Assembly: GCF_017355915.2 (NCBI RefSeq)
Contig: NZ_JAFEUV020000006.1
Span: forward strand, 248,001 to 312,000
Length of the DNA stretch: 64,000 nucleotides
Source of the DNA: Telluribacter roseus
Lineage (GTDB): Bacteria; Bacteroidota; Bacteroidia; Cytophagales; Spirosomataceae
Direction of reading: 5' to 3'
Made by a program: the position numbers and the translations under genes. How positions within the stretch are numbered: position 1 is the first letter of the stretch; the number at the start of each line of letters is the position of its first letter. This document shows positions 1 through 64,000 of the stretch, one piece after another. Under the pieces are notes generated by a model that ran no database searches, was not told the DNA's origin, and worked only from the letters and a program-made list of their open reading frames with translations.

Positions 1-169
1 GGCCCGCTACCAGTAGTTTTTCGGTTTCCTTATCGACATACGATACCAGGTTGTTAATATCCTTGTACTCGATACGCTCGGTATTGAATGTATTCGCTTC
101 CTGCTGGATGAAGGCGGAAGCCTTTTTGACTACCTCAATGGCTTGCTGGGTGAGTGCTTCAAGATTCAT
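1..169 (-). CDS. inositol monophosphatase family protein, N-terminal part (cut by window edge)
   Basis: The first 56 codons of a gene running off the left edge. The peptide starts MNLEALTQQAIEVVKKAS and continues with a region containing NNLVSYVDKETEKLL, which matches the N-terminal helices of the inositol monophosphatase (SuhB/IMPase) family: Mg-dependent cytoplasmic phosphatases acting on inositol-1-phosphate or related sugar phosphates. The catalytic motifs lie outside the window, so the call rests on the N-terminus only. Its ATG (169-167) overlaps the TGA of the upstream DUF4105 gene (168-166) in an ATGA arrangement, which implies translational coupling in one operon. Confidence 0.75.
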   Translation of the reverse strand, partial: MNLEALTQQAIEVVKKASAFIQQEANTFNTERIEYKDINNLVSYVDKETEKLLVAG

Positions 170-1359
170 GCTGTTTTCTTTTGTGGAATTTTGGATAGTG
201 AATTATTCATGTAGTACACCCGGATGATCAGCGTCACCAGGATCGGGATGACTACGTAGTTATGCTTCAGGAGATTGCCGGTAGCCAGGAGCAGCAGTAC
301 GGTATATCCTATCAGAGCAAACTGAAACCAGGCGGGTTTGTTGGTTTTGGACAGGGAGAATATAAACGGAAACCACAGCGGAAAAGCCCACAGGATATCG
401 TAGTTCCAGGCCGTAACGCCGTGGTCGGTACCAAACCACAACAGGACGATTAACCAACCCGTCAGACCTACAATCGTGAACAGGATCTTATCGAACAGGA
501 AGTTGAGCTTGTTGTATTTAATCTGCCACAGGGTAAAGAGTAGTACCAGGGCCGCCAGCGCCCAGAAGAAAACCTTCGGCGTAAGCCAGGTATCATCTAC
601 CTGAACGGGTGCCGCCGTAAACAGATCTATGGTACTGGCTACCAGCGGGAGTGTCTGTCCGTTGATCAGTACCCGGGAGTCGTCGTAGGCGGCGCTCAGG
701 TTATTGGGCAGAAAGGTGGCCTGCATTGGCGTAGCTATCTCGTCCGACGGTGCCCCGATGGCCAGGTCCATGCCAAAGTCGGCCCAGGGCTTCTGGGTAT
801 AGGCGTAGCGGTCTATCCACTGCCGGAAGCTCAGTGTATCGTGGGTATAGCCGGGGTAGTAAAGGCTGTCGCCGCAGGCGGCGATAATGGCATCCTGCAG
901 GCGGCTTGAGCAGTTGTCGTAGAAAAACTTGTACTGGTACTCCCGGTTTTCGGGCAGGAAGTTATGCTCCAGAAACTGGTACAGCCGGTCTTTCTGCGCG
1001 GGTGTCATGTTGAGTAACTGTTGCTTCACGGAGCGGTTTTCAGTCTGCCAGTAGTACACTTGCGGCATCAGCGGACCCGTAGACAACTGATAGGGCAGGG
1101 TACCCCGCATAAACTTGATGTAGAAGTTCTCGGTATGGAAGTTGAAGGTACCGTAGTTATAGGCTTTGTCGATGCCGGTGGCAGGATCTGAGATCCAGAG
1201 TACACTATGGCCGAAGCTCGAGTACAGTTCCTGACCCGGCCCTACCGTAACCAGACTGACCCGGGCGTCAGGGCTCAGCGACTGTGCCACCGAGGAATGA
1301 ATAATGAAAAATGTAAAATGAAGAATGAAAAGGAGCCTGAGGGGGAGGCTGGTACCCAT
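166..1359 (-). CDS. DUF4105 membrane protein, probable lipoprotein N-acyltransferase (Lnb-like)
   Basis: About 397 residues from the ATG at 1359; an upstream in-frame ATG at 1419 would add 20 residues but lies inside rsmI. I prefer 1359 because it sits 4 bp after the rsmI stop and begins directly with a signal peptide (MGTSLPLRLLFILHFTFF, ending near SSVAQ). The periplasmic DUF4105 domain follows (LVTVGPGQELYSSFGHS, YNYGTFNF, then FFYDNCSSRL), with conserved His and Cys residues. The last 140 residues form about five hydrophobic segments. This architecture corresponds to Lnb, reported as the lipoprotein N-acyltransferase of Bacteroides; function here is by family resemblance. It is sandwiched in an operon between rsmI and the monophosphatase gene. 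Confidence 0.8.
   Translation of the reverse strand: MGTSLPLRLLFILHFTFFIIHSSVAQSLSPDARVSLVTVGPGQELYSSFGHSVLWISDPATGIDKAYNYGTFNFHTENFYIKFMRGTLPYQLSTGPLMPQVYYWQTENRSVKQQLLNMTPAQKDRLYQFLEHNFLPENREYQYKFFYDNCSSRLQDAIIAACGDSLYYPGYTHDTLSFRQWIDRYAYTQKPWADFGMDLAIGAPSDEIATPMQATFLPNNLSAAYDDSRVLINGQTLPLVASTIDLFTAAPVQVDDTWLTPKVFFWALAALVLLFTLWQIKYNKLNFLFDKILFTIVGLTGWLIVLLWFGTDHGVTAWNYDILWAFPLWFPFIFSLSKTNKPAWFQFALIGYTVLLLLATGNLLKHNYVVIPILVTLIIRVYYMNNSLSKIPQKKTA
1295..1331. repeat. low-complexity ATGAA/ATGAATAATG-type tract inside the signal-peptide codons
   Basis: The + strand reads as iterated units of the type GAATGAATAATGAAAAATG. On the coding strand it encodes the hydrophobic core of the DUF4105 signal peptide (LHFTFFIIHSS). 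It resembles the AATTCAG tract at 36271-36306 in style, not in sequence. Confidence 0.5.
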
Positions 1360-1363
1360 ACGT

Positions 1364-2032
1364 TTATTCTTTTCCGGCAATGACGATAACAATTTCACCT
1401 TTGATAGTTTTTTCAGCAAAATAAGTAATTATTTCCTCTAACGTACCACGCACGTTCTCTTCGTATAATTTGGTCAGCTCACGTGATACACAGGCCTGCC
1501 TTTCGGCGCCAAAGTACTCCGCAAACTGCTGCAGGGATTTGACCAGCCGGTGGGGCGATTCGTAGAATATCATCGTACGCTCTTCCTCGGCCAACTCCTT
1601 CAGGCGGGTCTGGCGGCCCTTCTTGTGGGGCAGAAACCCTTCAAAGGTAAAGCGGTCGCAGGGAAGGCCGGAGTTGACCAGCGCCGGTACAAAAGCCGTC
1701 GGACCGGGCAGGCACTCGACCGGTATCTTGTACTTGATGCACTCCCGCACCAGCAGGAAGCCCGGGTCAGAGATAGCCGGGGTACCCGCGTCGGATACCA
1801 GGGCCATGGTTTCGCCTTTGAGCATCCGCTCCAGCAGTCGTGTGATGGTCTGGTGCTCGTTATGAATATGGTAGCTCTGCATGGGCTTACTGATGTCCAG
1901 GTGGCGCAGCAGGTTGCCCGAGGTCCGGGTATCTTCGGCTAGTACTACATCCACACTTTTGAGCACATTGATGGCTCGCAGTGTAATATCCTCCAGGTTA
2001 CCGATGGGTGTAGGTACAATGTATAGTTTCAT
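1364..2032 (-). CDS. rsmI: 16S rRNA (cytidine1402-2'-O)-methyltransferase
   Basis: A 222-residue tetrapyrrole-methylase-fold protein. RsmI uses S-adenosylmethionine to methylate the ribose of C1402 in 16S rRNA, at the decoding centre. Diagnostic features are the N-terminal MKLYIVPTPIGNLEDITLRA, the following VVLAEDTRTSGNLLRHL, the loop LVSDAGTPAISDPGFLLV and CLPGPTAFVPALVNSGLP. It is shorter than the E. coli protein (about 286 residues), lacking the C-terminal extension, as is common in Bacteroidota. It is probably the first gene of an operon with the DUF4105 and monophosphatase genes: the next start is 4 bp after its stop. Confidence 0.95.
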   Translation of the reverse strand: MKLYIVPTPIGNLEDITLRAINVLKSVDVVLAEDTRTSGNLLRHLDISKPMQSYHIHNEHQTITRLLERMLKGETMALVSDAGTPAISDPGFLLVRECIKYKIPVECLPGPTAFVPALVNSGLPCDRFTFEGFLPHKKGRQTRLKELAEEERTMIFYESPHRLVKSLQQFAEYFGAERQACVSRELTKLYEENVRGTLEEIITYFAEKTIKGEIVIVIAGKE

Positions 2033-2171
2033 GAATCAGGTCAGCTAATAAGCTCCGAAAGTACTCAATAGGAGCGAGGATGCCAATAAAGCACCAGGCA
2101 GAGTAGCAATCCTGCCTACCAGTGGCACATTATTAGTAGGTATCATTTTGTACAAATACTCACAAGTAGCC

Positions 2172-2633
2172 ATGCGAGCAGTTTCAAAGCAAAAGTCTGC
2201 CATTTCCAATATGGAGTCGATGGCCAAATGGATGGATTCCCGCTTTACTATCCCCGGTACTAACATCCGGTTTGGACTGGATGCTTTGGTGGGCCTTATT
2301 CCCGGTGTCGGTGACTTTGGTACGCTATGTGTGTCCGGGTACATGATCTCCGTTTTGGCCAAGAACGGAGCCAGCCGATATGTGATTGCCCGGATGACTC
2401 TCAATGTTGTGATCGATGCCCTTCTGGGATCTATCCCAATCATAGGTGACATATTTGATGTGGCCTTTAAGGCCAATCAACGGAATATAAAACTGATGCG
2501 TGAGCATTATGTCGAAGGTCGCCACCAGGGAGGAGCCTGGAAGGTGGTAGTACCCGCCCTGTTAGTACTATTCCTGGTGGTCGGGGGTATGGCCTGGTTG
2601 AGTTATCGGTTTTTTGCCTGGGTATTTAGCTAA
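2172..2633 (+). CDS. DUF4112 domain membrane protein
   Basis: About 153 residues from the ATG at 2172; the frame is open upstream to a TTG at 2148, but the ATG is the more likely start. The body carries the DUF4112 signature: a Met/Asp-rich start (MAKWMDSRFTIPGTNIRFGL), the hydrophobic DALVGLIPGVGDFGTLCVSG, then VVIDALLGSIPIIGDIFDVA and KANQRNIKLMREH. The two glycine/proline-rich hydrophobic repeats look like an internally duplicated membrane hairpin, followed by a C-terminal membrane helix (VVVPALLVLFLVVGGMAWL). Biochemical role unknown. It is divergent from rsmI and appears to be transcribed alone. Confidence 0.85.
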   Translation: MRAVSKQKSAISNMESMAKWMDSRFTIPGTNIRFGLDALVGLIPGVGDFGTLCVSGYMISVLAKNGASRYVIARMTLNVVIDALLGSIPIIGDIFDVAFKANQRNIKLMREHYVEGRHQGGAWKVVVPALLVLFLVVGGMAWLSYRFFAWVFS

Positions 2634-2666
2634 TCCTACACATATAAAGTAAGTAGAAAGGCTACT

Positions 2667-3059
2667 TCATTGCCCCAAAAAGGTTTGCTGTCGGTATTCT
2701 TTAGGCGTTACGCCTGTCCGACTCTTAAAAAACCGACTAAAATCGCTGCTGTTAGTTTCTGAAAACCTGAAGGCGATCTCGTTAATTGACAGGCTTGTTT
2801 GTCTGAGCAGCACCTTTGCCTCCAGTACAACCATATCTCCCAATAGCTCCTGCGCCGTTTTGCCGGTAGAGGCTTTCACACATTTATTCAGGTGATCAGG
2901 AGTAATGGAAAGCATGGAAGCGTAGGTAGCCACCTTATTATGGGAATAAATATGCTGGGATAGAAGATGCTTGAACTTCCTGGTGATCCGCAGGGCTGCG
3001 GTAAGCGACGAGGTGGTTTCTACCTTCTTTACCTGACTCAACTCATTGAATAAGGCCAG
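2667..3059 (-). pseudogene. AraC-family regulator, C-terminal DNA-binding half only
   Basis: Only the C-terminal region of an AraC/XylS regulator remains: a linker plus both helix-turn-helix motifs (HNKVATYASMLSITPDHLNK and LSINEIAFRFSETNSSDFSR) and the end SRTGVTPKEYRQ. The family normally has about 280-300 residues with a 150-residue sensor domain first. Here the frame closes upstream at a TAA (3062-3060), only six codons beyond the first possible TTG start (3041), and there is no good ATG. The break lies next to a fragment of GH3 glycosidase on the other strand, so I read this as a remnant of a regulator cut by the same rearrangement. It could still be translated from TTG as a constitutive DNA-binding domain. 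Confidence 0.7.
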
Positions 3060-3076
3060 TTACCTCCTTTGCCTAG

Positions 3077-3178
3077 GTGTACGGCATGGGTGAAACCTGG
3101 AACCCCGACCTGATTAGACGAGCCGGAGCGGTGATGGGATACGAAGCCCGTTACCTTAGCCAGAGCGAAAAATACAAG
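3077..3178 (+). pseudogene. glycoside hydrolase family 3 fragment (N-terminal domain piece)
   Basis: A 34-codon stretch with no surrounding gene, preceded in frame by TAG (3074-3076). It translates as VYGMGETWNPDLIRRAGAV followed by MGYEARYLSQSEKYK. This matches the region of bacterial GH3 enzymes reading TWNPELIR.AGAVMGYEARYLFQSEKYK, just before the substrate-binding RDPRWGR segment. Similarity stops at the lysine around 3178, and the frame then runs into unrelated sequence, ending at TAA 3212-3214. It pairs with the GH3 C-terminal fragment at 4110-4782; the central part of the enzyme is absent. Confidence 0.7.
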
Positions 3179-3185
3179 TTAAAAG

Positions 3186-3827
3186 TCATCCTATTTGTGC
3201 CATTTCTGATTTAAGAGACTTCATAAGATCGTTTATCCGGTCAATAACAGCTCGTGTATTTTCTTTACTTTTCGACTTAAATTCTCGCATTTGTCGGCTA
3301 ACGTCATCAACTTTTTTTTGTAATTCGACTTTTTGTTTTTCACTTCTGGCTACTGCAATTTGTTTATTGTAGTTTTCAATTTCATCCTGATATATCTTAA
3401 TATAAACTTTTTCTGGCTTGATCTTTTCAACAGGGACATATTTCATACCTGTACCGTGAGCACTAAAATCATAACCGTACTCAATATTCGCAATTTTGCA
3501 ACGGTATGCATTATCCTTAACATCTATTGTTACAACGTATCTGATGTGTTTGAAAAGACCTCTATCTATATCAGAGATACCTTTGAAAATCAAACGTCCC
3601 CTATCTTTATCCTCCAATTGAATCACTGATTTATAATCACCATAAGATTTAGCAATCCACTTTTGAGCATTTTTAAACAATGTTTCTTTACTATTCTCAA
3701 CCTCCACAACTTCAGTATATATAACTTCCCCAGTTGAGGAGTCAGTAGGCAAAACAGCATCTTGTGCATACGAGATGTAGCTAAACATGAAGATGGTTAA
3801 GATCAGGAGCGGAGACAGTTTTTTCAT
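3186..3827 (-). CDS. DUF4468-like secreted protein, in an AT-rich insert
   Basis: A 213-residue protein with a signal peptide (MKKLSPLLILTIFMFSYISYAQ). The middle (LFKNAQKWIAKSYGDYKSVIQLEDKD, then RLIFKGISD and YVVTIDVKDNAYRCKI) fits DUF4468, a periplasmic domain with a TBP-like fold of unknown function widespread in Bacteroidota. The last 60 residues are a charged coiled coil. GC content is visibly low (about 35% in a 60-base sample at 3241-3300) compared with the neighbours. The gene lies exactly between two fragments of a broken GH3 gene, consistent with acquisition by insertion. It looks intact. Confidence 0.75.
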   Translation of the reverse strand: MKKLSPLLILTIFMFSYISYAQDAVLPTDSSTGEVIYTEVVEVENSKETLFKNAQKWIAKSYGDYKSVIQLEDKDRGRLIFKGISDIDRGLFKHIRYVVTIDVKDNAYRCKIANIEYGYDFSAHGTGMKYVPVEKIKPEKVYIKIYQDEIENYNKQIAVARSEKQKVELQKKVDDVSRQMREFKSKSKENTRAVIDRINDLMKSLKSEMAQIG

Positions 3828-4109
3828 CAGTAGGAAGTTTGACAGTGTGCCATAGATAGTAAGCTATTAATGTTAAGGCTATTTACAATTGACCTAAAAC
3901 GCTACCACAATAGACCTGCAATAATTCTATGCCAGTAGTAGAGTTACATATTGTTTTATTGGGTTTTAGTTAACTTTTCGATTGTTTCCTTCACCTATGT
4001 CCAGTCGTAATGGTGAAGAGGTAGGGTAAAACCGAATAATATCCTGCCTTTTACTTATCTGTTCAGAAAAGTAGGTAAACAAGTCTATTCCTGCCGCCTT
4101 TTCTATTGC
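3828..4109. other. AT-rich gene-free segment between the DUF4468 gene and the GH3 remnant
   Basis: I see no open reading frame of interest, no transposase and no terminal inverted repeats. The right end of the inserted segment lies somewhere before about 4110, where recognisable GH3 sequence resumes. Upstream (promoter) sequence of the leftward DUF4468 gene must lie here, but no clear TAnnTTTG box was found. Confidence 0.5.
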
Positions 4110-4782
4110 ACCCGGCGTAGTGACGAAACTACCCTAGTTCTTGTTATCTACGGCACTGACTACGTTTGGGAAGTCCACAACAATAACAGGCTTATCAGCT
4201 GTTACTTTATCTACGCATGTGGCTCAAGATCAGGGAGCTGCCATAGCAGACGTGCTGGTTGGCGATTACAATCCGGGCGGGCGGCTGGTTCAGATCTGGC
4301 CAAAGTCACTGGCACATCTGCCCCCCATGTCAGAGTACAACATCCGCAACGGCCTTACCTATTTGTACAACAAGGAGGAGCCCCTTTACCGGTTTGGCTA
4401 TGGACTCAGCTACACCCGGTTTGACTACTCAGGCCTTACCCTGTCTGCCGGAAGTATCGCCAGAAATGTCTCCGCCATGGTTGAGGAGGAAGTAAAAAAT
4501 ACCGGTAACCGCGAAGACCATGAAATAGTGCAGCTCTACGTTCAATACCCCCAGTTAAAAGTAGTGCGCCCCCTTAAAGAGCTGAAAGGGTTTAGTCGCG
4601 TATCCCTCAAGCCAGGCGAGACCAAAAAGGTAGCTGTACCGCTCAAAGCAGAGGCGCTGGCCTGGTGGAATGACAAGACCAACCAATGGGAAGTAGAGGA
4701 AGGCCCGGTAAACATACTGGTAGGTGCGTCGTCCGCCGATATCCGGCTCCAGAAGCTGTTGCAGATAGGAAACCGTAAGTAG
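4110..4782 (+). pseudogene. glycoside hydrolase family 3, C-terminal part with frameshift
   Basis: From 4110 one frame reads TRRSDETTLVLVIYGTDYVW then EVHNNN, resembling the GH3 C-terminal domain strand VLVLYGSDYPWEV. Around 4197-4201 the homology switches to another frame (STHVAQDQGAAIADVLVGDY and NPGGRLVQIWPKS), giving a frameshift of one base. The rest (PPMSEYNIRNGLTYLY, PLYRFGYGLSYTRFDYSGL, then a fibronectin-III-like domain with VQLYVQYP and RPLKELKGFSRVSLKPGETK) is a complete GH3 C-terminal end. The catalytic Asp of the N-terminal barrel is not encoded. The last 640 bases remain open, so a non-catalytic polypeptide could be made, but there is no signal peptide or good start. Confidence 0.8.
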
Positions 4783-4820
4783 GCCAGAAGTTCAAAAGCT
4801 GTACCCTCAGCATGTAGTAT

Positions 4821-4868
4821 ATAAAAGCGGAGCGGTAAGTCTGATCAGGCCTACCGCTCCGCTTTTAT
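4821..4868. terminator. bidirectional rho-independent terminator
   Basis: A 17-bp perfect inverted repeat (ATAAAAGCGGAGCGGTA paired with 4852-4868) with an A-tract on one side and a T-tract on the other. It serves the GH3 remnant on the + strand and the polysaccharide lyase on the - strand. Confidence 0.9.
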
Positions 4869-4914
4869 ATTTATCAATAAACTTAGCTTGATGGATTCTT
4901 TACAACAGTCTCTA

Positions 4915-7089
4915 TTAGTTTATCTTCAGTTGAGCGCTCTTACCCAGATATACCCCCTGGGGCAGGTCTACAATAAACAGGGTGCTCTTCTGATTCTCAT
5001 CCACCAGCGTGCGGAAGTTTTCTCCCTGTGCTTTGTACACACCACTCACTGATAGCAGTATGCGGCTCAATTTTCTGGACGGATCTGCCAGGGTCAGCTC
5101 ACTCAGCCGCCCCCCCTGCATTTTTAGCATGACCATGCCGGGGCTATCCATTCGTACGTTTACACCTTTCTCAATATCTATTGCCCCGGCCTCGTGGAAA
5201 GCCAGTTGCGCAATGCCCAACTGACCCTGTTTTACGGCCTGTAGCGCCGGCGTATTGGAAAGGATCTCGATCGAGCGATTGTTCTGGCTGGTCTCGTGCA
5301 GCACCTGCTCCGTTACATTAGGAACTACGATATACTGGTAAGATGCTCCGCCGGGTTTGGCGCCATGATCGAACCATAGTGAGAATACCTCTTCGCTGAC
5401 CAATTCATTGCTAATATTTTTCTGGTCGGTGATCGCCGACCAGCGACCTGTTTCGGCCTGATTGGATAAATGGACAGAGGCTGGCTGTGGAAAGATATAA
5501 CCTACCTTATCGTGGTGTACCCACTTTACGTTCTGAAGAGGCCGGCTTCCCTTCGGGACACTTTGCCGGGTTCCGTCCTGCATCATGTGTACATCGCTCC
5601 GCATCAACACCTGGTTTAGCGTGGTAGCTACCGGCAGATTTGACTTGGATTTAATATCTGTACCCAGAGCCACATATTCTTCGTCAAAGAAGAACCAGGC
5701 TTTTTTGGCCTCCAGTGGGTCGTGCGGGCTTTTAAAATCAAAGACTACGGCCCCATATAGTCCGTCGGTGACCGCACCCACAAAATCAGTCAGTCCATCT
5801 TTCTGAATGGCGTCGGGGCCCGGTAGCTGGGGCTTCTGCACGATGGTCGTTCCTGAAATCTTCTGCCAGTCGTACACGGCCCATATGTTGTGGTACTCAT
5901 CACCTTTCAGCATGAGGTAGTTCGTGCCATCGGCCCGGTGGTGAGTCGTTTTACCCGGTCCGTTGTAAGGCTCTTCCATGTTCCGGTTGCGGCTCGAAAA
6001 CATACGGACGGTCGTATAAAAATGGGGTCGCTGAAATACAAAATGTTCGGTTTGCCAGAAGAATTTCGCGAACGAGGCCGAGGGTTTGGCCTCGCCTTTA
6101 CGCAGCCGGATTATCTCTTCCAGTTCATTTTTACGGTAGTCGGTACTCACCAGCACCCGCTCAATCTCGAGAGTACTATATGGCTGAGGCTGAGTGGCAG
6201 CCCTGTGGGTTATACTACGGTTTTTAACGCTTATATCCTCGTATACCCCGTACACCATCTGCTTGTATATACCATCTAGATAGTAGTCGACCAGCTGGTT
6301 TATTTTTTCTTTGTTGAACGCATATTTTGTGCCCGATACGTAGTAAGACCACTCGCCGTAGGCGTTGGCATACTTACCATACCCATAGGACGACGTGTTG
6401 TTAACGCGGTCGACCCGGTGGTGAAAGCTGTAATCGTGCTGCATCCCCCGCTCGCCGGTTGCAAACTTTAATTCGCCTTCTATGATCTTAATAATGGTAT
6501 CAAACTCCCGGTAGTCACCCAGGAAAAGCAGGTTTTTGGCCAGTATTCCCGCAATGACTATACGGTCACCACTGGGGCGGGCACCTGACGCGTTCATGTT
6601 GGCCCGGCCAATCATGGGCTGGGCTTTGGTAACGAGGTCTTTGGGTAGTTCATCGCCAATAACCAGCATCAGGTTTCCCAGATTAGTGGGGGTTGTGATT
6701 TGGTTGTCATGCCAGTTGTCGCCTACAAAATCATGTTTAACCCAGAACGACAAACCTTTTTCAATTGCGGCCGTGAGGGGCTTGCTCCGGTAGTACCGTG
6801 ACGTTTTAGTCTTGTACGCCTTGGCCATGTATACCAGGTCGCGCGTGTGCCCGCCGTGCGGATAACTGGCTGTCCGGCTCAGGTCATCATAGTTGATGCC
6901 CTTGAAGCTGCCATCCTCGTTCATTCTGGCCAATATAGCTTCTACCGTACTGTCGTCTATTTTAGTCGTCATCAGGTCGGCAACGACCCGCTCTTTTATA
7001 ATTTTTATATCGTTCTGTTGTGCCAGACAGAACGAAGGCAGCAGGAGGGTGCTTAGCGCCATTAACAGGCATCGCAGTAGGGACATCAT
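4915..7089 (-). CDS. polysaccharide lyase family 8 (chondroitinase AC / hyaluronate lyase-like)
   Basis: A 724-residue secreted enzyme, close to the 700 residues of Pedobacter heparinus chondroitinase AC, with a signal peptide ending near SFCLAQ (residue 24). PL8 enzymes cleave acidic polysaccharides by beta-elimination. The N-terminal alpha/alpha toroid carries NWHDNQITTP (about 125-134) and the His/Tyr catalytic region GMQHDYSFHHRVDRVNNTSS followed by YGYG (His223/224, Tyr235). The beta-sandwich domains follow, with HHRADGTNYLMLKGDEYHNI and KKAWFFFDEEYVALGTDI. The segment around residues 168-176 reads SGARPSGDR where I recall TGANKTD with the catalytic Asn in chondroitinase AC, so substrate and exact mechanism may differ. 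A second ATG three bases downstream (7086) is equally possible. Confidence 0.85.
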   Translation of the reverse strand: MMSLLRCLLMALSTLLLPSFCLAQQNDIKIIKERVVADLMTTKIDDSTVEAILARMNEDGSFKGINYDDLSRTASYPHGGHTRDLVYMAKAYKTKTSRYYRSKPLTAAIEKGLSFWVKHDFVGDNWHDNQITTPTNLGNLMLVIGDELPKDLVTKAQPMIGRANMNASGARPSGDRIVIAGILAKNLLFLGDYREFDTIIKIIEGELKFATGERGMQHDYSFHHRVDRVNNTSSYGYGKYANAYGEWSYYVSGTKYAFNKEKINQLVDYYLDGIYKQMVYGVYEDISVKNRSITHRAATQPQPYSTLEIERVLVSTDYRKNELEEIIRLRKGEAKPSASFAKFFWQTEHFVFQRPHFYTTVRMFSSRNRNMEEPYNGPGKTTHHRADGTNYLMLKGDEYHNIWAVYDWQKISGTTIVQKPQLPGPDAIQKDGLTDFVGAVTDGLYGAVVFDFKSPHDPLEAKKAWFFFDEEYVALGTDIKSKSNLPVATTLNQVLMRSDVHMMQDGTRQSVPKGSRPLQNVKWVHHDKVGYIFPQPASVHLSNQAETGRWSAITDQKNISNELVSEEVFSLWFDHGAKPGGASYQYIVVPNVTEQVLHETSQNNRSIEILSNTPALQAVKQGQLGIAQLAFHEAGAIDIEKGVNVRMDSPGMVMLKMQGGRLSELTLADPSRKLSRILLSVSGVYKAQGENFRTLVDENQKSTLFIVDLPQGVYLGKSAQLKIN

Positions 7090-7219
7090 GGAAGAAAAGG
7101 TTTGTGTACCTTATAGAGCTTCCAATGATCAATTTCTACTAGCTGACAGGGAGGGTAGGGGATGATACTCAGGACTATTTAGCTTACCGGTTATAGATAA
7201 ATAGACAGACCTATAAATA

Positions 7220-7260
7220 ACAAAAGACCCGCTCTACAATGTGTAAAGCGGGTCTTTTGT
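7220..7260. terminator. rho-independent terminator of the pterin dehydratase gene
   Basis: Perfect 14-bp stem (ACAAAAGACCCGCT at 7220-7233, partner 7247-7260) with a 13-base loop. T-rich on the - strand after the stem, so it ends leftward transcription of the pterin dehydratase gene. Confidence 0.85.
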
Positions 7261-7275
7261 TGTAAGTTTTAAGGC

Positions 7276-7539
7276 TTACAGATCATCAAAATCATCGTAA
7301 ATCGTGTCGATGGCCTCGGCCAGTTGCTGGTCCTTTTCGGTTACGGTATTACCGGCATCGTGGGTACTTAGTTCAATATCCACCTTGTTGTACACATTGG
7401 ACCACCAGGGGTGGTGATTCATCTGTTCGGCCACTTCGGCTACCCGGCTCATAAAAGCAAAGGCCTCTCTGAAATCCTCAAACTCAAAGCTCCGCTTGAG
7501 TTTGTTGTCTTGTTCGATCCACATGACTGCCTGATCCAT
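7276..7539 (-). CDS. 4a-hydroxytetrahydrobiopterin dehydratase (pterin carbinolamine dehydratase)
   Basis: An 87-residue PCD/DCoH protein that dehydrates 4a-hydroxytetrahydropterin during regeneration of the pterin cofactor of aromatic amino-acid hydroxylases. The family signature is clear: [20 protein letters not shown], then [20 protein letters not shown] with the catalytic His-His-Pro, and [18 protein letters not shown]. No hydroxylase gene is adjacent in this window. It lies between the lyase and the sialidase-like gene on the same strand but has its own terminator. Confidence 0.93.
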
Positions 7540-7610
7540 AGGTTTTAGTGTTGATGAATAGTTGTTTATTACTATTCAACGTCGAAAAGTAGCCGGATGT
7601 TTTATGCCGG

Positions 7611-8714
7611 CTATTTGCTCATCTCCAGTACCACGTGGTTAACGTTCTTCCGCTCCCAGGTGTAGGTAATGTGTACTTTGCCGTCCTGCGACTGGATCAC
7701 CGCCGGGTAGCTGTACTCGCCCTTTTCCTTGTCTTCCAGTACGGCTATATCGGTCCAGGTGCGGCCATCGCGCGAGGTAGCTACGTGGAGTTTCTGACGT
7801 CCCTTATCCCACTCCTTGCCCCGGGTAGTTGGGTTGTACACCAGTACCTGGGTACCATCACGGAGTGTAACGGCGTCGGTACCGGAGTTAGGATTCAGTA
7901 CTTCCGTCTTTTTAAGCTCCCCCCAGGTTTTACCTCCGTCTTCTGACCAGGCCTCTACGATCCGGTCGTGCTTGCTGCGGCAGAGGATCTGCAGGCGGTT
8001 GTTGGCGTAGGTCAGGATACTGGGCTGAATGGCATCGAGTGTTGTAGTGGGGTCTACCAGTACCAGCTGCCAGGTCTTGCCCAGGTCGGACGAGCGCTCC
8101 AGGTGTACCCGCCATGCCTCTTTGGTTTCGGTACTGGTTGGGCTAAGTATATCGCCGTTGGCGAGCTGTACGGGCTTGTTCTTGATCGGGCCGAGTATGC
8201 CGTCGGGCAGGCGCTCAGGCTTCGACCAGGTACTGCCGTTGTCGTCGGAGCTCATGACCATGCCCCACCACTCCCGCGGCGAAGGACCTACTTTATAAAA
8301 CAGGAACAGCTTACCCTCTCGGGCCTTGAACAGTACCGGGTTCCAGCAGGGGTAGCGCAGGTTGGCGTTCATGATACCTTCAGCCATGAGTTTGGGCTGG
8401 CTCCATTTGCCCCCCTTCTGGGTAGCCAGCCAGATACCCACCTCCTTGTGTCCCTCGTGCGGACCGCCAAACCAGGCAGCAACCAGCTCACCGGGGCGTA
8501 CCTCTTCAATCGTCGAAGCGTGACATTCCTTGAAGGGAGGATTGGTAAAGATCATTTCCTGACTTACCTTTTTCCACTGGACTGCCTGTCCGGAGGCAGG
8601 CTCTCCGGAGGCCGGCTGTTCGGGGCCTGATTGTCCGTGTGACTGTCCGTAGCTTTGCAAAGCCATGACAAAAGTAAGTCCGCCAACGAGTAGAGGAATG
8701 AGTGATTTCTTCAT
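7611..8714 (-). CDS. secreted BNR-repeat sialidase-like protein
   Basis: A 367-residue protein with a signal peptide (MKKSLIPLLVGGLTFVMALQ, ending near SYGQ), then a short Ser/Gly/Gln/Pro linker of near-repeats (SHGQSGPEQPASGEPASGQ). The rest is a six-bladed propeller of the BNR_2/exo-sialidase type with four visible Asp boxes: SSDDNGSTW, SSDLGKTW, SEDGGKTW and SRDGRTW. The sialidase FRIP motif is not obvious; the corresponding region reads IFTNPPFKECHAST, and there are Arg and Glu residues downstream. It may therefore be a sialidase or a related glycoside hydrolase that uses the same fold. Proximity to the PL8 lyase and the GH3 remnant suggests host or environmental glycan degradation. Confidence 0.8.
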   Translation of the reverse strand: MKKSLIPLLVGGLTFVMALQSYGQSHGQSGPEQPASGEPASGQAVQWKKVSQEMIFTNPPFKECHASTIEEVRPGELVAAWFGGPHEGHKEVGIWLATQKGGKWSQPKLMAEGIMNANLRYPCWNPVLFKAREGKLFLFYKVGPSPREWWGMVMSSDDNGSTWSKPERLPDGILGPIKNKPVQLANGDILSPTSTETKEAWRVHLERSSDLGKTWQLVLVDPTTTLDAIQPSILTYANNRLQILCRSKHDRIVEAWSEDGGKTWGELKKTEVLNPNSGTDAVTLRDGTQVLVYNPTTRGKEWDKGRQKLHVATSRDGRTWTDIAVLEDKEKGEYSYPAVIQSQDGKVHITYTWERKNVNHVVLEMSK

Positions 8715-8762
8715 AAGCAGTATACGTTAGGTTAGTAAGTGAAGGAAGCTTTTGCCCTAAAT

Positions 8763-9560
8763 CTACTTATTTCTAACGTATACGTGGCGAATATTTGACT
8801 TGCCGGTTTCGCGCTCATCTATCTCAAAGGCACCTATGCTCTTGATCAGAGGGAGCAGCTTGGAGAAGCCGTAGCTGCGGGAGTCGAAGCTGGGACGCTT
8901 CTTGATCAGCAGATTGCCCAGGTCCCCCAGGAACACCCACCCATCCTCGTCGGCCAGGTCGTTGATACTGCTCGAAATCAGGTTCCGCAGCTTCTTATCC
9001 GACGGATCGCTCTTGGGCGTTTTGCGCCGGGAGGCTGGCTTGGCCTTGGCATCCACTTGTTCATTGGGTTCGGCCGGTTCGTCCTGCTCGTTTCCGCCGG
9101 ACTCCGCATCGCGGTTGCGACGAAGAATCTCAATGTAGATAAACCGGTCGCAGGCGGACGTAAAGGAGACGGGGGTTTTCTGCTCACCCATTCCGAATAC
9201 CTTCATGCCGGCCTCGCGCAGCCGGATAGCCAGCCGGGTAAAATCACTGTCGCTGGATACGATACAGAAGCCATCCACCCGGCCCGTGTACAGGATATCC
9301 ATGGCGTCGATGATCATGGCCGAGTCGGTGGCGTTCTTGCCGGAGGTGTAGCTGTACTGCTGCACGGGGGTAATAGCGTTTTCCAGCAGTACTGCTTTCC
9401 AGCCCACCAGGCGGGGGTTGGTCCAGTCGCCATAAATACGCTTAAAGGTAGGGGTGCCATAGCGGGCAATTTCTTCCAGCATCTCCTGAAGAGTAGAGTA
9501 GGGGACGTTGTCAGCATCAATCAGAACTGCCAGGCGCAGGTCTCGGTCAGTAGTTATCAT
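8763..9560 (-). CDS. NYN (PIN-like) domain nuclease with C-terminal OST-HTH/LOTUS domain
   Basis: 265 residues. The N-terminal NYN domain has the conserved acidic positions LAVLIDADNVPYS (Asp15, Asp17), SAMIIDAMDIL and GFCIVSSDSDFTRLAIRLRE, as in LabA-type proteins thought to act as RNases. A charged linker (about 150-185, rich in Glu/Lys/Pro) connects to an OST-HTH/LOTUS domain (LRNLISSSINDLADEDGWVF, LGDLGNLLIKKRPSFDSRSY, GFSKLLPLIKSIGAFEIDE) that binds RNA, often G-rich. Probable role is RNA turnover; the target is unknown. Divergently transcribed from the OsmC gene. Confidence 0.92.
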   Translation of the reverse strand: MITTDRDLRLAVLIDADNVPYSTLQEMLEEIARYGTPTFKRIYGDWTNPRLVGWKAVLLENAITPVQQYSYTSGKNATDSAMIIDAMDILYTGRVDGFCIVSSDSDFTRLAIRLREAGMKVFGMGEQKTPVSFTSACDRFIYIEILRRNRDAESGGNEQDEPAEPNEQVDAKAKPASRRKTPKSDPSDKKLRNLISSSINDLADEDGWVFLGDLGNLLIKKRPSFDSRSYGFSKLLPLIKSIGAFEIDERETGKSNIRHVYVRNK

Positions 9561-9726
9561 GAAGTGTAATGAAAATGGTTATTTTTTGTTAGTACTTAAA
9601 ATAACTGTGCCGCGTACTATTGAGTAAGATGTATTTGAACTTACAGAAAGTAATCGGACTTTTGTACTTACTAAGAATGGGACCGAATGCCCTCGTTTAG
9701 TCCCGTATAAACTTTGTTACTGACTC

Positions 9727-10155
9727 ATGAAAGTTGAACTCGTACGCGTAGACGACGCGTTTCATTTTGAATCTACCGGCTCATCCGATGCCATTGTACA
9801 TATTGATGGCTCGCCCGAAATAGGCGGCCACAACGCCGGAGTAAGGCCCATGGAGCTCCTGCTGATGGGGCTCGCCAGCTGCAGCGCCATTGATATCGTG
9901 ATGATTCTGAAAAAGCAGCGGCAGCAAATCACCGACTTCCGTATAGTAGCCGAAGGAGACCGGGAAAAAGAGGCCGATACCGAGCGCAAGCCCTACCGTA
10001 CCATGAACCTGCACTTCAAGCTGAAGGGCATCGGGCTGGATGAGGCCAAGGTGGCCCGGGCGGTGAAGCTATCCATGGAGAAGTACTGCTCCGCAACCGC
10101 TCAGTTTGAAAATACGGTAGAGATCGGCCATCAGGTAACCATTGAGGAGGCCTGA
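9727..10155 (+). CDS. OsmC family peroxiredoxin-like protein
   Basis: A 142-residue OsmC/Ohr-fold protein. Both redox-active cysteines are present: Cys52 in LLLMGLASCSAIDIVMILKK and Cys121 in MEKYCSATAQFENTVEI. These proteins reduce organic hydroperoxides in the cytoplasm; this subgroup (about 140 residues, starting with a short beta-strand and RPMELLLMGLASC) is usually annotated OsmC rather than Ohr. It precedes thyA by about 100 bp on the same strand but need not be co-transcribed. Confidence 0.92.
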   Translation: MKVELVRVDDAFHFESTGSSDAIVHIDGSPEIGGHNAGVRPMELLLMGLASCSAIDIVMILKKQRQQITDFRIVAEGDREKEADTERKPYRTMNLHFKLKGIGLDEAKVARAVKLSMEKYCSATAQFENTVEIGHQVTIEEA

Positions 10156-10252
10156 TCCTGCCAAGTACCTTTATATAGCTGTGTCACCTGTCGAAACGTC
10201 AGGCGCGCGGTGCTGTCATGTTTTGTAAGTACCACAATACCCGAATAACCCC

Positions 10253-11047
10253 ATGCAACAATACCACGATCTACTACGTCACATTCTGGAAAACGGCGAC
10301 CGCAAAACGGACCGTACCGGTACGGGTACCCTCAGTGTATTTGGTTACCAGATGCGCTTTGATCTGCAGAAAGGATTTCCGCTGGTCACGACCAAGAAAG
10401 TACACATGAAGTCGGTGATCCACGAGTTGCTGTGGTTTCTGAAGGGAGATACCAACATCAAGTACCTCAAGGAAAACGGCGTAAGCATCTGGGACGAATG
10501 GGCCGACGAAGACGGTAACCTCGGACCCGTATACGGCAAGCAGTGGCGCAGCTGGATGGGCCCCGATGGCGCTACCATCGACCAGATGAAGGATGTACTG
10601 GACCAGCTGAAGAAAAATCCGGATTCGCGCCGGATCCTTGTTTCAGCCTGGAATCCGGCCGACCTGCCCTTTATGGCCCTGCAGCCCTGTCATGCGCTGT
10701 TCCAGTTCTACGTAGCCAACGGTAAGCTGTCGTGTCAGTTGTACCAGCGCAGTGCTGATGTATTCCTGGGCGTACCCTTCAACATAGCCAGCTACGCGCT
10801 GCTGACCATGATGATCGCGCACGAGTGCGGCCTTCTGCTGGGCGACTTTATCTGGACCGGCGGTGATACCCACATCTACCTCAACCACCTTGAGCAGGTC
10901 AACCTGCAGCTGACCCGGGAGCCTCGTCCGCTGCCGACCCTGAAGCTCAACCCCAGCGTGCAGAGCATCTTTGATTTCAAATACGAAGACTTCACCCTCG
11001 AGAACTATGATCCGTGGCCGGGTATCAAGGCACCGGTGGCGGTGTAG
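10253..11047 (+). CDS. thyA: thymidylate synthase
   Basis: 264 residues, the same length as E. coli ThyA. It methylates dUMP to dTMP using 5,10-methylenetetrahydrofolate. The active-site Cys146 is in [20 protein letters not shown]. Other hallmarks are [19 protein letters not shown] (folate/phosphate-binding Arg loop), the substrate-binding [20 protein letters not shown] and [16 protein letters not shown]. No dihydrofolate reductase gene is in the immediate vicinity. A strong terminator follows. Confidence 0.98.
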
Positions 11048-11068
11048 AACCGATCCTAGCTAACCAAT

Positions 11069-11096
11069 AAGGGCTGACATACATTTGTCAGCCCTT
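11069..11096 (+). terminator. rho-independent terminator of thyA
   Basis: AAGGGCTGACA (11069-11079) pairs perfectly with 11086-11096 across a 6-base loop and is followed by a short T-rich tract. Confidence 0.85.
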
Positions 11097-11119
11097 TGTG
11101 TTGGTGTATGTATAGATGA

Positions 11120-11380
11120 TCAGCGTTGTTCTCTGAGTAGTTTCTGGTATTCCCGCTCCACCAGGTCCCCCTTGCTGTAGTAGGCATTGTAGCCTTCGAA
11201 TGCCAGCCCAATCCCCCAGAAGAAGAGCGGAAAGCCCGGCCAGAAGAAGTTGTCCCCGCCGCTGCTGAAGTACCAGATGCCGATCAGGAAAGGATTGACG
11301 ATGCAGTAGGCGATCAGGTTGTTCTTGAACTTGATCCGCAGTTTAGCGAGTCTCCAGAGTCTTTCGTTTTTAGTCTCCAT
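11120..11380 (-). CDS. 2TM domain-containing protein (copy 1)
   Basis: 86 residues with the 2TM-domain pattern: a basic start (ENERLWRLAKLRIKFKNNL type), a first membrane helix (IAYCIVNPFLIGIWYFSS), a second (WPGFPLFFWGIGLAFEGYNAY) and a charged tail (EREYQKLLREQR). Such small inner-membrane proteins occur alone or fused to LytTR regulators and histidine kinases in Bacteroidota; their role is unknown. It forms a tandem pair with the next gene (11431-11712), with which it shares LWRLAK/LWKIAQ, W(G)IGL and VEREYQKLLR/TEREYEKLVR, so the pair arose by duplication. Confidence 0.88.
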   Translation of the reverse strand: METKNERLWRLAKLRIKFKNNLIAYCIVNPFLIGIWYFSSGGDNFFWPGFPLFFWGIGLAFEGYNAYYSKGDLVEREYQKLLREQR

Positions 11381-11430
11381 AGCGATTGGTTCAGGTGATA
11401 GGGTACATAATTGGGGGGGGCGGCAGGTAC

Positions 11431-11712
11431 TTACTGGCCGTTGCGTACCAGTTTTTCGTACTCGCGCTCGGTCATGCTTCTTTCGTCTCCGGCCCTATAC
11501 ACCGAGAAATAATGCGTTGTGAGGCCAATGCCCCAGCCCAGCGTGGGCCATATCGGCCAGGGGTGCAGGTTGTTGCCCCACTCCTGCAGGTACATAATCA
11601 GGTACAGCAACCAAAGGCCGGTGATGACGATCAGGTAAGTGCGCAGGTGGATCTTGAAGCCAGCCCGTTTTTGGGCTATTTTCCAAAGCTGGTCGTTGCG
11701 ATTGGGTTCCAT
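11431..11712 (-). CDS. 2TM domain-containing protein (copy 2)
   Basis: 93 residues, paralogue of the downstream gene at 11120-11380. It begins NDQLWKIAQKRAGFKIHLRT, has membrane segments YLIVITGLWLLYLIMYLQ and WPIWPTLGWGIGLTTHYFSV, and ends with MTEREYEKLVRNGQ. The 50 bp between the copies contain a run of eight G (11413-11420). Likely one transcription unit. Confidence 0.88.
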   Translation of the reverse strand: MEPNRNDQLWKIAQKRAGFKIHLRTYLIVITGLWLLYLIMYLQEWGNNLHPWPIWPTLGWGIGLTTHYFSVYRAGDERSMTEREYEKLVRNGQ

Positions 11713-12118
11713 AGGTACGTAGGGTATAGTGTTAGACGTGTGTTTGGTCAGTTAATTTACGAATTCTTCGTGTAATTTGCTGATTCAAAGATAGTATCCG
11801 TCGCTACCCGCAGGCCACCGTAATCTGACCAATTCCCTTTTTTCCAGGATAAACCTACCTAAAGGCCGGAATGAATCTGCTTCCAAGCGGTCAGGAGTAG
11901 CATCTGTATGGATTCCGGCTTTCAGTACCGGCTACCCCTGACCAGTGCAGACTGATCAAACAAAGACCGACACAAATGGTATATAGGTAGAGGATCTTCA
12001 TCATCAACGGGGACCAGTACATCCTGTAAAGCGGGTGAATGAGTAGTAAGTGTCGTTGAACATTCGTATATAGCAGTACAGCACAATGATTGAGGGTATC
12101 ATAAATCAGTATTCGCGC
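11713..12118. other. intergenic region without recognisable gene
   Basis: About 400 bp between the divergent 2TM and acylphosphatase genes. A reverse-strand frame (11891-12244) overlaps the acylphosphatase gene, has no family resemblance and an atypical composition, so I do not call it. No convincing promoter box or hairpin was found. Confidence 0.4.
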
Positions 12119-12391
12119 ATGAAAAAACATCTCAACATCACGGTTCAGGGACATGTGCAAGGCGTTTGGTTCAGAGCCAGTACCGAAGAGAAAGCACAGG
12201 AGCTGGGTCTGAAAGGTTTTGTCATAAACCAGCCCAATGGACAAGTCTATATTGAAGTCGAGGGAAAAGAGGAAGCACTGGAGCAGTTTCTATACTGGTG
12301 CCACAAAGGCCCCATGCTCGCCCGTGTGGATCATGTGGAGGTAGAGGATGGTGAGGTGCAGGGATTCAGGGATTTTGAGCTCAGGCGGTAG
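12119..12391 (+). CDS. acyP: acylphosphatase
   Basis: 90 residues from the ATG at 12119 (an ATG at 12086 would add 11 residues, MIEGIINQYSR, not typical of the family). Hydrolyses acyl phosphates in the cytoplasm. The signature is intact: LNITVQGHVQGVWFRASTEE contains the phosphate-binding GxVQGVxFR loop with the catalytic Arg, and GLKGFVINQPNGQVYIEVEG carries the catalytic Asn. The end, VQGFRDFELRR, matches the conserved C-terminal strand. Confidence 0.95.
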   Translation: MKKHLNITVQGHVQGVWFRASTEEKAQELGLKGFVINQPNGQVYIEVEGKEEALEQFLYWCHKGPMLARVDHVEVEDGEVQGFRDFELRR

Positions 12392-12680
12392 GGGCTTCCT
12401 CTGCCGGTTTTTCTGTTTGAACAATCTTAAAACTTCATGAACAGCAGCTTGTAGTAGTATATTTTCAGTAAGACTTCCTAGGAATATAGGGATAATAAAG
12501 CTAACTTGTTGATCAATAGGCGGGTATTGTTTGTAGGCGCAGGTGGTTTACCTATTCAAGTGTAGGCCTTAAACCTGTATAAATACTAGCTTCTGTTGGT
12601 CATGCACTTCAAGTACCTTCTTCAAAGGTTTGCTCTGGTATTTTACGCCATTCTCTCATTCACATATAACAGGCGCTGCT

Positions 12681-14297
12681 ATGAAAATCCCTATACTACT
12701 CATAGGTATATGTGTACTTACTACCTGCACTCAACCCCAACGCACCAAAAGCGGCGAAACAGGAAGCCTGACGCTGGATGTAGCGGGCTCAGAGTCAGCC
12801 ATGCCTCATTTTAAGCAAGGACTGTTACTCCTGCATAATTTTGAATATACGGATGCCGCGGCAGCCTTTGCTGAAGCTCAAAAGGTGGACCCCAGCTTTG
12901 TGATGGCGTACTGGGGTGAAGCCATGACGTACAACCATCCCGTCTGGGGCGATGTGAATATTGAGAAAGCCCGTGCCACTCTGCAAAAGTTAGGAAGTAC
13001 CCCGGCAGAGCGGGCAGGCAAAGCCCGCACACCCATGGAAAAGGATTTCCTGGCTGCCATTGAAATCCTCTATGGCGAGGGCTCCAAGCCCGATCGGGAT
13101 CAATCGCACGCCGCCTATATGGAAAAGGTCTATAAGCGATACCCCGGGAATATAGAGACAGCCGCTTTCTATGCCCTTTCTTTGCTCGGTATGAAAGAGG
13201 ACTGGAGTAAGTGGGAGAGCGTCAACGAAAAAGCCGCCGCCATATCTAAGGCTATCCTGAACAAAGCTCCTGATCATCCCGGAGCACTCCACTACTATAT
13301 ACATTCGGAAGATCATCCGGATCACGCCAGAAAGGCCCTGGCTGCGGCTAACAAGTATGATAAAGTAGCGAGCTATGCCGGTCATGCGCTACATATGCCC
13401 TCCCACATATACCTGGCTCTGGGGATGTGGGATGATGTGGTTCGTGCCAACGAAGTATCCTGGCAGGCCAGTGTAGACCGAAAGACTAAACGCAAGCTTT
13501 CTAATGACGCATTGAGTTACCATGCGCATCTGTGGCTGGAATATGGCTATCTACAGCAGGGGCGACATTACCGCGCACGGCAGCTGCTGGAGAATCAGAT
13601 CGCTTATACCAGCGAGGTACCCTCAGCTCTGGCCCGTCACCATCTGATACAGATGAAGGGACACTATCTTTTTGAAACCGGGGACTGGGAGGGTGATCTG
13701 GCGGCGCTGGGTGTGGATACAAAAGGTCTGACGCTTGGTACCCGTACGGCCAGTTACCTCCTGGAAGGGACAAAAGCGTTCAAACAAAGAGATAAATCCG
13801 CTCTGGCCCGTGTGATACAGGCACTGGAGTCGGATCTGGCAAAGGCAACTTTGCTTAGGAATTCCAACACGGGTATTCCTGTATGTGGGGTATCACGTTT
13901 TGTTGAAAGTATTCCGTCTGAGTTGGATATCAGGGAGGCTGATGCGGTCAAGATGGAGTTGATGGGCCTGCAGGCCTGGGCGAATAATGATATGAAGGCG
14001 GCAGATAGCTGGCTGCAAAAGGCCACTGCTCAGGGCGAAGGGTATTTGTACGGGCCACCGGGTATATTCAAACCCATGCATGAGGTGTACGGTGAGTTCC
14101 TGTTAGCCGCAGATCGCCCGCAGGAAGCTTACAGGCAATTTGAAACATCGCTCAAAATGGCTCCCAACCGTATTCAGTCTTTACAGGGAAAGCTGCAAAG
14201 CGCCCAAAAAATGAAAGATATTCAAAAGGAAACAGAAGTAAAAGAACAACTGGAAGGGCTCCTGAAGCAGGCAGACGAGAAGGTAAGGAAAGGGTAA
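12681..14297 (+). CDS. tetratricopeptide-repeat lipoprotein
   Basis: 538 residues from the ATG at 12681 (MKIPILLIGICVLTTC is a lipoprotein signal with the lipobox Cys at position 16; the in-frame upstream extension would bury it). The mature part is helical with TPR units, e.g. MPHFKQGLLLLHNFEYTDAA followed by AAFAEAQKVDPSFVMAYWG, and near the C-terminus EAYRQFETSLKMAPNRIQSL. A middle stretch, HPGALHYYIHSEDHPDHARK and YAGHALHMPSHIYLALGMWD, is a recognisable His-rich motif of this family of TPR proteins; its role is unknown to me. Outer-membrane or periplasmic location is inferred. Confidence 0.82.
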   Translation: MKIPILLIGICVLTTCTQPQRTKSGETGSLTLDVAGSESAMPHFKQGLLLLHNFEYTDAAAAFAEAQKVDPSFVMAYWGEAMTYNHPVWGDVNIEKARATLQKLGSTPAERAGKARTPMEKDFLAAIEILYGEGSKPDRDQSHAAYMEKVYKRYPGNIETAAFYALSLLGMKEDWSKWESVNEKAAAISKAILNKAPDHPGALHYYIHSEDHPDHARKALAAANKYDKVASYAGHALHMPSHIYLALGMWDDVVRANEVSWQASVDRKTKRKLSNDALSYHAHLWLEYGYLQQGRHYRARQLLENQIAYTSEVPSALARHHLIQMKGHYLFETGDWEGDLAALGVDTKGLTLGTRTASYLLEGTKAFKQRDKSALARVIQALESDLAKATLLRNSNTGIPVCGVSRFVESIPSELDIREADAVKMELMGLQAWANNDMKAADSWLQKATAQGEGYLYGPPGIFKPMHEVYGEFLLAADRPQEAYRQFETSLKMAPNRIQSLQGKLQSAQKMKDIQKETEVKEQLEGLLKQADEKVRKG

Positions 14298-14380
14298 GAG
14301 GTACCTGGATTATCACTTGTAAGGCAACCTGCCTGGTGTCATCTGTTTTGGATAATTCAACTACTAACCATACTACTGCT

Positions 14381-14866
14381 ATGTCCAAAACTATCAATCA
14401 GCGCATGACGGTACAGATCGAAGGGAGCTTTGTTGTCTTCCTGATTGGCATGCGTATCAACCGCTTCTGGAAGTTTCACAAATGGGTACCGGTAGCTATG
14501 GCTATGCCCAAAATGCTCAAAGAGCTATCGCAAAAACCGGAGAGCGGATTTCTCGGCTTTCAGATGTACGGGGGTGTACCTCCGGTCATAGTTCAGTACT
14601 GGAGATCTTTTGAGCAGCTGGAGGCGTATGCCAAAGATCGTACGGGGCAGCATTATCCGGCCTGGAAGGCTTTTAACCAGAATGTCAGGAGCAACGGCGA
14701 CGTGGGCATCTGGCACGAAACCTTCAAGGTAGAGGCCGGTGAGTACGAATGTATTTATAATAATATGCCTGTATATGGGCTGGGCAAAGTAGGAAATCTA
14801 GTGCCGGTTTCAGGAAGAAGTGAGACCGCCGCAGGTAGAGTTCTTAAGAAGGATAAGGCAGAATAG
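14381..14866 (+). CDS. DUF4188 family protein (haem-domain monooxygenase-like)
   Basis: 161 residues from the ATG at 14381 (MSKTINQRMTVQIEGSFVVF). The family pattern is the start FVVFLIGMRINRFWKFHKW, then GFLGFQMYGGVPPVIVQYWR and SFEQLEAYAKDRTGQHYPAW, followed by VGIWHETFKVEAGEYECIYN. It is an alpha/beta-barrel (ferredoxin-like) fold related to small antibiotic-biosynthesis monooxygenases and aldoxime dehydratases. No substrate can be assigned. It follows the TPR gene by 84 bp. Confidence 0.8.
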   Translation: MSKTINQRMTVQIEGSFVVFLIGMRINRFWKFHKWVPVAMAMPKMLKELSQKPESGFLGFQMYGGVPPVIVQYWRSFEQLEAYAKDRTGQHYPAWKAFNQNVRSNGDVGIWHETFKVEAGEYECIYNNMPVYGLGKVGNLVPVSGRSETAAGRVLKKDKAE

Positions 14867-15003
14867 TATCTTCAAGACGGTACTAAAGGAGTAGCAGAAG
14901 CTGTCAAACTACTATACCCCCATAACCCTTATACGTCCAAACTAGTTTGTTGAGGCAGGAAGGTAGTACCGCTACCTCTATCCACACCACTGACTAGTGA
15001 TTG

Positions 15004-16113
15004 ATGATGACTGATAAGACCGTATATGTGTTAGGGGCAGGCTTTTCGAAAGAGGCCTCGGCACCCGCGCAGGAGGAGCTGGTAAAGCAAATATTTGAAA
15101 TAGATCGTGATAATCCCGGGGAGTTTGAGGACGGCAGCGTAAAGAAGTTCCGGTCCTTTCTGACCAATATCCTGCTGGTACCCCAGAAGTTGCACGACAG
15201 TGTACCCCTGGAAGATATCTTTACCCCGCTGGACCGCTGTATAGCCGACAATGTGTCGTTCCGGAATCTGAGCGTGAAAGAGACGCTGAAAGCCCGCGAC
15301 CTGATCTACTACCTGATCGGTAAGACGCTCGAATGTACCCTGCGCAGCTCTCAGAAAGACTACATCGACCAGTTTGCGAAGTACATCACCGACAAGTCGT
15401 CCACCCGGCGGGGGCATCGGTATGCCAACCTGGACCCCGTCAGCGTGATCAGTACCAACTGGGATACACTCCTGGACGACTCCATCAAATCCCAGATCAG
15501 TGCGCACTACCCCGGCGAGGCAGTGGTAGACTACTGCTGCCATTTCAGTTCGTTTGAGTCCAACGACCAGTCGGTGATGCCAGGGCTGGAAATGCTGGGA
15601 CTGGGCGGGTTTAGCGTCAAGCTCCTGAAGCTGCACGGCTCACTCAACTGGCTGCAGTGCCCCAAGTGCCTCCGGCTCTACGTCGACTTCCATAACCGCA
15701 TCGCCATCGGGCAGTACGTAACGCCCGTCAACTGCCGGTACTGCGACACGCAGTTTGGCGTGCAGAGCTCCCACAAGCTGATCTCCAACCTGATCATGCC
15801 CACCTTCCTGAAGAACTTCTCCAACCCGCAGTACAAGCTGGTGTGGCAGGCCGCGGGCATCGAGCTATCGGAGGCCAGCCGGATTGTATTCATTGGCTAC
15901 TCGCTGCCGCAGGCCGACTTCGAGATGCGCCAGCTACTGGCCCGGATGGTCCGGAAGGATGCCCGGATCGTAGTGGTAGACTACGGCAGCCCCGACGAAC
16001 ATCGCATCGCCGAAAAGATGAAGCGGTACGAGGTATTCTTTGGCAAGCGAAAGCCCCAATTCTACCTAGAGGGGGCCAGAAACTATATTCAAAATCATCT
16101 GGATGAGGAGTAG
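15004..16113 (+). CDS. SIR2-like domain protein with zinc-ribbon cysteines
   Basis: 369 residues; I use the ATG at 15004 (15007 is an alternative). It has SIR2-like (PF13289-type) features: the nucleotide-binding VYVLGAGFSKEASAPA, PVSVISTNWDTLLDD, the catalytic-region KLLKLHGSLNWLQC, and IVFIGYSLPQADFEMRQLLA near the C-terminus. A four-Cys zinc site is visible (CPKC, then CRYC about 40 residues later). SIR2-like proteins of this class bind or hydrolyse NAD and several act in anti-phage defence, but here there is no obvious partner (no HerA, Argonaute, or second effector), so a defence role is only a possibility. It sits alone between a DUF4188 and a GNAT gene. Confidence 0.85.
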   Translation: MMTDKTVYVLGAGFSKEASAPAQEELVKQIFEIDRDNPGEFEDGSVKKFRSFLTNILLVPQKLHDSVPLEDIFTPLDRCIADNVSFRNLSVKETLKARDLIYYLIGKTLECTLRSSQKDYIDQFAKYITDKSSTRRGHRYANLDPVSVISTNWDTLLDDSIKSQISAHYPGEAVVDYCCHFSSFESNDQSVMPGLEMLGLGGFSVKLLKLHGSLNWLQCPKCLRLYVDFHNRIAIGQYVTPVNCRYCDTQFGVQSSHKLISNLIMPTFLKNFSNPQYKLVWQAAGIELSEASRIVFIGYSLPQADFEMRQLLARMVRKDARIVVVDYGSPDEHRIAEKMKRYEVFFGKRKPQFYLEGARNYIQNHLDEE

Positions 16114-16232
16114 GAGCCCTTTCAGACTATTTTTTTACATTGGTCCCCATACAGACCCAGCCACTACTACTGCTTAATGGCTCCGCTGGTGGTAGAGCCG
16201 CAGGAGCGTAGTAGTAGAAACAGCCAGCCCCC

Positions 16233-16697
16233 ATGAAATTCAGGAAAGCAGTCAAAGAAGATGTACCCCTTATCGTTCAGCTCCTGGCCAACGATAAGCT
16301 CGGGCAACTGAGGGAAGAGTACCGGGACCCGCTGCCCGATTCATACTACCAGGCCTTCGAGCGGATCAACCTGGATACCAATCAGGAGCTAATCGTAGTG
16401 GAGGACAGAGTGGGGGAGATCATAGCTACCTTACAGCTGAGCTTTATACCCTACCTGACGTACCGGGGCGGCATAAGGGCTCAGATTGAAGCCGTCAGAG
16501 TGCGGGAAGATGTGCGGGGGGAAGGCATCGGACAGCAGGTATTTGAGTGGGCTATCCGGAGAGCCCGGGAGCGGGAGGCGCATGTGCTCCAGCTGACTAC
16601 CGACAAGCAGCGGCCGGATGCCGTTCGATTCTACGAGAAGCTGGGTTTTGAGGCGACGCACGAGGGAATGAAGCTACATTTGGACCTACTTTCCTAA
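16233..16697 (+). CDS. GNAT family N-acetyltransferase
   Basis: 154 residues. The acetyl-CoA-binding motif A is IEAVRVREDVRGEGIGQQVF (R/Q-x-x-G-x-G/A form EGIGQQ), followed by motif B DAVRFYEKLGFEATHEGMKL. The N-terminus, FRKAVKEDVPLIVQLLANDK then LGQLREE, resembles small stand-alone GNAT proteins of unknown substrate. Transfers an acetyl group from acetyl-CoA to an amine; target not predictable. Confidence 0.93.
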   Translation: MKFRKAVKEDVPLIVQLLANDKLGQLREEYRDPLPDSYYQAFERINLDTNQELIVVEDRVGEIIATLQLSFIPYLTYRGGIRAQIEAVRVREDVRGEGIGQQVFEWAIRRAREREAHVLQLTTDKQRPDAVRFYEKLGFEATHEGMKLHLDLLS

Positions 16698-16745
16698 CTT
16701 CGCCAAAAAACTGCGGCTGTTGCTGCCCGTTAGATACCCTGTCCT

Positions 16746-17354
16746 ATGAACATCCAATACATCCTCGAAATTGTCGGTACGTTTGCGTTTGCCATATCGG
16801 GGGCGCTGGCGGTACGGGATAAGGAGCATCAGGACTGGTTTGCGGCTACCTTTACGGCTTTTGTTACCTCTATCGGGGGCGGTACCGTGCGCGACGTACT
16901 GCTAGGCAGCTACCCGCTGGTCTGGATCAGTGATATTACCATTGTATACGCCATCCTGCTGGGCGTACTGGCTACATTTATCTTCTATAAGCAGTTGCTC
17001 CGGTTGCGCCGCACCCTGTTCCTGTTTGACACCTTCGGGATCGCCCTCTTCACCATTGTAGGTACCGAGAAGGCCCTGAACCTGGGCGTGCAGCCCGAGA
17101 TAGCCGCCATTATGGGTGTGTTTTCGGCCGTGATGGGAGGGGTGATCCGTGATACCATGAGCAACGACATCCCTATCATCTACCAGAAGGAGGTATATGC
17201 TACGGCTTGCCTGGCGGGGGCGGTTAGTTACCTGCTGCTCGACTCTCTCGGTGCTGAGCGCAACACTGCTTTTATCCTGGCTTCGGCCGTTATTATCCTG
17301 ATCCGTATCCTGGCGGTGCGATACCACTGGAGCATCCCCCGGTTTTTCCGATAA
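16746..17354 (+). CDS. TRIC (trimeric intracellular cation) channel family protein, YadS/UPF0126 type
   Basis: 202 residues with seven hydrophobic segments arranged as two related three-helix repeats. The glycine-rich motifs TFAFAISGALAVRDKEHQDW, TSIGGGTVRDVLLG and the second-half counterpart AVMGGVIRDTMSNDIPIIYQ are diagnostic for the prokaryotic TRIC (UPF0126) family of potassium-permeable channels. Inner membrane. The short gap (48 bp) after the GNAT gene may mean co-transcription. Confidence 0.93.
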   Translation: MNIQYILEIVGTFAFAISGALAVRDKEHQDWFAATFTAFVTSIGGGTVRDVLLGSYPLVWISDITIVYAILLGVLATFIFYKQLLRLRRTLFLFDTFGIALFTIVGTEKALNLGVQPEIAAIMGVFSAVMGGVIRDTMSNDIPIIYQKEVYATACLAGAVSYLLLDSLGAERNTAFILASAVIILIRILAVRYHWSIPRFFR

Positions 17355-17596
17355 GTACCTATCCATTCTCTTTTTACGAGCGAGGTGCGGCAGTAGTATA
17401 GATCGCACCTGTGATCAGTTGCAAACTGAAAATGTATCTGTATAGACGCATAATAATTATTTAATATTTGTAACTGGTTGTTAATCAGCGAGCGTATATA
17501 AGTATGTAACTCTATTTTTTACATTATTCAAAACAACTTGCTGGTACTCAAGTTCTTGCCATGTAACCAGTTTTTCCACACTTAAACAATTTCAGT

Positions 17597-18475
17597 ATGT
17601 TTTACCATGACAAGAAGTTGCAGTACAAGGTACGTGTAGACAAGCCCAATCCGGCATTTGCGAAACTGCTTCAGCAGGCTATCGGTGGAATCGAGGGAGA
17701 GATCAGAGTATGCCTCCAGTATCTGTTTCAGGCCTGGGGCTCACGAGGACCCGTAAAGTACCGGGATATGCTGCTGGAGACCGGAACCGAGGAAATGGCT
17801 CATATTGAAATGCTGGCTACGGCGGTAGCTCTCAATCTGGAAGGTGCCACTAGTGAGCTGAAAGATAAGGTTGCGGGCGAAAACCCCATTGTAAATAGCA
17901 TCCTGGGCGGTATGGATCCGCGTCATGTACTGTCGTCGGGTATGGCTGCTATGGCCGTTGACAGCAACGGAGTACCCTTCAACGGCTCCTGGGTAGTAGG
18001 TACGGGCAACCTGGCCGCTGATATGCACGCCAACGTGATGGCCGAGTCGAGCGGACGGGTGCTGGCTACGAGGCTATGGGAAGCAACCGACGATAAGGGT
18101 ATGAAAGACATGCTGGCTTTCCTGATTGCCCGCGATACCATGCACCAGAACCAGTGGCTGGCGGTATTGGAAGAACTGGGCGGCCTGGAAAACAACCACC
18201 CGATCCCGAACAGCTTCCCGCAGGCTGAGGAGCATACCCAGTTTAGTTACCAGTTTATCTCGACCAACATCGAGCGTACCGAGCCACCGCTGGGCCGCTG
18301 GACCCGCGGCCGGTCCATTGATGGCAAGGGTGAGTTTACGTTTGTACATGCGCAGCCGCACGGCGACATCCCTGATCTGGGAGCACCCGATCCGCGCGGA
18401 TTTGCCCAGAAGGAGCAGATGATGGATGGCGCCGGCGATGGTATCATGAATAAGATAAAGGAGACTCTGAGCTAG
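17597..18475 (+). CDS. manganese catalase
   Basis: A 292-residue di-manganese catalase that disproportionates hydrogen peroxide. Metal ligands fall at the positions known from the Lactobacillus plantarum enzyme: Glu35 (GGIEGEIRVCLQYLFQAW), Glu66 and His69 (ETGTEEMAHIEMLATAV), Glu150 (HANVMAESSGR) and His183 (ARDTMHQNQWLAVLEELGG), the last two shifted by two residues. The C-terminal part (PPLGRWTRGRSIDGKGEFTF) is the usual tail. It is monocistronic: 240 bp of AT-rich sequence upstream and a strong terminator downstream. Likely part of the oxidative-stress defence with the OsmC and ferritin genes elsewhere in the window. Confidence 0.96.
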   Translation: MFYHDKKLQYKVRVDKPNPAFAKLLQQAIGGIEGEIRVCLQYLFQAWGSRGPVKYRDMLLETGTEEMAHIEMLATAVALNLEGATSELKDKVAGENPIVNSILGGMDPRHVLSSGMAAMAVDSNGVPFNGSWVVGTGNLAADMHANVMAESSGRVLATRLWEATDDKGMKDMLAFLIARDTMHQNQWLAVLEELGGLENNHPIPNSFPQAEEHTQFSYQFISTNIERTEPPLGRWTRGRSIDGKGEFTFVHAQPHGDIPDLGAPDPRGFAQKEQMMDGAGDGIMNKIKETLS

Positions 18476-18494
18476 GAGGGTCCTGATTAGACTG

Positions 18495-18534
18495 AAACGG
18501 GGGGAGGCGACCACAGGGTTGCCTCCCCCCGTTT
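18495..18534 (+). terminator. rho-independent terminator of Mn catalase
   Basis: AAACGGGGGGAGGC (18495-18508) pairs perfectly with 18521-18534, followed by TTTGTTAT. Confidence 0.92.
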
Positions 18535-18777
18535 TGTTATATACCGGCCCTTTTGGCGGTTGTATTATGGTTACTTCTTTTTGTACTGAATGGCGAAATT
18601 TCAAGATTATAGTTTTTTAACCGCCTGTTAATAAATAGATTTATCTGCGGATGGGCTTTGTTACCTTTAAAACCTATGGCTAGTGTAGTGCCTGATGCAG
18701 CACAGCAGGCGCCGAGCCCGACAACACCTCTGAATTACTCTTTTTAACCATAATAAACCTTCTATTTAACTCTTTCA

Positions 18778-19452
18778 ATGATGAAAAAACAACTACTCTC
18801 CCTATCTGTTTTGGTATGTGCTGTGCTACTGGCAGGCGGGTGCACAAAAAGAATTCAGAATACAGAGGTGTATGCGCAGGTAGCCGGGCATCGGGTAATC
18901 GCCATCATTCCGCCGGAAGTGGCTATCAACGGCATAAAAAAAGTAAACAACGGGACCATCCGGGAGCTGCAGCAGAAAGAGTCCCTGAACTTTCAGCAGC
19001 GCATGTATAGCTGGATGCTGAAAGGAAAGATCGAGAACCGCATTTTTGTCTCTATCCAGAAATTACAGGAAACCAATGATCGACTGGAGGCAGCCGGGTA
19101 CTTCGATGACCAGCCCCTTACTCCCTCTCAGATGTGTGATGTCCTGGGGGTGGACGCCATACTGGTATCCAACTACCTGGTCAAGAAAGTCATGACCGAT
19201 GCCCAGGCTCAGAACCTGGGCCTGGCCGTGTGGAAAGCGGGAGTAGGTGCCCCGAGAGGAATGAGAGGCCCCACCAACAAAACCGCAGTGAACCTGCAGA
19301 TATTCGATAAGCAGACGGGCCGCATGGTGTGGGACTACAGCAACCGGCTGAATGGCGACATCAAAAGTACACCGGCTACCCTGGTGGATGATATGATGCG
19401 GATGGCCAGCCAGAACAGCCCCTACTACTACAGAAGAGGAAAGTCTATCTAA
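18778..19452 (+). CDS. lipoprotein of unknown function
   Basis: 224 residues with a lipoprotein signal (KKQLLSLSVLVCAVLLAGGC, Cys22). I do not recognise a named family with confidence. The mature part has a strand-rich start (HRVIAIIPPEVAING), a helical middle (LNFQQRMYSWMLKGKIENRI), then PSQMCDVLGVDAILVSNYLV and a C-terminal VNLQIFDKQTGRMVWDYSNR. The pattern (protein-dependent variable evaluated as value, then a cofactor-free strand with DKQTGxxVW) resembles the periplasmic lipoproteins of the CsgG/DUF799-like alpha-beta group. The second ATG (18781) is an equally good start. Confidence 0.7.
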   Translation: MMKKQLLSLSVLVCAVLLAGGCTKRIQNTEVYAQVAGHRVIAIIPPEVAINGIKKVNNGTIRELQQKESLNFQQRMYSWMLKGKIENRIFVSIQKLQETNDRLEAAGYFDDQPLTPSQMCDVLGVDAILVSNYLVKKVMTDAQAQNLGLAVWKAGVGAPRGMRGPTNKTAVNLQIFDKQTGRMVWDYSNRLNGDIKSTPATLVDDMMRMASQNSPYYYRRGKSI

Positions 19453-19512
19453 GAACCGGAGGTGCTGGTAGCGACTTCATTCGTAGCCGGAACCACAATC
19501 GTATATGCGTGA

Positions 19513-19540
19513 GGGGCTGCCATAGGCAGCCCCTTTTTTT
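19513..19540 (+). terminator. rho-independent terminator
   Basis: GGGGCTGCC (19513-19521), loop ATA, GGCAGCCCC (19525-19533) and seven T: a classical strong terminator for the lipoprotein gene. Confidence 0.95.
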
Positions 19541-19679
19541 CTCTTTCCCGAAGCTAACCGGTTGGGGTTCATCATTTCGATCGTCTCCTTCATACCGTTA
19601 TTTTTCCACTTGGTCTATATCCACTGGCTACTCTCTGAAGTCGGCTGTAGCTTTGAGTATCTATTAGCTATGATACGTT

Positions 19680-20567
19680 ATGAAGTGTGAACTAGTGCAT
19701 ACCCCCCGGGGCACGGTAGAAGTAAGTACCTATGGGCAGGGCCCCCATGGATATGGAGTACCGGTACTCTTTATCCACGGCGGTCAGGGCAACTGCCACG
19801 AAACCCTCTTCCATAAGGGCTTTGACCCCGGCAGGTACTACCTGATCACGCCTTCGCGGCCGGGCTACGGCCACACGCCCCTACTCGCCAGTACAACACC
19901 CCGCTCTACGGCCGACCTGTTTATGGCTCTGCTGGATGAACTGGATATAGACCAGGTGGTGGTGGTAGGCATATCGGCCGGAGGGCCTGCGGCTCTGGAA
20001 CTGGCTGCCCACTACCCGGGCCGGGTATCCGCCCTGGTGCTGGTCTCGGCGGTAACAAAGGAGTGGCTCACTCCTGATCACCCCAGTTACCGTAAGGGAA
20101 AGATGCTGTTTAGTCCGGCTCTGGAAAGGTACAGCTGGGGCTTGTTTCGGGGATTATACAGTCTGTTTCCCCGCCTCATGGCCAAAACCATGTTTGCGGA
20201 GTTCTCCAGTGTCAAGGGTGCCACCATCTCTATGGAAGAGGTAGCCGAGCTGTACGGGGTAGTTAGTAAGCTACGTTCGTACTCGGGCTTCATGAATGAC
20301 CTGGACCAGACCATAGAGGCAGGCACAGTAGCTGAAGTCAAAGTGCCTACGCTGATTCTGCACAGCCTCAACGACGCCGCAGTACGTGTGGAGCACGCTT
20401 ACCACGCACACAAGCTCATCAAGGATTCCAGGCTGTACACCTACAAAAATAAGTGGGGACACATGCTTTGGCTGGGTCCTGATAGTTCCAATCCTATTCT
20501 GGACGTACTAGCTTTTTTAGAAAAAGATTATCAGTGGAATGTAGACCCTCAGACCCCAATCCTATGA
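19680..20567 (+). CDS. alpha/beta hydrolase
   Basis: 295 residues. Oxyanion-hole motif VPVLFIHGGQGNCHETL, nucleophile elbow VVVVGISAGGPAALELAAHY (Ser99), acid LILHSLNDAAV (Asp232) and catalytic His261 in NKWGHMLWLG complete the triad. The Arg-Pro-Gly-Tyr-Gly motif (TPSRPGYGHTPLL) is typical of esterase/haloperoxidase-like members. Substrate unknown. The TGA overlaps the ATG of the following DUF2568 gene (ATGA at 20564-20567), so the two are translationally coupled. Confidence 0.93.
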   Translation: MKCELVHTPRGTVEVSTYGQGPHGYGVPVLFIHGGQGNCHETLFHKGFDPGRYYLITPSRPGYGHTPLLASTTPRSTADLFMALLDELDIDQVVVVGISAGGPAALELAAHYPGRVSALVLVSAVTKEWLTPDHPSYRKGKMLFSPALERYSWGLFRGLYSLFPRLMAKTMFAEFSSVKGATISMEEVAELYGVVSKLRSYSGFMNDLDQTIEAGTVAEVKVPTLILHSLNDAAVRVEHAYHAHKLIKDSRLYTYKNKWGHMLWLGPDSSNPILDVLAFLEKDYQWNVDPQTPIL

Positions 20568-20923
20568 GCCAGCATCCGATCAACCTGGGAATACGCTTTT
20601 TACTCGAGATAGCCGCCCTCGTAGCCGTAGGTATGTGGGGCTGGCAAAAGCCCGAAGGCAATATGCGCTATGTACTCGTCGTGCTGCTGCCGGTACTGTT
20701 GGCGGCGCTGTGGGGCGTATTCAGGGTACCCAATGATCCCGGCGTCCCGCCCGTGCAGGTGTCGGGCGTAGTACGGCTGCTGATCGAGGCCTTTGTGTTT
20801 GGGTCGGCGGTAGCCGCCCTCTATGACCTGGGCCAACTCCGCAACAGTATAGTCCTGGCCGGACTACTGCTGGTACACTACCTGGTGTCGTATGATCGGG
20901 TACAGTGGTTGCTGAGGCAATAA
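20564..20923 (+). CDS. DUF2568 (YrdB-like) membrane protein
   Basis: 119 residues from the ATG that overlaps the previous stop. Four hydrophobic helices; the family pattern is LGIRFLLEIAALVAVGMWGW, then VLLPVLLAALWGVFRVPNDP and VRLLIEAFVFGSAVAALYDL. Role unknown; coupling to an alpha/beta hydrolase gene suggests a joint function. Confidence 0.88.
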   Translation: MSQHPINLGIRFLLEIAALVAVGMWGWQKPEGNMRYVLVVLLPVLLAALWGVFRVPNDPGVPPVQVSGVVRLLIEAFVFGSAVAALYDLGQLRNSIVLAGLLLVHYLVSYDRVQWLLRQ

Positions 20924-21196
20924 GCCCACCCGGATAAATAGAATGTATAGGCAAGCTCTAAGTAAAATTCAGTAGCACCGACAGGGAAAATTGGAGTTCG
21001 GCCTCTATTTTGCTTATATACTGACTAAGCATCCCAATAGTTGCTCCTCTTGTGAATGAACAGCTTTTTCTTGGGCCGGCTATATATACTTTTAACAGAT
21101 TGACATTTGTGGATAAATTACACTCTAACTTCACAAATTCTGATATCTCTAGTACCTATAAGCTGCGTCTTGCCGACTATCAATAGTTTAGATGAA

Positions 21197-21844
21197 ATGG
21201 AATTGAAACAAAGAAGGATCTGGGACAGAAGACATTTTAAGCTTCTGGAAGATGGTGTTTGGCTACGCCAGATATCTCCTACCGACGACGTAGAATTGAA
21301 AGTTAAATACGAAGAACTTGGCCTGGAGGTTGCATATATACGGAATAAGTCAGCAAGTCTTGTATATGGCTCACTCCTCTTTCTGTCAACAATCACAGGT
21401 AGAATGGTTCTGAGGGATATAGATTTGAATGACACCTCGGATATCGTACTACTCACTGCTATCTGTGCATTTGTTTTGATTCTTCTGCTGATGGCTTGGA
21501 TGGATTCGAATAAGCCCCTGATCATCATCAACGGGGGTGAGAAGAAGATTGCCCTTCTTAGAAATAGCCCTGATGCTACTACCGTCGATCAATTTATAAA
21601 TGAGTTGCACAGCAGAATTGTTGATAGGATCATTAAGGTAAGGGTTCGCCCCCATGATCCGGAATTAAACTACCGGTATAAAAAGAGCTCGCTTGATCTA
21701 CTGCTGGAAGAAAAGGTGATAGATGAAGTGAAGTACGACCAGATACTTAGGCAGATCAGCGAAAATAATCAGAATCGAATTGGCTTTGCCAATAGCTTTT
21801 CTGAATTCGAAGATGAAGATAATGAAGAGGACTTGGACCTTTAA
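21197..21844 (+). CDS. two-TM protein of unknown function
   Basis: 215 residues from the ATG at 21197 (the frame is open upstream to a TTG at 21107, but the extension is unlike a normal N-terminus). Not recognised. A hydrophilic N-terminus (ELKQRRIWDRRHFKLLEDGV, then WLRQISPTDDVELKVKYEEL) precedes two closely spaced hydrophobic segments (SASLVYGSLLFLSTITG and IVLLTAICAFVLILLLMAW). The cytoplasmic C-terminus has a basic/helical region (VDRIIKVRVRPHDPELNYRY) and ends in an acidic tail (EFEDEDNEEDLDL). AT content is a little higher than that of the neighbours. A terminator follows. Confidence 0.6.
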   Translation: MELKQRRIWDRRHFKLLEDGVWLRQISPTDDVELKVKYEELGLEVAYIRNKSASLVYGSLLFLSTITGRMVLRDIDLNDTSDIVLLTAICAFVLILLLMAWMDSNKPLIIINGGEKKIALLRNSPDATTVDQFINELHSRIVDRIIKVRVRPHDPELNYRYKKSSLDLLLEEKVIDEVKYDQILRQISENNQNRIGFANSFSEFEDEDNEEDLDL

Positions 21845-21983
21845 TTGCCTTCCACTACTATTTAACACCTTTACTTTAACTCCTCCCTGAATACGTTATT
21901 AATTGCATCACAAATGTCTATCCGTCAATCTTGAATTTCCTGAGCAATCAGGTGCATACAGAGACAGACAATGTAGCTGCATA

Positions 21984-22029
21984 AGCAAACAAAAAAGCCC
22001 TACGTTTCCGTAAGGCTTTTTTGTTTGCT
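21984..22029. terminator. bidirectional terminator between converging genes
   Basis: A 16-bp perfect inverted repeat (AGCAAACAAAAAAGCC at 21984-21999, partner 22014-22029) with A- and T-tracts. It serves the 2-TM protein gene (+) and the cold-shock gene (-). Confidence 0.9.
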
Positions 22030-22045
22030 ATATATGTTGCTAAGA

Positions 22046-22237
22046 CTAAACTAGCTGAACATTAACTGCATTTAGTCCTTTTCTTCCTTCCTGAAGGTCA
22101 AATGACACTTCATCACTTTCTCTGATCTCATCTACTAGTCCAGAAACGTGTACGAAGTACTCCTGACCTGATTTGTCATCCTTAATAAACCCGAATCCTT
22201 TTTGGTCATTAAAGAATTTTACTATTCCGTTATTCAT
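22046..22237 (-). CDS. cold-shock domain protein
   Basis: 63 residues from the ATG at 22237 (MNNGIVKFFNDQKGFGFIKD); in-frame ATGs further upstream would add a non-homologous low-complexity stretch (Asn run). Contains the RNP1-like KGFGFIKDD and RNP2-like EYFVHVSGL motifs of single-stranded nucleic-acid-binding cold-shock proteins. A run of Asn codons precedes the start in frame, which marks it as 5' leader. Function: RNA chaperone. Confidence 0.93.
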   Translation of the reverse strand: MNNGIVKFFNDQKGFGFIKDDKSGQEYFVHVSGLVDEIRESDEVSFDLQEGRKGLNAVNVQLV

Positions 22238-22610
22238 GTTGTTGTTGTTATAATACATAGATACTACATCCCCGGTAGTATATAGGTTCATTATATTTTT
22301 GCCCCAATGCATCGAATTGGTTACAAAGTACCTCAGGAGGCTTCAAAGGCACTAAAAGAATCCAAAATATAGCTGTAAAGCTGGTCTTGGGGATGAGTAG
22401 CGATGGCTGGCTGAGCGACAAGGGGCACTGGCGGTAACCAGTCTCTTGCCAGACTTCTTCCGTTCGAATATTAGCTTTGATGAAGCCCCTGAACACGAGA
22501 AAGCCTTCCGTGTAGTAGTTCGCACCACTTACGGAAGGCTTTCCTTATTACGCCATCCCGAAACTCCGGGAGGGCTTATGTCGATTTATTTGCTTGATAT
22601 ACTAGGCTTC
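22238..22610. other. intergenic region upstream of the cold-shock gene
   Basis: Holds the cold-shock gene leader (a long 5' leader is typical for cspA-like genes, here about 60 bases of Asn-codon-like ACAACAA sequence on the - strand) and a terminator at 22499-22543. No further gene was found. Confidence 0.4.
22499..22543. terminator. rho-independent terminator (probably of purL)
   Basis: GAAAGCCTTCCGT (22499-22511) pairs perfectly with 22531-22543 over a 19-base loop. On the - strand the stem lies about 70 bp beyond the purL stop codon. Confidence 0.75.
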
Positions 22611-24905
22611 TTACCGAACTACCTCGGGCGTCCCCTCCAGGATGTTGGCCAGGGAGTTGTCGTACAGGTCTTTGGCGGCGGCGGTGCCGATCAGCGTCTG
22701 ACCATCTACCACAAAGCCTTCACCGGTCACAGTACCCAGTTGGCGGAATGCCGTGTTGAGGCCGCTTAGTAGCTGCTCAAATGCCTGCTGCTTATCCGCT
22801 TTTACGCTCACCAGGACGCGACTCTGCGCTTCGCCGAACAGGTAGGCATCTTTGCGGAAGCCTTCGTCCGTAGTGATGTCAAATCCCAGCTTACGGAACA
22901 TAGCTGACTCGGCCAGGGCCACAAACAGACCTCCATCCGACAAGTCGTGTACCGACGCTACTACACCGGAGGTGATGAGCTGACGCACGGCCTGCTGCAG
23001 GCTGTACTCCTCGTCCAGATCAAAGGCCGGAGCGGGCGACTGCTTCACGCCCCGGTAGCTGTACAGGTACTCCGATGACGCAGTGTCGTTCTTGGGCGTA
23101 CCTACCAGATAGATCAGGTCACCTTCGGCCTGGAAAGCCAGTGGTGTCTGCAGCTCGGGCTTCTCCACCAGACCGATCATACCGATGGTAGGCGTCGGGA
23201 ATACCGGTCCGTCGTCGGAGCTCTGGTTGTAGAAGCTCACGTTACCACCCGTTACGGGCGTTCCGAATTTCTCACAGGCCTTGCCCATACCCTTTACGGC
23301 CTGTACAAACTGCCAGTATACTTCGGGTACGTAAGGGTTACCAAAGTTGAGGTTGTTAGTCACGGCCAGGGGCTCGGCGCCGGCGCAGCTCAGGTTACGG
23401 GCGGCTTCCGACACGGCGATCTGCGCGCCAATGAATGGGTCAGCGTTGACGTAGCGGCTGTTACAGTCGACGGTCATAGCCAGTGACTTTTCGTAGTCAG
23501 GACGGGCCGCGTCGCGGATACGTACCACGGCAGCATCCGAAGGCTCGTTGGTGGTGCGGGTAGCCGTACCTACCATCGAGTCGTACTGCTCCGCTACCCA
23601 GCGGCGCGAGCAGATGTTGGGGTGGGAGAGGAGGTGCTTCGCCACGGCTGACAGCTCGTCGCCCGCTACATCGGGTACGCTGTCGATGCTGAATTTCTTG
23701 AACTCCTGGTAGTAAGCCGGCTCGCGGTACTCGCGGTGGTACTGCGGAGCGCCACCCCCCAGCACGAGGTCGTGCGCGGGTACATCGGCGATCAGCTGGC
23801 CGTGCTGGTAAAAGTACAGACGACCCGTATCGTTATCGCCGGGGGCTATTACTTCACCGATCTGTACGCAGTGCAGATCCCACTTATCGAATATGCCTTT
23901 TATAACGTCTTCCTTGCCTTTGTCTACTACTACCAGCATGCGCTCCTGCGACTCCGACAGCAGGATCTCCCAGCCGTGCATGTTCTGCTGGCGGGTAGGT
24001 ACCTTATCAAGGTCGATGATCATACCGTGCTCACCTTTGGCGCTCATCTCCGACGTAGAGCAGATAATACCGGCGGCACCCATATCCTGGATACCGATCA
24101 CGTGGCCCGTAGCGATTACTTCCAGCGTAGCTTCCAGCAGGAGCTTCTCCATGAAGGGGTCACCTACCTGTACCGCGGGGAGTTTCTCGTTGGATTTGTC
24201 GGTGATATCTTCCGAAGCAAAGGTAGCGCCGTGGATACCATCCTTACCCGTAGCCGAACCTACGATAAATACGGGGTTGCCTACGCCGTACGACGTAGCC
24301 TTGGCTACCTTACCTACCTCTACAATACCCGCCGAGAAAGCGTTAACGAGCGGATTGGTGTTGTATGATTCGTCGAAGAACAGCTCGCCACCTACGGTAG
24401 GGATACCGAAGGCGTTGCCGTAGTCGCCGATGCCCTTCACCACACCCTTTACCAGCCACTTGGTCTTGGGCAGGTTGGGGTTACCGAAGCGCAGGGAGTT
24501 GAGCTGGGCGATGGGGCGCGCGCCCATGGTAAATATATCGCGGTTGATACCACCTACGCCCGTAGCGGCGCCCTGGTAGGGCTCAAGCGCGGAGGGGTGG
24601 TTGTGTGATTCGATCTTAAAGCTACACGCCAGGCCATCGCCGATGTCCACCAGACCGGCGTTTTCTTCTCCGGCTTTGGCGAGCATACGTTCGCTGTCGC
24701 GGGGGAGGGTCTTGAGCCATACGATGGAGTTCTTGTAGGAACAGTGCTCCGACCACATCACCGAAAAGATACTCAACTCGGTGAAGTTAGGGTCACGACC
24801 TAGTATTTCTTTGATGCGATCAAACTCTTCGGGGAGTACACCCAGCTTGCGGGCGGTTTCGACAGTGGGGAGGGCATTGCCGTCCAGAACTTCGGTAGAT
24901 GACAC
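22611..24905 (-). CDS. purL: phosphoribosylformylglycinamidine synthase subunit PurL
   Basis: 764 residues, the small PurL type that works with separate PurS and PurQ subunits. It converts formylglycinamide ribonucleotide plus glutamine to the amidine, an ATP-dependent step of purine synthesis. Hallmarks: [20 protein letters not shown] near the N-terminus, [20 protein letters not shown] with the ATP/Mg site, [20 protein letters not shown] and the second-half [17 protein letters not shown]. Its own promoter of Bacteroidota type lies 85-117 bp upstream. Confidence 0.97.
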
Positions 24906-24989
24906 TTTTTTCTCAGTTTACAGGTACATAGTCCGTGGTACGTAGTAAATGGCTACAGTACCTACCATTTTTCGGACCTCTTTACTCAC

Positions 24990-25022
24990 GCAAAATTAGG
25001 CTTTTAGCTCGACACAAGACAA
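24990..25022 (-). promoter_or_regulatory. promoter of purL
   Basis: On the - strand TAATTTTGC (24998-24990) matches the Bacteroidota -7 element TAnnTTTGC, and TTG (25022-25020) lies 21 bases upstream as the -33 element. It faces purL and is back-to-back with the tRNA promoter. Confidence 0.75.
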
Positions 25023-25049
25023 TTTCTGAGAAATATTTCTGGCAAACTA

Positions 25050-25080
25050 TTGACTGGAAAGATTTCCTTCTTAATTTTGC
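25050..25080 (+). promoter_or_regulatory. promoter of tRNA-Ser
   Basis: TTG (25050-25052), 19 bases, TAATTTTGC (25072-25080): an exact Bacteroidota sigma-A promoter, 30 bases before the mature tRNA 5' end. Confidence 0.85.
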
Positions 25081-25109
25081 ACCACGTTTGCGACACAGCA
25101 GATCTTCTT

Positions 25110-25194
<85 letters not shown>

Positions 25195-25195
25195 C

Positions 25196-25230
25196 AAAGC
25201 CTCAGAACGACAAGTTCTGGGGCTTTTTCT
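25196..25230 (+). terminator. rho-independent terminator of tRNA-Ser
   Basis: AAAGCCTCAGAAC (25196-25208) pairs with 25214-25226 (one G-T wobble), loop of five bases, followed by a T-rich tract. Confidence 0.85.
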
Positions 25231-25684
25231 TTTCTCGGATTACTTAGGTCTGGGCTCCTCTATAAATATCTTAGAATTTAATCAGTGACGTTATCTGTGT
25301 TGATTTTTCAATCTTCCAATTGTCCAAACCAAGTACTTTCCCAATATCTATTTAAGTACCTCCTGTACCTATATAAGTACTTATTAAATTCGGCCAGAAG
25401 CCCTTACCCGCTCAGCCTTCCAGAAGTTGACGAAATTTTTATTTAAATAAACAGCCTCCAGCGTCTTGAAAGCCACAAATTGAAATAATTTATTGATTAT
25501 GAGGGATATATATATATATACAATAGCGTAACTTTGTCATAGAGAAGTCTAAGACTTTCCATAGGACATTAGTTTCCTCATCGCCGACCGCACCTTGCAA
25601 GGTACCACTGACCATGATCGATCCTGACTAGAGCTGAGTAGTTCGATGTGGTTACCTTCACAAAACTCCTTCTCACCAGCTATT
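25231..25684. other. AT-rich gene-free region with (AT)n tract ahead of the receiver genes
   Basis: About 450 bp with no coding potential recognised. It contains a 15-base alternating AT tract (25506-25520) directly before the TAACTTTG box of the first receiver gene. The rest has no obvious repeats. Confidence 0.5.
25529..25536 (+). promoter_or_regulatory. -7 box TAACTTTG of first receiver gene
   Basis: TAACTTTG fits TAnnTTTG and is identical to the boxes before the second and fourth receiver genes. The expected TTG is replaced by an alternating AT tract. The start codon is 150 bases downstream, so the mRNA would have a long leader. Confidence 0.55.
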
Positions 25685-26113
25685 ATGGTCAAAAACATCT
25701 TTCTGATTGAAGATGATGAAACTACCATGCTTCTGCTGCGGAAAACTATTCTACGCTACAGCTTCGCGGAGAACATCATCGAGCTCAGGCACGGGAGGCA
25801 GGCTTTGGACTATCTGGAACAGATTATGAGCGGGCAGGAAGAATTAGCCCCGGACCTGATCATGCTGGATCTGGATATGCCCGTTATGGATGGATGGCAG
25901 TTTCTGGATGAGTATACCCGGCGGTATAAGCACCACTTTCCTCACACGCAGATATGCATACTGACTACATCTGATGATGAAGAGGAGTATCAGCGCGCCA
26001 AACAATACCCCATTGTTACTTATTTCCTGAAGAAACCTTGCTTCCTGTCTGATCTGGATCAGGTAAAACAACAGGTATTTCTGAAGTTGCTCAATAAAAA
26101 TACCGTCGGATAG
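25685..26113 (+). CDS. stand-alone receiver-domain response regulator (1)
   Basis: 142 residues from the ATG at 25685. A CheY-like receiver domain with no output domain: acidic pair in NIFLIEDDETTMLL (Asp10/11), phospho-acceptor Asp62 in PDLIMLDLDMPVMDGWQFLD, Thr in ICILTTSDDEE and Lys in YFLKKPCF. It is a close paralogue of the genes at 26234 and 28672, sharing the spacing, the LxxGxxAxxYxEQ region and the C-terminal motif. Single-domain receivers of this type act by protein-protein interaction or as phosphate sinks in phosphorelays. Confidence 0.92.
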   Translation: MVKNIFLIEDDETTMLLLRKTILRYSFAENIIELRHGRQALDYLEQIMSGQEELAPDLIMLDLDMPVMDGWQFLDEYTRRYKHHFPHTQICILTTSDDEEEYQRAKQYPIVTYFLKKPCFLSDLDQVKQQVFLKLLNKNTVG

Positions 26114-26190
26114 ATAGCCGTAGTAGCAACTATCCAATCAGGTACGTATACGTAATTATCGTCAAAAGGTAGGTAGGTGTATTACCAGTC

Positions 26191-26198
26191 TAACTTTG
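26191..26198 (+). promoter_or_regulatory. -7 box TAACTTTG of second receiver gene
   Basis: TAACTTTG, 36 bases upstream of the ATG at 26234, same box as for receivers 1 and 4. No convincing TTG at the -33 position. Confidence 0.55.
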
Positions 26199-26233
26199 AC
26201 AAAACAATACCTCTTACCTACTCCACCCCCTGC

Positions 26234-26662
26234 ATGATTAAAAGTCTTTACCTGGTAGAAGATGATGATATTACTTTGTCGCTTTTACGATGGATTATGA
26301 ACCGAGCCCATTTTGCTGAGCATGTGACCGAGTTCAGGAACGGAAAGCTGGCCTTTGAGTATATGGAACAGGTAGCTACGGGCCAGGCCGGACCAGCCCC
26401 CGATCTGATCCTGCTCGACCTGGATCTGCCCATCATGAATGGCTGGTTCTTTCTGGATCTGTATACCGAAAAGCTACGGCGGTACTTTCCCCAGACCAAA
26501 GTATGTATACTTACGGTATCCGACGATCCCGAGGATGAGCGGAGGGCTATGGAGTATCCGGTGGTAGGCAGCTTCTGGCGGAAGCCCCAGTTCATCAGGG
26601 ACATCGAGAAGTACAAGACCCATGAGAGCCTGAGGCACTTCTTTGAGAAGAAAACAGACTAG
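26234..26662 (+). CDS. stand-alone receiver-domain response regulator (2)
   Basis: 142 residues from the ATG at 26234. Acidic pocket YLVEDDDITL, phospho-acceptor Asp62 in PDLILLDLDLPIMNGWFFLD, Thr/Ser in VCILTVSDDPEDE and Lys in FWRKPQFI. No output domain. Paralogous to receiver 1 (26113 to 26234 gap 120 bp, same strand) and to receiver 4. The sequence CILTVSDDP recurs as CMITVSDDP in receiver 4. Confidence 0.92.
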   Translation: MIKSLYLVEDDDITLSLLRWIMNRAHFAEHVTEFRNGKLAFEYMEQVATGQAGPAPDLILLDLDLPIMNGWFFLDLYTEKLRRYFPQTKVCILTVSDDPEDERRAMEYPVVGSFWRKPQFIRDIEKYKTHESLRHFFEKKTD

Positions 26663-26686
26663 ATCATGCAGGCTCAGCCGCCGGTG

Positions 26687-27175
26687 CTACACCTCAGTAG
26701 TAGTGAAGAAGTGACTGGTGTTGGTAGAAAGAGCAGCCAGGGTTTGGCGCAGGATCCGGACGATTTCATTATACCCGTTGGGCTTTACTATGTACCCTAC
26801 CGCTCCCAACTCCCGGCAGGCTATGATGTCGCCGGGGTAGTTGCTTGTCGAGTAGATCACTATGGGTACCTCTCTGATCCGATGCACCTCTTTCAGCCTC
26901 TCCAGAATTATTTTGCCATTCAGCTGAGGGAGATTCAGGTCCAGGAAGATGTAGGATGGGGTAAAGCTTTCATCATTTTCCAGCCTTTGCAGGGCTGCGG
27001 TGCCGCTACTCTCTATAACCAGTTCAATGCCAGGATCAATGGCGGCTATAGCAGATTTAAAAAAATGATGATCATCATAATCATCATCAATGAAGTAGCA
27101 AACGGTATTCAAGGTATGGATAAGTTTATAATCTATCAGGTCATTCGGGGTTGCGACAAAAGTAGACACTATCAA
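26687..27175 (-). CDS. stand-alone receiver-domain response regulator (3, divergent)
   Basis: About 162 residues, on the - strand, convergent with receiver 2. It carries VCYFIDDDYDDHHFFKSAI (acidic pocket), phospho-acceptor Asp79 in SYIFLDLNLPQLNGKIILE, the switch Ser/Thr in PIVIYSTSNYPGD and Lys in GYIVKPNGYNE. It is of the common CheY-like single-domain class of Bacteroidota, distinct from the three close paralogues. The start is uncertain: only TTG (27175) or GTG (27169) fit in frame, and no ATG occurs before the first strand. The extra N-terminal 20 residues have no clear homology. Confidence 0.87.
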   Translation of the reverse strand: MIVSTFVATPNDLIDYKLIHTLNTVCYFIDDDYDDHHFFKSAIAAIDPGIELVIESSGTAALQRLENDESFTPSYIFLDLNLPQLNGKIILERLKEVHRIREVPIVIYSTSNYPGDIIACRELGAVGYIVKPNGYNEIVRILRQTLAALSTNTSHFFTTTEV

Positions 27176-27265
27176 CTAATTTGCGTGGTTTATTTTTAAA
27201 TTATTTTAATAATCTATCGGGTTGACACCGGTGAAGGGGTTACGCAGTGCTTCTCCTCTTCGAAT

Positions 27266-27300
27266 TAAAAGCTCCGGAACACCTGGTTCCGGAGCTTTTA
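27266..27300. terminator. strong bidirectional terminator-like hairpin
   Basis: A 15-bp perfect inverted repeat (TAAAAGCTCCGGAAC at 27266-27280, partner 27286-27300), loop ACCTG, with A/T tracts on both sides. It lies between receiver 3 (transcribed leftward from about 27175) and the small-protein genes (transcribed leftward); its position matches the end of the first small-protein transcript (27401). Confidence 0.85.
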
Positions 27301-27317
27301 CAGGTCTATACATAAGG

Positions 27318-27339
27318 TCTGCAGTCGTACGACTGCAGA
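27318..27339. promoter_or_regulatory. 22-bp perfect palindrome (possible operator)
   Basis: TCTGCAGTCGTACGACTGCA plus GA: a dyad with no loop (11 + 11), containing two PstI-type CTGCAG and a central GTCGTACGAC. The lack of loop and of a T-tract argues against a terminator. It is located between the terminator and the 3' end of the first small-protein gene. Confidence 0.4.
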
Positions 27340-27400
27340 TAGTATACGTCTCTTTTCCGTTTTTGTTTAGTTAAAGGAAACAGGTATGGGCTGGGAGCTT

Positions 27401-27631
27401 TTACTCCAGCTTCAGCAGAAAGCCCAGTTCTTCGAGTTGATTAACAATCCGTCTATCATCACGTTGGTCAATCTGCTCACCGTAAAACAGGAATACCCGA
27501 AGCGACAGGGAATCCAGGTACTTTTCCCATTGTCGGTTGGCGTCATAAAATGTCGAGTTCTTCAGGTCTCTTAGAACTTCCAGTGTAGAAGCTCCCGATA
27601 TGATCTTTCCATTTGCAGTTAGGTATCTCAT
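27401..27631 (-). CDS. small protein family, copy 1 (76 residues)
   Basis: 76 residues from the ATG at 27631, matched to the start of its paralogue (an upstream ATG at 27649 would add MKDVVK). Begins MRYLTANGKIISGASTLEVL, then RDLKNS, and ends QLEELGFLLKLE. It is one of three paralogues in tandem (27.4-28.4 kb). Shared pattern: strand-turn-strand start (MRYLTANGxIxSG), a helix with (D/E)xLKNS, a central amphipathic helix and a C-terminal LxxLLKxE/N. This small beta-beta-alpha layout resembles small phage- or plasmid-encoded proteins of the type MKYRTLxGxxLxGxxxxExV; function unknown. Isolated genes with their own promoters are suggested by the terminator upstream. Confidence 0.75.
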   Translation of the reverse strand: MRYLTANGKIISGASTLEVLRDLKNSTFYDANRQWEKYLDSLSLRVFLFYGEQIDQRDDRRIVNQLEELGFLLKLE

Positions 27632-27733
27632 CTTCACTACGTCTTTCATTACTACTAACTTACGACCTTGTATGTAACCGCTGTTGAAAGAATATGTTGG
27701 TAAAAAATTCTAATTTTTTTCTAATAAAATAAA

Positions 27734-27764
27734 ATTCCCCCGCCAGTAGCTCCAGCGGGGGAAT
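27734..27764 (-). terminator. rho-independent terminator of small-protein copy 2
   Basis: GC-rich stem ATTCCCCCGC (27734-27743) pairs with 27755-27764 around an 11-base loop. On the - strand the stem is followed by a T-rich tract. It separates copy 2 from copy 1, implying that each is its own transcription unit. Confidence 0.9.
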
Positions 27765-27805
27765 CTTGACTATATAAACCTTATACTCAAATTATTATCA
27801 ATACG

Positions 27806-28036
27806 CTACTCAATCCTTAGCAGCAGACCTGCCTCCTCCATGTGCTTAAGTAGCTGATGGTGACAGCATCGCTTGATCTCCTTATCAAAAAACCATTGGA
27901 TTCGCATCATCAGGTCTTCCAGGAAAGGGTCCATCGGAAGGTGTGCATCACTGGGCGACGAATTCTTCAACTCCTCCAGAATATCCCAGGGAGAATAGCC
28001 CGATAGTATAGTTCCGTTTGCTGTCAGGTATCGCAT
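27806..28036 (-). CDS. small protein family, copy 2 (76 residues)
   Basis: 76 residues. MRYLTANGTILSGYSPWDIL shares its first eight residues exactly with copy 1; ELKNSS, the helix PFLEDLMMRIQWFFDKEIK and the end HMEEAGLLLRIE align without gaps. A Cys-Cys-His-His cluster (KRCCHHQLLKH) is specific to this copy. Function unknown. It has its own terminator downstream and 160 bp of AT-rich DNA upstream. Confidence 0.75.
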   Translation of the reverse strand: MRYLTANGTILSGYSPWDILEELKNSSPSDAHLPMDPFLEDLMMRIQWFFDKEIKRCCHHQLLKHMEEAGLLLRIE

Positions 28037-28197
28037 CTGTCTCTGCCGTTGTCTCTCAAAGCACTAACGTTGCCTGCTTAAATATGTTTAAAAAAATCTT
28101 TGATTTATTAAATCGTTGTAATTTTTTAGTGAAAGGAGGAGCAGAGTACTTCCTGCCTGCAAGTGCTTGTATTGAAGCAAAGAAATAGAAGGCCGTA

Positions 28198-28422
28198 CTA
28201 GTTGATTTTGAGCAGGTAAGCCTGGTCGAGCAACTGCTCGAGTATTTCGTTGGGGTCCTGCGAGCTGATGCTGATGCAGTAGTGGGTATGGAGGTAGCTG
28301 GCAAACTGGTCCAGAAAAACCTCCATGTCGGCTCCGGAGCAGAAGTCGTTCCTGATTTGCATCAGCACTTCCTCAGACGTATGGCCCTCAAATACGGTAC
28401 CGGTTAGTGAAACAAACTTCAT
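28198..28422 (-). CDS. small protein family, copy 3 (74 residues, divergent)
   Basis: 74 residues: MKFVSLTGTVFEGHTSEEVL, MQIRNDF, the helix VFLDQFASYLHTHY and the end EQLLDQAYLLKIN. It keeps the pattern of copies 1 and 2 (M-K/R-F/Y, a TG turn, GxTSxEVL helix, C-terminal LLK-hydrophobic-N/E) but only about a quarter of positions are identical. It ends with a stop followed by 160 bp before copy 2. A -7 box TATTTTTG lies just upstream (28453-28446). Confidence 0.72.
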   Translation of the reverse strand: MKFVSLTGTVFEGHTSEEVLMQIRNDFCSGADMEVFLDQFASYLHTHYCISISSQDPNEILEQLLDQAYLLKIN

Positions 28423-28445
28423 CGCTCAGATAAGTAGAACTAGAA

Positions 28446-28453
28446 CAAAAATA
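28446..28453 (-). promoter_or_regulatory. -7 box TATTTTTG for small-protein copy 3
   Basis: On the - strand TATTTTTG fits TAnnTTTG, 24 bases upstream of the ATG (28422). A TTG is present 15 bases further upstream (28471-28469), shorter than the usual spacing. Confidence 0.45.
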
Positions 28454-28591
28454 GCAGTTTTGTTGAATCAAAAGTAAACATAATTCCGTTAGTAAAGTAA
28501 TTAATACCGACGGACTGTCTACCTGTACCAGGTGTGGCATATCTGGAGCCGAAAATCCAGCATATATGATTATTAGGTACTACGAAGTAGG

Positions 28592-28618
28592 TTGCTATGG
28601 CAATAGCATGTAACTTTG
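28592..28618 (+). promoter_or_regulatory. promoter with TAACTTTG for receiver 4
   Basis: TTG (28592-28594), 16 bases, TAACTTTG (28611-28618), 53 bases before the ATG at 28672. The -7 box is identical to those of receivers 1 and 2; the TTG spacing is shorter than the canonical 19-21. Confidence 0.6.
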
Positions 28619-28671
28619 TGAACAATATTGTTGATATTTGTATAGACACCAATAAATGCCCTCTTTAGACT

Positions 28672-29088
28672 ATGATAAATAATCTGCTGATCATTGAAGA
28701 TGAAGAAGATACCGTCGGTATACTGAAGCGATTGTTGTCTGCTAACCATTTTGCCAAGAATATCCACGTGCTCCGGAACGGGAAAGAGGGGGTTGATTAC
28801 TTTGAGGCACTCGCTGCAGATAAGAATGGCACGGCCCCGGAGCTGGTTCTGCTGGATATATATATGCCCGAAATGACCGGATGGGATTTTCTGGACTGGT
28901 TTACCTACCGTTATAAGAATGATTTTCCTAATACGAGTGTATGTATGATCACGGTATCCGACGACCCGCAGTACCAGCAGCGGGCTTCGCGTTACTCCTG
29001 CGTAGTAGAGCTGATTCAGAAGCCCCTCTCCAGGCAACACCTGTCGTACCTTCGCAATTTCCAGATACACCGTAAGCGCCTGTACTAG
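28672..29088 (+). CDS. stand-alone receiver-domain response regulator (4)
   Basis: 138 residues. LLIIEDEEDTVGI (acidic pocket), phospho-acceptor Asp62 in PELVLLDIYMPEMTGWDFLD, CMITVSDDPQYQQ (switch Thr/Ser) and LIQKPLSRQHL (Lys). No output domain. It is paralogous to receivers 1 and 2 (identical placing of all signature residues, the same YFEALAA/YLEQIM helix and VxDDP loop). It precedes the five-PAS protein by 290 bp on the same strand. Confidence 0.92.
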   Translation: MINNLLIIEDEEDTVGILKRLLSANHFAKNIHVLRNGKEGVDYFEALAADKNGTAPELVLLDIYMPEMTGWDFLDWFTYRYKNDFPNTSVCMITVSDDPQYQQRASRYSCVVELIQKPLSRQHLSYLRNFQIHRKRLY

Positions 29089-29378
29089 CAGGGGAGGCCC
29101 GGTACTATATTCGCTCCTGCCTTTTCTTCGTCTCTTCCACCCGTTTTTATTACTGCCTCCTACTTTTTTTGGTACGATGGTTGTACTGGCTGGTGTACCT
29201 GGCCGGAATAAATATATCCTGTCAGCATAGGGTAGATTAGCTCTGGTACCACTTGTATAATAACTACGAATACCGAAGATCACGAATTGATACACAGAGG
29301 AGGCTCCGGCATACCTCTGGAAACAACCTCTGTCCATACCGGAAGAGTTTAGCATTGGCGTATATGTAATTATTTTTC

Positions 29379-31700
29379 ATGCTTCGGATTCCCCTCAGAA
29401 TTTCGCTTATCTACTTTATAGTAGGGACGACCTGGATAGTAACCACGGATTTACTGCTGCATTTTGTGTTTCAGATTGATCGGGGACTAACGGTGGCTAT
29501 TGCCAAAGGATTGCTGTTTGTGACGGTCAGCTCGCTGTTGCTCTACCTGCTGTCCAGGAGAAACTACCGTCAACTAAGCCAGTCGGAAAAGCAGTACCGG
29601 GCCCTGTTCGAAAACAACCCTTCGCCCACCTGGATCTACAAGCTATCCGATCTGCGGTTTCTGGCGGTCAATGACGCGGCCGTACAGAAGTACGGTTACA
29701 GCCAGGAGGAGTTTCTGAGCATGACCTGCCTGGAGCTTCGTCCCCCCGAGGAGATGGAGCGCTTCTTGAATTTTGTGGGTACCTACCAACAGGAGTACAT
29801 GTCGGCCGGAACGTGGCGCCACCTGTTAAAAAACGGTCAGACCATATACACGACGATCAATACCTACCCGGTGGACTTTGACGGGGAGGAGGCCGCGCTG
29901 GTGATAGCCCAAGATATTACCAAACAAATAGAAAAGGAACGGGAAGCCGAACAGAAGAACCAGGAGCTGGAAAAACTCAACGAAAAGCTCCTTGAGAAGC
30001 GCGAACGGCTCCGGTACGTTCAGAAGCTGGCTAAGGTAGCCGGCTGGGAGTACTACCCCGACGAGGACCAGCTGGTGGGAGCGGATGAGATCCTGTCGCT
30101 GTTCAGCCACGAAGACCAGGGGGCGCTTACCTACGCCGAACTGTTTGAGGCCATTGTACCGGAAGATCTGCCCCGGGTACTCAGAGCCAATAAGCAACTG
30201 CTGCGGACAGGGCAGAAAACGGAGGTATCGTACCGGATCAGGTGGGAGGAGCAGATCCGGTACCTGCGGCAGGTGGGCGAGGCCGACCTGCTGGATGGGG
30301 AGCGGATACTGCGGGGCATGGTACAGGACGTAACGGCCATGAAGAAGATGGAGGACGAGCGCGACCAGGTCGGAAGTACCCTGAGACGCACCCTGGACAG
30401 TATTACCGATGGCGTGATCGAACTGGACAGAACCTGGCGGGTAACCCGCATCAACAAAGCCTTTGAAAGACTACTGGACATAGAGGCCGGTAACGTAGTG
30501 GGCCTGGCCGTGCTGGATGTATTTCCGGATGCGGTATCGCTCAGGTCCTATCCGGAGTATACCAATGCCATGGAGAAGGGCAGCGTGAGCCGGTTTGAAG
30601 AGTACTATGCTGGCCGGGACAAGTGGTTCTTTGTGACGGTGATACCTACGCAGGAGGGTATAGCGGCGTATTTTCAGGATATTACAGAGCGTAAAAAACA
30701 CGAGGAGCAGGCGCGTATATGGCTACACCGTTATGAGTCGGTGGCCAAAGCTACCCGTGAGGCCATCTTTGATTTTGACCTCACTACCATGATCCTGGTC
30801 TGGAACCAGGGGCTCGAGCGGATATACGGCTACGGGCCGGAGTATCACGAAACTCCCCTGAGCTGGTGGGAGGAAAGGGTGCATCCGGACGACCGGCATA
30901 GAGCCAGTAAGAGTTTGAATGAGGGGATCAGCAACGGGTCCACCTTCTGGAGTGAACAGTACCGGTTCAGGTGCGCCAATGGTGTCTATAAATACGTCGA
31001 AGACAGCGGCCACATTATTTTTGACAGTAATCAGGAGGCCGTACGCATGATCGGCTCCCTGCGGGATATTGATGATCTCACCAGGGCCAATGCCGAGAAT
31101 AAACGACTGGCCGAGATCATTACCAAAGTGAATAACGTGGTCGTAATTACGGATGTGGAAGGACGGATCAACTACATTAACCCGAGGTTTACGGAAGTAA
31201 CGGGCTACACCTTTGAGGAGGTAGCGGGCCGGAAGCCCGGCGAGGTACTGCAGGGGCCGGAGTCAGATCTGGAGGTGGTCCGCCACATGGGTGAATCGCT
31301 CCGCGAGCGGCAGTACTTTTCGGTCGAGATCATCAACTATACCAAAGACGGACGTAAGTACTGGATGCATGTTGACTGTACCCCCATCTACGACGACTTT
31401 GGCAACCACCAGGGATTCATCGCCATCCAGAACGAAGTTACCGAGCGCAAAGAGAAAGAAGTGCTGCTGCAGGAACACGTTAGGGTACTCAAGGAAATAT
31501 CCTGGCTGAACTCCCACGAGATCCGACGTCCGGTTACGGAGATTATGGGCCTGATGTACCTGATCAAGGATACGGACTGCGACGAGGAGAAGAATGAACT
31601 GTACGGGCTGGTCAACGAAGCGGCCCATAATCTGGACCGGATTGTACGCGAAGTAGCGGTAAAGGCCTACTCTCTGTACGGCGAAAAAGGATTCAGCTAA
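29379..31700 (+). CDS. membrane-bound multi-PAS sensor with H-box but no ATPase domain
   Basis: 773 residues. Two N-terminal membrane helices (SLIYFIVGTTWIVTTDLLL and LLFVTVSSLLLYLLS, about residues 9-60) are followed by about five PAS domains (roughly 73-190, 210-325, 330-440, 450-570, 575-695; seen in KQYRALFENNPSPTWIYK, SNQEAVRMIGSLRDI, ITKVNNVVVITDVEGRINYI and TERKEKEVLLQ). The end is SWLNSHEIRRPVTEIMGLMY (His713, HisKA-like H-box) and about 60 further residues, then the stop. The HATPase_c domain with its N, G1 and G2 boxes is absent and does not occur immediately downstream. It may be a kinase remnant or a phosphotransfer partner for receivers in the neighbourhood. Confidence 0.88.
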   Translation: MLRIPLRISLIYFIVGTTWIVTTDLLLHFVFQIDRGLTVAIAKGLLFVTVSSLLLYLLSRRNYRQLSQSEKQYRALFENNPSPTWIYKLSDLRFLAVNDAAVQKYGYSQEEFLSMTCLELRPPEEMERFLNFVGTYQQEYMSAGTWRHLLKNGQTIYTTINTYPVDFDGEEAALVIAQDITKQIEKEREAEQKNQELEKLNEKLLEKRERLRYVQKLAKVAGWEYYPDEDQLVGADEILSLFSHEDQGALTYAELFEAIVPEDLPRVLRANKQLLRTGQKTEVSYRIRWEEQIRYLRQVGEADLLDGERILRGMVQDVTAMKKMEDERDQVGSTLRRTLDSITDGVIELDRTWRVTRINKAFERLLDIEAGNVVGLAVLDVFPDAVSLRSYPEYTNAMEKGSVSRFEEYYAGRDKWFFVTVIPTQEGIAAYFQDITERKKHEEQARIWLHRYESVAKATREAIFDFDLTTMILVWNQGLERIYGYGPEYHETPLSWWEERVHPDDRHRASKSLNEGISNGSTFWSEQYRFRCANGVYKYVEDSGHIIFDSNQEAVRMIGSLRDIDDLTRANAENKRLAEIITKVNNVVVITDVEGRINYINPRFTEVTGYTFEEVAGRKPGEVLQGPESDLEVVRHMGESLRERQYFSVEIINYTKDGRKYWMHVDCTPIYDDFGNHQGFIAIQNEVTERKEKEVLLQEHVRVLKEISWLNSHEIRRPVTEIMGLMYLIKDTDCDEEKNELYGLVNEAAHNLDRIVREVAVKAYSLYGEKGFS

Positions 31701-31762
31701 CCGGCGTAGCCGTTGGGCAATACCTGCGTACAGCTCCCGCTGCCTTGGCCGGTGGTGCTACT

Positions 31763-31797
31763 AAAAAGGTCCGGAGCCCCATGCCCCAGACCTTTTA
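31763..31797. terminator. terminator-like hairpin after the PAS protein and before CsbD
   Basis: AAAAAGGTC (31763-31771) pairs with GACCTTTTAT-side bases (31789-31797); inner stem with two mismatches. It lies between convergent genes. Confidence 0.65.
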
Positions 31798-31819
31798 TAA
31801 GCGGTATGTACCAGGTACT

Positions 31820-31999
31820 CTAGGAGAATTCCCTATCGATTTCTTCTCTGGTCTTACCTACTTTCTTCTGAATCTTTCCCCACATTTCATCTTCCTTACC
31901 TTCTGCGTAAGTCAGATCGTCGTCGGTCAGTTCGGCGTATTTCTGCTTCAGCTTACCTTTCATCTCGTTCCAGTTTCCTTTGGCAGTTTGCTCGTTCAT
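31820..31999 (-). CDS. CsbD-like stress protein
   Basis: 59 residues, below the usual length cut-off for ORF tables. The protein begins [20 protein letters not shown], followed by [20 protein letters not shown] and ends REEIDREFS. It is a CsbD/YjbJ-family protein (NWNxxKGKxKxxxxxLTDDDL pattern), small, highly charged and helical; members are general-stress proteins of unknown mechanism. Start ATG at 31999, stop TAG at 31820-31822. It converges with the PAS gene. Confidence 0.9.
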
Positions 32000-32150
32000 G
32001 GCTTCTAACGTTTTAGTGTTTTATGACTAATTACTTATACTACTAAACATAAAGAAACCATACCAAACCCCACTACGAGCCCTGTAACGCCTGTTTTGCA
32101 AGTAGCTGTGTAAATTTTTCCCGGAAATATCCAATAGATTCTCAGCAGGC

Positions 32151-33290
32151 TTACACCTTAAGGAATATGCGGTGCCGGTAGAGAAAGTACAGAAACAGCC
32201 ACACCAGTGCCAGAGCTCCCAGCGCATTGGCTACCTCGTGCCAGGGTTCGGCCAGGTGCTTGTAGAGTCCTTCGAATAGTAGTCGGGAGGTTTTGCCAAA
32301 GTCAATAAAGCGGTAGGCCAGGTAGATGGTCAGGGAGTTCATGCCGATGACCTTGAAGAAGAACGCCCAGCGGGTATAGCCCCGGATGTCAATGATCCAG
32401 TAAAACAGGGCCAGCATCAAAAACGCCATACCGGCTGTCAGCAGTATGAACGAGCTGGACCAGAGGTGCTTGTTGATCGGCAGATGCAGGTCCCACAGGA
32501 GCCCGAGCGCGACTCCACCGAGGCCAAACAGGATCAGGTTCTTAAGGGGGGCACTATCCCGGCGCAGAAAATCACCGGCCACCGAACCCAGGATGGTGAG
32601 GCAGAAAGCCGGTAGCTGCGTAGTGAGGGCCAGCTCGTCATAGGTTTTCTGCAGGAGGCGGCCGGGCATCACGTTCCGGTCGATCCAGCCCACCAGGTTG
32701 CCTTCGAAGGTAAGGTTACCGGCTCCGTAGCCGGGCACCGGTATCAGGAACAGGGCCGCGTAGTAGGCCAGCAGGATACCGCCTACGGTCCACAGGCGCT
32801 GCCGCAGGGAAATATTGAGGTACAGGAGCGTAGCGAAAAACGTAGCCATCCCGATGCGGCCCAGTACGCTGCCGTAGCGGATGCCCGCCGGATCAAACAG
32901 GTCAATGGGGGCATTTTTATCAAGAATCCCCAGCAGGATCAGGATCAGCATGCGCTTGGCTACCTTGGAGTAGAGGGTACTTTTGGAAAGCCCCCGCGCT
33001 ACGCCGCTGCTGAGGCTGTACGACAGGGACACGCCCGCCATGAACAGGAACAGCGGGAAGATAAAGTCATAAAACGTGAAGCCGTGCCAGGCCGGGTGCT
33101 CAAACTGCTCGGCCAGGGCATCTACCCAGGGGAGGCCGGTCTTGCCGTGGAGCAGCGAAATAAAGGCGCCCCCTCCGGCGATCATGAGCATGTCGAACCC
33201 GCGCAGGGCATCGAGCGACTCGAGCCGGGCTGGACGGGTGGTAATGACTAGTTCCGGGTCGGGTGGAGCAGGCGTAGTAACGGTTTGCAT
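32151..33290 (-). CDS. DUF5009/heparan N-acetyltransferase-like membrane acyltransferase
   Basis: 379 residues with about ten membrane helices. The start carries RLESLDALRGFDMLMIAGGG, then FTFYDFIFPLFLFMAGVSLS, matching the bacterial homologues of heparan-alpha-glucosaminide N-acetyltransferase (DUF5009/NagX). The end is MNSLTIYLAYRFIDFGKTS followed by LALVWLFLYFLYRHRIFLKV. Such proteins are thought to transfer acetyl groups across the membrane onto amino sugars; substrate unknown. Glycan-related neighbours (AGE epimerase, CE12 esterase) are several kb away. Confidence 0.85.
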   Translation of the reverse strand: MQTVTTPAPPDPELVITTRPARLESLDALRGFDMLMIAGGGAFISLLHGKTGLPWVDALAEQFEHPAWHGFTFYDFIFPLFLFMAGVSLSYSLSSGVARGLSKSTLYSKVAKRMLILILLGILDKNAPIDLFDPAGIRYGSVLGRIGMATFFATLLYLNISLRQRLWTVGGILLAYYAALFLIPVPGYGAGNLTFEGNLVGWIDRNVMPGRLLQKTYDELALTTQLPAFCLTILGSVAGDFLRRDSAPLKNLILFGLGGVALGLLWDLHLPINKHLWSSSFILLTAGMAFLMLALFYWIIDIRGYTRWAFFFKVIGMNSLTIYLAYRFIDFGKTSRLLFEGLYKHLAEPWHEVANALGALALVWLFLYFLYRHRIFLKV

Positions 33291-33362
33291 GGGTCAGGGC
33301 TTTAGGAATAGACAAGATTTTACATCTTACTACTAAAAGCCCTGACCATCATACTACTACCC

Positions 33363-33401
33363 AAAAAGCCCCGGAGGTACCGTATACCTGCGGGGTCTTT
33401 T
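33363..33401 (-). terminator. rho-independent terminator of the TonB receptor gene
   Basis: On the - strand AAAAGACCCCGCAGGTA pairs with TACCTCCGGGGCTTTTT (one bulge), followed by T-rich sequence, about 20-60 bases after the TonB receptor stop (33424). Confidence 0.8.
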
Positions 33402-33423
33402 AATGATCAATGCCTGAGCCGGC

Positions 33424-35784
33424 TCAGAACTCGATGCGGTAGTTGAAGTTGGGGAAGAAGCCCATCTGGTACTGCGTACGTACCTGACCCGAGCGGCTGT
33501 CAAACGAATGGTTGAATACGTTCCGGGCGTTGGTCAGGTTCTGCAGGTCTACAAACCACTCCTGTGTCAGGTGGCGGCCGTTGTGGCGGAAGGTGATCTT
33601 GAGGTCTACCCGCAGGTAGTCTTTGAAGCGGGATTCAAAGGCGCGTGTGTCGTCGTAGATAGGTTTACCTTCGGCTACTGAGCGGCTCAGGTCAAAAGGC
33701 GTGTAGGGGCGACCGCCGGCGCGGGTCATGCGGGTATCGAGCGACAGGCTTCTGGTATCCCCCAGCTTCCACTCCTTACCCACCAGGGCATTGGCGATGT
33801 AACGCCCGTTGTAGGCCGTCTGGCGCCATACCTGATCGCTGCCCCGGTACCTTGACTCATACAGCGATAGGGTAGTCAGGAAGTAGTATCCCCGATCAAA
33901 GCTGCGCTCCAGCGTCAGCTCCAGACCGTAGTTCTTCCCCTTCCCGGTATTAACCAGACTATCCACATTGGGAGCCGCGAAGGTAGCGCCGTAGTTGAGG
34001 ATGGAGAGTGATGAAAGCCTCTGCTCCACGGGTACATGGTACAGGTACTGGTAGTAGGCTTCGGCCTTAAGCCGGATGTTGTGACCGAACGAACGTTCGT
34101 AGCCAGCCACTCCCTGCGCACTGCGGGTCAGGTCCAGCGAGCGGTTGGTCTGGACGTAGCGGCCGGGAGCTACCTGGGTTTTGTAGAAGTAGAGCTGGAT
34201 GGGCTGCAACTGGCTGTTGAGGCTTGCACCCACTGACACTACCTGCCGGGCAGGCAGCTCGTAGCGGGCGGCCAGGCGAGGCTCGATGGCGTAGGTAGTA
34301 TTCAATAGGAAGTAGGTACCGTGCAGGCCGCTGTTGAGCGTAAGCCGGTTGGAGGGCTTGTACTGCCACTGGGCGTAGGCCTGGGCCAGCTGGGTACTTC
34401 CGCGCTCGTCGCGCAGGGTGCGGAAGCCCTCGTTGTAGACGTACACGCTGTCGGTAAGGCCATAGAACAACTGGTGAGCGAACACTCCCGCCGAAAACAG
34501 GTGCCGGGCGCTGAGCTTTCTGGTAAACTGGGAGGTAAGCGTCAGCCTGCCCTGGCTGGAGGCATCGCGGTAGGAGGGGATAGCCTGACGGGCATCGTTG
34601 AGGGAGTCTATCTGTACACCAAATTGGGAGCTTGTGGCCGCCAGCGTAGTCTTCAGGTATGTCTTCTCATTGAAGTAATGCGTGTAAGATGCCCCGGCTA
34701 CACCCATACGGGCCTTGTTATACAGGTTGTTGTAGGGATCGTTGTAGAAGTTGGCGGTGTCTTTCAGCTCTCCCTTGAATGCGATATGACTGGTACCACC
34801 TACGCCAAACAGGGTCCAGCGGCTGCCGGTACGGCGGGTCGGCAGATCCACCTTAAAGGACAGGTCCTGGTAGTTGGGTACGTTGCTGCCCGTACCGGTG
34901 CTCAGCCCCAGCTTATGTACTACGCTCAGCACCGAGTAGCGGTAGTGTACCAGGTAGGTACCCTTTTTGCCTTTCACGAAAGGTCCTTCCAGTCCTGCCT
35001 CAAAGCCGTTGAAGCCGATCTGGCCGGTGTACTCGCGCTTATCGCGGTTGCCGGTACGAAGCTGCAGGTCAAATGCGCCGCCCAGCGCGTTGCCGTACAT
35101 GGCTGGAAAGGCTCCGGTAAAAAAGTCGGACTGCGCCAGCAAATTATTGTTGAGCATACTCACGGGGCCTCCCGTAGCCCCCAGCGCGCCGAAGTGGCTG
35201 GGGTTGGGTATGTCCACGCCTTCCAGCCGCCACAGCAGACCGGTAGGGGAGTTGCCCCGGATGACAATGTCGTTGCGGGAGTCGTTGTTGCCTACTACGC
35301 CGGCAAAGTTGGCAGCCATGCGGGAAGGGTCGTTGCGGCTGCCCGCAAAGCGGCGGGTGTTTTCGATGTTGAAGGTTCGGGCGCTCAGCGTACCAAACTC
35401 GTTGTTGAGCCCATCGGGGTCGCGTCTTGCCTTTATGGTTACCTCCTGTCCCGTTATGACCTGCTCCTGCAGGCGGATATCCAGTACTACCTCTTTGCCC
35501 GCCGTTACGAGCACGTTCGGCACAGTCTGCTCGCCGTAGCCCAGGTAGGTTACTTTCAGGGTCTGGCGGCCCAGCGGTACGGCCGTGAGCCGGAAGGTAC
35601 CTTCTCCGTCGGAAGTAGTACCTTTCAGCGGTTCGCTGTTCAGGAGCAGGATCGTAGCTCCCGGCAGGCTGCTGCCCGTCTGGGCATCCGTAACGGTACC
35701 TTTGATGGTCTGGGTGGAAGTTTGCGCCCACAGGGGCAGCACCACACAGTACAGGACAAGTACTAGTAGAACTCTCATTTTCAT
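33424..35784 (-). CDS. TonB-dependent receptor with carboxypeptidase-like N-terminal domain (1)
   Basis: 786 residues from the ATG at 35784 (MKMRVLLVLVLYCVVLPLWA signal peptide; the in-frame upstream extension is not signal-like; ATG 35778 also possible). The CarboxypepD_reg-like domain (IKGTVTDAQTGSSLPGATIL, VPLGRQTLKVTYLGYGE) is followed by the plug (ENTRRFAGSRNDPSRMAANF, RNDIVIRGNSPTGLLWRLEG, VDIPNPSHFG) and a beta-barrel ending NFNYRIEF with the terminal aromatic. The ligand is unknown. No SusD partner is adjacent; the receiver-coupled upstream neighbour is the two-component operon. Confidence 0.93.
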   Translation of the reverse strand: MKMRVLLVLVLYCVVLPLWAQTSTQTIKGTVTDAQTGSSLPGATILLLNSEPLKGTTSDGEGTFRLTAVPLGRQTLKVTYLGYGEQTVPNVLVTAGKEVVLDIRLQEQVITGQEVTIKARRDPDGLNNEFGTLSARTFNIENTRRFAGSRNDPSRMAANFAGVVGNNDSRNDIVIRGNSPTGLLWRLEGVDIPNPSHFGALGATGGPVSMLNNNLLAQSDFFTGAFPAMYGNALGGAFDLQLRTGNRDKREYTGQIGFNGFEAGLEGPFVKGKKGTYLVHYRYSVLSVVHKLGLSTGTGSNVPNYQDLSFKVDLPTRRTGSRWTLFGVGGTSHIAFKGELKDTANFYNDPYNNLYNKARMGVAGASYTHYFNEKTYLKTTLAATSSQFGVQIDSLNDARQAIPSYRDASSQGRLTLTSQFTRKLSARHLFSAGVFAHQLFYGLTDSVYVYNEGFRTLRDERGSTQLAQAYAQWQYKPSNRLTLNSGLHGTYFLLNTTYAIEPRLAARYELPARQVVSVGASLNSQLQPIQLYFYKTQVAPGRYVQTNRSLDLTRSAQGVAGYERSFGHNIRLKAEAYYQYLYHVPVEQRLSSLSILNYGATFAAPNVDSLVNTGKGKNYGLELTLERSFDRGYYFLTTLSLYESRYRGSDQVWRQTAYNGRYIANALVGKEWKLGDTRSLSLDTRMTRAGGRPYTPFDLSRSVAEGKPIYDDTRAFESRFKDYLRVDLKITFRHNGRHLTQEWFVDLQNLTNARNVFNHSFDSRSGQVRTQYQMGFFPNFNYRIEF

Positions 35785-35939
35785 AGCTAACGAATGACTG
35801 GTTACACTTGCTGAGGCAAAGGTAGGAGCACCACCTACGGCGTTCACGTCTTTTCTGACGACGCTGGGAATTGGGGGGATGAAGTGGAGATGTGGGGGGA
35901 CGAAGCAGGGCCGTGGCAGCAGAGCCGTATTCGTAAAAG

Positions 35940-35973
35940 AACAGCCCCGGCAGTTGACCAGGCTGGGGCTGTT
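35940..35973 (-). terminator. rho-independent terminator of the two-component operon
   Basis: AACAGCCCCGGC (35940-35951) pairs with 35962-35973 (one wobble); on the - strand it is followed by TTCTTTTACG. It lies between the LytTR gene and the TonB receptor gene. Confidence 0.8.
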
Positions 35974-36130
35974 TCACCAGTAGTAGGCAGTAAGTATGTT
36001 AAAGTATTAAAGCATTCAAACCTGCTACACCTCCCACGCGGCTGCCGCCTCAGTCCCTCCGGAGGGAAGCTTTACGAACTAGTTCATTTATTAATAACTC
36101 ACGAATCAGGAGTGTACGAAGGAATTGTTT

Positions 36131-36246
36131 TTGGTCCAAAAGCGGCCCCAGCGGGGCGGCATATCTAGTGCCTGGTGTCGCCCCGCTGGGGCTGAAAACC
36201 ACCTTCGTCCAACTATTTCTACTAAGGTACCGCCCCTACGGGGCTG
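36131..36246. repeat. REP-like palindromic repeat cluster
   Basis: Three GC-rich palindromic parts: GGCCCCAGCGGGGCGGC (36144-36160), its near-inverted copy GTCGCCCCGCTGGGGC (36177-36192), and CGCCCCTACGGGGCTG (36231-36245). They are spaced by AT-rich DNA. The element shares GGTGTCGCCCCGC and CCTACGGGGCTG with a second element at 62577-62612. This form (GCCCCAGCGGGGC...GCCCCTACGGGGC) is like the extragenic palindromes dispersed in Bacteroidota genomes. Confidence 0.75.
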
Positions 36247-36270
36247 AATTGAAAGTCCTTCATATACCCA

Positions 36271-36306
36271 AAATTCAGCATTCAGAATTCACTAATTCAG
36301 AATTCC
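36271..36306. repeat. AATTCAG-type low-complexity tract
   Basis: Imperfect iteration of AATTCAG units (AAATTCAGCATTCAGAATTC followed by ACTAATTCAGAATTC) between the REP-like cluster and the LytTR gene's stop codon. Similar tracts of unknown origin flank palindromic repeats in many Bacteroidota. Confidence 0.5.
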
Positions 36307-36307
36307 A

Positions 36308-37066
36308 TCACTTATCCAGCCAGTCTTTGAAAGGAGTGATTTTCTCTTTGCCGATGAATACCTCCGCCTTGGGAGCGGGAGCCAGTTCCAGCTTGAGCTT
36401 GCTCTGCGAGTAAGTATGGATGTTTTTGATGCTGGACAGCGACGCCAGAAACTGGCGGTTGGCCCGGAAAAACTCGTCGGGATTGAGCATCGTTGTGAGC
36501 TTGTCGAGACTGTAATCGATCGGCAGGCGCTGGTTGTCCTTTGTGACCATGAAGGTGACTTTCTCTTCCGAAAAGAAATACGCCACCTCGGCTACGTCGA
36601 TGGTACGGATGCGGGTACCTACCGTCACCATGAAGCGCGTCTTGTACTCGGGCTTATTCTGCCCGATGGCCTGGAGCAGGGTGTCCAGATCAGTGCGGGA
36701 AAACTGCCGCTTCATGGACTTGAACTTGTCAATGGCGGCCGAAAGGTTCTCAAGACTCACGGGCTTGAGCAGGTAATCAATGCTATTGACCTTGAAGGCC
36801 CGGATCATGTATTCATCAAAGGCCGTGGTGAATATGATAGGTACCTGCAGATTGATCTGGTCAAAGATGCGGAAGCAGAGGTCATCTTCCAGGTGGATAT
36901 CCATAAACACCAGGTCGAGCTCCGACATATGCCCCTGCAGAAACTTTACGGCTTCCCGGACGGAGGGAATCTTGTCCAGTACCTGAATGGTAGGGTCGTA
37001 GCGGAGCAGCAGGCTTTCTAACCGCTCGGCGGTCAGATCTTCATCTTCTATAATGAGTACGTTCAT
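36308..37066 (-). CDS. LytTR-family response regulator
   Basis: 252 residues. Receiver: NVLIIEDEDLTAERLESLLL (Glu7, Asp8), phospho-acceptor Asp56 in DLVFMDIHLEDD, PIIFTTAFDEYMIRAF and Lys101 in SIDYLLKPVSL. LytTR DNA-binding domain from about 140: FMVTVGTRIRTIDVAEVAYF, DEFFRANRQFLASLSSIKNI and IGKEKITPFKDWLDK. Its ATG (37066-37064) overlaps the TGA (37065-37063) of the PAS kinase gene, so the two are translationally coupled. Usual LytTR partners are LytS-type kinases, and one is present just upstream (38919-39539). Confidence 0.95.
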   Translation of the reverse strand: MNVLIIEDEDLTAERLESLLLRYDPTIQVLDKIPSVREAVKFLQGHMSELDLVFMDIHLEDDLCFRIFDQINLQVPIIFTTAFDEYMIRAFKVNSIDYLLKPVSLENLSAAIDKFKSMKRQFSRTDLDTLLQAIGQNKPEYKTRFMVTVGTRIRTIDVAEVAYFFSEEKVTFMVTKDNQRLPIDYSLDKLTTMLNPDEFFRANRQFLASLSSIKNIHTYSQSKLKLELAPAPKAEVFIGKEKITPFKDWLDK

Positions 37067-38646
37067 GACTGTACAGTTAAATGTATGGGTAGTTCAAAGG
37101 CAAAGGTGGCGCCGCGGTCGGGATGGTTTTCGTACCAGATGTCGCCGTTAAGTTGCTGGGTTAGTTTTTTGGCAATGGCCAGTCCCAGTCCGTTGGAGCT
37201 TTCGCCCGCTGTGGGCCGGGTAGAGAGGCGTGTAAACTTCTGGAATAGCTTGTCCAGCTCATCCAGCGGTATGCCCGCTCCCTCATCCTGCACGCGGATA
37301 ACCAGGTATTCACTGGAGGTTTCCAGACTGATATGAATCGTACCGCTGACCGGCGAGTACTTAATCGCGTTTGAGATCAGGTTGTCCAGTATCTGGTACA
37401 CGGCATCGGGGTCGGCCCACGCCTGGGGATATACGCCGGTAGTCTGGGCGCTGACCTGGATGTTCTTGGCCGACAGTGTATCCTTATACACCCCAAGTAC
37501 TTTATCGATCTTCTTCCTGAGGTCGACAGGCTGCCAGTTGAGCAGTACCTTGCCGGATTCGATGGCATGGATGCTCAGGAAGTTCCTGATCAGGTTGAGC
37601 ATCTTATCGGTGCACTGCAGGATATTCTGAGCTTGGGTGGTACAGTCGCCGGTATGGGTTAGGATCAGGTTGGCCTGGTGCTGGATGTTGTAGAGCGGGT
37701 TCTTGAGGTCGTGCGAGACGATCTGGAGCAGCTCGTTTTTCTCCTCATTTAGCTTTTTCAGCTCGCGGTTTTTGATCTTGATCTCGAGGCTGTTCTTTTC
37801 GATTTCGCGGGCGTCTTCTTCGGCCTTCTCCTTAGCCAGCCGCAGTGATTCTTCCAGCTTTTTCCGCTGTGTGATGTCCCGCACGTTGGCCAGTATGCCG
37901 CCAATAGCCTCGTTATTGAGCTGATTGGAGGCGTGGGTTTCCAGGTGGCGGTAGTATCCGTTTGCGTCCTGTACCTGGTACTCCACCGTTACTTCCTGCA
38001 TTTCACCCATGACTAATTTAGCGAATGTATCGAGCATACTGGGCCGGTCGTCCGGATGAATCCACCAGAGGGGCTCCTTTGGCTCGTTGAAGCTCTGCAT
38101 GGAATATTCTAGCAGGTGGCTCTCCCGGTTGGTAAACAGGATCTTGCCTTCCGCGTCGAATATCTGGATGGCATCCTTGATACTTCCCATGATGGTCTGG
38201 AAGCGCTGGGCACTCTGAGCCAGCCTGTTTTCCATTTCCTTATGATCGTGTATGTCCCGGATGTTCAGGATGATGCCATTGACCAGCGGGTTGTCCAGCT
38301 GATTGGAAGCGGTGGCTTCCACCCAGCGCCAGGTACCATTCTTGTGCAGAAAGCGCCAGCTGAATACAATAGGAGCGGGTTTTTCGCAGCACTGGTTAAC
38401 AAACCCAAAAAACGTATCGCGCACCCGGTCGCGGTCGTCAGGATGATGAAGAAGGTACTGGCTCCGCATCAGAAACTCCTCCGGCTCGTAGCCCAGTACG
38501 CGCCTGACGGAGGGGCTCACGTAGCGCTCTATGCCCTTTGCGTCGGATATGACAATGACGTCGGAGCTGTGTTCGATCAGGGCTTTGAATAGCTCAGACT
38601 GACGATGAATCTCTTCGGGACTAATGCCGCTATCTTCATTATTCAT
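37063..38646 (-). CDS. PAS-domain sensor histidine kinase (HisKA/HATPase_c, soluble)
   Basis: About 527 residues from the ATG at 38646 (38661, MYVPP, is an alternative). No membrane helix. Two PAS domains (about 25-140 and 145-265; LIEHSSDVIVISDAKGIERY, HPDDRDRVRDTFFG, FDAEGKILFTNRES), a coiled coil (about 265-310), HisKA with SHDLKNPLYN (His312 from this start), and HATPase_c with NLISNAIKYSP (N box), DEGAGIP (G1) and GLGLAIAKKL (G2). It is an orthodox hybrid-free kinase. The stop overlaps the ATG of the LytTR regulator gene. A HisKA-type kinase paired with a LytTR regulator is uncommon. Confidence 0.95.
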   Translation of the reverse strand: MNNEDSGISPEEIHRQSELFKALIEHSSDVIVISDAKGIERYVSPSVRRVLGYEPEEFLMRSQYLLHHPDDRDRVRDTFFGFVNQCCEKPAPIVFSWRFLHKNGTWRWVEATASNQLDNPLVNGIILNIRDIHDHKEMENRLAQSAQRFQTIMGSIKDAIQIFDAEGKILFTNRESHLLEYSMQSFNEPKEPLWWIHPDDRPSMLDTFAKLVMGEMQEVTVEYQVQDANGYYRHLETHASNQLNNEAIGGILANVRDITQRKKLEESLRLAKEKAEEDAREIEKNSLEIKIKNRELKKLNEEKNELLQIVSHDLKNPLYNIQHQANLILTHTGDCTTQAQNILQCTDKMLNLIRNFLSIHAIESGKVLLNWQPVDLRKKIDKVLGVYKDTLSAKNIQVSAQTTGVYPQAWADPDAVYQILDNLISNAIKYSPVSGTIHISLETSSEYLVIRVQDEGAGIPLDELDKLFQKFTRLSTRPTAGESSNGLGLAIAKKLTQQLNGDIWYENHPDRGATFAFELPIHLTVQS

Positions 38647-38918
38647 GGGGGGTACGTACATTTATTATTAGAGGGTTATCCACAAAATGCCGATGAAGCG
38701 CGGGCAGGCTTCACGGTATTTTATGGAAAGTTACATGATTAAACATCACCTTCCAAAGGTTTTGGTACTGTACCTCGTTTAGCATACCAGTAGTATATTG
38801 AAGAACAGGAGTATGTTAGGTTTCTAAATTGAAGTATTCAAGTGTAGGGCGGATTCTGTCTGGTTAATTATTTCTGAACGACCGGTTGGTTACTCGTGTT
38901 ACAGGCTATTGTGTGGTA

Positions 38919-39539
38919 CTAGAAGGCTTCTGCCCGTTCGTAATTGGACGGAAGGAGCGGAACCGTCACCTGAAACTGCTCGGAACTCTCGGTAACCTGC
39001 ACGACCTGCTCGGTGTACATCTCGTAGCGCTGGCAGATCGTAGAGAGGCCCTGCGGAATGGTACGATCCGGGACCGAGCGTATCTGCAGGTTATTACTGA
39101 CTACCAGCTGGCCATCGGCGCGGGTACAAATCGTTACCGTAAGCGGCTCGGAGGCTGACATCCGGTTGTGACGGATGGCATTTTCGATCAGGAGCTGTAA
39201 GGTAAACGGGAGCAGGGTCAGGCTGGCAGCGGCCTCGTTGCATTCAAAGTGTACCTTAAACTTACGGGCAAAACGCACCTCCTGAATAAACGCGTACGAT
39301 CGGGCAAACTCTATTTCGGTCCCCAGCGTGACCAGCTGGTCGTCCTTCTGCTCGAGCAGATACCGGTATACCCGGGCCATGTGGTCAATAAACTGTTCCG
39401 ACAAGTCAGGGTCTTTGCGGACTAGCGAAGAAAGCACACTCAAACTATTAAACAGGAAATGAGGACTTACCTGATTCTTCAGGGCCGCAAACTGGGCCTG
39501 GAAGTGTACGTTAGGCAATATATCTCTGGAATCTGACAT
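38919..39539 (-). CDS. soluble LytS-type histidine kinase core
   Basis: 206 residues: FAALKNQVSPHFLFNSLSVL (phospho-acceptor His27, His_kinase PF06580 pattern), a helical region to LLIENAIRHNRMS (N box, Asn120) and GLSTICQRYEMYTEQ (C-terminal motif). It has no membrane helices and no sensor domain, starting only 20 residues before the H box (MSDSRDILPNVHFQ), so it is a minimal kinase core. 258 bp separate it from the downstream PAS kinase gene; co-transcription with the two-component genes is plausible. Confidence 0.9.
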   Translation of the reverse strand: MSDSRDILPNVHFQAQFAALKNQVSPHFLFNSLSVLSSLVRKDPDLSEQFIDHMARVYRYLLEQKDDQLVTLGTEIEFARSYAFIQEVRFARKFKVHFECNEAAASLTLLPFTLQLLIENAIRHNRMSASEPLTVTICTRADGQLVVSNNLQIRSVPDRTIPQGLSTICQRYEMYTEQVVQVTESSEQFQVTVPLLPSNYERAEAF

Positions 39540-39735
39540 GGAATCAATTTCATTGGCACGTGGTAGAACGGGTACGTCCTAATGCTGTGCAAGTTCTAAT
39601 ATTAAGGGCTATTTGAAAAAAAAGGTGTACCAGGCTGGCGATATTTTCGACTGAACCAGCGAATGCTACCGACGAAGGTGCTCCTCTCTTTCAAATAACC
39701 CCTGTTGATGAAGTGAAAATTGAGTCAGAGAATGA

Positions 39736-40821
39736 TCAGAACTGGATACCAACGTTGAGTCCCGGCCACATCATGACGCGCGTCCGGTTGTTGATTACTT
39801 TGTTGTACACATTGTAGCTGCTCCACTCGCTTCCGATGGTACCATCGGCGGTTTTCAGATCAGATACCTGTACGTTAAAGGTTGGGGTAACCGTCAGGGC
39901 AAAGCGGTTCTTGATAGGAAATATAAAGCTGGCGCGGAGCTGATTCAGCTGGTTTATGGCGTTCCAGGAGTCGCGGCCTTCTACGATCCGGTAGGCAATG
40001 GCTTCTACACTAAGCTGGCTCTTCTTGCTCAGGTCGAAGTTGGTACCTAATCCGTAGCCGAAGCCCCAGCGGGTGTTGTCAGTCTCGGGTAGGGTAGCAC
40101 CGGCCGTAAACAGGTTGTAGAACTTGCGGTTACCGCCCATCTTGAGGGCTACGTTACCGTACAGTACATCGCTTCCCCACACTTCTACGCGGCGGTAGCC
40201 ATCTTTGGCCAGGTTGATAAGTCCGATCTGTACACCATCCACGTGGCTGGCAACGTTGATAAGGCCGATCTGGGCCCCTTTGACGTTGCCCCCGGCTATA
40301 TTGACAATACCCGCTACCTGAGCGCCATCTACCGAACCGGCTACATTGGCAATGCCCCCAAACTGGGCCCCGTTAACGTTGTCGCCGGTAATGTTAGCGA
40401 TACCACCAAACTGAGCACCCCGTACTTCACCACCCACTACGTTGGCAATGCCGCCGAACTGGGCACCCGTTGCTGAGCCTCCGGTGATATTTACGATCCC
40501 GCCAAACTGAGCTCCGTTTGCCGATCCACCCACGGTATTGAAGATCCCGGCAAACTGGGCACCCCGTACATCACCGGTTTCGATGGCAAACAATCCGCTG
40601 ATTTCGACTCCATTCAAGCCACCGGCGGCTCCGCCCAATAGGTTCAGGGAGAAGTTATTGATGTACCGGGTACTGTACAAGCCGTTGGTACTAAGCGGGG
40701 GCACAAAGCTGACCTGAGCGGGGCGTAGTTCCAGTTCTTTTTCAGGAGTGGCGTCAGATTGAGCAAAGGAATTCAGGCTAATGGCTGATGCTAGTGAGAG
40801 GGCAATAATAGATGTTTTCAT
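39736..40821 (-). CDS. secreted GAQFGGI-repeat protein (LA_2272-like surface repeat)
   Basis: 361 residues: signal peptide (MKTSIIALSLASAISLNSFA), residues 71-207 made of nine 14-16-residue repeats of the form GAQFGGIANxxGGxxx, and a C-terminal region rich in alternating hydrophobic residues (about 210-361, e.g. ASFIFPIKNRFALTVTPTF, ending NVGIQF) that looks like a small outer-membrane barrel ending with Phe. The solenoid part probably forms a beta-helix. This repeat style is found in surface proteins of Leptospira and Bacteroidota (LA_2272 family). Role unknown. A lone gene with its own upstream region. Confidence 0.82.
   Translation of the reverse strand: MKTSIIALSLASAISLNSFAQSDATPEKELELRPAQVSFVPPLSTNGLYSTRYINNFSLNLLGGAAGGLNGVEISGLFAIETGDVRGAQFAGIFNTVGGSANGAQFGGIVNITGGSATGAQFGGIANVVGGEVRGAQFGGIANITGDNVNGAQFGGIANVAGSVDGAQVAGIVNIAGGNVKGAQIGLINVASHVDGVQIGLINLAKDGYRRVEVWGSDVLYGNVALKMGGNRKFYNLFTAGATLPETDNTRWGFGYGLGTNFDLSKKSQLSVEAIAYRIVEGRDSWNAINQLNQLRASFIFPIKNRFALTVTPTFNVQVSDLKTADGTIGSEWSSYNVYNKVINNRTRVMMWPGLNVGIQF
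40201..40611. repeat. intragenic tandem repeat, 48-bp units
   Basis: The solenoid region of the previous gene; the units encode GAQFAGIFNTVGGSAN, GAQFGGIVNITGGSAT, GAQFGGIANVVGGEVR, GAQFGGIANITGDNVN, GAQFGGIANVAGSVD, GAQVAGIVNIAGGNVK, GAQIGLINVASHVD, GVQIGLINLAKD and, first, GVEISGLFAIETGDVR. Unit-to-unit nucleotide identity is imperfect, so old rather than recent amplification. Confidence 0.9.
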
Positions 40822-40889
40822 GGCTGTTTTATTAGTTACTGGTCTTTGGTGAATTTTATTGAAATTGTTATGTCTCTGTTCAGGACACC

Positions 40890-42278
40890 TTACTGGCGGT
40901 TTGCCCTATCTTTTTTTGCGCTTTTTTTAGTCAGTACCTCCAGGGCCTTATCAAGTACCGTATCTTTTCCGGCTCTTACGTCCTGAATAGTAGGGGCTAC
41001 GTACACGTCGGGCTGGATACCTATACCTACCCACTCGGTACCGTCGTAGAAGTAGTCACGCTTGGCGCAGATGCGGGCCGAACCGCCACCCGGCAACCGG
41101 AAGAAGACGGGCTGTCCGGTACTACCACCCGAAGGTTCGCCAATGATCAGTCCGCGCTTCGACTGCTTGAACGACGACAGGAAATCCTCGGCGGCCGAGA
41201 AGGTGTAGGAGCTGCTCAGTACCACTACCGGGCCGTGGAAGTAGTCGGACGTGTCAGGGTTGGTGATTTTGTAGTCATACTTGTCACCAAACCAGCTGTT
41301 AGGTCCGCCCCAGGCGCGCTTTACCGCCTGGTAGTTGCGGCTTTCCCACTTCACCAGCGGAAAGTCTTTGTTGGTCAGTCGGGCCAGGATATCCCAGCCG
41401 TTGCCACTGTTGCCGCCGCCGTTCTCACGCACGTCCAGGATGAGGGCACTGGCCCCTTTGAGCTGAGGGTAGATGGCGTTAAACTCGGCTTTGATCTTCT
41501 CGTCGTTGAAGCTGTTGAGGGCGACGTAGGCCACGTTGCCCGGCAGCAGGCGGTACTCGAGCAGGCGACGTGACGTAAAGAAGCTTTCGAATGGAGTATT
41601 GTATGTGAGCATGCGGGTCAGTACCTGGCCGTTGGCGGTCCTGAAGGTCACTTCTACGGGCTCTTCCTTTTTACCCAGCAGGAACTGGAAGCCGTAGGTG
41701 GCGTTCAGGCGGTACTGCTCGGTATTGGAGCTGACGTAGGGGCGGATGGTGCGGTTGGCAAAAGCATGTACCTCTTCACCGTTGACGTGGGTAATTTCCA
41801 TGCCCTTCTGCACGCCCTGCGTCGCGAGTTTTTTATCTACTACATCAAGTACCAGTACCTTACCTTCCACCAGGGCGGTTACTACCCCCACCTTGGCGTG
41901 CTGGTTCTGGACTTCCATCGGAGGGTACACGCCGGTGTGGCCGTCGTTCAGCTGGGCGAACATCTCCTGGAGGGTCAGGTAGTACTCAGCGGTACTCTTG
42001 CTTTTCTGTACTTTCGGAATGTAGCTGACGTACAGGCTGTCCCAGTCCAGGTTGGGTACTTTGTCGAAGAAGGCAAAGTTGTACTTGGCCTCCGACCACG
42101 CCAGCGACAGACCCGCCAGCTTCTCCTGCTCAGTCAGATCTTCTTTATAGGTACTTTCCCAGACGGGGCTGTTCCAGCGGGCGCCCTGTTCGTAAAGTGT
42201 TTTGGAGGTAGTACCCTGTTGTGCCAGGGCCAGGGAAGCGGTACTTAGCAGGCAGGCCAGGGTGAATATCTTTTTCAT
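40890..42278 (-). CDS. S41 family peptidase
   Basis: About 462 residues from the ATG at 42278 (MKKIFTLACLLSTASLALAQ, signal peptide); an ATG at 42299 would precede it by seven residues. An N-terminal helical domain (TEQEKLAGLSLAWSEAKYNF) is followed by a PDZ-like part (VEGKVLVLDVVDKKLATQGV, GMEITHVNGEEVH) and the S41 catalytic part (SALILDVRENGGGNSGNGWD, and VVLSSSYTFSAAEDFLSSF with the catalytic-Ser region, then IIGEPSGGSTGQPVFF). The C-terminus is basic (KKSAKKDRANRQ). Predicted periplasmic or secreted; processing of an unknown substrate. Confidence 0.9.
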   Translation of the reverse strand: MKKIFTLACLLSTASLALAQQGTTSKTLYEQGARWNSPVWESTYKEDLTEQEKLAGLSLAWSEAKYNFAFFDKVPNLDWDSLYVSYIPKVQKSKSTAEYYLTLQEMFAQLNDGHTGVYPPMEVQNQHAKVGVVTALVEGKVLVLDVVDKKLATQGVQKGMEITHVNGEEVHAFANRTIRPYVSSNTEQYRLNATYGFQFLLGKKEEPVEVTFRTANGQVLTRMLTYNTPFESFFTSRRLLEYRLLPGNVAYVALNSFNDEKIKAEFNAIYPQLKGASALILDVRENGGGNSGNGWDILARLTNKDFPLVKWESRNYQAVKRAWGGPNSWFGDKYDYKITNPDTSDYFHGPVVVLSSSYTFSAAEDFLSSFKQSKRGLIIGEPSGGSTGQPVFFRLPGGGSARICAKRDYFYDGTEWVGIGIQPDVYVAPTIQDVRAGKDTVLDKALEVLTKKSAKKDRANRQ

Positions 42279-42494
42279 GGCTTTTGGTTTCGTGTCCATT
42301 GGTTTGATGGTTCAAAAGTACCATGGTAGTAACAGGTTGTAAAAACAGTGTGACCGAAGTGGCAATTTTGAACGATGAAGCCGGGGAATGAGGCGAAGAG
42401 GGTTTAGGCTGTCTGACTGCCTACTTAGGATCTGAAAAAATAGTACACTACGGCTTGATTGAAGGTGGTAGAAAGGGGAGGAGTGAAAGCAAAA

Positions 42495-42513
42495 AAGCCC
42501 CATAGAGGGGCTT
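42495..42513 (-). terminator. rho-independent terminator of the barrel protein gene
   Basis: AAGCCCC (42495-42501) pairs with GGGGCTT (42507-42513). On the - strand the stem is followed by TTTTGC. It lies just downstream of the beta-barrel-like gene (stop at 42540). Confidence 0.8.
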
Positions 42514-42539
42514 ACCATGTGGAAGTACCAGACAAAGAC

Positions 42540-43103
42540 TCAGAACCGGTACCCCAGGTGAATGGTAGCGAAGGGAGTGAACCTGCCTTCCTTGAAATCC
42601 AAGTTGCTGAACTTCACCTTGTCGTTCTGGAACTGGTAGTCTACGCTGGCCCAGGGGGTGATGTACAGGCCGCGCGCTTGTCCGTCCTTGGGCTTCTTAA
42701 AAAAGAAGCGATACCCTACCTGCGGACCTACACTCCACGAGTGGCCGGTATCCTCAGCCCCCGATTCGCGGTGTTTGGCTTTGGTAGTACCATTGCCCCC
42801 TCCGATTCCGGCAAACAGACCGGCACCCGATTTCCTGAACGAGTAGTTGGCCTTGAGGCCATAGCCCTGCTGCTTTACGTCGAAACCCTCGTTGCCATGG
42901 AAGGCCTCCGGAACCCCAATCCCATACACACCCAGGTCAAACGCCCAGCGGCCGGGCTGATAGATACCATGTACCGAGTACCCTTTGAGGAGGTAGGCAA
43001 TGGGATCCACCTCCACGGCGAAGGTGTGGCGGATGGGTTGGTCCTGAGCCCAGGTGAGTGTACTTACAAAAGCGAATAGGAGTGATAAATAAATCTTTTT
43101 CAT
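42540..43103 (-). CDS. small outer-membrane beta-barrel-like protein
   Basis: 187 residues: signal peptide (MKKIYLSLLFAFVSTLTWAQ), then amphipathic strands typical of an eight-stranded barrel (HTFAVEVDPIAYLLKGYSVH, GYGLKANYSFRKSGAGLFAG, GPQVGYRFFFKK, GLYITPWASVDYQFQNDKVK) and a C-terminal aromatic (FATIHLGYRF). No specific family recognised. The upstream region (43104-43250) carries no obvious other gene. Confidence 0.8.
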   Translation of the reverse strand: MKKIYLSLLFAFVSTLTWAQDQPIRHTFAVEVDPIAYLLKGYSVHGIYQPGRWAFDLGVYGIGVPEAFHGNEGFDVKQQGYGLKANYSFRKSGAGLFAGIGGGNGTTKAKHRESGAEDTGHSWSVGPQVGYRFFFKKPKDGQARGLYITPWASVDYQFQNDKVKFSNLDFKEGRFTPFATIHLGYRF

Positions 43104-43246
43104 GGCTGTTCTTTGTTTTGATTAACTGACGCAACAAAGATAGATTCAGCCGGAGGGCGGGTGCTACTTTAAAATACCGAAGTGGCGATTTTGGGCGAAG
43201 AAGCTGCTGAGGGTAATGAAGAAAAGGTAAGTGCCCTTTATTTCTA

Positions 43247-43284
43247 AACAAGATTCCCGACAGATACCTATCGGGAATCTTGTT
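43247..43284. terminator. terminator at the 3' end of the AGE epimerase gene
   Basis: AACAAGATTCCCGA (43247-43260) pairs perfectly with 43271-43284, loop of ten bases. Confidence 0.85.
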
Positions 43285-43308
43285 GGTTTATAGCTATTAG
43301 AATTGAGG

Positions 43309-44598
43309 CTAAACAAATTTACTCATTCGCTCTTTCTCTACTAGCTTGTCCAGCCGTACGATGCTCTGTACCATGGCCCGGACGCTGTGGTAATTGATCT
43401 TCCAGGAGTGGCTCATGTGTGTCCAGATGGGCTCGCCCTGGCGCGTGAGCAGGGGCTTCCATTCACCTACCTGGTGGTCAATAACGTGGTCGAAGACAAA
43501 GCGGTGAACAGCATGATACGCCTCCAGAAAACGCTCATCTTCGTACACCCGATAGGCATCCAGCAAACCAATAAGTACCTCGGCCTGCTGCCAGAACTCC
43601 TTCTCCCGGTCATATACCTCTCCCGCATGTGATCCTTCCACAAACACACCCCCGTACTCCCAGTCGATGCCGTATTCCACGGCATGGTTAAACGACTGCA
43701 GGAGCTGCGTGCGAAAGTCTTCGTGCGGGATACCGAGGATGTCCAGGGCGTGCATGAGCAGCCAGGCAAACTCCACATTGTGGCCGTAGCTGGTATTATC
43801 TTCAGCGGCACTCTTGGTACCGTCTTCGGTAAAGCGGTCCCAGCCCCACACGATGTCAAATTTGATCTGCGGCGCCACGCGCCAGTCGGCCCAGAACTGC
43901 GGAATACCCGTGCCGTAGTCGGGATGCATGATGCGGGTGGTAAGCAGTTGGATCACCTCCAGCAACTTACGGCGGTGTACCTCCTGGCCGCTGCATTCGT
44001 AGAGCGTGGTGAAGGCTTCCATCAGGTGCATGTGGGCGTCCAGTGTTTTGCGGTCACCTCCGGCAGAGCCAGGCCCTTTGAGCGTCCAGTCGCGCTGGAA
44101 CATCTCGAAGTACCCCCCGTAGTAGGTGTCAACGGCGTACTTCTGCAGCAGGTCAAAAACCTTCTGGGCGTACTCCAGGCCGCGCGGGTCGCCGGTAGCC
44201 AGGGTATACTCGCTGAGGCTATAGATGGCGAAGCTGTGTCCGTAGACGATCTTTTCGTCAATTTTGACGTTGCCCCGGCGGTCCATGAGCCAGTAAAAGC
44301 CACCGTGCTCGGGGTCCCACATCTTGTTGAGGAGGAAGTCCACTCCGTGTCGGGCCATGTTGGCAAACTGCCCCTCGCCGTACCCGGCCCGGTGTACCGA
44401 CGAAAAGGTATAGATGCTGCGGGTTTGGGCTATGAGTGACTTTTCGTCTTCGCCGGTGTCGTTGCCGTCCTTGTCGAAGTGGGTGATAAAACCGCCGTTC
44501 TCGCGGTCTACACAACGTTTTTCCCAGAAGGGCAGGAGTTCCTGTGTCAGGTGGTGGTGGGCCTCCTGTCGGTACTGTGTGAGCTGTTCAATATTCAT
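43309..44598 (-). CDS. AGE family epimerase/isomerase (cellobiose/N-acylglucosamine 2-epimerase-like)
   Basis: 429 residues, an alpha/alpha6 barrel. Motifs: LTQELLPFWEKRCVDRENGG, SIYTFSSVHRAGYGEGQF, GGFYWLMDRRGNVKIDEKIV, YGHSFAIYSLSEYTLATGD, DAHMHLMEAFTTLYECSG, YGHNVEFAWLLMHALDILG and FWQQAEVLIGLLDAYRVYED. These carry the conserved His of the epimerase site. The family isomerises or epimerises unphosphorylated sugars (GlcNAc, cellobiose, mannose); bacterial cellobiose 2-epimerases look like this. It is followed by a Gfo/Idh/MocA oxidoreductase on the same strand, 62 bp away, which suggests a sugar-metabolism unit. Confidence 0.93.
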   Translation of the reverse strand: MNIEQLTQYRQEAHHHLTQELLPFWEKRCVDRENGGFITHFDKDGNDTGEDEKSLIAQTRSIYTFSSVHRAGYGEGQFANMARHGVDFLLNKMWDPEHGGFYWLMDRRGNVKIDEKIVYGHSFAIYSLSEYTLATGDPRGLEYAQKVFDLLQKYAVDTYYGGYFEMFQRDWTLKGPGSAGGDRKTLDAHMHLMEAFTTLYECSGQEVHRRKLLEVIQLLTTRIMHPDYGTGIPQFWADWRVAPQIKFDIVWGWDRFTEDGTKSAAEDNTSYGHNVEFAWLLMHALDILGIPHEDFRTQLLQSFNHAVEYGIDWEYGGVFVEGSHAGEVYDREKEFWQQAEVLIGLLDAYRVYEDERFLEAYHAVHRFVFDHVIDHQVGEWKPLLTRQGEPIWTHMSHSWKINYHSVRAMVQSIVRLDKLVEKERMSKFV

Positions 44599-44660
44599 TC
44601 AGCGTGGTATGAGTGTTGGGTTTAGGGAAATTACAGTAGTGTTAAAGGGGGACTCTAACA

Positions 44661-45767
44661 TTAGCCCAGGCGTACAGCCTTGCCGGTTCTGGCCGCCTGG
44701 TAAATGGCCTCTACTACCCGAATATCCCTCAACCCTTCCTCACCAGGTACCAGCATAGGCTTGTTGTTCTTGATAGCCAGCGCGTCATCGTCCATCTGCC
44801 GGGCCTGCTGGTTATCCAGCGGGTAGTTGATTTCTCCCAGTGTGCTGAAGCCCCTGTTGCCACTGTAAGCGGTAGCGGGCTCCATCAGCAGGTTTCCTTT
44901 TTCATAATTGACTTTCAGGAAGTTGGTATTGATGCCAAAGCTGGTTGTACAGTTGGCTACGGCTCCACTGGGGAAGTGCAGCTGGAACATGGTCGTTTCG
45001 TCTACGTTCTTATAGATCTCAGGGCGGTTGGTCAGGTGGCTGGCCGTAACCAGTATGGGCTCTTCCCCGGCCGCCAGCCGCGCGCCCTGCAGGGCGTACA
45101 CGCCCATGTCGTACATCACACCGCCGCCCAGCTCTTTCTTTTGCTTCCAGTGGTCGGTGCGGCCTTCATTATAACCTGCCGAGCTGTGGATCAGCTTTAC
45201 CTTTCCCATCGGCTTTTCCTTCGCGATCTTCATGTACGCCTGCGTGTTGGGATCGTGCTGACAGCGGTAGCCGATAGCCAGGCTGCGCTTGTTGTCGCGG
45301 CAGGCCTTGATCATCTCCTCACATTCTTTGACACTCATCGCCATAGGCTTCTCGCAGAACACGTGCTTACCGGCTTTGGCCGCCCGTACCGTATACTCCT
45401 TGTGCATGGATGGCGGCAGTACCACGTACACGATGTCAATGTCGGGGTTGTTGGCTATCTGGTCGAAGTTCTGGTAGTTGTAGATATTTTTATCCGGTAT
45501 GTTGTACTTCTTCTTCCACAGTTCGGCCTTAGCGGGGGTACCCGTCACAATTCCGGCCAGGTAGCAGTGCTGCGTTTTTTGCAGGGCCGGGGCCAGCAGG
45601 TCGGTACTGTAATAGCCCAGGCCAACCAGAGCAATTCCCAATTTGTCTTTTGCCTGTTTTTTAGCAAAGGTCCAGGAAGGCAGCAGGTTAGCGGCAGTTA
45701 AGCCTGCCATGCCGGTCAAAAAATCACGGCGGGTAGTAGATTCGGAAGCTGAAAAAAGTAGGTTCAT
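44661..45767 (-). CDS. Gfo/Idh/MocA oxidoreductase with Tat signal
   Basis: About 368 residues from the ATG at 45767; the first residues (SESTTRRDFLTGMAGLTAAN) are a twin-arginine motif, so the protein is exported folded. NAD(P)-binding Rossmann start LGIALVGLGYYSTDLLAPAL, then the catalytic-Lys motif HVFCEKPMAMSVKECEEMIK. The second domain contains KVKLIHSSAGYNEGRTDHWK and the substrate-site Tyr/His. Exported Gfo/Idh/MocA enzymes are a Bacteroidota hallmark, often involved in sugar oxidation or epimerisation; substrate unknown. Same strand as the AGE epimerase, 62 bp upstream. Confidence 0.93.
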   Translation of the reverse strand: MNLLFSASESTTRRDFLTGMAGLTAANLLPSWTFAKKQAKDKLGIALVGLGYYSTDLLAPALQKTQHCYLAGIVTGTPAKAELWKKKYNIPDKNIYNYQNFDQIANNPDIDIVYVVLPPSMHKEYTVRAAKAGKHVFCEKPMAMSVKECEEMIKACRDNKRSLAIGYRCQHDPNTQAYMKIAKEKPMGKVKLIHSSAGYNEGRTDHWKQKKELGGGVMYDMGVYALQGARLAAGEEPILVTASHLTNRPEIYKNVDETTMFQLHFPSGAVANCTTSFGINTNFLKVNYEKGNLLMEPATAYSGNRGFSTLGEINYPLDNQQARQMDDDALAIKNNKPMLVPGEEGLRDIRVVEAIYQAARTGKAVRLG

Positions 45768-45903
45768 CAGGGGCAGACTAGTTTTTGGGTTACAATCTAA
45801 AAGCACTTGAAAGGCCTGCTTTACTATTTTTTGAGCAGACCGGCCTGTGCAGGTACAGTTTATGTAAAGTTATTGATAAACTATTTTCCCAACGGCTTAT
45901 TAC

Positions 45904-46428
45904 ATGACCTGGCCCTGGCTGCACAAACAGTTTACTAAATGGAAGAGCTTTCTGACGAAAGGTACGTCCATTAATCAACTTTCATGGAGTATAACCCTTT
46001 CTATTCTCGTAGGGGTGTTTCCACTAATCGGCACCAACAATCTTTTGATTGCGTTGCTGGCGATGAAGTTCCGGCTAAACATGGCCCTGATGTTTGCCAT
46101 TAGCTACGCCCTGTATCCGGTTCAGATCCTGTTGCTGGTACCTTACCTGCGTATTGGAGAAAAGGTACTGGGGATAGGGGCTACCCCGCTGAGCTGGCAG
46201 GAACTGAAAGTGAGCTTTGGCCTCGGGATTTTACCCATGATTAATAAGTTTGGTGGCGCCCTGTTGGTTTCGACGGTAGGTTGGTTACTGACAAGCCTGC
46301 TGATCCTCAGTGTGCTCAATTACTTCTTCAAATTCATTCTCCGGAAAACCCTCCCTGCGCGGTGGGCGCAGGAACAGCAGACCAATACCGCTGCGGCACC
46401 AGCCAATGTTTTAACAAGTGCTTGTTAA
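45904..46428 (+). CDS. DUF2062 membrane protein
   Basis: 174 residues with several membrane helices. SLSILVGVFPLIGTNNLLIA-type motif (in SWSITLSILVGVFPLIGTNN), FRLNMALMFAISYALYPVQI and GGALLVSTVGWLLTSLLIL. The family also occurs fused to glycosyltransferases; role unknown. Confidence 0.85.
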   Translation: MTWPWLHKQFTKWKSFLTKGTSINQLSWSITLSILVGVFPLIGTNNLLIALLAMKFRLNMALMFAISYALYPVQILLLVPYLRIGEKVLGIGATPLSWQELKVSFGLGILPMINKFGGALLVSTVGWLLTSLLILSVLNYFFKFILRKTLPARWAQEQQTNTAAAPANVLTSAC

Positions 46429-46652
46429 GTAAGTGCCTGCTGATGGTTCGGGCTTAGCCGGGTATCTGTCTTTAAGTACCCTTGACGATCTTTCTCCACT
46501 TCACGGACAGCCCTAAAAAGAGGCTGCATCAGCCATGTATTCGTAGTATATTCCGTCAGAAATCCTTTCCTGAAAAAGCTTCGAACGAAAATTTTGCCCA
46601 ATTTTACGGAGGGTACCTCAGGTACCAGGGTAACTGCTGATCTTTTTCTTTT

Positions 46653-48365
46653 ATGACCAATTCTGAAATTATAGATATACTCGAGCTGACGGCCAAGCTG
46701 ATGGAGCTGCACGAGGCTGACTCATTTAAAATAAAAGCCTACAGCTCGGCCGCTTTCAACCTGGACCGGCTCACCGACCGGAACATAGCCACAATGGCCC
46801 CCGCCGACCTGACCCGTATACCGGGTGTGGGCAAGAGCGTAGCCGGGAAGATCCAGGAGATACTGGAAACCGGAAAACTACGTGAGCTGGAAGAGCTGAT
46901 GGACAAGACACCGCCGGGCATCCTGGCGATGTTTAAGGTAAAGGGCATCGGTGCCAAGAAGATCGCAGTGATCTGGCGGGAGCTGGGTATTGATAACTTG
47001 CGTGACCTGGAACTGGCCTGCCAGAGCGGGCAGATTGCTAAGCTGAAGGGCTTCGGCGAAAGTACCCAGCAGAAGATCCTGGACTCGCTGGTGTTCCTGA
47101 AAGGACAGGCTGGTAAGCTCCGCATGGATATAGCCGGTGCGCTGGCGCAGTCGTTGCGTGACGAGCTGGTCACCCTATTTGATAAGGTAGAAATAGCCGG
47201 CGAAGTACGCCGTAAGACCGAAATCGTGGAGACGGTGAGGCTACTGGTAGGGGCGGATTCGCCCGTGGCGGTACAGCAAAAACTTAATGGCCTGCATATA
47301 CTGACTCAGGACATAAAGCAGTCGTCTCCTTTCGTTTGGCGGGGCAAGGCCATGGACGTAGAAGTACGGGTAGAAATCGTGATAGTACCCGAGGCGCGCT
47401 TTGCCAATGCGCTACTCCTGGAAACGGCTGCCGAAGCCCACCTGGCGCAGCCGGTTATTGGTGGAGGTACCCTGCTGCAACTGGCCCTGGCGGAGCCGGT
47501 CGCGACGGAGGAAGAACTGTACCAGAAGGCCGGGGTGCCCTACATAGTACCCGAGATGCGCGAAGGCCTGGGCGAGTGGGCCTGGGCACTGGACCATAGC
47601 CCCGACGACCTTGTGACCTGGGACCACCTGAAAGGCATCCTGCACAACCACAGTACCTACTCCGACGGACAGAACACGCTGGAACAAATGGCCTTGTTCT
47701 GCCGGGAGCTGGGCTTTGAGTACCTGGGTATGGCCGACCACTCCCAAAGTGCCACCTACGCCAGTGGTTTGCGTCCCGACCAGGTGGAGCGGCAGCACGA
47801 AGAAATTGACCGCTTGAATGAACGCTTCGCCCGGGAGAATTCAGAGCGTCCGTTCAAGATACTGAAAGGTATTGAATCGGATATCCTGGGTGATGGCTCC
47901 CTCGACTACACCGATGATATACTGGCTACCTTCGACTACGTAGTAGCCTCCGTACACAGCAACCTGACCATGACGCAGGACAAGGCCACCGCCCGGCTCC
48001 TGCATGCCATCGAGAATCCATATACTACCATACTGGGCCACCCGACGGGGCGGCTGCTCCTGTCGCGGGAGGGGTACCCCATAGATTACAAAGCCGTCAT
48101 AGATGCCTGTGCCGAAAGGGGCGTGGTCATCGAGATTAACGCCAACCCCTGGCGACTGGACCTGGACTGGCGCTGGGTCCGATACTGCATGGAGAAAGGC
48201 GTGATGCTAAGTATCAATCCTGATGCCCACGTGCGGGAAGGCTACTACGATATGCACTACGGCGTAGCCGTGGGGCGCAAAGCAGGCCTTACCCGGCAGA
48301 TGACGTTCAATGCGCTGTCGCTGGCGGAACTAGAGGCTTATCTTAAGAAAAGGAACACCCGGTAG
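46653..48365 (+). CDS. PolX-family protein: intact PHP phosphoesterase, degenerate polymerase site
   Basis: 570 residues: N-terminal helix-hairpin-helix and 8-kDa domains (RIPGVGKSVAGKIQEILE, VKGIGAKKIAVIW), a nucleotidyltransferase-like domain (about 155-310) and a C-terminal PHP domain (about 325-570). The PHP ligands are all recognisable: ILHNHSTYSDGQN, MADHSQSATYASGL, GIESDILGDG, VVASVHS, ILGHPTGRLLL, EINANPWRLDL and SINPDAHVREGYYD. The polymerase catalytic motif, expected as GSxRRxxETxxDxD, reads AGEVRRKTEIVETVRLLVG, lacking the two aspartates. Predicted activity is therefore a nuclease or phosphatase on DNA ends rather than gap-filling synthesis. Confidence 0.9.
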   Translation: MTNSEIIDILELTAKLMELHEADSFKIKAYSSAAFNLDRLTDRNIATMAPADLTRIPGVGKSVAGKIQEILETGKLRELEELMDKTPPGILAMFKVKGIGAKKIAVIWRELGIDNLRDLELACQSGQIAKLKGFGESTQQKILDSLVFLKGQAGKLRMDIAGALAQSLRDELVTLFDKVEIAGEVRRKTEIVETVRLLVGADSPVAVQQKLNGLHILTQDIKQSSPFVWRGKAMDVEVRVEIVIVPEARFANALLLETAAEAHLAQPVIGGGTLLQLALAEPVATEEELYQKAGVPYIVPEMREGLGEWAWALDHSPDDLVTWDHLKGILHNHSTYSDGQNTLEQMALFCRELGFEYLGMADHSQSATYASGLRPDQVERQHEEIDRLNERFARENSERPFKILKGIESDILGDGSLDYTDDILATFDYVVASVHSNLTMTQDKATARLLHAIENPYTTILGHPTGRLLLSREGYPIDYKAVIDACAERGVVIEINANPWRLDLDWRWVRYCMEKGVMLSINPDAHVREGYYDMHYGVAVGRKAGLTRQMTFNALSLAELEAYLKKRNTR

Positions 48366-48368
48366 GAG

Positions 48369-50252
48369 CTACTCCTGAAAGCTGATCTGGACATCCGGGG
48401 CCAGATCCAGAGTGGCCCCTTCTTTTACTTCCAGACTGCGCATATGTATGGTACCTGTATCTATCGTGATGCTATGGCCTGCCTCTATGATTACCTGATC
48501 CTTAGAGGTAGGTACGCAGTTACACGACCAGGTAGCGGGGGCGCTCCAGCTCCCGGAGGCTACGGAACTGATCAGTGGACGTGGTACAATCGTAACGGCA
48601 TAGTCCTCGGTTTCACCGTATTCATACGCCGAACACGGCTCGACTGGGCTCTGATTGTACTGCAGCCGTACCCGGAGCCGGGTAGTACCGGTAGGTGCCT
48701 GATCCGGAATGTTGAATGAGCCAGTCAGTACGGCATCTGCACTGACAAATACTAGCTTATATACCATCTCTTCCGGCTCGAACAACTGATTGTTGTTAAA
48801 GTCCAGCCAGAGCGTGATTCCCTCCCGGTACCTGCCCGGATGCCGTAGTGTAAAGCTGTAGGTATACCCCTGACTAAGTGATGGTGGTGACACGGAGGTG
48901 GTATAGTCGCTGTATCCGTTGGGGGAGCAGCTACTGGTATGGCTCAGCAGGCTGGTACCGTTATGGAGGATCGAAAAGTTACTGATTACGTCATCGTCAT
49001 TACAGTTGGTACTGCCAGGGATGCAGTAACAGTACGTAACCGAAGCGTCAAACGCGACGGTTACGGGAGTGCTATAGACGGCACTGGCATTGGCCGCCAC
49101 GACCCGGTAGTAGTAGACCCGGCTCGGATCAGCTACCACCTCCCTGTCGGTATACTGAGAGGAGTTGGCGGCTACCTTGCCTACGGCAACAAAGTTACCA
49201 TCCGGGCGGGTAGACCTTTCGATGATATATCCGCCTTCGTCACTGGCCTCATCCGTCCAGTTCAGCGTAATTGAGCAGTTTTGATAAAGGGCCGTTAGCT
49301 GGGAAGGAGCCGGTGCTTCCGGTTGGCATACCAGCTTATAGGTACCATGCTGTTCAGTTAAAAGCATCCGGTAGAGATATCCTTCGTGCATCCGGCCCAG
49401 CTGCCCTTCCGTGAAGCGGTTTCGGCAGCTATGGTAGTACGACATCAGGTTCCGGAGGTCCGGGCTGTATAGTTCGCCCCTAGCGTCCCGGTGTTCGGTA
49501 TCGGTATAGGTACAGGTTCTGGGGTCGTAGGTACTATAACGGTCGGCGGGGGTATCACAGAGCAGATCACCGGCCGTTGTGCAGTTGGCTCCCTCACCGC
49601 GGGTTACGAGTTCTTCACCCAGGCTGGTTTCGTGCGTGTGCAGCAAGCTCCAGTAGTGGCCCATTTCGTGAGCGAGGGTAGAGCCATTAGAGGTAGCGTG
49701 GTTGTACATGATAATCCGGTTTTCGCGCGGATCGCTGCTCGGGAACGCTGAAATCCCGTTGATGGGAGACCCTCCGTAGTTGACATTATTACAGAAGTAG
49801 ATGTTGATGGCGTCGTTGACATTGTGCAGGGTTAGCCTGGCGTCGTCCGTCAGCACCTCGCAGTCGGCCAGATCATCGTCATCAATATAGTGAATAGGGC
49901 CGCATAGGTAAAACTGCATGTGTAGGGGCTGGTACTGGGCATTCATGGTAGCTAGCGCACTGTTGAGTGCCTCGACGGAAAGCCCTCCGGTGCCGTTTTG
50001 TTTTCTGACAATATGCGCCTTGATGGGTATCTGTACGGTAGGGTACTCTTCGGTACTACGGCCTTGCTTCTTTTTTTTCTTTACCGCGTCCTCCATCTTT
50101 TTCACCTTATCGGGGGCAGGAGGCTCTGTGCCACAGTCACGGGGGAGCTGCTCGACCGTAGATTTCTTTTTCTGAGCCATGACTTGCCCGGCCCATTCAA
50201 TACTCACAATCCAAAACACAGCCAGTAAGGCAAGTAAACGTACTTTCATCAC
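48369..50252 (-). CDS. secreted M43 (pappalysin/cytophagalysin-type) zinc metalloprotease with FN3 and GEVED domains
   Basis: 627 residues with a signal peptide (LLALLAVFWIVSIEWAGQVM, ending AQ). The zinc motif HEMGHYWSLLHTHE (His195, Glu196, His199, His205) and the downstream CDTPADRYS define a M43B-type peptidase. A fibronectin type III domain follows (about 310-405; SITLNWTDEASDEGGYIIER), then a GEVED domain (about 410-560; GITLWLDFNNNQLFEPEE, EPCSAYEYGETEDYAVTIV) and a C-terminal G8-like Trp/Cys-rich segment (SWSAPATWSCNCVPTSKDQV). No Por-type sorting domain is seen at the end, so the secretion route is uncertain. The convergent polX stop lies 4 bp away. Confidence 0.92.
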   Translation of the reverse strand: MMKVRLLALLAVFWIVSIEWAGQVMAQKKKSTVEQLPRDCGTEPPAPDKVKKMEDAVKKKKKQGRSTEEYPTVQIPIKAHIVRKQNGTGGLSVEALNSALATMNAQYQPLHMQFYLCGPIHYIDDDDLADCEVLTDDARLTLHNVNDAINIYFCNNVNYGGSPINGISAFPSSDPRENRIIMYNHATSNGSTLAHEMGHYWSLLHTHETSLGEELVTRGEGANCTTAGDLLCDTPADRYSTYDPRTCTYTDTEHRDARGELYSPDLRNLMSYYHSCRNRFTEGQLGRMHEGYLYRMLLTEQHGTYKLVCQPEAPAPSQLTALYQNCSITLNWTDEASDEGGYIIERSTRPDGNFVAVGKVAANSSQYTDREVVADPSRVYYYRVVAANASAVYSTPVTVAFDASVTYCYCIPGSTNCNDDDVISNFSILHNGTSLLSHTSSCSPNGYSDYTTSVSPPSLSQGYTYSFTLRHPGRYREGITLWLDFNNNQLFEPEEMVYKLVFVSADAVLTGSFNIPDQAPTGTTRLRVRLQYNQSPVEPCSAYEYGETEDYAVTIVPRPLISSVASGSWSAPATWSCNCVPTSKDQVIIEAGHSITIDTGTIHMRSLEVKEGATLDLAPDVQISFQE

Positions 50253-50432
50253 AATCGGAGGGGATTTGTAACTCTTCCGGGGAGGAAGGATTCAAACTAT
50301 AAATTTAGAAAACATATTTAATTATACTACCAAAAACTTTACTGTCAGCCGGTACGGCTTATTGTATCAATCTACAAGTAGATTGTCCGGCGTGGCGGCT
50401 TGTAAAATGATACACTCACACTTGACGCTTCC

Positions 50433-52856
50433 ATGCATTGCTTTTACCGTATTACGCTCCTGTTGCTCTTAGGATGCCTTTCTTTCAGTACGGTGGCTCA
50501 GCCCGCCCAGTCGGTGGCTCTGCTGGGTACCATTACCAACGCCGCTACCGGAAAGCCCATGGCCAACGTGCATGTGTTTGTGATGGAAACACGCAAGGGG
50601 GTACAAACGGACAGGGACGGTTTTTTTCTGCTTACCCTCAAGCCAGGTACCTATAATCTCAAGGTCAGCTTCCTGGGTTTTACTTCCCTGTTCAGGGAGG
50701 TGGTGCTGAGGCAGGGCGAAAACCGGGTGAATTTTGAGCTGGAAGAGGATACCCGCCTGCTGGAGGAAGTAACGGTAACGACCGGTAAGCCCGAAGAAAA
50801 TGTGCAGAAGGTAGAGATCGGGGCTTCGCGGCTCAATATCCGGAGTATCCAGCGTATCCCCGCTTTTATGGGGGAGGTGGATGTCATGCGCAGTCTGCTG
50901 ATGCTGCCCGGCGTGACCACGGTAGGTGAGGGTACCTCGGGAGTCAATGTACGGGGAGGCAGTGTGGACCAGAACCTGGTGCTGATGGACGATGCACCCC
51001 TTTTTAATACCTCCCACCTGTTTGGTTTTTTCTCGGTGTTCAATCAGGATGCGGTGCGCGACGTTACGCTGAGCCGCGGTGGCATCTCGTCCCAGTACGG
51101 CGGCCGGGCATCTTCGGTACTGGATGTACGCCTTAAGTACCCCAATTCGGAGAAATTCACCGGGAGCGGCGGGATAGGGCTGGTAGCCAGCCGACTGGCA
51201 CTGGAAGGCCCTTTGGTGAAGGGTAAGCTGTCGACGCTGCTGGCTGTACGTGCCTCCTTTAATGATTTTCTGTTTAAGCTGGGACCCGACAACCTGCGGG
51301 GCACCAAGGCCAACTTCTACGACATTACCAACAAGTGGTACTGGAAGATCAGCGAGCGTGATGAACTGACCCTGACCGGCTACTACAGCGATGATAACTT
51401 CAAGCTGGCCTCCGATTCACTTTCCACCGTTGAGGTCAACGCCTCGGCGTCACTGTACGGCTACAGCACCCGGAGTGGTACCCTGCGCTGGCAGCACACG
51501 ATCAGGGATGAAGAAACTCTGGAAGCCGTGGGAGTACTCAGTAACTACTCAGCCAGTATCAGCGTACCGGACTCGGCCAATGCCCTTGATTTGAGGTCGG
51601 GTATACTCTACACCAATGCGCGGGTCCAGTACACCAACCGTTCCGGCGAGCGGCACAAGTACCTGGCCGGGGCCAGTGCCATCAGCTACGGGATCCAGCC
51701 CAATACCCTTACACCCGGTCCTCACTCCAATGTACTGCCGGTGGATCTGGAGCGGGAACATGCGGTCGAAGCAGCCCTGTATGTAGAGGATGAATGGAAG
51801 CTGTCAGAACAGGTGTCCGTCGTTGCCGGGCTGCGTTATTCGCATTTTTTGAGGCTGGGCAACGCCAGTGTCTACCGCTACTCGCCGGACCTGCCCCGCT
51901 CGGAGGATGCTGTCACCGAGATAGAGCAATACGCTGCGGGGGAGGTAGTCAAATCTTACGGTGGTTTTGAACCCAGACTCGCACTGCGCTGGACCCTTAA
52001 TCCGGCTACTTCGGTAAAGATGGGCTACAACCGGATGATCCAGTACCTGCACCTGATCTCCAATACTACCTCCGCACTGCCTACCGCCCGCTGGGCTACG
52101 AGCAGTCAGTACCTGCGCCCGCAGGTGGCTGATCAGGTATCGGTGGGTCTGTTCAGAAATCTTAATAATGACACCTACGAAACTTCGGCCGAGATCTACT
52201 ACAAGAAGTTGCAGAATGCGGTAGATTATAAGGATGGAGCGGATATTATACTGAATCCGGCGCTGGAAACGGCTGTACTGCAGGGGCGGGGACGAGCGTA
52301 CGGACTGGAAATGATGACTAAGAAGAATACCGGCTTCTGGACCGGCTGGGTCAGTTATACCTACGCCCGCACCTTTCTGCAGATCGAAGGAGAGTTTCCG
52401 GAGGAGCGGGTCAACCGCGGACGCTGGTATCCTGCCAACTACGACCGGCCCCATACGCTCAATGCCATGGCCATATACCGGCCCAGCGTAACCACCACGT
52501 TTTCCTTCAACTTTACGTTCAGCAGCGGCCGGCCCGGCACATTTCCGAAGGGGCGTTACGTACTGTATGAGCCTACCATCTTTGGCGCCAATGTACCCAT
52601 CTATACTGATCGTAACCTGGGCCGTATTCCCAACTACCACCGGCTTGACTTCTCCGTTACGTTCGATGAGCACCCCGACAAGCACCCCGACCGCCGGTGG
52701 AAGGGAAGCTGGGTATTTTCGTTGTACAACGTGTACGCGCGTAAGAATGCCTTCTCCGTGTTCTACAACATACGGCCCTATTCACTGGCTACGGCCTACA
52801 AGCTATCCATATTTGGTACTATATTCCCTTCTCTTACTTACAACTTTAAGTTCTGA
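50433..52856 (+). CDS. TonB-dependent receptor with carboxypeptidase-like N-terminal domain (2)
   Basis: 807 residues. Signal peptide (LLLLLGCLSFSTVAQ), carboxypeptidase-like domain (LLGTITNAATGKPMANVHVF, LKPGTYNLKVSFLGFTSLFR), plug (VDVMRSLLMLPGVTTVGEGT, SGVNVRGGSVDQNLVLMDDA, PLFNTSHLFGFFSVFNQDAV) and barrel ending LTYNFKF. The TGA (52854-52856) overlaps the ATG of the following DUF4249 gene by one base (TGATG), so the two are translated together. The pair is a common Bacteroidota outer-membrane uptake system whose ligand has not been defined for most members. Confidence 0.95.
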   Translation: MHCFYRITLLLLLGCLSFSTVAQPAQSVALLGTITNAATGKPMANVHVFVMETRKGVQTDRDGFFLLTLKPGTYNLKVSFLGFTSLFREVVLRQGENRVNFELEEDTRLLEEVTVTTGKPEENVQKVEIGASRLNIRSIQRIPAFMGEVDVMRSLLMLPGVTTVGEGTSGVNVRGGSVDQNLVLMDDAPLFNTSHLFGFFSVFNQDAVRDVTLSRGGISSQYGGRASSVLDVRLKYPNSEKFTGSGGIGLVASRLALEGPLVKGKLSTLLAVRASFNDFLFKLGPDNLRGTKANFYDITNKWYWKISERDELTLTGYYSDDNFKLASDSLSTVEVNASASLYGYSTRSGTLRWQHTIRDEETLEAVGVLSNYSASISVPDSANALDLRSGILYTNARVQYTNRSGERHKYLAGASAISYGIQPNTLTPGPHSNVLPVDLEREHAVEAALYVEDEWKLSEQVSVVAGLRYSHFLRLGNASVYRYSPDLPRSEDAVTEIEQYAAGEVVKSYGGFEPRLALRWTLNPATSVKMGYNRMIQYLHLISNTTSALPTARWATSSQYLRPQVADQVSVGLFRNLNNDTYETSAEIYYKKLQNAVDYKDGADIILNPALETAVLQGRGRAYGLEMMTKKNTGFWTGWVSYTYARTFLQIEGEFPEERVNRGRWYPANYDRPHTLNAMAIYRPSVTTTFSFNFTFSSGRPGTFPKGRYVLYEPTIFGANVPIYTDRNLGRIPNYHRLDFSVTFDEHPDKHPDRRWKGSWVFSLYNVYARKNAFSVFYNIRPYSLATAYKLSIFGTIFPSLTYNFKF

Positions 52857-53935
52857 TGACTGCTGCTGGTTTTAAAAAGCTACTATATAAGTCGGTAGGA
52901 TGGTGCCTGGTGCTGATGGCCGGGTGTATCACGCCTTACGACGGTGATGTGAAAGAGGTGCCGCCCGGCATAGTGGTGCAGGGATTTATCTCCAACGAAG
53001 AGGGACCTTACACCGTCAGGCTGACCACCGCGGCCAACTACACCTACGCCGGCCTCAACTATGCCATCGAAAACGCCACTGTGTACATTACGGATAACGA
53101 AGGCAACCGGGAAAATCTGGTGCATAAGGGACTGGGTGAGTACCAGACCCAGACTCTCCGGGGCCAAACCGGCCGCACCTACCAGTTGCACATTGAGGCG
53201 AACGGAAAGCGCTACCAGTCGAGGCCCGAAACCATACGGCCCGTAAGTAAAATAGATCGCGTGTACGACGAAAGCTACCGGATCATTGACCCCAATACCA
53301 GACAGGATATACTCGGTGGGTGGAAGGTATATATAGATACCAAAGATCCGGCTGAGAGTGGCAACTACTACCGCTGGAGCTGGAAGCACTACAAGCAGGC
53401 GGTATTTTGTGGCTCGGTGAATGACCGCAACGGTAACCCGCTCTATGGCCTCTTCTGCTGCAACGCCAACTGCTGGGATATTGTCAGATGCATGGGCCCC
53501 AACTGCATCAACGTAGCCAATGACGCGCTCATTAATGGCAAGAACATCACCCGTCAGGAAGTAGCCGAGGTGCCCGTGGGGTGTCTGGACCGTTACTACA
53601 TTGAAATAGAGCAACAGGCACTCTCACGCGACGCCTATGTTTTCTGGAATACGGTAAAGCGTATGTTACAGAATACCGGCGGAATGTTCGACGTAACGCC
53701 ATCGGCTATACCCGGCAATATGACCAACGTGACCAACCCGGACGAAGACGTATTCGGGTACTTCGGAGCCATTGGTGTGGAGCGGGTTGGTTACTACGTC
53801 GACCGTACCGGAGCCGACCGCTCTGAATGCGACATGGGTATGCCATATCCTCCTACCGGTGGAATTCCACCCCCATGCGCCCCCTGTGCCGAAAGCCTGT
53901 ACCGTACCGCGAAGCGGCCCGGTTTTTGGGAATAG
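52856..53935 (+). CDS. DUF4249 lipoprotein, partner of the TonB receptor
   Basis: 359 residues with a lipoprotein signal (SVGWCLVLMAGC, Cys24). Beta-rich domain: PPGIVVQGFISNEEGPYTVR, LTTAANYTYAGLNYAIENAT, VYITDNEGNRENL and GEYQTQTLRGQTGRTYQLHI. A cysteine-rich middle region (FCGSVNDRNGNPLYGLFCCN, then ANCWDIVRCMGPNC) is followed by VFGYFGAIGVERVGYYVDR and a Pro/Cys tail (PPPCAPCAESLYR). Outer-membrane surface lipoprotein, probably a lid or ligand-binding partner of the preceding receptor. The stop codon lies inside the hairpin at 53929-53986. Confidence 0.93.
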   Translation: MTAAGFKKLLYKSVGWCLVLMAGCITPYDGDVKEVPPGIVVQGFISNEEGPYTVRLTTAANYTYAGLNYAIENATVYITDNEGNRENLVHKGLGEYQTQTLRGQTGRTYQLHIEANGKRYQSRPETIRPVSKIDRVYDESYRIIDPNTRQDILGGWKVYIDTKDPAESGNYYRWSWKHYKQAVFCGSVNDRNGNPLYGLFCCNANCWDIVRCMGPNCINVANDALINGKNITRQEVAEVPVGCLDRYYIEIEQQALSRDAYVFWNTVKRMLQNTGGMFDVTPSAIPGNMTNVTNPDEDVFGYFGAIGVERVGYYVDRTGADRSECDMGMPYPPTGGIPPPCAPCAESLYRTAKRPGFWE

Positions 53936-53986
53936 CGATCAATGAAAAGCCCCGCCACAGCGGGGCTTTTCATTGATCGCTATTCC
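53929..53986. terminator. 27-bp perfect-stem bidirectional terminator embracing two stop codons
   Basis: 53929-53955 is perfectly complementary to 53960-53986, loop CACA. The stem begins GGAATAGCGATCAATGAAAA and continues GCCCCGC. The left arm contains the DUF4249 stop TAG (53933-53935); the right arm contains the stop of the convergent sterol desaturase gene (53982-53980). Both proteins therefore end in codons GAA TAG within the stem. Confidence 0.97.
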
Positions 53987-54819
53987 GCTAACTTAGTACC
54001 TACCGACGGGCGGTACTCCTGAAATGGGATCTTCAATAGATTTCCCACCTGCGCGTTTTCTTCGGCCTTCATATGGGTGTCAATGCCATAGACCAGCTTG
54101 TCGTGCTCCAGCCGGGTAAAGGTACCGAACAGGCGGTCCCAGATCGAGAAGATATTGCCGTAGTTGGAGTCGGTATACGGCTGTACGTAGTGATGGTGTA
54201 CGTGGTGCATGTTAGGGGTTACGATCACCCAGCTCAGCACCCGGTCCAGCCAGGTAGGCAGGGTAATGTTGGCGTGGTTAAACTGCGAAAGCGCTACCGA
54301 AAGGGACTGGTACATAAATACCATCCACATGGGAGCACCGGTGATCACGACGGCCAGAGTAGTAAACAAAAACCGGAACACACTCTCGCCGGGGTGGTGG
54401 CGGTTGGCCGTAGTGGTATCAACGTGGAGGTCGGAGTGGTGGATCAGGTGGAACCGCCACATCCATTTTACCTTATGCTCAGTCCAGTGGACAAACCAGG
54501 CTCCGATCAGGTCGAGCAGCATCAGACCGATGAGCGCGAAGGCCCAGAGCGGCAGGGCGGGCAGCCACTGCAGGATACCAAACTCCTGCGCGACGGCCCA
54601 GTCGCTGGACTTCACCAGCACGAAAGCCATCAGGAAGTTGATAATAATGGTCGTAAGGGTAAAGATGATATTGGTACGGGCGTGCCTCCACTTGTTGTAT
54701 TGGAAGCGGAACAGGGGGTAGGCTCCTTCAATCAGCCAGAACAGCGTAATACCCCCTACCAGTATAGCAGAGCGGTGGGAGGAGGGAATATGTTCGAAGT
54801 ACTCAACCAGCGTTTGCAT
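53980..54819 (-). CDS. sterol desaturase/fatty-acid hydroxylase family membrane protein
   Basis: 279 residues with four or more membrane helices. The eight-histidine di-iron signature is present: WFVHWTEHKVKWMWRFHLIH followed by HSDLHVDTTTANRHHPGES, and MHHVHHHYVQPYTDSNYGN. The family hydroxylates or desaturates sterols, fatty acids or glyceryl ethers with O2; in Bacteroidota the substrate is usually unknown. Converges on DUF4249. Confidence 0.93.
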   Translation of the reverse strand: MQTLVEYFEHIPSSHRSAILVGGITLFWLIEGAYPLFRFQYNKWRHARTNIIFTLTTIIINFLMAFVLVKSSDWAVAQEFGILQWLPALPLWAFALIGLMLLDLIGAWFVHWTEHKVKWMWRFHLIHHSDLHVDTTTANRHHPGESVFRFLFTTLAVVITGAPMWMVFMYQSLSVALSQFNHANITLPTWLDRVLSWVIVTPNMHHVHHHYVQPYTDSNYGNIFSIWDRLFGTFTRLEHDKLVYGIDTHMKAEENAQVGNLLKIPFQEYRPSVGTKLAE

Positions 54820-54948
54820 AGTACCTGATGTCTAGGGTCCGGAAGAAGTTTTGCTCTAAATTAACATTTTTTAAGGAGTGAAATTGTCCAGCTTCTTCAA
54901 TAAAAATAACAACTTTGCCCCCGCTAATCCCACTGAACCTCCTCCTGT

Positions 54949-55587
54949 ATGACCTTAACCGTATCTAACCTCCGTAAGAACTATGGTACCCACCAGGTAC
55001 TGGATATTCCATACTGGCAGGTAGGGCACGGGATCTTTTGGATACAGGGTGAAAACGGAGCCGGTAAGTCTACCTTCTTCCGTACCCTGTCGGGTATGCT
55101 TTCGTACGAAGGTACTATCCGGCTGGACGGGGAGTACGATCTGCGCCAGCATCCGGTCCAGTATCGGCTACGGGTCAATATCGGGGAGGCCGAGCCGCTT
55201 TATCCCTCTTTTCTGACACCGGCTGACTTGCTGGGTTTCGTAGCCCGAGCCCGACAGAGCCCACCCGGGCAGGTCGAACAGCTCGCCACGGCCTTAGGGA
55301 TCAACTACCTGACGCAGCCGATGGGTGCCTGCTCCAGTGGCATGGTCAAGAAGGTGTCGCTGGCGCTGGCTTTTCTGGGGGAGCCGCGGGTCATCATCCT
55401 GGACGAACCCCTGATTACCATTGATCAGGAGGCACGCACCGCCCTGTTTGGCCTGATCAAGAGGTACCATGCTGAAGGCGTGACGTTCCTGCTTTCGTCC
55501 CACCAGCCCTTTGAGCACAACGACCTGTCGCTAACAGCTCGCTTTGCTCTGGTGAACAAAACACTGCAACCGCTGTCCCTGTCATGA
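54949..55587 (+). CDS. ABC transporter ATP-binding protein
   Basis: 212 residues, a single ATPase domain: Walker A GENGAGKST (34-42), signature CSSGMVKKVSLALAF (128-142), Walker B RVIILDEPLITID (147-159) and H-loop LLSSHQPFEHND. The SSGM-K-K signature places it with CcmA/NatA-like exporter ATPases. It precedes a membrane protein gene (55640) by 52 bp; the two probably form the transporter. Substrate unknown. Confidence 0.92.
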   Translation: MTLTVSNLRKNYGTHQVLDIPYWQVGHGIFWIQGENGAGKSTFFRTLSGMLSYEGTIRLDGEYDLRQHPVQYRLRVNIGEAEPLYPSFLTPADLLGFVARARQSPPGQVEQLATALGINYLTQPMGACSSGMVKKVSLALAFLGEPRVIILDEPLITIDQEARTALFGLIKRYHAEGVTFLLSSHQPFEHNDLSLTARFALVNKTLQPLSLS

Positions 55588-55639
55588 GCTGTCCTCTTGT
55601 ATCTAATCCAATATTCAGTAATTCGGGTAGCGAGGCCTT

Positions 55640-56704
55640 ATGAACGTACTGCTTATCTCTACGGTCCGGGAGTTTTACCGGCAGCGGGCCGGATTCTTTT
55701 TTGTATTGCTGGGGCTGCTGTTTGGCTTTCTGAGTGGCCGCGAGCACTACGCTTTCGCCCTGTTTTTCCTGAACGACCGGTTTGGAATGCTGTACCTGTT
55801 CCTGATCTGGGCGCTGTATACCCTGATGGTGGGCCAGTTTGTGCGGCAGCAGTGGGCCCGGCCTGACTATACCTTTATCTACCATACACGACTACTGCCT
55901 CCGGCCCGGCGGTACTATTACCTGGCAGCCGTGGGACTCGGCCTGTTACAGCCGGTGCTGTACTATGGAGGGTACCTGATGATAATAGCCCGGCAGGAGA
56001 AGATTATTCCGGCGGCCTGGCCCGTACCCCTGTACTGGCTGCTGCTGACCCTGGGCGTGGTAGCGGTAGCCGACGGGAGGCTACGCCATCCCAATACCGT
56101 CTCGCAGAAAGCCGGTGGACGTGAACTTCCCTTTGCCAGACCCCGTAGCTGGACCTTCTGGACCTTGGAGTGGCTCGTCCGGGAGCGGGCCCTCACCCTG
56201 CTGCTGTGCAAGTCCGGAGCGATGCTGTTTATGACCGCGACCCTGATCTACTTCCATACGGGTACCTACGACCTGCGCCTGCCGGCCATTGGCTGTACCT
56301 TTGCCTATCTGCTCAACGTGGGCCTTTCGTACGAGATCTACCAGTGGGAGAGTCGCGCCTGGCTGTGGGGGCGGTCTCTACCCGTACCGGCCACGAAGCG
56401 GTACCTACAGGCGGTACTTCTGCACGCGGTACTCCTGCTCCCCGAAACGCTGGTGGCGCTGCGGTACCTGGGCGGGCTACTTACCCTGACGGGCCTCCTG
56501 CAGCTGTACGGACTGGGGCTGGCCAGTGTACTGGTCTACCATACGTACCTGTACCGTCAGGATCGCCTGCTCGAAGATACCGTCCGTCCGCTGTTTATCG
56601 CCTACGTGCTATTGACCTTCCTGATCCTGTACCATCTGCCCCTATGGGTACTGGTCACAGGAGGTGGAGTGGCGTCATTCTGGTGGTGGAAGCGTAGGTG
56701 GTAG
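55640..56704 (+). CDS. multi-spanning membrane protein, probable permease partner of the ABC ATPase
   Basis: 354 residues with about ten hydrophobic segments (FFFVLLGLLFGFL, MLYLFLIWALYTLMVGQFV, YYYLAAVGLGLLQPVLYYGG, WPVPLYWLLLTLGVVAVAD, ALTLLLCKSGAMLFMTATLI, LQAVLLHAVLLLPETLVALR, LIAYVLLTFLILYHLPLWV-like). The N-terminus NVLLISTVREFYRQRAGFFF is typical of ABC-2-type exporters of Bacteroidota. No named family was recognised with certainty. Same strand as, and 52 bp after, the ATPase gene. Confidence 0.78.
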   Translation: MNVLLISTVREFYRQRAGFFFVLLGLLFGFLSGREHYAFALFFLNDRFGMLYLFLIWALYTLMVGQFVRQQWARPDYTFIYHTRLLPPARRYYYLAAVGLGLLQPVLYYGGYLMIIARQEKIIPAAWPVPLYWLLLTLGVVAVADGRLRHPNTVSQKAGGRELPFARPRSWTFWTLEWLVRERALTLLLCKSGAMLFMTATLIYFHTGTYDLRLPAIGCTFAYLLNVGLSYEIYQWESRAWLWGRSLPVPATKRYLQAVLLHAVLLLPETLVALRYLGGLLTLTGLLQLYGLGLASVLVYHTYLYRQDRLLEDTVRPLFIAYVLLTFLILYHLPLWVLVTGGGVASFWWWKRRW

Positions 56705-56712
56705 GTATTATA

Positions 56713-56752
56713 CACGATGCGGCTGAGCCATCTCCTGCCCAGCCGCATCGTG
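56713..56752. terminator. rho-independent terminator of the ABC operon
   Basis: CACGATGCGGCTG (56713-56725) pairs perfectly with 56740-56752, 14-base loop. It lies between the converging permease and cytochrome c genes. Confidence 0.85.
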
Positions 56753-56788
56753 CGTGTAGTTACTATTTCGGTTTGTAGTCAGGTACTT

Positions 56789-57397
56789 TCAGTACTTGGC
56801 ATTGACCGTAAGGGGTACTTCTTCGGGAATGGTAGCGTCATGGTTGATCATCTCAGCCGATAGCAGCGGATACCGGCCCAGGTAGGTAAGTACATTACCC
56901 ATGGGTTTGAGCGACTTGGCAGGGATAATCTTATCAACGGGTGGCTGCTGCTGCAGGTAATGGATCAGTGCCGCCATTTCCTTGTTAGAGATATAGTATA
57001 CCTCGTGCGAAGGCATGTACCAGAGCGAGCGGTAATTTTTGTCGAGCCCGTGGCGTAGAGCCCGCACCCAATCCTGACTGGTATATTCAACGCCCCCGAT
57101 GCCGGACGTGATGTTGGAAGCATAGAGGGTACCTAAGCCGGAACTTGCCTCAACAAAGGCGCGTCCACCGGCCAGATCGGCCCCGTGGCATCCGGTACAG
57201 CCTCGTATCTCGGCAATTTGTTTGCCCAGGGCGTATGAGTTGGCATCGTCCGGAATGGCCAGAGGTTGAACGTTTACTTCGTATACTTTTTGGATGCGGG
57301 CCTGGGTCTGTAGGTAAGCCACCGCATAAAAAAGGATCAGCAGACCGAGCACGCTGCCAAGAGCAATACCCGTCCATTTAAGTAGTTGTTTAAGCAT
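56789..57397 (-). CDS. membrane-anchored monohaem cytochrome c
   Basis: 202 residues. One N-terminal membrane anchor (GIALGSVLGLLILFYAVAYL), haem-binding IRGCTGCHGADLAGG (Cys67, Cys70, His71) and a likely distal ligand Met128 in SLWYMPSHEVY. The rest is a class I cytochrome c domain (TSGIGGVEYTSQDWVRALRH, GLDKNYRSLW). Probably an electron carrier for a dehydrogenase or terminal oxidase; no oxidase gene is nearby. Confidence 0.92.
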   Translation of the reverse strand: MLKQLLKWTGIALGSVLGLLILFYAVAYLQTQARIQKVYEVNVQPLAIPDDANSYALGKQIAEIRGCTGCHGADLAGGRAFVEASSGLGTLYASNITSGIGGVEYTSQDWVRALRHGLDKNYRSLWYMPSHEVYYISNKEMAALIHYLQQQPPVDKIIPAKSLKPMGNVLTYLGRYPLLSAEMINHDATIPEEVPLTVNAKY

Positions 57398-57752
57398 ACT
57401 CGTGTGGAATTGTTGTTGATGAAAACACGCGTTACGCCGGGAAGATCCTGTATAGAAACAGGTGTGGCCTGCAGAAAGTAAGGGGTGGCCACTGGTACTA
57501 CGTTTCGTCTTTTCCTGTTCAGCAACGGGAGCGAACAGGTACCTCTAAAAAGCAACAAAAGTTACCTGCAAGAGCGCGATATTGGCTGTTGAGGGTAACT
57601 CTTTACGTATCAACTACGATACGTGTAGGGCTATAAGGGTTTGATATACAGTAAAGTTAGCTAATAGTACTCACTTGTGCAAGAGTTGGATACAACTATT
57701 TGTTGGAAAAGGTCAATATGTGGGGGAGGGGTAGTTAATGGTTCTCCTAAAC
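57398..57752. other. intergenic region, 355 bp
   Basis: Between the cytochrome c start (57397) and the terminator of the SDR gene. No coding sequence recognised. Contains several GTAC-rich stretches but no clear promoter match. Confidence 0.4.
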
Positions 57753-57788
57753 AGAAGCGCCCGGACTGGATGTAGTCTGGGCGCTTCT
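57753..57788. terminator. rho-independent terminator of the SDR gene
   Basis: AGAAGCGCCCGGACT (57753-57767) pairs with 57774-57788 (one G-T), followed on the - strand by T-poor sequence but with a strong 15-bp stem. Confidence 0.75.
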
Positions 57789-57815
57789 TACAATCACTTA
57801 TCTAAAATACCGCCA

Positions 57816-58529
57816 CTACTTAGGCATAGTAGGCCGTACCTCTACCTTGCTGGGCAGGGTGCGGGCCGGCATCCGGATCAGGTCCAGCACGATCTGGCCG
57901 ATGTCTTCGGGTTGGATCTTCCAGGCATCCTTCTCGCTGGGTTCGTGTCCGTTGAAGTAGGTAGCCACCGATCCGGGCATAATGGTAGTGACCTTGATGC
58001 CGTCGTTACGTACGTCCAGCATCATCGCTTGCGTAAAGCCCACTACCGCAAACTTACTGGCGTTGTAGGCCGTGCCACCGGCAAAGAAGTTGGTACCGGC
58101 CAGACTGGCGATGGTAATAAAGTAGCCCTGGGTCTCCTTCAGGGCCGGCACGGAAGCCTTGGCACTGTTAAAAACCCCCGTTACGTTGATGTCGATGGTC
58201 TCGTGCCACTGATCGGAGCTCAGGTCCTGAATGGGAGCAAAATGGCCGATACCGGCATTAGCTACCATGTAGTCCAGGCGCCCCCACTGCTGTACTACAG
58301 CATCCACGGCTTTTTGTTGAGAGTCCAGGTCACGCACATCCGATTCGATGCCCAGGGCGTAGCCTTCTTTTATCTTATTGAGTGCGGCCGCGGCTTCGTC
58401 CGCATTCTCCTGCGAGCGGCTGGTGATCGCTACTCTGATGCCTTCTCGGATAAGTACTTCGGCTATACCGTAGCCAATGCCTTTGGAGCCTCCGGTGATG
58501 AGAGCCGTTTTAGTGGTAGTGTCTGCCAT
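57816..58529 (-). CDS. SDR family NAD(P)-dependent oxidoreductase
   Basis: 237 residues. Rossmann motif ALITGGSKGIGYGIAEVLIR (residues 9-28), YMVANAGIGHFAPIQDLSSD, catalytic Ser142 (TIASLAGTNFF), Tyr155 and Lys159 (GGTAYNASKFAVVGFTQAMM). Arg38 (SRSQ) hints at NADP preference. Classical SDR; substrate unknown. Confidence 0.96.
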   Translation of the reverse strand: MADTTTKTALITGGSKGIGYGIAEVLIREGIRVAITSRSQENADEAAAALNKIKEGYALGIESDVRDLDSQQKAVDAVVQQWGRLDYMVANAGIGHFAPIQDLSSDQWHETIDINVTGVFNSAKASVPALKETQGYFITIASLAGTNFFAGGTAYNASKFAVVGFTQAMMLDVRNDGIKVTTIMPGSVATYFNGHEPSEKDAWKIQPEDIGQIVLDLIRMPARTLPSKVEVRPTMPK

Positions 58530-58719
58530 GGGTAAATAGTAATGATTAAAAATGGTTGATTAGATAGTTCAAGAACCTGCAAAAACGGGGGAAGGTTTCT
58601 TTGTGGACGTATGACCGGTGCTTCCGGGCTTTCGGCAGGTACCTGCGGGCAGGTAAGTACGGGAGTGTACTATGGAGCAGAAGCGGGAGATTTGTAGCTC
58701 TACCACTTCAACCAGTACG

Positions 58720-60042
58720 ATGAAAAATATACTACTCCTGGCGCTACTGCTGTTCTGTTCAGGCTGGGTGGCCAGCGCTCAGACAACCACCTACCGGTTT
58801 GACTTTGGCTCAGGAAAAGTCGGGAAGGATTACCTGGCCGTAGGCGCTGCCACCCTTTATACGGCTGAAAGAGGTTATGGCATTACTCCCGCCGGTACCC
58901 GGCTGGTCAGCGGTACCTCCACTGCCAGAGGAGCCCTTAAGAGCGACTTTGTTACATCTGGTGGTCCTTTTTTCTTCACCGTAGACTTGCCGGAAGGTAA
59001 CTACGATGTAAAGCTGCTGTTGGGAGGAGGAAAGGAAGGCTCAGAGACTACCGTAAAGGTAGAAAACCGCCGCCTGATGCTGGAGAAAGTAGTTACCCAA
59101 CCGGGTCAGGTCGTTGAGCAGACGTTTACCGTCAACGTACGTACGCCGCAGATCAACGCCACAGAGCGGGTGAGCCTAAAGCCACGTGAGCAGGCCTACC
59201 TGCACTGGGACCGGCAGCTTACCTTTGAGTTCAACGGCAGCCAACCTACTATTTGTGCGCTGGAAATTACACCCAATACCGGGGCTGCTATGGTATTCTT
59301 GGCGGGCAACTCTACGGTGGTGGATCAGGCGGAGGAGCCCTGGGCGGCCTGGGGTCAGATGCTGCCTCGCTTCTTTAAGCCCGGCGAAGTAGCCATTGCC
59401 AACCACGCCGAGTCAGGCGAATCGCTGCGCAGCTTTCTGGCGGCAAAGCGCCTGGATAAGATCATGAGCCAGATGCGGCCCGGCGATTACCTGTTCATCG
59501 AGTTTGCGCATAATGACCAGAAGCAAAAAGACCTCGAGCCATTCGTGGGGTACAAGGATCTGCTCCGGAATTTCATCACGGCCACCCGCGAAAAAGGAGG
59601 TATACCCGTTCTCGTTACCTCCATGCACCGGCGTAATTTTAGTTCTACGGGTCATATCAACAATACCCTGGGCGACTTCCCCGAAGCAGTCCGGCAGACG
59701 GCCCGGGAAGAAAACGTAACCCTGATCGACCTCAATGCCATGAGCAAAACCTTGTGGGAAGCACTGGGCGTAGAAGGTTCCAAGAAAGCTTTTGTGCATT
59801 TTCCGGCGGGTACCTATCCCAATCAGAATAAAGCCCTGGAAGATAACACGCACTTTACCAACTACGGCGCCTATCAGCTGGCCCGCTGTGTAGTGGAAGG
59901 GATCAAACAATCGGGCATAGAGCTATCGAAGCACCTGCTGCCGGGTATACCTGCCTACGATCCCGCTCAACCCGTACCGTTTGACCAGTTTCAGCTGTCG
60001 GCCAGTCCGCTGGTGCAGGTTGTAAAGCCGGATGGTAACTAA
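58720..60042 (+). CDS. secreted CE12-type rhamnogalacturonan acetylesterase (SGNH hydrolase)
   Basis: About 440 residues from the ATG at 58720 (MKNILLLALLLFCSGWVASA signal peptide, ending Q); the in-frame extension to 58672 is not signal-like. Residues 24-185 form a beta-sandwich carbohydrate-binding module (YRFDFGSGKVGKDYLAVGAA). The SGNH domain has the nucleophile VFLAGNSTVVDQ (Ser198), NHAESGESLRSF, FAHNDQKQKDLEPFVGYKDL (Asn265) and the Asp375/His378 pair in EDNTHFTNYGAYQLARC. It removes acetyl groups from pectin-type or related sugars. The domain layout matches family CE12 enzymes of Bacteroidota. Confidence 0.92.
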   Translation: MKNILLLALLLFCSGWVASAQTTTYRFDFGSGKVGKDYLAVGAATLYTAERGYGITPAGTRLVSGTSTARGALKSDFVTSGGPFFFTVDLPEGNYDVKLLLGGGKEGSETTVKVENRRLMLEKVVTQPGQVVEQTFTVNVRTPQINATERVSLKPREQAYLHWDRQLTFEFNGSQPTICALEITPNTGAAMVFLAGNSTVVDQAEEPWAAWGQMLPRFFKPGEVAIANHAESGESLRSFLAAKRLDKIMSQMRPGDYLFIEFAHNDQKQKDLEPFVGYKDLLRNFITATREKGGIPVLVTSMHRRNFSSTGHINNTLGDFPEAVRQTAREENVTLIDLNAMSKTLWEALGVEGSKKAFVHFPAGTYPNQNKALEDNTHFTNYGAYQLARCVVEGIKQSGIELSKHLLPGIPAYDPAQPVPFDQFQLSASPLVQVVKPDGN

Positions 60043-60060
60043 GTAGGAAGTAATAGAGTA

Positions 60061-60078
60061 GTGGCACCCTGGTGCCAC
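60061..60078. other. short 8-bp hairpin
   Basis: GTGGCACC-CT-GGTGCCAC, in the 3' region after the CE12 gene; function unclear, lacks a T-tract. Confidence 0.4.
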
Positions 60079-60096
60079 CGCTAAAAGGCAAAAAAG

Positions 60097-60133
60097 CAGG
60101 AAGAGCCAGACTGCGATAGTCTGGCTCTTCCTG
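60097..60133. terminator. bidirectional rho-independent terminator
   Basis: CAGGAAGAGCCAGACT (60097-60112) pairs perfectly with 60118-60133, loop GCGAT; serves the CE12 gene (+) and the ferritin gene (-). Confidence 0.92.
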
Positions 60134-60152
60134 TTATACTTTATGAGAGTGA

Positions 60153-60689
60153 TTAGGCTTCTTCTCCGCCACCTTCACCCAGTTTCTTGATCGCTTTGTC
60201 GATGAAGTAGCGGCCGGTGCCTTCTTCACCAATTACGTCGAAGAGTTCGAGGGCACGACGGGCGTTGTCCTCTTCTTCTACCTGCTCATTCACAAACCAC
60301 TGCATAAATGCCTCCGTTGCGTAGTCTTCTACGTTGCGGCTGGCCGTTACGATACGGTTGATGGATTGTGTTACAGCGATTTCGCTCTGAAGAGCTGCTT
60401 CGAATATGGAGCGGAAAGTAGGGTAGTCCTGCTTGATACCACCTACTTCGGGCGATACCGCCGTACCACCTACAGTCATGATGTAGTTGAATATTTTCAT
60501 CATGTGCTCACGCTCTTCATCTGACTGACGCAGGAAGTAAGCCGCGCTGTTCTTGAATCCATTGCGGTCACACCATGAGGCCATCGCCAGGTACTTAGCC
60601 GAAGCTTCGGCTTCCATTTTAACCTGGTTATTGAGCAGAATTTCGATTTCTTCTTTCAGAGAAGTATGTTGTCTTAACAGATCTTTCAT
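60153..60689 (-). CDS. ftnA: ferritin
   Basis: 178 residues. Ferroxidase-centre pattern: MEAEASAKYLAMASWCDRNG, SDEEREHMMKIFNYIMTVGG and FVNEQVEEEDNARRALELFD supply the Glu/His ligands. It stores iron as a cytoplasmic 24-mer. A TAnnTTTG box (TAGATTTG, 60723-60716 on the - strand) lies 27 bases upstream of the ATG. It is followed upstream by an unrecognised gene on the same strand (60803-61225). Confidence 0.95.
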   Translation of the reverse strand: MKDLLRQHTSLKEEIEILLNNQVKMEAEASAKYLAMASWCDRNGFKNSAAYFLRQSDEEREHMMKIFNYIMTVGGTAVSPEVGGIKQDYPTFRSIFEAALQSEIAVTQSINRIVTASRNVEDYATEAFMQWFVNEQVEEEDNARRALELFDVIGEEGTGRYFIDKAIKKLGEGGGEEA

Positions 60690-60802
60690 AACTAAACTAC
60701 GTTTTTAATTCGATACAAATCTAAACCTAAAATAACTCAATTGGTTCAGGAAACCAATGAATTACCAAAATTTAGAATTGGTCTAATAATGAAAGATAGA
60801 GG

Positions 60803-61225
60803 CTAGTTTACGCTAAATTCGGCGCTAAATACTTCGTGCAAAAGGGAGTTAAGCTCGAGGGCGAAGTGGGTACCATTGACCAATTCGCGGAGCTGAATGA
60901 CCTCGCAAAGCGTGAGCTTATGAGATATATTCTGCTGAGCGGCTTCGATTAGTTCGTAGTCACACTCATCCGACAGATCAAATAGTTTGCTGTGGATATC
61001 GATGCTGTTGACGTGGCGACGGAAGTTCAGAAACTCATTGATCCGGAAGGCGGCTACCAGATCACCGAATTCAAGTATGATCCGGGAGCTACGGTCGCAC
61101 TGATAGCTGGCACCCTTAACGGTGCGGAACAATTCCTGAGCTGACTTTAATGATAGATGGGTTTGCACTTCTGGAACGGATATCTTTATTCGGTAACGCA
61201 AAAATACAATCCGACGTTCTTCCAT
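60803..61225 (-). CDS. conserved-looking protein of unknown function, upstream of ferritin
   Basis: 140 residues. No signal peptide or membrane helix. Notable segments: SLKSAQELFRTVKGASYQCD, RSSRIILEFGDLVAAFRINE, FLNFRRHVNSIDIH and LCEVIQLRELVNGTHFALEL. An alternation of strands and helices and one central Cys. I do not recognise the family. It lies 114 bp upstream of ferritin on the same strand; a separate promoter for ferritin is present between them. Confidence 0.65.
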   Translation of the reverse strand: MEERRIVFLRYRIKISVPEVQTHLSLKSAQELFRTVKGASYQCDRSSRIILEFGDLVAAFRINEFLNFRRHVNSIDIHSKLFDLSDECDYELIEAAQQNISHKLTLCEVIQLRELVNGTHFALELNSLLHEVFSAEFSVN

Positions 61226-61259
61226 GCAAGAGTTATTTTTAATGAATCTAAATAAATTT

Positions 61260-62357
61260 TCATCTGACTAGTTTCCGGGTAATGGTATCCTGCTTACCAT
61301 TTACCCTGATCAGGTAGCTTCCCTTCGAAAGTAGCCCCACCTGAAACCGGTGCTCACGCCGCAGAGCCGTCTCCTGAAAGTCCACTTCCTGCAGGATACG
61401 CCCCTGAAGGTCGAGGAGCTGGATCAGTACGGGAGAAGGCTGAGCGCTCCGTACTTCCACGGTCACCCAATCCTGGCTGGGCACCGGATATACATTTACG
61501 GATAGCGTTTTAGGGAGAAATTCCTGCGCAGGCAAGGCGGTAATGACATCTCCGAATTCAACGGCCTGATAGGGCGGAATGGTCACGGGAGTGCCTGCCT
61601 TGTCCACTACAAATACTGAATGCTCATGGAGCGACTCCGCTATTTTTGTGTCATTGCGCCATTCTTCCACCACAAAGGTATATATATAGGTACCTAGCTG
61701 CGTAGGAGCGTTCCAGCTGAGTACCTGCTCCTGGAGGATGAATGTTCCCCGGCGTGCAACTTCATTCGGAAACAGGTAGTTGGCCACTGCCGAGGGCTCG
61801 CTGCACTGACCGCTGGAAGGTACCTGAGCCCTGACGAGCCTATAAACCAGCCTGTCACCGTCTGGATCAGTGGCTCTAAGGTTATTGGAGTACAACTGAC
61901 TAACTCCTGCCTCGAAGGTAGGGGCGGGCAATTCGGGAGATGTATTGGGGAAGCTGGTATTGATTCGGGTGTATAGGTAGGCCGCTACATCCTGACCATT
62001 CCGGATATTTAGTGCATTGCTACGGTTGTTCAGGGCTACTGCCAGTGTATACAAGCCGGTGGTAGAGTAGGTATAGGTCCCGGTGTAGACCCCTTTGGCT
62101 ACCCGCTCCGATACGGCTACTGACGCGGCCCCATTTCTTGGCAGGGCCATTTTCTTTCCGTCGCCCATACATAGTTCTACTTCAACTTGCGCGTCGGCGG
62201 CTGGTGCGCCATTGATTCTGTCAAAGTACAAAAGTACTTTGACCTCATACGTAAGGCCGGATACGTGGCGGGTCTGGATGGTACCGCCCAGAAAGTGCGT
62301 AGCGTGAGCCGTGGTGGCCAGGCATAGGAGCAGGGCAAGCGGGAGGAGCTTTTTCAT
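61260..62357 (-). CDS. secreted protein with type IX secretion C-terminal sorting domain
   Basis: 365 residues. Signal peptide (KKLLPLALLLCLATTAHA), then ATHFLGGTIQTRHVSGLTYE at the start of the mature part and Ig/cadherin-like beta domains (LYSNNLRATDPDGDRLVYRL, QVLSWNAPTQLGTYIYTFVV). The C-terminal 85 residues (about 281-365, SVNVYPVPSQDWVTVEVRSA, LLDLQGRILQEVDF, LSKGSYLIRVNGKQDTITRK, LVR) are a typical Por/T9SS type A sorting domain. The protein should be exported and anchored on the cell surface. Confidence 0.9.
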   Translation of the reverse strand: MKKLLPLALLLCLATTAHATHFLGGTIQTRHVSGLTYEVKVLLYFDRINGAPAADAQVEVELCMGDGKKMALPRNGAASVAVSERVAKGVYTGTYTYSTTGLYTLAVALNNRSNALNIRNGQDVAAYLYTRINTSFPNTSPELPAPTFEAGVSQLYSNNLRATDPDGDRLVYRLVRAQVPSSGQCSEPSAVANYLFPNEVARRGTFILQEQVLSWNAPTQLGTYIYTFVVEEWRNDTKIAESLHEHSVFVVDKAGTPVTIPPYQAVEFGDVITALPAQEFLPKTLSVNVYPVPSQDWVTVEVRSAQPSPVLIQLLDLQGRILQEVDFQETALRREHRFQVGLLSKGSYLIRVNGKQDTITRKLVR

Positions 62358-62537
62358 GTGTGTACAGGCTAAGGGTGTGAGAGTGAGTGCAGTGGATTAC
62401 TCTGACAACGGTGGCCCGTAAAAAGTTATTTTATAGTATGGGCATTAAAAACGGGGAGGAGGAAGGGAGAAAAGGATGAAAGGTACGAGAGGAGAAGGTG
62501 TGGAAGAAACAGGAAGTATGAGGAATAGATCAAAATG

Positions 62538-62573
62538 CAAAGTGGCTTCGGGATATTTCCCGAAGCCACTTTG
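62538..62573 (-). terminator. rho-independent terminator-like hairpin after glnS
   Basis: CAAAGTGGCTTCGGGA (62538-62553) pairs perfectly with 62558-62573, loop TATT. Lies downstream of glnS (stop at 62665), directly beside a REP-like element. Confidence 0.75.
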
Positions 62574-62576
62574 CCA

Positions 62577-62612
62577 GGTGTCGCCCCGCGCGGCGACGGC
62601 CTACGGGGCTGG
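62577..62612. repeat. REP-like palindromic element (second copy)
   Basis: GGTGTCGCCCCGCGCGGCGA followed by CGGCCTACGGGGCTGG: shares GGTGTCGCCCCGC and CCTACGGGGCTG with the cluster at 36131-36246. The first part folds as GTCGCC-CCGCGC-GGCGAC. Confidence 0.7.
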
Positions 62613-62664
62613 TAACTAGTTTCCACGAACACTTTCCTCCTTTCCTGCTATTCTCCCTTCCTCC

Positions 62665-64000
62665 TTACTTCCCCGCTTCCTTTGCCCAGTTGTCGCGCAG
62701 GGTGGCGGTGCGGTTAAAGATCAGTCGATCAGGGGTGCTGTCCAGGTCGGCGCAGAAGTAGCCTTTGCGAAGGAACTGGAACCGGTCACTGGCTTGGGCT
62801 TCGCGCAGAGCGGGCTCGGCGTAGCCGGTGATTACTTTCAGCGAGTCGGGGTTGATGTACTCCTTGAAGTCACCCTCTTCGGACGACGGGTCCTCTACGC
62901 GGAACAGACGGTCGTACAGACGGATTTCTACGGGCAGGGCATTGGTAGCCGGTGCCCAGTGCAGGGTACCTTTCACGTTGATGCCCGAGGTGTCATTGCC
63001 GCTCTTGCTGTTTTCCAGGTAGGTACAGTGTACTTCGGTCACTTCGTCGTTTTCGTCCTTGATGACGTCATCACAGCGTACAATGAAGGCTCCTTTCAGG
63101 CGCACCATCTGACCGGGAGCCAGGCGGAAGTACTTCTTAGGTGGATTCTCCATGAAGTCCTCACGCTCGATAAATACCTCCCTTGTGAAAGGTACTTCAC
63201 GAGTACCGGCATCCAGATCCTCCGGATTGTTCTCGATGTGGCAGATCTCGGTAGCTCCCTCCGGGAAGTTGGTAATAACTACCTTCAGCGGGTCCAGTAC
63301 CACCATGCGGCGCAGGGCGGTCTTGTTCAGGTCTTCACGGATACAGAACTCCAGCAGTCCTACGTCAATCAGATTTTCGCGCTTGGCTACCCCGATGCGA
63401 TCACAGAAATCGCGGATGGCCGCCGGAGTATACCCACGACGACGCAGTCCCGAAATCGTAGGCATGCGCGGATCGTCCCAGCCGTTGACGTGCTTCTCGT
63501 TGACGAGCTGCAGCAGCTTGCGCTTGCTCATGACGGTATACGTCATGTTGAGGCGGGCAAACTCGTACTGACGCGACGGGAATATTTCTAGTTTATCAAT
63601 GAACCACTCGTACAGGGCGCGGTGAGGGATAAACTCCAGCGTACAGATGGAGTGTGTAATACCCTCGATGGAGTCAGACTGCCCGTGCGCAAAGTCGTAC
63701 ATCGGATAGATCTTCCACTTGTCGCCGGTGCGGTGGTGGTGGGCAAACTTGATCCGGTACATCAGCGGGTCGCGCAGGTGCATATTAGGCGCAGCCATAT
63801 CTACCTTGGCGCGAAGTACCCGGCTGCCTTCGGCAAACTCACCCTGGCGCATCCGCTCAAACAAGTCCAGGTTTTCTTCTACGCTACGGTTGCGGTAGGG
63901 GCTCTCGGTACCGGGCTCGGTAGGAGTACCCTTCATGGCAGCGATTTCTTCGGCCGACGAGTCATCTACATACGCCAGGCCCTTCCTGATCAGCTGGGTA
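62665..64000 (-). CDS. glnS: glutaminyl-tRNA synthetase (5' end cut by window edge)
   Basis: About 445 residues visible, the C-terminal three quarters of GlnS, which charges tRNA-Gln with glutamine. Recognisable are [16 protein letters not shown] [20 protein letters not shown], the ATP-site [20 protein letters not shown], the [19 protein letters not shown] region, the KMSKR-type loop [20 protein letters not shown], and the anticodon-binding beta-barrels ([40 protein letters not shown]). The N-terminal HIGH region is outside the window. Presence of GlnS argues against indirect Gln-tRNA formation in this lineage. Confidence 0.96.

Follow-up and report, generated by a model that had tools for sequence, protein, structure and literature searches.

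The window, i.e. the whole stretch of 64,000 nt analysed from the genome of a Telluribacter soil bacterium, contains a tRNA gene followed by four genes for single-domain receivers (R1 to R4), three genes for small proteins (W1 to W3) and a gene for a membrane PAS protein (Table 1). The gene positions given in an earlier note on this DNA were confirmed. The W1 open reading frame can also be annotated as 82 aa with a start at 27649.

Table 1 Features of the receiver and small-protein island in the window
Feature	Position	Strand	Basis and remarks
tRNA-Ser(TGA) beside purL	25110..25195	+	ARAGORN; island's left border; used for integration in related genera
TAACTTTG, −7 promoter box	25529..25536	+	fits TAnnTTTG σA consensus
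R1, single-domain receiver, clade A	25685..26113	+	PF00072, E 1.3e-14; phosphorylation residues intact; T. humicola orthologue present; dN/dS 0.18
TAACTTTG, −7 promoter box	26191..26198	+	motif search
R2, single-domain receiver, clade A, sister of R1	26234..26662	+	PF00072, E 1.9e-12; absent from T. humicola locus
R3, single-domain receiver, clade B	26687..27175	-	PF00072, E 9.8e-14; tree; dN/dS 0.15
W1, small protein, 76 aa, phage amidoligase-companion family	27401..27631	-	profile matches; AlphaFold pLDDT 94.5; dN/dS 0.11
W2, small protein, 76 aa, same family as W1	27806..28036	-	profile matches; 84% identity to T. humicola orthologue
W3, small protein, 74 aa, divergent subgroup of W1/W2 family	28198..28422	-	E 2.1e-23 (included in profile); independent profile E 1.3e-7; dN/dS 0.13
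TAACTTTG, −7 promoter box	28611..28618	+	motif search
R4, single-domain receiver, clade A	28672..29088	+	PF00072, E 8.3e-14; dN/dS 0.11
Membrane PAS protein, HisKA-like end, no HATPase	29379..31700	+	Pfam; genus-specific; dN/dS 0.10

Synteny with T. humicola, the close species used for comparison, extends over R1, R3, R4, W1 to W3 and the PAS gene. R2 is missing from the T. humicola locus, which in turn has two receivers of its own and four small genes instead of three. The orthologues of the two species are under purifying selection (dN/dS about 0.1, with dS saturated for W2). The three small tandem genes are true paralogues of one another, as had been proposed.

All four receivers matched PF00072 with no further domain above the cut-off, so that their description as lone receivers was correct. 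The receiver fold, the phospho-acceptor Asp, the acidic pocket and the Thr/Ser and Lys residues are kept and an output domain is lacking, which defines R1 to R4 as single-domain response regulators. In these respects they resemble the CheY/DivK/MrrA-like regulators, from which they differ in forming part of two clades that have expanded in the lineage and for which no targets are known. The view that three of them are close paralogues could not be maintained. The likeness amounts to only about 45%; R1 and R2 are sisters, R4 is no nearer to these two than to receivers from other parts of the genome (one of which is 46% alike), and R3 falls in a receiver clade different from that of the other three. 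None of the eight proteins of the island gave a Pfam match to a STAS, RsbW-like or sigma-like domain. In a small-linked receiver pair outside the window, the acceptor Asp has been lost (Asn in genome G000, Ser in T. humicola).

The PAS protein had been described as a five-PAS membrane protein with an H-box but no HATPase domain, and this was borne out: domain spacing indicates about five PAS domains, and a HisKA match at residues 712–759 remained below the threshold (23.9 bits against a cut-off of 26.9; E 4.5e-5). No HATPase domain was detected by Pfam, and since the T. humicola orthologue ends in the same way, the missing ATPase is not due to an assembly break. The protein is similar to PAS sensor histidine kinases in its two N-terminal hydrophobic helices (recognized by eye), its several PAS domains and its H-box-containing, HisKA-like end, but it differs from them in lacking HATPase in both species and in its sub-threshold HisKA. 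No close match was found in the other genera sampled. A kinase acting on its own seems less likely than a role in sensing or docking, or as a partner in His phosphotransfer.

The box TAACTTTG, which had been singled out as identical in front of three receivers, is indeed present at these places, but it is not a private signal. A fourth copy lies at 49190, the expected number in the window is 2.0, and at least four copies occurred in 13 of 100 shuffles. The sequence fits TAnnTTTG, the general housekeeping −7 box of the σA consensus in Bacteroidota (PMC9723704). A special regulon box was therefore ruled out.

Searches of Pfam, NCBIfam and PHROGs with W1 to W3 gave nothing above the cut-off; DNA_pol3_gamma3, suggested for W3, was rejected because the score was below the threshold (18.9 against 24.4 bits) and the match was absent in the paralogues. 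A sequence search of the PDB gave no credible match, and a Foldseek search of PDB folds none with E below 1.9. The best fold match on a second look, the anti-CRISPR protein AcrIIA15 (Z 3.5), was too weak to use. The best fold matches in BFVD were uncharacterised viral proteins (probability 1.00, TM 0.71–0.78, E 0.004–0.01). Profiles tie W1 to W3 firmly to a family of phage amidoligase companions. A profile built from Telluribacter copies only reached outgroup copies with E values down to 2.4e-17, an outgroup-only profile recovered W1 to W3 (E 1e-7 to 1e-14), and the two profiles were aligned by hhalign over 76 of 76 columns with a probability of 99.6. The two Telluribacter genomes contain 9 and 13 small-gene matches, with broken copies among them. 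Many copies of the small protein have a conserved Leu/Val-Glu C-terminal end, which most phage members do not keep.

A viral scan with a single small protein found no match and the family-wide alignment was too diverse, so the amidoligase was taken as viral bait. In prophages of related genera, Porphyromonas phages and IMG/VR contigs, the small gene comes immediately after a gene for an amidoligase (PF12224). The amidoligase gene lies directly 5′ (gap 0–5 nt) at 9 of the 15 small-gene loci outside Telluribacter, two of these outgroup amidoligases being verified by Pfam. The small gene adjoins the amidoligase gene at 24 of 38 IMG/VR amidoligase loci, with E below 1e-9 in 15 of these. In Porphyromonas gingivalis phage019b it overlaps the annotated amidoligase gene; diverged versions of the small protein are encoded near the amidoligases of Geobacillus phage GR1 and of a Bacillus phage. 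W1 to W3 are thus homologous to the hypothetical protein neighbouring the amidoligase in Amidoligase_2 (PF12224) phage modules, represented by Porphyromonas phage019b, Bacillus phage 035JT001 and Geobacillus phage GR1. In contrast to these modules, the Telluribacter small genes are amplified, lie beside receivers and have no amidoligase gene 5′, either in the window or at any Telluribacter copy examined. The sole amidoligase found in G000 (G000:C5:10741) is of another subtype and lies beside a glutamine-amidotransferase-like gene; the phage-type (HTH-linked) amidoligase was not found in this genome.

The tRNA-Ser gene beside purL is conserved in genomes G001, G003, G004 and G005. In G003, this tRNA gene, the same that borders the island, carries an inserted element of 44.8 kb (181104–225908), which is bounded by a 23-bp direct repeat of the tRNA-Ser 3′ end and holds an amidoligase gene and a small gene. 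The elements in L058 and L059 are located at tRNA-Ser and tRNA-Lys, and a further small gene of Telluribacter is separated by 199 nt from a tRNA-Glu gene. No remnant attR, i.e. a 3′ copy of the tRNA-Ser repeat, was found in the window within 3 mismatches, so the origin of this particular cluster in an element integrated here can only be inferred.

Within the genus, small genes and lone receivers lie together far more often than chance would predict. A lone receiver lies within 700 nt at 4 of 7 small-gene loci, compared with 1.3% of positions by chance (P ~1e-6, a value that supposes uniform positions and would be too small should both families be concentrated in plastic regions). The small-linked receivers show 6 label changes on the receiver tree, being as scattered as in shuffles, and at least three of the changes are forced by supported branches; this rules out co-duplication of a single receiver–small gene pair and indicates several separate associations. 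Recent transposition of a receiver and a small gene as a mobile cassette was ruled out as well, since different small-gene loci share no extended flanking DNA, except for orthologous loci and one copy with short flank matches. The small gene and the receiver may be on the same strand, divergent or convergent, so that they are not co-transcribed as a rule. In each genome, at least two small-gene loci lack a neighbouring receiver, and dozens of lone receivers have no small gene beside them. In a W1–linker–R3 pseudo-fusion modelled by AlphaFold from an alignment built without clade A receivers, two separately folded domains with no predicted contact were obtained (pTM 0.49). Outside Telluribacter the association was not seen: none of 15 loci had a lone receiver near the small gene, an outcome which the earlier note had itself named as one that would speak against its reading.

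We propose that the small proteins are a domesticated family of phage amidoligase companions, possibly recruited as receiver partners, a reading for and against which we find the balance about even. Its components differ in strength. The phage origin of the family is highly likely and a function in the host almost as likely, while physical partnership with the receivers is put forward only tentatively. That each domesticated copy is a receiver-binding adaptor, serving as output or brake of the adjoining lone receiver in a signalling layer built from a component of phage origin, appears doubtful. The ancestor would have been a phage protein encoded directly 3′ of the amidoligase gene. Prophages with this module integrate in tRNA genes, and in one relative the site is the tRNA-Ser that also borders the island. 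The Telluribacter lineage has lost the phage amidoligase and has kept, multiplied and spread the small gene, preferentially beside single-domain receivers. The small proteins may be protein-binding modules which act with neighbouring receivers as output adaptors or sinks. The receivers presumably obtain their phosphoryl groups in trans from orphan kinases.

The closeness of the two families might also arise passively if tRNA sites and other plastic spots gather phage remnants and duplicated receivers with no functional link, the small proteins doing an unrelated job in the host. The integration site in relatives at the bordering tRNA-Ser, the second small locus beside tRNA-Glu (for 3 of 7 loci the distance to a tRNA gene is no more than 3.2 kb; P 0.001), the mixed orientations and the different copy number and receiver content of two close species all agree with this. 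However, of the four G000 loci next to a receiver, two are remote from all tRNA genes (62 kb and 135 kb). In both species, the G000 copies with a receiver beside them are without exception intact; of the copies without one, two are broken, although these numbers are small. We consider this explanation rather unlikely. A single dedicated stress circuit made up of all four receivers, the three putative adaptors and the PAS protein, as suggested in the earlier note, is compatible with the synteny and purifying selection seen in T. humicola. The varying receiver and small-gene content, the pairing of both families at several other places without a PAS gene, the restriction of the PAS protein to the genus, and the association of outgroup small genes with amidoligase rather than with receivers make such a circuit very improbable.

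Two further explanations start from the phage enzyme. Host copies could act as decoys in phage defence by binding or poisoning an incoming phage amidoligase, which would lead to amplification, diversification and turnover; the phage origin, the lineage-specific amplification with its broken copies and the absence of the cognate amidoligase from the host are in line with this. It would leave the closeness to receivers and the strong purifying selection on orthologues unexplained, and no defence genes were seen beside the small-gene copies, so that we regard it as improbable. Alternatively, the small protein could be a substrate or tag of amidoligase, host copies being modified by the remaining host enzyme. 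The tight coupling of the two genes in phages and the Leu/Val-Glu ending would fit, and amidoligases are reportedly predicted to be ATP-dependent, amide-forming enzymes; we know of no substrate identified for the phage amidoligase systems. As the ending is missing in most phage members and the enzyme of the host belongs to another subtype and lies near no small gene, this explanation has very little likelihood.

A previously unannotated small-protein family thus receives a testable identity as a regular part of phage amidoligase modules. The Telluribacter copies also illustrate how a phage gene can part from its enzyme, increase in number and be retained by selection in the chromosome of a bacterium. 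To our knowledge, the targets of lone receivers in Bacteroidota are largely unknown, and if the link to the receivers is real, the small proteins would be candidate outputs for them.

In the window, the purL-tRNA-Ser pair and the gene of a membrane PAS protein flank four single-domain receivers (R1-R4) and three small minus-strand ORFs (W1-W3; 74-76 aa), which confirms the gene content described in an earlier note. The acidic pocket, the phospho-acceptor Asp, Thr/Ser and Lys are all normal in these receivers. That the PAS protein lacks an ATPase was also borne out: the Pfam domain search gave a sub-threshold HisKA and no HATPase, and the absence is real since the T. humicola protein ends identically. 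The box TAACTTTG fits TAnnTTTG, which serves the housekeeping sigma factor of Bacteroidota as its -7 box (PMC9723704), and the window does not hold an unusual number of copies.

Coordinates of the features in the window and at the compared loci
Feature	Location	Coordinates	Strand
tRNA-Ser(TGA)	window	25110-25195	+
R1	window	25685-26113	+
80-bp stretch of R1	window	25846-25925	
R2	window	26234-26662	+
R3	window	26687-27175	-
W1	window	27401-27631	-
W2	window	27806-28036	-
W3	window	28198-28422	-
R4	window	28672-29088	+
PAS gene	window	29379-31700	+
80-bp stretch of receiver gene	L043	6346-6425	
Receiver without phospho-acceptor Asp	L041 (G000:C3)	6560-6988	
Receiver without phospho-acceptor Asp	L049 (G001:C23)	6142-6567	
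Prophage-like element (L174-L176)	G003:C32	181104-225908	
23-bp repeats	G003:C32	181104-181126; 225886-225908	
Amidoligase and small gene	G003:C32	214571-215739	
Region of amidoligase-small pair and following HicA/HicB pair	L071 (phage019b)	3992-4952	

The Telluribacter genomes in the collections searched were that of the window (G000, contig C6) and T. humicola (G001). A profile built from the Telluribacter small-protein copies gave nine and 13 matches in them, respectively, fragments included, and one or two in each of 13 other genomes of the family; no match beyond the window's own genome was found in a sample of 296 Bacteroidota genomes. When profiles of the Telluribacter and outgroup (non-Telluribacter) sets were compared with each other, the probability was 99.6 over all 76 columns. 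Outside Telluribacter, an amidoligase gene ends 0-5 nt ahead of the small gene in 9 of 15 loci, in prophage-like surroundings; the two amidoligases checked matched PF12224 with E 4.9e-42 and 1.9e-39. Porphyromonas gingivalis phage019b also carries this pair, under the annotations 'amidoligase enzyme' and 'hypothetical protein'; after it come a HicA/HicB pair and, further on, an annotated anti-CRISPR candidate. With the amidoligase as bait, IMG/VR yielded the small gene beside it in 24 of 38 loci (15 at E <1e-9), four contigs not being independent because their small proteins are identical to those of genomic loci already found. In a Bacillus phage, a diverged relative follows the amidoligase; in Geobacillus phage GR1, one lies just past the amidoligase-adjoining gamma-glutamylcyclotransferase. 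Each Telluribacter genome has one amidoligase found, at none of the small-gene loci; that of G000 is of another subtype and adjoins a glutamine-amidotransferase-like gene.

In the relative genome G003, a gene that looks recombinase-like by eye comes after the same purL-adjacent tRNA-Ser(TGA) that borders the window cluster. A second copy of a 23-bp sequence from the tRNA end lies 44.8 kb further downstream, and the two copies delimit a prophage-like element which contains the amidoligase and small gene. Similar elements occur at tRNA-Ser in L058 and at tRNA-Lys in L059; in L060, a small gene and a recombinase-like gene are found at tRNA-Arg. Within Telluribacter, 2.2 kb separate the window cluster from tRNA-Ser, and another copy is 199 nt away from tRNA-Glu. 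An element, if once present at the window site, has decayed, since no second tRNA-Ser repeat was found in the window. At L042 (G000:C5) and L047 (G001:C21), two to three tRNA-Glu(TTC) copies are interspersed with receiver and small gene, as would be expected if successive integrations had rebuilt the tRNA.

G000 encodes 105 receiver domains, 45 of them in frames <200 aa, which were counted as lone receivers. Four of its seven small-gene loci lie ≤700 nt from one, compared with 1.3% expected by position alone (P ~1e-6 under a uniform-position null). In T. humicola, the adjacency recurs at the orthologous loci, and two additional loci show it as well; one orthologous receiver of this species, with degenerate phosphorylation residues, is absent from the Pfam list. 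The receivers adjoining small genes are not a clade (six label changes on the tree versus 6.7 in shuffles, at least three forced by supported branches). The association thus has repeated origins or was selectively retained; it did not spread by duplication of a single pair. Small genes and receivers occur in varied strand arrangements. A passive hotspot, bringing small genes and receivers together without a functional link, is a serious rival.

Several further observations concern these neighbourhoods. The small-gene-adjacent receiver of L041 and L049, with Asn (G000) or Ser (T. humicola) for the phospho-acceptor Asp and a degenerate acidic pocket, is a conserved pseudo-receiver. Around the phospho-acceptor, 80 bp of R1 and the L043 receiver gene (other contig) are 90% identical, the genes being much more diverged outside, which suggests gene conversion. 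Some Telluribacter small genes (L044, L041) adjoin CheB/CheR-like/receiver/kinase clusters instead of or besides a lone receiver. The only other signalling context seen lies outside the genus (L057, G193:C4): a diverged small gene beside a hybrid kinase-like gene, with a full response regulator of 252 aa, LytTR-like in appearance, at a distance of 137 nt.

The dN/dS values against orthologues (W1, 0.11; W3, 0.13) were similar to those of the receivers and PAS gene; for W2, dS was saturated and dN was 0.09. AlphaFold predicted a confident compact W1 fold (strand-strand-helix-helix-helix-helix-strand; mean pLDDT 94.5) without a credible match among solved structures; the predicted viral structures that match it best belong to uncharacterised proteins. 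As W1 and R3 share one frame, the stretch was folded as a single chain in which Gly replaced each stop codon. The domains were separate, with a disordered linker (pTM 0.49; unpaired, shallow alignment; no interface score), and this model offers no evidence for contact and little against it.

Tool results underpin the origin of the small proteins, the loss of their enzyme partner, their amplification and the purifying selection on them, and we infer that the small proteins may be physical partners of receivers. The earlier interpretation is partly supported: rather than serving a dedicated four-receiver circuit, the small proteins belong to a phage-derived family that multiplied in Telluribacter and now adjoins lone receivers.
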